Part shown: piece by piece, positions 1-8,237 of the stretch
Position numbering within the stretch: position 1 is the stretch's first letter
How the letters are laid out: each line of letters starts with the position of its first letter
NCBI GenBank assembly: GCA_020061125.1
Contig: JAGUYV010000098.1
Span: 1 to 8,237, forward strand
From: a bacterium
Lineage (GTDB): Bacteria > UBP15 > UBA6099 > DSWB01
Direction of reading: 5' to 3'
Length of the DNA stretch: 8,237 nucleotides
Notes under the pieces: model-generated
What the model was told of the DNA's origin: nothing
What the model saw: only the letters and a program-made list of their open reading frames with translations
Databases searched by the model: none
Translations under genes and position numbers: made by a program

Positions 1-108
1 CCCCGCGAGGTCATCACTCCGGACGCGGTGCGCGAGGTCTTTGACGCGCCCGTGCGCGTGAACACGGACCCGGACACGGGCGCTCCCTTCGTTGTGCCGG
101 AATATTGA
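1..108 (+). CDS. C-terminal end of an ABC transporter ATP-binding protein (partial)
   Basis: An open frame enters from the left edge and stops with TGA at 106-108, giving 35 visible residues. They read ITPDAVREVF, then VRVNTDPDTG, then FVVP close to the end. This matches the usual C-terminal tail of iron-siderophore/haem/cobalamin importer ATPases (FecE, BtuD, HmuV type), where 'lTpell.evfgv.v.v..dp.tG.p.v.P' follows the nucleotide-binding domain. In that family the protein sits on the cytoplasmic face and powers a FecCD/BtuC-type permease. The Walker A, signature and Walker B motifs lie outside the window, so the assignment rests on the tail alone. The gene converges on the flagellin gene, with 40 bp between the stop codons. 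Confidence 0.55.
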   Translation, partial: PREVITPDAVREVFDAPVRVNTDPDTGAPFVVPEY

Positions 109-148
109 GTTGTTCGGAAATTGCGGTCCGGTCTCGAACCCCTGCTTA

Positions 149-1810
149 TCAGCCCATGGACATATCAATCAGATCGTTGATCACCTGCGCCGAGGAATTG
201 GCCTGGGCGATCATGGACTGCGTGGACTGGTTCAAAATCTGCGACTTGGTGAGGTTGACCGTTTCCACGGCCATGTCCGCATCGTTGATTCGGGACCGGG
301 ACGCGGACAGGTTAATATATTCGGCCTGCAGATCGTCAATGATGTGCTGGATGCGCAATTCCTGAATTCCCAGCACCGCGCCGTAGTGCGCAACCATCTC
401 CTCGGCCCGGTCGCAGCTCTCGATGCTGTCCCATGCGCGCTGGTTGCTGGTCACATTGGCGAAGCACAGATAATCCTGCGCCCCCGCCGCGAGCCAGAAG
501 GTGGATACTTCCATGTATTGCATGCTGTCTGGCCCCACCTGTGAATTCCACTGGTAATGCGGCCCATAGTTCACCGGATTGCTGGTCCAGCCCAGACCCG
601 ATTTTTCCACGCTGTTGTCCAGGCCCTGGCTCATGTACGCCAGCGAGAACGCATCCGTCTTTGTTTCAAACTGCGCGAAATTGTTGTTGTATGAAGTGCC
701 GAGCACATTGAGCACGGCCTGGTCCCAGTCGTTTCCGGCCTGAACCTGGAGCGCGATGTCGTGCAGGGCGCGCGTGCCGTGCAAGGCCGTGATGGCCTGC
801 GCGGCAAGGTAGCATTCCGCATACTCGGCGCTGCTGCCGGGTGCGCTTGTGAGGCCTCCGCCCACAGCGGCGGTCACCGCGGCCTCGCTCCCGTTGATCC
901 GCAGATCGCCTTCCTGGGACACATAGCTGGCCATCATTTCCTGACCCCATGCGCTGCCCGCGATTCCATTGCTCACAAGCACGGCATGCGTCATCTCGTG
1001 CGCAATCACCATCTCGCGCGTGAATCCGTGGATGCTGGGATTGGACCCGACATTCGCGTTCAGCGGTCCGCCGGTCCCATCCGGATCCAGAAAATCAAAC
1101 ACATCAATGTTGATGGTCATGGCGTTCAGGCCGCCGCCGCCCGTGGCCAATATCGTGCCGGCCCCGTCAATATTGGTGAAATTAATCGTCAGAGTTGCGC
1201 TCGGATCCGGCGCCAGCCCGAGCATTCCGTACACTTTATAAATAGAGTCCTCCACCACGGACACCACATGGGCGGTCATTTCGTCGTACTCGGCGTCGCC
1301 GGGAACCGCGGGCGGCGCAGGCCCCGCCCAGAGATGGTTCACTGTGACATTATTTTCATTGATGAGGTGAAATTCGGATGTGCTGCTGGTGATGTGCTTG
1401 GAGTTGAAGGTGGTGTTGGTGCCGACCTGGTTGATGGCGCCCTTGAGCGAGTCAATTTCGCTCTGCAGCCTCGTGCGGTCCGCCGCGGTGAGGGTCGCCT
1501 CGTTTGCGCCGCGCACGCACAGGTCGCGGATGCGGTGCACCATCTGTGTGACTTCCTCGACCGCTCCGCCCGCGGTGCGGATCATGTTGATGGTGTCCTG
1601 CGCGTTCTGGATGGCGACCGACAGCCCGCCGAGGCGCGCGCGCATGCCCTGTGATATGGCCAGCCCGCTGGGATCGTCCGCGCCCTTGTTGATGCGCAGC
1701 CCGGACGACAGCCGCTCCATGGCCTGGTTCGTGCTCAAACGGTTCAGGCGCAGGTTGTTCAGCCCGGTCATCGCAGAAATATTCGTGTTGATTGTGCCGA
1801 ATGACGCCAT
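149..1810 (-). CDS. Flagellinolysin: flagellin with an embedded zinc metallopeptidase domain
   Basis: The 553-residue product is a flagellin whose surface-exposed D2/D3 region is replaced by a peptidase. Residues 1-140 are a standard N-terminal D0/D1 domain (INTNISAM, ERLSSGLRIN, DDPSGLAI, near FNSK). Residues 423-553 are the C-terminal D1/D0 domain (SRINDADMA, then MIAQAN). Between them, about 165-400, lies a gluzincin-like domain with HEMTH at 271-275: His271 and His275 would bind zinc and Glu274 is not the catalyst, Glu272 is. Glu291, in AWGQEMMASY, is the probable third ligand. Published flagellinolysins have this layout and assemble into proteolytic filaments; activity here is inferred. 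No signal peptide is expected, since flagellin exits through the flagellar type III system. The ATG at 1810 has GAGG seven bases upstream. No other flagellar gene is visible. Four cysteines (98, 333, 449, 466) are unusual for a flagellin. Confidence 0.93.
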   Translation of the reverse strand: MASFGTINTNISAMTGLNNLRLNRLSTNQAMERLSSGLRINKGADDPSGLAISQGMRARLGGLSVAIQNAQDTINMIRTAGGAVEEVTQMVHRIRDLCVRGANEATLTAADRTRLQSEIDSLKGAINQVGTNTTFNSKHITSSTSEFHLINENNVTVNHLWAGPAPPAVPGDAEYDEMTAHVVSVVEDSIYKVYGMLGLAPDPSATLTINFTNIDGAGTILATGGGGLNAMTINIDVFDFLDPDGTGGPLNANVGSNPSIHGFTREMVIAHEMTHAVLVSNGIAGSAWGQEMMASYVSQEGDLRINGSEAAVTAAVGGGLTSAPGSSAEYAECYLAAQAITALHGTRALHDIALQVQAGNDWDQAVLNVLGTSYNNNFAQFETKTDAFSLAYMSQGLDNSVEKSGLGWTSNPVNYGPHYQWNSQVGPDSMQYMEVSTFWLAAGAQDYLCFANVTSNQRAWDSIESCDRAEEMVAHYGAVLGIQELRIQHIIDDLQAEYINLSASRSRINDADMAVETVNLTKSQILNQSTQSMIAQANSSAQVINDLIDMSMG

Positions 1811-1967
1811 GCAACACCCTCAAGAACGCCAATAGCAGTTGTTTTTTCGGCAAGACGAATGGACGCCCCGCCCCCAAATACAGCGCGAACACAGCACACG
1901 CATTGAATACATGTATCCGGCTGAAAACAACAAACCGCCGGAACATAACGAAACGAATCTATGTCTT

Positions 1968-1975
1968 TTATCGGC
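1968..1975 (-). promoter_or_regulatory. Candidate sigma-28 (FliA/SigD) type -10 box of the flagellin gene
   Basis: The minus strand reads GCCGATAA, an exact match to the sigma-28 -10 consensus, about 158 bases upstream of the flagellin ATG, on the right strand and in the right spacer. Flagellin genes are the classic sigma-28 targets. The -35 position, 15 bases further upstream, reads TCAG instead of TAAA, so only the -10 is convincing. The predicted leader of about 150 nt is long but plausible. No sigma-54 TGGCA-N7-TTGC element was found. Confidence 0.5.
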
Positions 1976-2036
1976 GCGGCAACAATATTGCTGAAGAGGA
2001 TCGGGGAAAAATACCATATTGCCGGAAAAACCGCGG

Positions 2037-2072
2037 ATTCCCCATGCGCGGGAATGCGCTCCATGCTATAAT
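2037..2072 (+). promoter_or_regulatory. Extended -10 promoter with upstream dyad for the 73-residue protein gene
   Basis: TGCTATAAT at 2064-2072 is a perfect extended -10 element. The -35 position (2044-2049, ATGCGC) does not match TTGACA. It is covered by an inverted repeat, ATTCCC (2037-2042) and GGGAAT (2050-2055) separated by seven bases, and by a direct repeat ATGCGC-GGGA-ATGCGC (2044-2059). A weak -35 under a dyad fits a regulator binding site, but no regulator is identified. The predicted start near 2079 leaves a leader of only about 13 nt. Confidence 0.5.
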
Positions 2073-2091
2073 TAGGAAAGAGGTGGTTCCC

Positions 2092-2313
2092 ATGGCGCAG
2101 CCCATCACATCGGTTCAGTATCTGTATCCCAACCAGGTGAACGGCGGATTGAACACATCGCTCGAGGTGCTGCCGCCGCGCACGCCCGCAGTACGCTCCC
2201 AGCCCCAGCAGGCGCCCCCGCCTCCCCAGTCGGCCCGCGTGCCCGTGCACCAGCCCTCGCCCACGCCCCGCGTGGATTACCAGACCGGCGCACGCATGGA
2301 CGAACGGGGTTGA
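2092..2313 (+). CDS. Small proline/glutamine-rich hypothetical protein
   Basis: The predicted product has 73 residues and I do not recognise the family. The N-terminus (about 1-28) looks folded or conserved (MAQPITSVQYLYPN, then GGLNTSLEVL). Residues 29-60 are low-complexity, rich in Pro, Gln, Ser and Arg, with a PPPP run near 42-45. The tail is VDYQTGARMDERG. There is no signal peptide, membrane segment or cysteine. The frame is open upstream to 1792, but the ATG at 2092 is chosen because GAAAGAGG lies eight bases before it and an extended -10 promoter just upstream of that. The gene is divergent from the flagellinolysin gene, with 281 bp between starts, so shared control or a flagellar role is possible but is inference. 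The promoter and ribosome binding site are the main evidence that it is real. Confidence 0.6.
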   Translation: MAQPITSVQYLYPNQVNGGLNTSLEVLPPRTPAVRSQPQQAPPPPQSARVPVHQPSPTPRVDYQTGARMDERG

Positions 2314-2479
2314 AGCGCGTGGCGCATTGAAACAAACGAGTGAGAAACAAACTTATTTTGTTATAGAGTGTTAGCGCGTCATTACGGGCCGTTGAAAGCA
2401 CAACCTCAAAAATCAATCAACAAAAACGAACAATCAGAAATATGACTGGCCCGGCATTCGAGCCGGCGGCGTTCCCCGC
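2314..2479. other. Intergenic stretch without a recognisable gene
   Basis: This is the left part of the 305-bp gap between the small protein gene and the secreted domain protein gene; the right part is annotated separately. It is AT-richer than its neighbours. It holds a direct repeat of GAAACAAAC (2329-2337 and 2344-2352), a weak AT-only hairpin (2346-2362) and a GC hairpin, CCGGC-ATTCGA-GCCGG (2451-2466), with no T tract. I see no coding potential, no tRNA and no convincing plus-strand terminator. Confidence 0.5.
2329..2352. repeat. 9-bp direct repeat GAAACAAAC
   Basis: Two identical copies of GAAACAAAC (2329-2337 and 2344-2352) are separated by six bases, a 15-bp period, just after the stop of the 73-residue protein gene. 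The function is unknown. It could be a binding site or replication slippage. Confidence 0.5.
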
Positions 2480-2509
2480 AAAAAAAAATTGGCCGCCTGT
2501 GAGGCGGCC
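2480..2509 (-). terminator. Rho-independent terminator, minus strand
   Basis: GGCCGCC (2491-2497) and GGCGGCC (2503-2509) form a perfect 7-bp all-GC stem with a 5-base loop. Read on the minus strand the stem is followed by AA and then nine T residues (2488-2480), the classic intrinsic terminator form. There is no T tract on the plus side, so it is directional. It would end transcripts of the secreted domain protein gene, 110 bp upstream, or of a separate short transcript that starts inside the spacer. Confidence 0.88.
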
Positions 2510-2552
2510 TCCAAGAGGGGTTATGAGGGGTTAAGCGGGTTAAGTGGCTTTT
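2480..2552 (-). ncRNA. Candidate C-rich small RNA or 3'-UTR-derived RNA
   Basis: On the minus strand GCCGATAAT (2557-2565) can be read as a sigma-28 -10 box or as a sigma-70-like GATAAT. A start near 2552 and the terminator ending near 2480 would give an RNA of about 73 nt. Its unpaired 5' part carries three imperfect tandem units built on TTAACCC / CTTAACCCC / CATAACCCC (2514-2548). Such C-rich single-stranded stretches are typical of small RNAs that pair with Shine-Dalgarno sequences. There is no good -35. The same RNA could instead be the 3' end of the upstream gene's mRNA. This is prediction only. Confidence 0.3.
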
Positions 2553-2580
2553 TATTATTATCGGCATTTCTCGAAAAAAC

Positions 2581-2602
2581 TGACTGCATTTGACTAAAGT
2601 CA
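2581..2602. promoter_or_regulatory. Cluster of three TGACT half-sites (dyad plus direct repeat)
   Basis: TGACT occurs at 2581-2585 and 2591-2595 as a direct repeat with 10-bp period. The second copy forms an inverted repeat with AGTCA at 2598-2602 (TGACT-AA-AGTCA). The cluster lies over the -35 region of the candidate minus-strand small-RNA promoter and just behind the stop of the secreted domain protein gene. The spacing suits a dimeric regulator replacing a -35 contact, but the binder is unknown. Confidence 0.35.
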
Positions 2603-2618
2603 CACACGGCGCACGGAT

Positions 2619-3071
2619 TTACCAGAACGGTTCGTAGCGCTGCCGCCACTTTGTGAGAAGAACCGTGCTTGTGGCCTGGTCCCATTCCAGGTGCAGCCCC
2701 ATTTCATAAGTGACATGGCGCACGGGAATGTAGGCCGTGCCGTAGGCCACGATGGGCGGGGTGTCCATGTGAACGATTTTCAGCAGGCCGCCGTACCGGG
2801 TCACGGTCATGACCGCATCGCCGGTTTTCATGAAAATGCGCGTGTCGCGGAACTCGATTTCGATGGCGCCGCTGGTGTTGTCGTACCACACGCGCGCGCC
2901 CAGGCGGGTGAATACCTCGCGCAACGGCACATGGGTGCGGCCGTTGATGATCCAGCCGGGATTCTGCAGCACGAAGCCGTTGATGACCACTGTGGCGGAC
3001 TTTGCGGTTCCGGCCGCGCGCGCGGGCGCGGCGATCAGCAGCGCCGCCAGTATCAGAATCATGTATCTCAT
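2619..3071 (-). CDS. Secreted copper amine oxidase N-terminal-like domain protein
   Basis: The 150-residue product has an N-terminal signal peptide (hydrophobic MILILAALLIAA, then APARAA, cleavage near residue 20). The mature part is one domain of the kind named 'copper amine oxidase N-terminal domain' (Cu_amine_oxidN1 type). Its two hallmark stretches are visible: GRTHVPLREVFTRLGARVWYD (about 44-64, key GR-x-x-VPLR and LGA) and TAYIPVRHVTYEMGL followed by LEWD (about 112-131). This small beta-rich domain occurs in many secreted or cell-wall proteins with no amine oxidase activity; no catalytic module or copper site is present here, so a structural or binding role is likelier. The frame is open upstream to 3191. 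The ATG at 3071 is chosen because GGAGA precedes it, the signal peptide starts there, and the promoter lies 5' of it. It is transcribed alone and ends in a terminator at 2480-2509. Confidence 0.82.
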   Translation of the reverse strand: MRYMILILAALLIAAPARAAGTAKSATVVINGFVLQNPGWIINGRTHVPLREVFTRLGARVWYDNTSGAIEIEFRDTRIFMKTGDAVMTVTRYGGLLKIVHMDTPPIVAYGTAYIPVRHVTYEMGLHLEWDQATSTVLLTKWRQRYEPFW

Positions 3072-3101
3072 GGCTTTCTCCGGTCTCCTGTGATGGTCCC
3101 T

Positions 3102-3110
3102 ATCATAGCA
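3102..3110 (-). promoter_or_regulatory. Extended -10 promoter of the secreted domain protein gene
   Basis: The minus strand reads TGCTATGAT: an extended -10 motif with a 5/6 TATAAT match. A start near 3095 gives a leader of about 24 nt containing the GGAG ribosome binding site. The -35 region has no good match, which is usual for extended -10 promoters. It lies back to back with the promoter of the VOC gene. Confidence 0.55.
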
Positions 3111-3128
3111 TAAAACGGTGGGGCGCGG

Positions 3129-3157
3129 TTGCCGCGAATGTGCGAATCCAATAAAAT
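3129..3157 (+). promoter_or_regulatory. Sigma-70-like promoter of the VOC protein gene
   Basis: TTGCCG (3129-3134) and TAAAAT (3152-3157) are separated by exactly 17 bases. They match the housekeeping consensus at 4/6 and 5/6 positions. The predicted start near 3164 gives a leader of about 26 nt that includes the GGGAGG ribosome binding site at 3178-3183. Confidence 0.55.
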
Positions 3158-3189
3158 CCCCAGAACGGAAATCCGCAGGGAGGCGCGGC

Positions 3190-3597
3190 ATGGCGAATCA
3201 TGATACAGTTGGAGCGCGGTGCGCGCATGCGGGCGTGTGCGTGAGCAGCGAGGCCCGCGCAAAGCTCGTGTTCGAGGACATTCTGGGCCTGGAGCGCACC
3301 AAGGATTTTCAAGCCCCTGCGGAATTGATCTTCGCGCTGTTCGGCGTGGATGAGCCGGTGCGAATTCTGGTGTACGGAACCGGGTGTGCGGATGTCGAGG
3401 TGTTCGTCAGCGCGTCCGCGGCGGGCCGCGCGCCGGGATTTTCGCATCTGTGCCTGGAGTGCGCGGACCGTGATGGCGTGGTGTCCCGTGCCGCCGCCGC
3501 GGGTTTCGGCGTGCGCCGGTTCGCGCGGCCTGACGGCTCTTTCATTATCTTCATCCAGGACCCGGACGCGAACCTGTACGAAATCAAGCAGGCCTGA
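3190..3597 (+). CDS. VOC superfamily (glyoxalase/dioxygenase fold) protein
   Basis: The 135-residue product has the size of a single-chain VOC protein with two beta-alpha-beta-beta-beta modules. Module 1 starts HAGVCVSS...ARAKLVFEDILGLERT, where the F-x-x-ILGLE turn is typical of the fold. Module 2 starts FSHLCLECADRDGVVSRAAAAG and ends with DPDANLYEI, the common VOC C-terminal strand. Four candidate metal ligands fall where expected: His13, Glu70, His86 and Glu131, the H/E/H/E pattern of glyoxalase I; methylmalonyl-CoA epimerase has Gln at the second site. Substrate and reaction cannot be fixed: lactoylglutathione lyase, epimerase, dioxygenase or thiol-resistance functions share this fold. 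The ATG at 3190 is chosen for the GGGAGG six bases upstream. It is probably cytoplasmic and monocistronic, since the next gene has its own promoter. Confidence 0.8.
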   Translation: MANHDTVGARCAHAGVCVSSEARAKLVFEDILGLERTKDFQAPAELIFALFGVDEPVRILVYGTGCADVEVFVSASAAGRAPGFSHLCLECADRDGVVSRAAAAGFGVRRFARPDGSFIIFIQDPDANLYEIKQA

Positions 3598-3623
3598 CTT
3601 TGCGCGCCGGATTCTGTTATAAT
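3594..3623 (+). promoter_or_regulatory. Promoter of the CHASE2-adenylate cyclase gene
   Basis: TGTTATAAT at 3615-3623 is a perfect extended -10 element. CTGACT at 3594-3599, 18 bases upstream of the hexamer, matches TTGACA at 4/6 positions and overlaps the stop codon of the VOC gene. The start near 3630 gives a leader of about 53 nt. GGAG at 3672-3675 precedes the ATG by seven bases. Confidence 0.6.
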
Positions 3624-3682
3624 GCGTGACCAGAAACGGCATTTCACAGACTGAAAATCACGCGCGCGTCTGGAGTTGAGCC

Positions 3683-6262
3683 ATGAATTTTCAAAAGGCA
3701 TGGAAAAACTATATTCTGCCCGTGACCGGGATCGCACTGCTGTCCACGGCGCTGCTGTTCGCGGTGCACCGCCAGCAGGCGTGGACCGACAAGCCCGCGT
3801 GGCTGGCCCGCGTGCTCGAGCCGCTGAACACAATCGAAGCCATGGAACTGAAAACCCTGGACCTGCGGTTCATCAAGCGCGGAGGCTACCAGTACCCGGA
3901 CCCGCAACTGGCGGACCGCGTCAAGGTCGTGGCCGTGGATTCGGAGAGCGTGGCCCAGGTGGGGCGCTGGCCCTGGCCGCGCGGGGTCATGGGCCGTCTT
4001 GTGGACTCGGTGTGCGGCGACCCGTTCTCGGAAATTGACGACAGCGGCTGGCGCGACGAAAAGGCCGCGCCCGCACAGGCCCAATCCGATGATGATGAGG
4101 GGTGGGAGGACGCCGAAGACGAGGACGACGGCTGGGAGGATGTGGACGAAGACGACGAGTCCGGCGACGAGGGTTGGGAGGATGTTCCCGACGATCAGGA
4201 AGCGGACGACGACGGCTGGGAGGATGTTCCCGGCGACGAGGAACAAGACGAGGCTCTCGCGGACGCGGATGATGATGACAACGGCGACGAAGAGCCGGAA
4301 ACCGCGGATGCAGACGACGAAGAAGAAGAGACCGCAAAACAAAATCCCCCGAAGGAATACGGCAAACACCGCGTGCTGGGCATAGACGTTCTGCTGGACC
4401 GCGAGGAGCGCGACTACAGCGCGTTCCTGCTCGGCCAGTCCGCCATGATGGACCCGAATAAAATGGACGCCATGGCGCGCTACGCCATCAGCCGCTGCGA
4501 CCGCGCCGTGCTCATCGCGCTCATGAAGTTCCCCTCCGGCCCGGACGCGGATGTGGGCACCGGCGACGAATACAAAGTTTACAAGGACAGGGACGGCGGC
4601 AAGGTTATTTACAATATGCCGCTCAAGACCTTCCAGACGGACAATGTGGTCATGGGCTACGCCAATGTGGAGCCGAGCCGCTACGACGAACGCGTGCGCA
4701 AGGCGCGGCTCTACTATCAACTCGGAGGCCGCACCGTGTACTCGTTCGCCCTGGTGAATGTGGCCGCGTTCGCGGGTGTGCCTCTCAAAGACATCAAGGT
4801 CAGGCCCGGACTGGTCACGGTCGGCAAATACCGCATCCCCACCGACAGCCTCGGCCGCATTTACATTAATTATTCGGGCTACAAGGGCAAGGTGTACGAC
4901 CCCGCGGGCAAGAAAGGGTTCCCCATCGCCGAGGCCACGCAGATTTCCGCCATTGACATCATGAAAACCCCGGAAACCATTCCGTTCACGCTCAAGGGCA
5001 ATTTCATTTTCCTCATAGGCGTCACGGACCCGGAAATGCGCGACATCCTGTACACGCCGCACGGGTTCCTGCCCGGGGTGGATGTGCACAAGGCCACCAT
5101 AGACACAATTCTGCAACAGGATTTCCTGTCCGATACGCCCGCGTGGAAATTCGTGCTGGCGCTGCTGATCGGCTCGGCGCTGGTGGGCGGGTTCGCGCTG
5201 TACCGGATCTGGGCGGGCGCGGCCGCGCTGGGCGCATTCAGCGTGGGGTACTGGTTCTTCGCCATGGCCGCGTTCAAGAGCGGCGGCGTGATCTACCCGG
5301 TCGCTCCCGTGCTTCTGGCCCTGCCCGTGGCCATGGTCTGCGGCATCCTCTACCGCAATTTCGTGGTGGACCGCGAGAAAAACGCGGTCAAGAACATCTT
5401 CAAATCCTATGTGGCGCCGCATGTGCTGGCCGAACTCATGGAAAACCCCGAGGACCTCAAGCTCGGCGGCAAGAGCAGCAAGGTGTCCATCCTGTTCTCG
5501 GACATCCGCGGGTTCACCACCATCAGCGAGCAGCTCAACGCGGACCAGCTCATTTCCGCGCTCAACCACTACCTCGAAAACATGACCGAGATCGTGCTGG
5601 ACAACTCGGGCATGATTGACAAGTTCATCGGGGACGCGGTCATGGCCATCTGGGGCGCGCCCGTGCCGCACGAGGACGACGCCGCGCGCGCCGTGCGCGC
5701 GGCCCTCAAGATGCAGCCAATACTCGATCGGATCAATCCGCACATCAAGCAGATCACAGGCCTGGAGTTCGCCATCGGCGTGGGCGTGAACACGGGCGAG
5801 GCCAAGCTCGGCAACATCGGTTCCAAGGGCAAGCTCGATTACACGGTCATCGGCGACGCCGTGAACCTGGCCTCGCGCCTCGAAGGCCTCACCAAGCAGT
5901 ACGGCGCGTTCCTCATCATCAGCGAATTCACCTACGAAGAGGTCAAGGACCAGTTCGAGTGCCGCTACCTGGACGATGTCATGGTCAAGGGCAAGGACAA
6001 GCCCGTGGGCATCTATCAGGTCCTGGCCGAAAAAGGGCAGCTCGACGACGCGCGCAAACGCAACATGGACCACTTCCACAGGGGCCGCGAGCTGTACAAG
6101 GCCATGAAATTCGACGAAGCCATCGCCGAGTTCGAGAAAGCCATCGAGATTGACCACGACGACAAGGCCAGCAAGATGTACGCGCACGAGCGCTGCCCGC
6201 ACTACCGGGACAATCCGCCGCCCCAGGGCTGGGACGGCGCGTTCCGCATGACCACGAAGTGA
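3683..6262 (+). CDS. CHASE2-domain receptor adenylate cyclase (class III) with acidic insert and TPR-like tail
   Basis: The predicted 859-residue membrane protein makes cAMP from ATP. Order: transmembrane helix 11-28; extracytoplasmic CHASE2 sensor about 55-480 (VVAVDSESVAQVGRWPWPR, VLGIDVLL, later IFLIGVTDPEMRD and TPHGFLPGVDVHK are hallmarks); three transmembrane helices about 488-556; class III cyclase domain about 595-780; one TPR-like helix pair about 798-826; a tail containing RC and PPPQGWDG, common in this family. Catalytic residues are intact: metal aspartates Asp606 (FSDIRGFT) and Asp651 (FIGDAVMAIWG), adenine-selecting pair Lys647/Thr721 (class IIIb type, so ATP rather than GTP), and Asn728 and Arg732 in VNLASRLE. 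An acidic repeat insert (136-217) splits the sensor before its VLGIDVLL strand. The ligand is unknown. The tail could recruit a partner. It has its own promoter. Confidence 0.95.
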   Translation: MNFQKAWKNYILPVTGIALLSTALLFAVHRQQAWTDKPAWLARVLEPLNTIEAMELKTLDLRFIKRGGYQYPDPQLADRVKVVAVDSESVAQVGRWPWPRGVMGRLVDSVCGDPFSEIDDSGWRDEKAAPAQAQSDDDEGWEDAEDEDDGWEDVDEDDESGDEGWEDVPDDQEADDDGWEDVPGDEEQDEALADADDDDNGDEEPETADADDEEEETAKQNPPKEYGKHRVLGIDVLLDREERDYSAFLLGQSAMMDPNKMDAMARYAISRCDRAVLIALMKFPSGPDADVGTGDEYKVYKDRDGGKVIYNMPLKTFQTDNVVMGYANVEPSRYDERVRKARLYYQLGGRTVYSFALVNVAAFAGVPLKDIKVRPGLVTVGKYRIPTDSLGRIYINYSGYKGKVYDPAGKKGFPIAEATQISAIDIMKTPETIPFTLKGNFIFLIGVTDPEMRDILYTPHGFLPGVDVHKATIDTILQQDFLSDTPAWKFVLALLIGSALVGGFALYRIWAGAAALGAFSVGYWFFAMAAFKSGGVIYPVAPVLLALPVAMVCGILYRNFVVDREKNAVKNIFKSYVAPHVLAELMENPEDLKLGGKSSKVSILFSDIRGFTTISEQLNADQLISALNHYLENMTEIVLDNSGMIDKFIGDAVMAIWGAPVPHEDDAARAVRAALKMQPILDRINPHIKQITGLEFAIGVGVNTGEAKLGNIGSKGKLDYTVIGDAVNLASRLEGLTKQYGAFLIISEFTYEEVKDQFECRYLDDVMVKGKDKPVGIYQVLAEKGQLDDARKRNMDHFHRGRELYKAMKFDEAIAEFEKAIEIDHDDKASKMYAHERCPHYRDNPPPQGWDGAFRMTTK
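4088..4333 (+). repeat. Acidic low-complexity insert with GWED repeats inside the CHASE2 sensor
   Basis: Codons 136-217 of the cyclase encode 51 Asp/Glu among 82 residues and no Lys or Arg. GWED recurs at 140-143, 150-153, 164-167 and 178-181 (spacing 10, 14, 14). The DNA is also repetitive: GACGACGGCTGGGAGGATGT is identical at 4124-4143 and 4208-4227, and TGGGAGGATGTTCCCG at 4175-4190 and 4217-4232, a 42-bp period. This indicates growth by tandem duplication. The segment should be disordered and lie outside the cytoplasmic membrane. Confidence 0.9.
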
Positions 6263-6401
6263 CATGGCGCAAAGACGAAACTTTTCCGCCCGGCGCGCAT
6301 GTGTTTGAAATTGTCTTTTGTGAAGATTCGCCCTTGATTCGCGCAGATTCGCGATCCGTTTTTCACGCCCTGCCTCAAAACTGCCGAAAGGGTATCCGGC
6401 C
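6263..6401. other. Spacer with three phased GATTCGC repeats
   Basis: This 139-bp spacer separates the cyclase from the next gene. GATTCGC occurs at 6325-6331, 6336-6342 and 6346-6352, spaced 11 and 10 bp, about one helical turn. I find no clear promoter and no terminator, so co-transcription of the next gene with the cyclase is possible. The start of the spacer (GGCGCAAAGACGAAA) resembles non-coding repeat debris of environmental genomes. Confidence 0.4.
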
Positions 6402-7175
6402 ATGACCGCAACAGCAGCCAACCCCAAACCCGAGTCCACGGACCCGCGCCGCATCGCCCTCGAACTCTACTTCCTGTGCGTGCCGCTCATCGCCTTGAGC
6501 GCATACCTCATGGACACGCGCGTCATGACCTGGGTGATCGTTGGCAACCTGGCCCTGCGGTTCCTGATCATCGGCCGGCGCGCGGACCGGATCTTCCTGC
6601 TCATCGGCGTGGTGGCGGGCGGGGGCAACGACCTCATGAGCATGCTCAAGGGCGTGTACTACTACACCCCGCCGTCCCTGCTCAAGGAATACGGCGCGCC
6701 CATCCCCATCTGGATGCTTCTGTACTGGGGCCATATTTTCGTATCGTTCAGGCAACTGTTCCAGCTTCCCGTGTTCCAGGGCGAGCCGCCCGCGGGCAAG
6801 CCATGGGCCATAGACAAACGCCTCATCGCCGACATCATCGTGGTCGTTGCCTTCCGCATCATCATTTACAACACAGTGCGAAACGAGCCGTGGCCCACCA
6901 TCGGGTTCGCGTCCGTGCTCCTGCTGCGCCTGCTGGTCATTCCCCCGAAAAAGCACGAGTGGCTGCTCATCGTGGCCGTGATGCTGCTCGGCCCGCCGTT
7001 CGAGGCCGCGCTCATCGGCTTCGGCCTCTATGTGTACTTCGACCCCGTGCTCGGCGGCATGCCCGCATGGCTCCTCATCTACTGGATCTTCGCCATGCCC
7101 ATTCTGTTAAAAGGAATTTTCGACAGGATCGAGTGGGGACTCGCGCGGAAACAGAAGAATCCCGCGCGCCAGTAA
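6402..7175 (+). CDS. Polytopic inner-membrane protein of unknown function
   Basis: The 257-residue, strongly hydrophobic product has about seven to eight predicted membrane segments (roughly 20-37, 41-58, 63-75, 101-116, 141-157, 165-181, 186-199, 222-238). I do not recognise the family. No catalytic motif is evident. Two halves resemble each other. Around 44-109: W44, G48, R53, then RRADRIFLLIGVV, then G84-x-Y-x-Y and P102-x-W-x-x-x-Y-W109. Around 164-228: W164, G168, R176, then KKHEWLLIVAV, then G208-x-Y-x-Y and P221-x-W-x-x-x-Y-W228. This suggests an internal duplication, as in many transporters and membrane enzymes. The N-terminus (1-17) and the C-terminal Arg/Lys-rich tail (245-257) are probably cytoplasmic. 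The ATG at 6402 has AAAGGG nine bases upstream. The position behind the adenylate cyclase gives no clear functional hint. Confidence 0.8.
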   Translation: MTATAANPKPESTDPRRIALELYFLCVPLIALSAYLMDTRVMTWVIVGNLALRFLIIGRRADRIFLLIGVVAGGGNDLMSMLKGVYYYTPPSLLKEYGAPIPIWMLLYWGHIFVSFRQLFQLPVFQGEPPAGKPWAIDKRLIADIIVVVAFRIIIYNTVRNEPWPTIGFASVLLLRLLVIPPKKHEWLLIVAVMLLGPPFEAALIGFGLYVYFDPVLGGMPAWLLIYWIFAMPILLKGIFDRIEWGLARKQKNPARQ

Positions 7176-7197
7176 CAGCTTTCACGAAATGCTTTGA

Positions 7198-7223
7198 CAC
7201 GGAGACCACGGAGGCACGGAGAT
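7198..7223. repeat. Tandem CACGGAG repeat
   Basis: Three adjoining units, CACGGAGAC (7198-7206), CACGGAGG (7207-7214) and CACGGAGAT (7215-7223), lie just after the membrane protein stop. Similar 'ccacggaggcacggag' strings are common as dispersed non-coding repeats in environmental bacterial genomes (recalled, not searched). Whether it is multicopy here cannot be seen from one window. Confidence 0.6.
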
Positions 7224-7281
7224 CTCGTAGGCCGCTCCTCCATCATGCCGCTGCAAAAAATGTTTGGTTTGGTTTTGAGGT

Positions 7282-7310
7282 CCCCCTTAACAAAGGGGGT
7301 CAGGGGGATG
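7282..7310. repeat. Palindromic CCCCCTT..AAGGGGG element
   Basis: CCCCCTT (7282-7288) and AAGGGGG (7293-7299) form a perfect 7-bp hairpin with a 4-base loop, followed by TCAGGGGGAT. It matches a widespread REP-like class (minus strand ATCCCCCTGACCCCC then TTTGTTAAGGGGG). No T tract follows on either strand, so it is not a standard terminator. It could act as a bidirectional transcript barrier between the convergent genes. Confidence 0.6.
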
Positions 7311-7373
7311 TGCCAGCGTTTCGCGAGACGACTATTATCGCCGCACGCAGAGCGCGACTGCAATTTCAGAATC

Positions 7374-7583
7374 CTATTTCTTTGAAAGAGACACAATTGT
7401 ATTCGCCGCGAGCACCAGGGCAATTCCGCAAATGGTGTAAAAATCCATTGGCTCTTTGAGACTAAAGAACCCGATCCCGGCGGCGAAGACCACGGCTGTG
7501 CTGGCGACGATGCTGCCGGTGGGAGCGTGCACGGCGCGGCAGGAGAAATTGAGGATGCGCTGCGAGGCCGTGGCCAGGACGCG
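7374..7583 (-). pseudogene. C-terminal remnant of an EamA/DMT-type transporter
   Basis: On the minus strand, 69 codons from 7583 down to a TAG at 7374-7376 have the character of a real protein. APTGSIVASTAVVFAAGIGF, then LKEP, then CGIALVLAANTIVS match the last two to three helices of EamA-type drug/metabolite transporters: a VVFA-type helix, the conserved Glu after the loop, then a final G-x-ALVLA helix. A complete protein has about 280-300 residues and ten helices, so more than three quarters is missing and no start codon is available. The fragment is directly downstream of the glycosyltransferase stop and in the same frame, suggesting a deletion fused the two 3' ends. It is probably non-functional. 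A small multidrug resistance protein is a less likely source. Confidence 0.6.
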
Positions 7584-8237
7584 CTACTTGCGTCTCGCCT
7601 TGCCCGCGACGCCTACTTCCTTGAGCGCGAAGCGGAAAAAACTCATTTTCATGAAATGCTTTTCAAAATCCGCAGCGGGCGCGGTGCGCGCTCTTTGCAC
7701 GGCGGGCCTCTGCTGAACCATGGCGTTCAGAAACCGGAACACGGGAACGCGCGGCATGCGGTTTCTGCCCCGCACGCGGGCCACTCCGTGGAAGAAAAGG
7801 ATGAGCGCGTGAAACGCGGTTGCGGACAGGATGTGGCGCAGCATGACGCGCGCGGGCATGTTCTTGAGCCATACGCCGGTGAGGTGCAGGTACACTTCTT
7901 CGGTTCCGAGCTTGAGGCCGGTTCCGTGGGTGGAGCCGGAGTAGCGGTGCCGCACCACGGCGCCGGGGCAATACACGCAGTCCCAGCCGCGGAGGCGAGC
8001 GCGCAGGTTCATGTCCAGGTCTTCATAGTATGCGAACATGGTTTCGTCGAACAGACCGATGTCGTGGAACACGGCGCGGCGGATGAGCGCGGCCGAGCCG
8101 CAGAACCCGAACACGGGTGTTTCGGCGTCAAAGGGCGGCCCCGCGGGATGCAGATGCCCCCGGTTGAACACCGCGCCCCAGGGCGCGGCCTCGTCACCCG
8201 CGGAATCAATAATGTGCTCGCGGCCCAGGTAAACGAC
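7584..8237 (-). CDS. Family 2 glycosyltransferase, C-terminal part (partial at right edge)
   Basis: The frame is open to the right edge and ends at TAG 7584-7586, giving 217 visible residues. The GTG at 8171 is probably internal, since conserved sequence (VVYLGREHIIDSAGD) precedes it. The visible part matches the C-terminal half of GT-A fold family 2 enzymes of the rhamnosyltransferase/WcaA kind: PVFGFCGSAALIRRAVF (acceptor-side loop), GLFDETMFAYYEDLDMNLRA, in which YYEDLD (around 8016-8030) carries the acidic ED motif taken to supply the catalytic base, then VVRHRYSGSTHG. A hydrophobic stretch (HALILFFHGV) near the end may contact the membrane. Such enzymes add sugars to O-antigen, exopolysaccharide or other surface glycans from nucleotide-sugar donors. 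The DxD donor/metal motif and true start lie beyond the window. Neighbours outside may form a polysaccharide cluster. Confidence 0.85.
   Translation of the reverse strand, partial: VVYLGREHIIDSAGDEAAPWGAVFNRGHLHPAGPPFDAETPVFGFCGSAALIRRAVFHDIGLFDETMFAYYEDLDMNLRARLRGWDCVYCPGAVVRHRYSGSTHGTGLKLGTEEVYLHLTGVWLKNMPARVMLRHILSATAFHALILFFHGVARVRGRNRMPRVPVFRFLNAMVQQRPAVQRARTAPAADFEKHFMKMSFFRFALKEVGVAGKARRK

Follow-up and report, generated by a model that had tools for sequence, protein, structure and literature searches.

The flagellin gene examined here, from an uncultured bacterium of the UBP15 lineage, holds the motif HEMTH in an insert of about 250 residues between its two flagellin cores, and the question was whether it encodes a filament subunit that is also a protease. 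The window, meaning the whole stretch of 8,237 nucleotides that was analyzed, was the entire contig C328 of genome G000, a fragmented metagenome-assembled genome (MAG; 4.1 Mb, 513 contigs, 78.8% complete). A preliminary description of this DNA had reported complete N- and C-terminal flagellin domains around a HEMTH peptidase. Pfam searches confirmed both domains, PF00669 and PF00700 at the two ends as in the definition of flagellinolysin, with the motif at residues 271-275; the strand, which the description had not given, was minus (Table 1). The other genes of the contig matched the Pfam families Cu-amine-oxidase-N, glyoxalase, CHASE2/cyclase, DUF2878, and glycosyltransferase. None of them is flagellar, and the gene was thus, as described, an orphan away from flagellar genes within this contig. 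This position is not diagnostic because the characterized flagellinolysin gene of Hylemonella gracilis also lies outside the flagellar cluster (PMC7643111), so that both genes have a non-flagellar neighborhood. The window contained no Rfam match and no tRNA. The CHASE2-cyclase protein (window 3683-6262) has TPR and an acidic insert, the latter encoded with three 42-base repeats at 4124-4251 (GWEDV-like).

Table 1. Features of the predicted protease-bearing flagellin gene in the window, followed by other insert-bearing flagellins of the same genome, which are located by contig.
Feature	Position	Strand	Evidence
Protease-bearing flagellin (predicted), whole gene with stop codon	149-1810	minus	ORF with ATG start, 553 aa; Flagellin_N and Flagellin_C over cut-off; 3 full-length orthologues
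N-terminal flagellin core, residues 7-142	1385-1792	minus	Pfam PF00669 Flagellin_N, E 5.5e-33, above curated cut-off
C-terminal flagellin core, residues 465-545	176-418	minus	Pfam PF00700 Flagellin_C, E 6.4e-16, above curated cut-off
Predicted gluzincin metallopeptidase domain, residues 148-402 (boundaries approximate, as modeled)	605-1369	minus	AlphaFold2 and structural matches
HEMTH, residues 271-275: proposed zinc ligands His271 and His275, proposed general base Glu272	986-1000	minus	Invariant in orthologues and in the Delongbacteria protein
Glu291, proposed third zinc ligand	938-940	minus	Aligns with Glu of classical flagellinolysin; His in G156 homologue
Ala294, 3 residues after Glu291 (compare ExxA of FliA(H))	929-931	minus	Motif in PMC5595980
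Tyr330, candidate transition-state tyrosine	821-823	minus	Kept in 6/6 aligned peptidases; role proposed from gluzincins in general
Possible weak sigma-28-type promoter, TCAGCAAT-N11-GCCGATAA	1968-1994	minus	Consensus scan, p ~0.02 vs random genome stretches
PD40 propeller flagellins	C422, C487		
vWA flagellins	C69, C189, C287, C433		
Flagellins with TSP3-like repeats and PD40	C423; C52 (cut off by contig end)		
Insert-bearing flagellins without Pfam name	C180, C299		

To characterize the insert, residues 148-402 were modeled alone by AlphaFold2 from a five-sequence alignment, giving a model of moderate confidence (pLDDT 73.2, pTM 0.78) in which helix 118-133 contains HEMTH and helix 140-151 contains Glu291 (model numbering). 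All 50 of the 50 entries listed by VIA-align for this model were gluzincin-type metallopeptidases; the best match listed was lugdulysin (M30) with a Z of 14.3 over 222 residues at 3.9 A, followed by M1 aminopeptidases and M9 collagenases with Z of about 11-12.5. The top Foldseek matches were clostridial collagenases, with probabilities of 0.97-0.99 but E-values of only 0.04-0.05. Clostridial collagenase had also been the template for the published model of flagellinolysin (PMC5595980). No Pfam peptidase family matched the window protein at E up to 0.1, and the insert, searched as a profile against PDB sequences, had chance matches only. The AlphaFold2 model of the whole protein was poor (pLDDT 54.8) and was used for the flagellin core only, which matched solved flagellins with a Z of about 16. 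A gluzincin metallopeptidase fold in the hypervariable region is part of the definition of flagellinolysin, and the predicted fold and its position agree with it.

The residues of the flagellinolysin motif, HExxH, the third-ligand Glu, and the hydrophobic-basement Ala three residues after it, were found as His271, Glu272, His275, Glu291, and Ala294. His271, His275, and Glu291 had been named earlier as likely zinc ligands, and the alignment, the conservation, and the predicted fold are consistent with that role; the same evidence supports the earlier proposal of a zinc protease, here predicted to be of the gluzincin type, in the exposed region of a flagellin. The motif surroundings were divergent, as the preliminary description had noted: the spacing from the first His to the Glu was 20 residues, versus 29 in FliA(H) (H233/E262; PMC5595980). 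In FliA(H), the active-site loop supplies calcium ligands (PMC5595980); the acidic residues DVFDFLDPD (from 236) upstream of HEMTH are conserved in the window protein, and the loop for the other calcium ligands is shorter.

The NCBIfam flagellinolysin profile NF033876 matched residues 115-388 (E 8.6e-23) with 81.4 bits, part of which stems from the flagellin core, against a cut-off of 205 bits, which is an NCBI naming rule and not the published definition of flagellinolysin. This score fits the earlier assignment to a known family as a divergent copy. NF033876 also matched C490 of G000, a non-flagellin peptidase with HELAH, and weak matches to this profile therefore reflect general gluzincin similarity. 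A classical flagellinolysin was present in genome G275 (238 bits, over the cut-off; His-to-Glu spacing 27) and showed 28% identity with the window protein; it was the only one over the cut-off among 386 sampled genomes, which makes the comparison thin. Its open reading frame (L141:1407-4931, 1175 aa) consists of two complete tandem flagellins, first the classical flagellinolysin and then one with a PD40 propeller, an arrangement that could be due to fusion or to a missing stop. As far as tested, the window protein would fall within the definition of flagellinolysin on sequence grounds.

Full-length orthologues were found in three of the six relatives of the same order (51-52% identity over residues 7-552), the order comprising seven genomes in the searched set with the window genome included; the gene was not found in the incomplete genomes G001, G005, and G006. 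Named records with the gene are bacterium UBP15_UBA6099, bacterium ADurb.Bin236, and isolate USMO_maxbin.112, and the viral contigs searched held no relative of it. His271, Glu272, His275, Glu291, Ala294, and Tyr330 were identical in all three UBP15-lineage orthologues, and the catalytic residues were also invariant in a Delongbacteria peptidase that is cut off by a contig end and without a flagellin N domain. Because the whole architecture recurs in three other genomes with invariant catalytic residues, chance does not account for the HEMTH motif. Among the three close orthologues, the dN/dS of the peptidase was 0.046, 0.029, and 0.064; the underlying nonsynonymous counts were small (2.5 to 8), and the values were therefore read only as a sign of strong constraint by purifying selection on the peptidase. 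Between the window gene and the orthologues, where synonymous sites are near saturation, dN was 0.44 for the peptidase, 0.40 for the flagellin N domain, and 0.79 for the C domain, and the protein conservation of the peptidase was accordingly similar to that of the N domain and higher than that of the C domain. As judged from these alignments, such conservation is not that of an antigenically variable outer domain.

A homologue in G156 (L128), whose phylum is represented by two genomes in the set, aligned over nearly the whole protein with 29% identity. It has His in place of the third-ligand Glu (DWGNHILANW), which indicated that this site can drift. In the tree of flagellin N and C domains, the four UBP15-lineage protease flagellins formed one group (95/89). 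A single clade of the scaffolds of all six protease flagellins was rejected by the AU test (p 1e-5), whereas a clade of UBP15 and G156 was not rejected (p 0.318), in a comparison with one classical member and with long branches, G156 among them. In the phylogeny against flagellinolysins that had been proposed earlier, the scaffold of the window gene did not group with the one classical member available. The simplest reading suggested by these trees is that related peptidases have come to sit on two or more flagellin scaffolds, either through domain transfer or through repeated insertion.

The genome encodes many further flagellins. Of the 21 Flagellin_N matches in G000, one is FlgL-like, and another two are probably the halves of a single gene split across C200/C379. 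The counts for the seven genomes of the order were 21, 15, 16, 11, 9, 7, and 16, and the 35 other sampled genomes with any match had a median of 3 and an outlier of 19 (hand tally), FlgL-type genes being counted in both tallies. The survey for a second, ordinary flagellin suggested in the preliminary description found at least six in G000, of about 280-300 aa. Ten open frames besides the window gene were flagellins with large inserts (Table 1), and the window gene is thereby one of at least 11 insert-bearing flagellins in the genome, a feature absent from that description. C287 and C433, which had no Pfam vWA match at E 0.01, were assigned to the vWA class by 31% and 44% identity to C189 and a DxTxS MIDAS motif; TSP3 in C423 and C52 was assigned by eye and because C423 resembles a relative that has a weak TSP3 match. 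Several insert classes recurred in other families: the C180 class formed one group (96/99), four of five C299-type proteins formed another (100/99), and vWA flagellins were present in three genomes. G014 (L151-L155) had 19 Flagellin_N matches; at least five of these carry inserts in which FG-GAP/VCBS-like DxNxDG repeats were read by eye.

Hook and P-ring genes co-occurred with the ordinary flagellins: on contig C51 of G000, an ordinary flagellin has FlgI, FlgN, FlgK, an FlgL-like protein, and FliW as neighbors. The presence of a P-ring protein is consistent with an external, not a periplasmic, flagellum. FlhA was not found in the incomplete genome G000, but five of the order's seven genomes have it. 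The weak sigma-28-type site is located some 180 bases upstream of the gene, and the three orthologues had better-scoring candidate sites at -176 to -179 (p 0.002-0.005). A strict site preceded the FlgL-like gene, and good sites were found before some flagellins only. Because the weights and spacings of the consensus scan were chosen by us and many regions were scanned, this evidence is suggestive only.

We consider it probable that the window gene encodes a flagellin subunit with a zinc-dependent gluzincin surface protease, exported and assembled probably as a minor subunit. It would belong to the flagellinolysin kind, in a divergent branch whose active-site loop is shortened, and to a set of differently decorated flagellins. 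The protein would be exported via the flagellar secretion system, and its D0/D1 halves would assemble into the filament together with the ordinary flagellins, so that the protease would face the medium and cut extracellular protein or peptides. His271, His275, and Glu291 would hold zinc, Glu272 would activate water, and Tyr330 would stabilize the transition state. Catalysis and assembly are proposed from family precedent: flagellinolysin activity was found in filaments and in recombinant protein, was sensitive to EDTA, and was lost on Glu-to-Ala replacement (PMC5595980, PMC7643111). The preliminary description had envisaged a filament built from this subunit as a protease array. This was probably too strong, because at least six ordinary flagellins in the genome make a minor subunit in a mixed filament likelier than a pure filament; a diluted array remains plausible. 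C. haemolyticum offers a comparable case, with flagellinolysin making up to about 10% (PMC5595980).

The insert might instead keep the peptidase fold and work as a structural or binding outer domain, affecting stiffness, viscosity, or adhesion, and not as an enzyme. The loss of the usual Glu ligand in the G156 homologue would agree with this, as would the common modulation of motility by outer domains in other bacteria (PMC8931119). Nevertheless, the four UBP15-lineage proteins retain every proposed catalytic residue across about 50% divergence, which binding alone would not require, and we regard a non-enzymatic role as unlikely. Export by the flagellar apparatus followed by release as a soluble protease, hardly polymerized, appears quite improbable: the gene lies away from flagellar genes and many other flagellins are available for the filament, but both flagellin cores are complete and conserved and the characterized relatives are found in filaments (PMC5595980). 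The single 8.2-kb contig of a fragmented MAG could also hold an assembly chimera or a decaying pseudogene. However, the frame is intact, collinear full-length orthologues occur in three other MAGs, and dN/dS among them is low; these orthologues led us to reject an assembly error or pseudogene in substance, and we give it very little credence.

Beyond the single gene, a flagellin subunit with a surface protease may belong to a wider system. Tentatively, and with some doubt, we propose that the filament of the UBP15 lineage is a general display scaffold, in which paralogous flagellins, each displaying its own conserved surface domain (protease, vWA with an intact MIDAS motif, PD40 propeller, TSP3-like repeats, and unnamed domains), co-assemble with ordinary ones, and one filament would digest, bind, and swim. 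Alternatively, expression of the insert-bearing flagellins could differ between conditions or between cells. Protease flagellins and diverse hypervariable-region domains have already been published, in a survey across species that includes vWA (PMC5595980); in the literature searched, there was no report of such an insert-bearing repertoire within single genomes. What this analysis adds is the divergent branch, the apparent second scaffold, and the repertoire found per genome. With this gene, the range of protease flagellins would include a candidate lineage that is uncultured and in which the active-site loop diverges; as the AU test suggests, protease domains occur on more than one flagellin scaffold. 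Insert-bearing flagellins are unusually numerous in the order, and several of their classes are kept between families; this repertoire makes it testable whether filaments are multi-functional surfaces as well as propellers.

Among known systems, peptidase M30 (lugdulysin) and the gluzincins M1 and M9 gave the best structural matches of the domain model, whereas the searches of Pfam (E up to 0.1) and of PDB sequences gave no sequence match between them and the window protein, and they are not flagellins. Giant flagellins share with it a large insert at the exposed flagellin position; the inserts of published ones have no similarity to enzyme domains (PMC6248924). The closest likeness is to flagellinolysin (FlaMP), represented by FliA(H) of Clostridium haemolyticum and HgrFlaMP of H. 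gracilis, which likewise has a gluzincin in the flagellin hypervariable region and has HExxH, the downstream Glu ligand, and ExxA in common with the window protein. The window protein differs from FliA(H) in the shorter loop that gives calcium ligands, and from flagellinolysins in that it comes from an uncultured lineage and is apparently built on another flagellin scaffold.
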